A stretch of 5,888 nucleotides of DNA. It comes from JBBIVP01 sp037439705 [NCBI: bacterium] (lineage in GTDB: Bacteria; JBBIVP01). The position numbers were made by a program, and so were the translations under genes. The number at the start of each line of letters is the position of its first letter. Position 1 is the first letter of the stretch. Under the pieces are notes generated by a model. The model was given only the letters and a program-made list of their open reading frames with translations. It had not been told where the DNA came from and searched no databases. The stretch is taken from assembly GCA_037439705.1 (NCBI GenBank), contig JBBIVP010000133.1:1-5888 (forward strand), given 5' to 3'. Below, piece after piece: positions 1 through 5,888 of the stretch.

Positions 1-2792
1 CCTTCTGTTCCCGGGGGTCCGGAATAGCAAGACTGGTTTTCTCCGTTGTTGCAGGAACATCCTTTATCAACATTCGTATCACATTTGTTATCATATCCGT
101 CGCATATTTCCTGAGCACCTGGATTAAAGAAGAAATTATTGTCATCACAATCCCCGTTTTGACTGGCTGAATATGGCGTTTGAGAATGACAGAGGTATTT
201 CACATCGTTGGCTCCATAACCATCCTGGTCGTTATCAAGATAGAAAGGAAGGCTTCCATTAAGGTTTTCTCCTTCATCAACATATCCATTGCAGTCATTA
301 TCCCACCCATCACAAACTTCGTCTGAAGGAAGAACTTCACCATCACAAACTCCCCACCTTCCAGATGAACAGGTCTGAATCCCGGCAGTACAGATTCCAA
401 CTCCGAGGGTTCCCACTGGACCTGTATAGCAAATTCTTGTTTCACCTTCATTGCACTCCGGAACAACCCCGCAGAACGGATTTGATGAACCTGAATTCCC
501 TGCATCGTTGAATGCAAAAACCCTGTAACAATAACAGGTGAGCGGTTTAACTCTTGAATCGGTAAAGGCTTGAGCATCTTCTCCGGCAGTTCCTATCTCA
601 ACATAACCAAGATTGTAAACCGTCTCTATGGGAAGCTCTCCACCTCCTTCACTGCAGGGACCATCGGTTACAATTCTTCTTGTAATCTTATATCCTCTTT
701 CCCTTGAAACTTCTTTCCATGTAAGAGAGACAAGTGATGCACTCATATTTCCAGAAAGATTTGAAGGTGATGGTGGAGGAGGCGGACAGAATCTTGAAGG
801 TGTTGTGAAACAGAATTCAGTAGAAGACGAAGTATACTTAACTCCGCCCTCTGTCCTGTAAGCAATAACCCTGTAACAGTAAGATGTATCCCTTCTCGTG
901 GTTGAATCGTAATGGGAAACCGTATCAGGAGGAAGGTCCGCAAGAAGTTGATAATTTTCTCCTGCTTTTTTTCTTTCAATTAGAAATCCATCTTCGTTGT
1001 CGGAACGGTCAATCCAGGAAAGAGAAACAAGCTCACCACATTCAGCAGAGGCTGTAACTGCCTGGGGAGCTGTCGGATATTTCTCGTTTCCTCTGTAATA
1101 GTAATCCACCGTAATAATATATGGATTATCAGGCGAAGATGATGGACAACCCGATATTACACCACTCCCACTGAACCCCTCTTCCTCCTCCCCTGATTTC
1201 AGAACAAGATTTGCAAAATATGTGGCAGATGTATCAACTGCATAATAAATATGGAATCTTCCAGAATCATCCGTCCTTTGTGAAACACATAAATCAGTTC
1301 CATTTTTTACACATATTTCATTTCTCCTTTCAGGAGACATATTTTCATCAAAGATAACCACATTCACTCCGGGAACAGAGGAACCAGGGGACGGAGGACT
1401 TCCTGAACCATAGGATATGCTTTCTATTCCGCTATACTTAACAATTCCGTAGAGTTCACAGGGTGAAGAAGTAGATGAAGAAGTAGTAAGGTTTATATCT
1501 CCGATGTTTTCACAGGCGCAATCTGGGGGATAACAATTCAGGTTCATTTCGGTAAGCGGTGAATACCTTTGTGGTGAAATGAACTCTCCTGCATTCCATA
1601 CCTGACCGTAGTAGGAGATAGTTATTGTGCTCTTATGAACCTCTCCTGCTATGCCATCACCATCCTCGTCCTTACCCTCCGGCTCGGATTTGAACACTGA
1701 AAGAACAAACCAGCCATTTTCATCTGTGCGTGCCCGTGTGATAAAACGAGACCCTATCTGAAAACATGTGGTAAATCCCCATGGTGTATTAATGCATGAG
1801 ATTGTTCCTTCTTCTGGAATAGTATAATTTACACCATTTCCTTCCACATCTACGCCCGATTGCACAACCCCATCTATCAAAACCCTCCCCATCAGACATG
1901 TAACATAAGGATTTTTCCAGTCCACATTCCACCACGAAAGATGTGGTGCATAAAAGACACTGTAAATGTTCCCTGCATATTTCCCCTCTTTTATGTTTTG
2001 TAATTCTTCCCTTTTTACCTCTTTTCCTCCCTCATATTCAAGCCATCCCTCAACACTTTCAACCCATACCCCCTTCACCTCATCAAAATAAAACATTGGC
2101 ACCTCAACCCTTTCTGTTTCAGGATTCAGGTCATCAAGAGTTGAATATGTATCAACGGGAATGAGCATCTTCACCTTTATGTCTTTTCCGTCCTTTATCT
2201 CACTTCCATTCTCATCGTAAAGCTTTATCTCTCCGAATACGGTTGAAATGAGCATCTTCCCTTCGCTGTCAAAGAAATTTCCCGGAAACACATCGGATTC
2301 CCTCACAGGATTGAAAACTGCCATCTCCCCACCAACTGCATTTTCCGGAATGTTTTCAACAATTATCTTTTTTGATGGGACATAGCATTTTCCATTTTTG
2401 CAGGTGGCATTTTCTTTCGGATACAAAACTATACTGGTCTGAAAACTCCCTTTTGAAGGAAAGGTTTTAATAATGCTTCCATAACCATCCTTTTCAACAA
2501 TAAGAACCGCATTTCCCTTGAAATCCCGGGGGCTCCACATTGAAACCTCAAACTTACCAAGAGAATCAACTTTAATTTTTCTAATTTCATTATTTAAAAT
2601 TTTCCCATCTCCGTTGAAATCCATCTGCATTTTCACAATCGCCCCATCAGCAGGCTTTAAAGAAAATTCGCCACTTGTAATAAGCTCAGAAACGCTCCCT
2701 GAAACCTCTATTTTCACCTCTTGCCTTACCTCCCTTCCACACCCATAAAGAAAAAACACCCCTATTAAAGTTCCTATTACTGCTTTCTTCGT
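1..2792 (-). CDS. Large multidomain surface lipoprotein with fibronectin III and MopE-type metal-binding repeats (3' end missing)
   Basis: One uninterrupted minus-strand frame gives 930 codons and runs off the left edge. Numbering from the ACG at 2792, residues 1-18 are a lipoprotein signal peptide (basic start, hydrophobic core, lipobox L-Y-G-C with Cys18), so the mature protein should be lipid-anchored outside the inner membrane. Residues about 26-130 form a carboxypeptidase-regulatory-like beta domain carrying an EF-hand-type loop (58-69, D-x-N-G-D-G-x-I-x3-E). Residues about 150-290 resemble the CILP/FAM171-like module of bacterial lipoproteins and end in HLSWWNVDW. Two further beta domains (about 297-400 and 445-565) flank a Ser/Thr linker (436-443). 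Two fibronectin III domains follow (about 573-664 and 673-778). From 780 come Cys/Asp-rich MopE-type motifs, including CDGWDNDCNG (827), DNDQDGYG (853), GDCDDNN (880) and CDGYDNKCD (897), and a second repeat starts at 912. Function is inferred as a cell-surface, probably calcium- or metal-binding adhesion or structural protein; no enzymatic domain is visible. No in-frame ATG occurs before residue 55 (2630). Automated callers might choose GTG at 2759, which would destroy the signal peptide. Confidence 0.85.
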
Positions 2793-2797
2793 CTCTT

Positions 2798-2803
2798 CCT
2801 CCT
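2798..2803 (-). promoter_or_regulatory. Shine-Dalgarno site that fixes the lipoprotein start at the ACG codon
   Basis: AGGAGG on the minus strand lies five bases before the ACG at 2790-2792, which is followed by AAG AAA and a clean lipoprotein signal sequence. The placement mirrors that of the FBP gene site. It argues that translation starts, or ancestrally started, at this codon rather than at the ATG at 2807-2809. That ATG sits before the AGGAGG, is out of frame and stops after ten codons. Confidence 0.7.
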
Positions 2804-2820
2804 CTTCATTCTTTGCAAAA

Positions 2821-2849
2821 ATTATACCACAATTTTACTTCTCTGTCAA
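2821..2849 (-). promoter_or_regulatory. Consensus sigma-70 promoter of the lipoprotein gene
   Basis: On the minus strand TTGACA (2844-2849) and TATAAT (2821-2826) are separated by exactly 17 bases, a six-of-six match in both hexamers at optimal spacing. Transcription should start near 2814, about 22 bases before the inferred start codon at 2792. No operator-like palindrome overlaps it. A match this perfect predicts strong, largely constitutive transcription. Confidence 0.85.
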
Positions 2850-2960
2850 ATAAAAATTTTTATCAACGCGCTCAAGTATAAACTACAGAAATCAGGGCTT
2901 TCGTGAGGAAAGAATTGCTTTTTGATGAAAATTGTAATAAAAAATTAAAACAAAAAGTTA

Positions 2961-2967
2961 AGGAGGT
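2961..2967 (+). promoter_or_regulatory. Ribosome binding site of the FBP aldolase/phosphatase gene
   Basis: AGGAGGT lies five bases before the ATG at 2973, a near-perfect match to the 16S rRNA tail. It confirms that start. The 2850-2960 stretch upstream is AT-rich; the -10-like hexamers there (for example TATAAA at 2878-2883) have no convincing -35 partner, so I do not call a promoter. Confidence 0.85.
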
Positions 2968-2972
2968 AAAAG

Positions 2973-4070
2973 ATGAGGATGACGATTACCGCTATAAAGG
3001 CTGACATAGGAAGCATAGGGGGGCACATAAGACCGAGTGAAGAGGTATTGAAAACCGTAAGGGAACATGTAGCAAAAAGCAAGGACATAATAGATAGTTA
3101 TGTTGGTTTTACAGGAGATGACATTTGTATCCTTATGACGCATGAAGGTGGAACCTCCAATGAAAAAATTCATAGAATTGCCTGGGATGCTTTCAAGGCT
3201 GGAACAGAGGTAGCAAAAAGACAGGGACTTTATGGAGCGGGACAGGACCTTTTGAAAGATGCATTCTCTGGAAATATAAGGGGCGCAGGACCTGCTGTTG
3301 CAGAAATGGAAATAGAAGAAAGGGAAAACGAACCATTCCTTCTTTTCGCAGCGGATAAAACCGACCCTGGAGCCTATAATCTTCCCCTTTACCTTGCTTT
3401 TGCTGACCCGATGCACTGTGCAGGATTGATGCTATCTCCGAAGATGTCAAAGGGATTCAGATTTGTAATAATGGATGTAAACTACACACATGGAGACAGA
3501 ATTATAGAACTTAATGCTCCGGAAGAATTGTATGATATAGCAGCTCTTTTGAGGGACAATGAAAGGTTTGTTGTTGAATCCATTTGGAGCAAGGAAACCG
3601 GAGAAATAGCAGTTTCTGTAAGCACAACAAGGCTGAGAAATATAGCAGGGAAATATGTGGGAAAAGATGACCCTATAATGCTTGTTCGGGTTCAGGGAGT
3701 TTTTCCTGCTACAGGAGAGGTTTTATCGCCATTTGTAATATCTCATTATGTAGCGGGTTTTATGAGGGGAAGCCATACCGGTCCACTTATGCCAGTTAAA
3801 CTTCATTCAACCGTTTCCTATTTTGACGGACCACCTATAGTTTCCTGCGCTGCTTTTTGCGTTCACAATGGTAAACTTACAGAACCGGCAGATGCCTTTG
3901 ACCATCCTTTCTGGGATTACATAAGATTAGAGGCAGCAAAAAAGGCAATTGAGATAAGAAGACAGGGATTTTCAGGACCTGCAATGCTTCCATACGATGA
4001 ACTTGAGTATGGAGGTATTGTTGAGAAGATGAAGGTTCTGGAAAAGAAATTTTATATAAGGAAAAAATAA
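2973..4070 (+). CDS. fbp: Bifunctional fructose-1,6-bisphosphate aldolase/phosphatase (class V FBPase)
   Basis: This 365-residue protein matches the class V FBPase family in length and signature motifs. The family converts dihydroxyacetone phosphate plus glyceraldehyde 3-phosphate to fructose 1,6-bisphosphate and then to fructose 6-phosphate in one active site, giving one-way gluconeogenic flux in the cytoplasm. Visible motifs in order: KADIGSIGGH with Asp11 and His18 (metal/phosphate site); GDD at 48-50 (metal ligands); YGAGQDLLKDAFSGNIRGAGP at 87-107; ADKTDPGAYNLP at 127-138; and YVGKDDP at 228-234, where Lys231 corresponds to the Schiff-base lysine and Tyr228 to the catalytic tyrosine (about 232 and 229 in characterised archaeal enzymes). 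The C-terminal GFSGPAMLP (about 338-346) is also typical. The gene is complete, starts at an ATG behind an excellent Shine-Dalgarno site and ends with TAA. It is divergent from the lipoprotein and convergent with HU, so it is probably monocistronic. Essentially all key residues are present, so it should be active. The family is near-universal in archaea and found in some deep-branching bacteria. Confidence 0.96.
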   Translation: MRMTITAIKADIGSIGGHIRPSEEVLKTVREHVAKSKDIIDSYVGFTGDDICILMTHEGGTSNEKIHRIAWDAFKAGTEVAKRQGLYGAGQDLLKDAFSGNIRGAGPAVAEMEIEERENEPFLLFAADKTDPGAYNLPLYLAFADPMHCAGLMLSPKMSKGFRFVIMDVNYTHGDRIIELNAPEELYDIAALLRDNERFVVESIWSKETGEIAVSVSTTRLRNIAGKYVGKDDPIMLVRVQGVFPATGEVLSPFVISHYVAGFMRGSHTGPLMPVKLHSTVSYFDGPPIVSCAAFCVHNGKLTEPADAFDHPFWDYIRLEAAKKAIEIRRQGFSGPAMLPYDELEYGGIVEKMKVLEKKFYIRKK

Positions 4071-4142
4071 CAATTTAGAAGGGGGAAGGGTTTTATAAAT
4101 TTATGATCCAAATAAAAGAAAAAAATAAACTTCTTCTTTTCA

Positions 4143-4177
4143 TTTCTATCCCTCCCCTCCTTCTCTCGGGATAGAAA
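4143..4177. terminator. Inverted repeat between convergent fbp and hup genes, possible bidirectional terminator
   Basis: TTTCTATCCC (4143-4152) and GGGATAGAAA (4168-4177) are perfect 10-base complements around a 15-base pyrimidine-rich loop. The hairpin sits 73 bases after the fbp stop and 8 bases beyond the hup stop, where convergent genes need termination. A classical U-tract does not directly follow the stem on either strand. On the minus strand a T-run (about 4125-4131, reading from the A-run on plus) comes about a dozen bases later. The call therefore rests on position and symmetry. Confidence 0.5.
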
Positions 4178-4184
4178 AAGATGA

Positions 4185-4454
4185 TTACTTTACTACCTCT
4201 TTTAACCCTTTCCCTGCTTTAAACTTGGGAACAAGTCTTGCTGGCACCTCAACGGTCTTTCCGCCCGGTGCCTTCATTGTTCTCTTTTTTCTCTTGACCA
4301 CGGAAAAAGTTCCGAAGCCCGGAAGTGCCACCTTTCCTTTTTTCTTTAAAGCGCCCTTTACTACTTCTATAAAGGCATCAAGTGCCTTTGCTGCAGCCGC
4401 CTTACTTAAACCTGCTTTCTCTGCTATCCCTTCTATTACTTCTGCTTTATTCAT
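4185..4454 (-). CDS. hup: HU-family histone-like DNA-binding protein
   Basis: This complete 89-residue protein is a small basic HU-family subunit; HU subunits dimerise, bend DNA and compact the nucleoid. It opens with MNKAEVIEGIAEKAGLSKAA (the helix-turn-helix body), has the family signature GFGTF at 46-50, a basic arm (KRKKR, 54-58) and ends with VPKFKAGKGLKEVVK, very close to the canonical HU tail. At the DNA-intercalating arm tip the usual R-N-P-x-T-G-K is K-A-P-G-G-K (61-66). The intercalating Pro63 is kept, Arg-Asn is replaced, and one tip residue is missing, explaining 89 rather than 90 residues. It starts at ATG behind AGGAGAGGTG and ends with TAA. It is convergent with fbp and divergent from pncB, with its own promoter. 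HU and IHF are related; the canonical HU tail and lack of IHF-specific features favour HU. Confidence 0.96.
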   Translation of the reverse strand: MNKAEVIEGIAEKAGLSKAAAAKALDAFIEVVKGALKKKGKVALPGFGTFSVVKRKKRTMKAPGGKTVEVPARLVPKFKAGKGLKEVVK

Positions 4455-4458
4455 ACTT

Positions 4459-4468
4459 CACCTCTCCT
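4459..4468 (-). promoter_or_regulatory. Ribosome binding site of hup
   Basis: AGGAGAGGTG on the minus strand lies four bases before the ATG (4452-4454). Either AGGA or GAGG within it can pair with the 16S rRNA tail. It confirms the HU start. Confidence 0.75.
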
Positions 4469-4486
4469 TTTGTTTATTTTTTTCAA

Positions 4487-4514
4487 GATATACCAGTGAA
4501 AAATAAAATGTCAA
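4487..4514 (-). promoter_or_regulatory. Sigma-70 promoter of hup with extended -10
   Basis: On the minus strand TTGACA (4509-4514) is a perfect -35 box. Sixteen bases later comes TATATC (4487-4492), preceded by TGG, an extended -10 (TGn). The predicted start near 4480 gives a leader of about 26 bases containing the Shine-Dalgarno site. Confidence 0.7.
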
Positions 4515-4680
4515 GCAAAATTTTCTATGGTCTCTGAAAAAGGAAGGGGATATTTTTGGGGATTGCCCTCCGCCCTAATAAAACGGACACAGAATTATTT
4601 ACAACTGCCCCCTATTCATTCCACCTTTATGAGTGAGATTATGGGATTATTATCGGAGGGAAAATTTTTTAAAAGGCAAC

Positions 4681-4708
4681 TTGATTTCTTTAGAACCTTC
4701 AATAGAAT
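4681..4708 (+). promoter_or_regulatory. pncB: Possible promoter directly before pncB
   Basis: TTGATT (4681-4686) and TAGAAT (4703-4708) are spaced by 16 bases, matching four and five of six consensus positions. Transcription would begin around 4715, only a few bases before the ATG at 4722, giving a nearly leaderless mRNA. The rest of 4515-4680 shows no recognisable gene, hairpin or regulator site. Confidence 0.35.
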
Positions 4709-4721
4709 GGGATTAAAAGGG

Positions 4722-5600
4722 ATGAGAGAATTTCTTTCTTCATTATCAACTGACCTTTATGAATTGACAATGGCACAAGTATATGTAAGGGAAGGATTGC
4801 TTCAAAAAGCGGTTTTTGAGGTTTATCTCAGAGAACTTCCGAAAAACAGAGGATATGTAGTTTATGCAGGACTCGGTCCGGTGATTGAATTCATAGAAAA
4901 TTTTGGTTTCAGTGAGGAAGAAATCTCATATCTTGAATCTCTTAAAATTTTTAAGCCTTCATTTCTTGATTATCTTTTGAAAATTAAATTTGAAGGAAAA
5001 ATTTATTCTTTAAAAGAAGGCACAATTGCAACTCACACAATCCCGCTTTTTGCAGTTGAAGCTCCTCTTCCTGTTGCCCAGATACTGGAAAGTTCTCTTC
5101 TCAACATTCTCACTTTTGAAACCCTTATAGCCACAAAGGCTTCAAGGATAAGAAGTGTCGCTCCTTCAAAACTTCTTGTAGATTTCGGATTGAGAAGGGT
5201 TCATGGACTTGAAGCAGGCTGGCATGTGGCAAGGGCTTCTTTTATAGGTGGATTTGACGGAACATCCAACCTTTTCGCTGGAAAGGAACTGTCAATTCCT
5301 GTGTATGGAACTATGGCTCATTCTTACATACTTGCATTTGGAGATGAAAAAGAGGCTTTTAAAAAGTATGCAGAAGAATACGAAAACATTGTGTTTCTTG
5401 TGGATACATTTGATGTGAAAAAAGGAATTGAAAACGCAATTGATGTCGCTCGGGAGATTAAGAAATATGGAAAATCCCTCAAAGGAATAAGGATTGACAG
5501 CGGTGAACTCCTCAGTGAAACGAAACTGGCAAGGAGAATTCTTGACAGAAGTGGATTTAAAGATGTAAAAATAATGGTTTCAGGGAGCCTGGATGAATAA
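4722..5600 (+). CDS. pncB: Nicotinate phosphoribosyltransferase, interrupted by a premature TAA
   Basis: The family joins nicotinate with phosphoribosyl pyrophosphate to make nicotinate mononucleotide in NAD salvage (Preiss-Handler pathway, cytoplasm). From the ATG at 4722 the motifs are: STDLYELTMAQVY (near the N-terminus, as usual); the AVEAPLPVAQILESSLLN segment (about 112-129); DFGLRRVHG from residue 154; GTMAHS with His200 at the position of the phosphorylated active-site histidine; RIDSGEL from residue 257; and VSGSLDE from residue 286. The frame then hits TAA (5598-5600) where relatives have Tyr (SGDLDEY), and the rest of the C-terminal domain follows in the same frame. The frame is open upstream to an ATG at 4527, but those 65 residues lack family similarity and the conserved start motif lies just after 4722, so 4722 is preferred; ATG 4707 is an alternative. 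The 292-residue product would lack roughly the last quarter, so activity is doubtful unless the stop is a sequence error or is read through. Confidence 0.9.
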   Translation: MREFLSSLSTDLYELTMAQVYVREGLLQKAVFEVYLRELPKNRGYVVYAGLGPVIEFIENFGFSEEEISYLESLKIFKPSFLDYLLKIKFEGKIYSLKEGTIATHTIPLFAVEAPLPVAQILESSLLNILTFETLIATKASRIRSVAPSKLLVDFGLRRVHGLEAGWHVARASFIGGFDGTSNLFAGKELSIPVYGTMAHSYILAFGDEKEAFKKYAEEYENIVFLVDTFDVKKGIENAIDVAREIKKYGKSLKGIRIDSGELLSETKLARRILDRSGFKDVKIMVSGSLDE

Positions 5601-5888
5601 AGCATTCATAATCTTCTGAAAAGAGGAGCGCCTGTTGACGCTTTTGGGATTGGAACAATACTTGGAAAATCGGCAGACATCCCTTATCTTGATACAGCTT
5701 ATAAACTCGTAGAATTTATGGGAAAGGGTGTTCTGAAAACAAGCAAAAAGAAGGAGACCCTACCCTATCTGAAAACCCTGAGAAGATTTAGAGATAAAGG
5801 ATAAGTTGATTATCTAATTGGAAAAAGGGGGGAAACACTTTCAGGAGAGGAAATGTTAAAAGAAGTTTATAATTCCGAAAGGGGCAAA
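5601..5888 (+). pseudogene. pncB: Continuation of the pncB frame after the stop, with a second in-frame TAA
   Basis: Immediately after the TAA at 5598-5600 the same frame encodes SIHNLLKRGAPVDAFGIGT, the standard nicotinate phosphoribosyltransferase segment after SGDLDEY. It is followed by LGKSADIPYLDTAYKLVE and a Lys-rich stretch ending in LRRFRDKG. A second TAA (5802-5804) interrupts it. The frame then stays open to the window edge (VDYLIGKRGETL, then a Glu-rich tail), like the C-terminal end of the family. With both stops bridged, the protein would be at least 389 codons, near full family length. Homology is in frame across both stops with no indel, so the interruptions are single codons rather than frameshifts. 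The 3' end is outside the window. Confidence 0.8.

Follow-up and report, generated by a model that had tools for sequence, protein, structure and literature searches.

Two in-frame TAA codons in a nicotinate phosphoribosyltransferase gene close to the end of a bacterial sequence: a probable recent nonsense allele with base errors as a serious rival

A pncB-like frame at the end of a bacterial DNA sequence of 5,888 nucleotides (the window, i.e., the whole stretch that was analysed) contains two in-frame TAA codons, and the question raised by this locus is whether the gene is broken, wrongly sequenced or decoded in some other way. The enzyme encoded by pncB, nicotinate phosphoribosyltransferase (NAPRT), converts nicotinate to nicotinate mononucleotide in NAD salvage. 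The original prediction named a young pseudogene, a strain-level polymorphism and base errors as the options, and the tests described here agree with that list. The favored reading, with confidence somewhat above even, is a genuine nonsense allele of recent origin or a young pseudogene; base errors, in a short sequence with neither stop more than 291 bases from the window end, were retained as a serious rival. The finding as such is ordinary. Young pseudogenes and nonsense alleles occur in bacterial genomes; pncB resembles them in having nonsense codons within a recognisable frame and differs from them in having neither a frameshift nor a significant loss of constraint. The four genes of the window and the segments of the pncB-like frame are listed in Table 1.

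Table 1. Positions of the genes in the window and of the segments of the pncB-like frame.
Feature	Position	Strand	Remarks
Lipoprotein-like gene	2759 to 3, open at window edge	minus	long frame, 919 sense codons
fbp, fructose-1,6-bisphosphate aldolase/phosphatase	2973-4070	plus	365 sense codons
hup	4454-4185	minus	89 sense codons
pncB-like frame (NAPRT, TIGR01513 type)	4722..5888	plus	two TAA inside, cut by window end
N-terminal part, 292 codons ahead of first stop	4722..5597	plus	NF006696 and PDB 2f7f matches
First in-frame TAA, directly 3' of the S-G-S-L-D-E codons	5598..5600	plus	
Inter-stop stretch of 67 codons, NAPRT in the original frame and containing FGIGT	5601..5801	plus	NF006696 and relatives' profile
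Second in-frame TAA	5802..5804	plus	
28 codons in frame up to window end	5805..5888	plus	recognisable only within the whole frame

Counted from ATG 4722, the two stops are codons 293 and 361, and both are in frame as originally predicted. The part before the first stop was matched from position 4713 by NF006696, the NCBIfam NAPRT model (E 2.6e-110), and by PDB 2f7f (E 2.1e-69), the best-scoring solved chain for NAPRT of the TIGR01513/PRK09243 type. Against TIGR01513, which has a curated cut-off of 297.4 bits, this part alone scored 368.5 bits and the whole frame, with each stop written as X, scored 436.6 bits (residues 10-365 of P0001). The conserved motifs of the TIGR01513 type were present in the window frame, which differs from that type in its two in-frame TAA codons and is about 40-50% identical to its relatives. 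The prediction that family sequence continues after both stops was borne out by an in-frame match of NF006696 to the stretch between the stops (E 4.1e-18) and by in-frame alignment of the last 28 residues with relatives; taken alone, these 28 residues gave no family match. With a profile made from 20 relatives, sequence 3' of the first stop was detected in the original frame at E 1e-15 and in the other two forward frames at 0.74 and 1.2. This confinement of the family signal to one forward frame, that of ATG 4722, speaks for a nonsense allele. No frameshift was found in the pncB frame, which continues past the first stop in agreement with the predicted lack of an indel. Codon preference in frame was positive in each of 11 pieces of 99 bases from 4722 to 5810, though only weakly (0.01) at 5019; another forward frame was slightly ahead (0.23 vs 0.20) where the piece spans the first stop. 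The pncB frame is a recognisable gene with premature stops, which is one mark of a pseudogene; an uninterrupted frame of about 450 codons, as in TIGR01513 proteins, was not found in the window, which ends before the end of the family.

The residue at the first TAA had been described as normally Tyr, within the motif SGDLDEY. Loosely taken this was correct, since Tyr was the residue in 6 of the 20 relatives kept of 25, and strictly taken it was not, as the same column held Phe in five relatives, Asn in four, His in two and Thr, Lys or Glu in one each; the residues preceding the stop, moreover, are SGSLDE. Ahead of LDE, the 20 relatives of the first alignment had SGN, SGD, SND, SNE, SNQ or TND, the third residue of the S-G-x-L-D-E motif being N, D, E or Q in relatives as opposed to S in the window frame. 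In the first alignment, the first TAA column was Phe or Tyr in all nine of L012-L020, a set picked as one group and not strictly the nearest relatives of the window protein (L002 matched several of them in closeness, and L035-L038 equalled or surpassed them over the first 292 residues). Around the second TAA the sequences align poorly, and its column assignment differs between alignments; in the first alignment this column was Phe or Tyr in 7 of the same 9 sequences. Phe or Tyr occupied 35 of 388 columns of that alignment in at least half of L012-L020 and 32 of 388 in at least three quarters, and the chance of both TAA falling at such columns was 0.008 or 0.007. The reading that both stops occupy aromatic columns was dropped because, with five added relatives, the second column became E, K, I, L or Q.

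These columns bear on the proposal that TAA specifies an amino acid, whether genome-wide or in pncB by way of a suppressor tRNA or read-through. Under this proposal, the frame and most conserved residues would be expected to persist past the first stop, as they do, and the first stop would stand at a column that is Tyr or Phe in 11 of 20 relatives. The coincidence at the second stop, which had also spoken for it, was the one lost on adding relatives, and of the single-step routes to TAA in pncB about one fifth start from Tyr codons anyway. TAA is read as Tyr in NCBI tables 14 and 33, which are mitochondrial codes; the Tyr found at the first TAA column in some relatives of pncB recalls these codes, but fbp and hup end normally in TAA. 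Indeed, the family models end where these TAA codons stand (fbp matches model positions 1-360 of 361 of FBPase_3 and hup positions 1-90 of 90 of Bac_DNA_binding), TAA is used in these two genes solely as the last codon, and no internal TAA occurs among the 919 sense codons of the lipoprotein-like frame, the 365 of fbp and the 89 of hup, as against 60 Tyr codons in the first two genes. To the extent that three genes can show, these data contradict a general use of TAA as a sense codon, and both the earlier judgement that a general code change is unlikely and the proposed count of TAA in other genes came out accordingly. No tRNA gene was found in the window, which says little about the whole genome. 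Sense reading of TAA in any form was considered exceedingly improbable, and a natural ochre suppressor or gene-specific read-through, by which some TAA would specify a residue (perhaps aromatic) while most genes would still end in TAA, slightly more improbable again.

Constraint was assessed at near-invariant columns among 21 sequences of less than 80% identity (the window protein and 20 relatives); relatives more than 80% identical to a kept one were removed, which reduced 25 relatives to 20 in this count and 20 to 15 in an earlier one, and the archaeal match L011 was omitted from both. The window protein departed at 4 of 55 such columns before the first stop and at 2 of 17 after it, compared with 27 of 1095 and 12 of 308 for the pooled relatives (Fisher p = 0.056 and 0.16, respectively). 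Because departures were so few, most conserved positions are kept on either side of the first stop. Over the whole frame the window departed at 6 of 72 near-invariant columns, within the range of 0 to 8 noted for relatives (8 in L039, 7 in L017, 5 in L008, 4 in L021 and 0 to 2 in the remainder), and relatives whose mean identity was as low as that of the window were themselves widely spread, those just named being joined by L009 with 2 and L001 with 1. No significant excess of changes at near-invariant columns was detected with 20 relatives, but given the spread among these relatives the window protein may have a small one. The earlier count with 15 relatives had given 7 of 65 before and 5 of 21 after the first stop, where relatives ranged from 0 to 3; this apparent relaxation disappeared with more relatives and was therefore not used as evidence of decay. 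FBP, tried as a control for constraint, was uninformative (14 of 141 columns for the window, 12 of 136 for L032, 18 of 142 for L033 and 16 of 139 for L034), only five relatives being available and two of these distant.

Internal stops in the NAPRT family are rare in sampled genomes. In the phylum of G003, 56 rows from 55 of 299 sampled genomes exceeded the TIGR01513 cut-off, all of them free of internal stops; at least several rows below the cut-off, among the matches listed, did carry stops. Matches were found in 38 of 145 sampled genomes in the phylum of G002, with an internal TGA in 1 of 45 rows, and in 83 of 97 genomes in the class of G829, with no internal stop in 86 rows. Both of the latter searches were performed with the first 292 residues only, and many rows were of short type or partial. 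No close relative of the window NAPRT was found, identity being about 50% at most: 11 loci of up to 48% identity in a scan of contigs, a best match of 50% for the full query and 51% for part of it in the phylum of G002, and 49% in the class of G829. No match to the window was found in the plasmid collection at megablast level and no relative of fbp or pncB in viral contigs, and a literature search found, among the papers covered, none that joined nicotinate phosphoribosyltransferase with pseudogene and premature stop.

The proposal that the two TAA are assembly base errors, arising from a low-coverage or mixed-strain consensus near the sequence end and leaving the cellular gene intact, was given a substantial probability, though one below even. 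The two stops fall within the final 5% of the window, where the gene is also cut, the rest of the frame is conserved with no significant sign of decay, and the lipoprotein-like frame has another odd base, an ACG in place of the expected start codon. The rarity of stops in sampled genomes tells in favor of base errors as well as of a nonsense allele. Base errors would nevertheless have spared fbp, hup and the 919 codons of the lipoprotein-like frame, none of which has an internal stop, and the probability that two random stop-creating errors spread over four genes would both fall in pncB is about 0.05; errors would therefore need concentrating in pncB. Furthermore, as only about 5% of random substitutions in pncB make a stop, two stops imply about 40 errors on average, whereas 3' of the first stop the protein departs at just 2 of the 17 near-invariant columns. 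Neutral decay encounters the same arithmetic, two nonsense changes being expected on average with about 40 substitutions, of which about 29 would change an amino acid, and the lack of a significant excess at near-invariant columns counts against a nonsense allele too, although a load of this size would be compatible with the data without being required by them.

A split or truncated protein that still functions, either as the 292-residue product or as two chains, would be in keeping with the well conserved N-terminal part. However, the nearest in-frame ATG, GTG or TTG downstream of the first stop lies 40 codons away, at 5718, and is not preceded by an AGGAGG-like site within 20 bases; the second stop breaks the remaining part as well, and all 20 kept relatives encode the missing part in one open frame with the rest. 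A functional product of this kind is very unlikely. According to the favored reading, that of a nonsense allele, point changes would have created two TAA codons in an otherwise normal-looking NAPRT gene, leaving the frame and most conserved residues untouched. By the standard code, translation would halt after 292 residues, and the product would be without roughly the final third of the enzyme, and with it the G(I/V)GT stretch, which is present in all 20 relatives first aligned; lacking this third, it would very probably be inactive. Since there is no frameshift and conservation is retained, the loss, if real, was probably recent, as had been argued from conservation in the original prediction, and the gene would be a young pseudogene or a strain-level allele.

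Should the stops prove real, the population has lost or is losing nicotinate salvage through pncB and would need NAD by another route, which would be a small metabolic note on the source lineage. If they are errors, the case illustrates that a stop codon found close to the end of a short sequence should be supported by reads before the gene is declared dead.

Several minor features of the window were also noted. The probable start of pncB, ATG 4722, differs from those of fbp and hup in that no well-spaced ribosome-binding site precedes it (region 4640-4722), the sequence GGAGGG at 4655-4660 being far 5' of this codon. On the minus strand, the region ahead of the lipoprotein-like frame (2849-2759) contains a 12/12 match to a sigma-70 promoter (TTGACA, 17, TATAAT) with TG preceding TATAAT, followed by AGGAGG located 5 bases 5' of an in-frame ACG (2792-2790) and then by the signal-like sequence KKAVIGTLIGVFFLYGC. 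A search upstream of GTG 2759 in this frame revealed no in-frame ATG, GTG or TTG, and the ACG may serve as a rare start codon, derive from a mutated one or be a further base error in the window sequence. Close to the window edge, the same frame (3-2759, minus strand) encodes terminal repeats of the form CDG.DN.C...VD.G, which are reminiscent, we presume, of metal-binding repeats of surface proteins.

FBP relatives were found in 0 of 4, 0 of 4 and 0 of 52 genomes (the last by family), with best identities of 42% among 384 genomes and 71% among 398. HU from the four genomes with the best FBP was just 40-46% identical to window HU, and these genomes gave no long-type NAPRT match (that of G492 was below the TIGR01513 cut-off). 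In two of the 384 genomes, which were sampled from the phylum of G002, the FBP relative (L022 and L023, 42% identical) was part of open frames 1014 and 1031 codons long, suggestive of a fusion.
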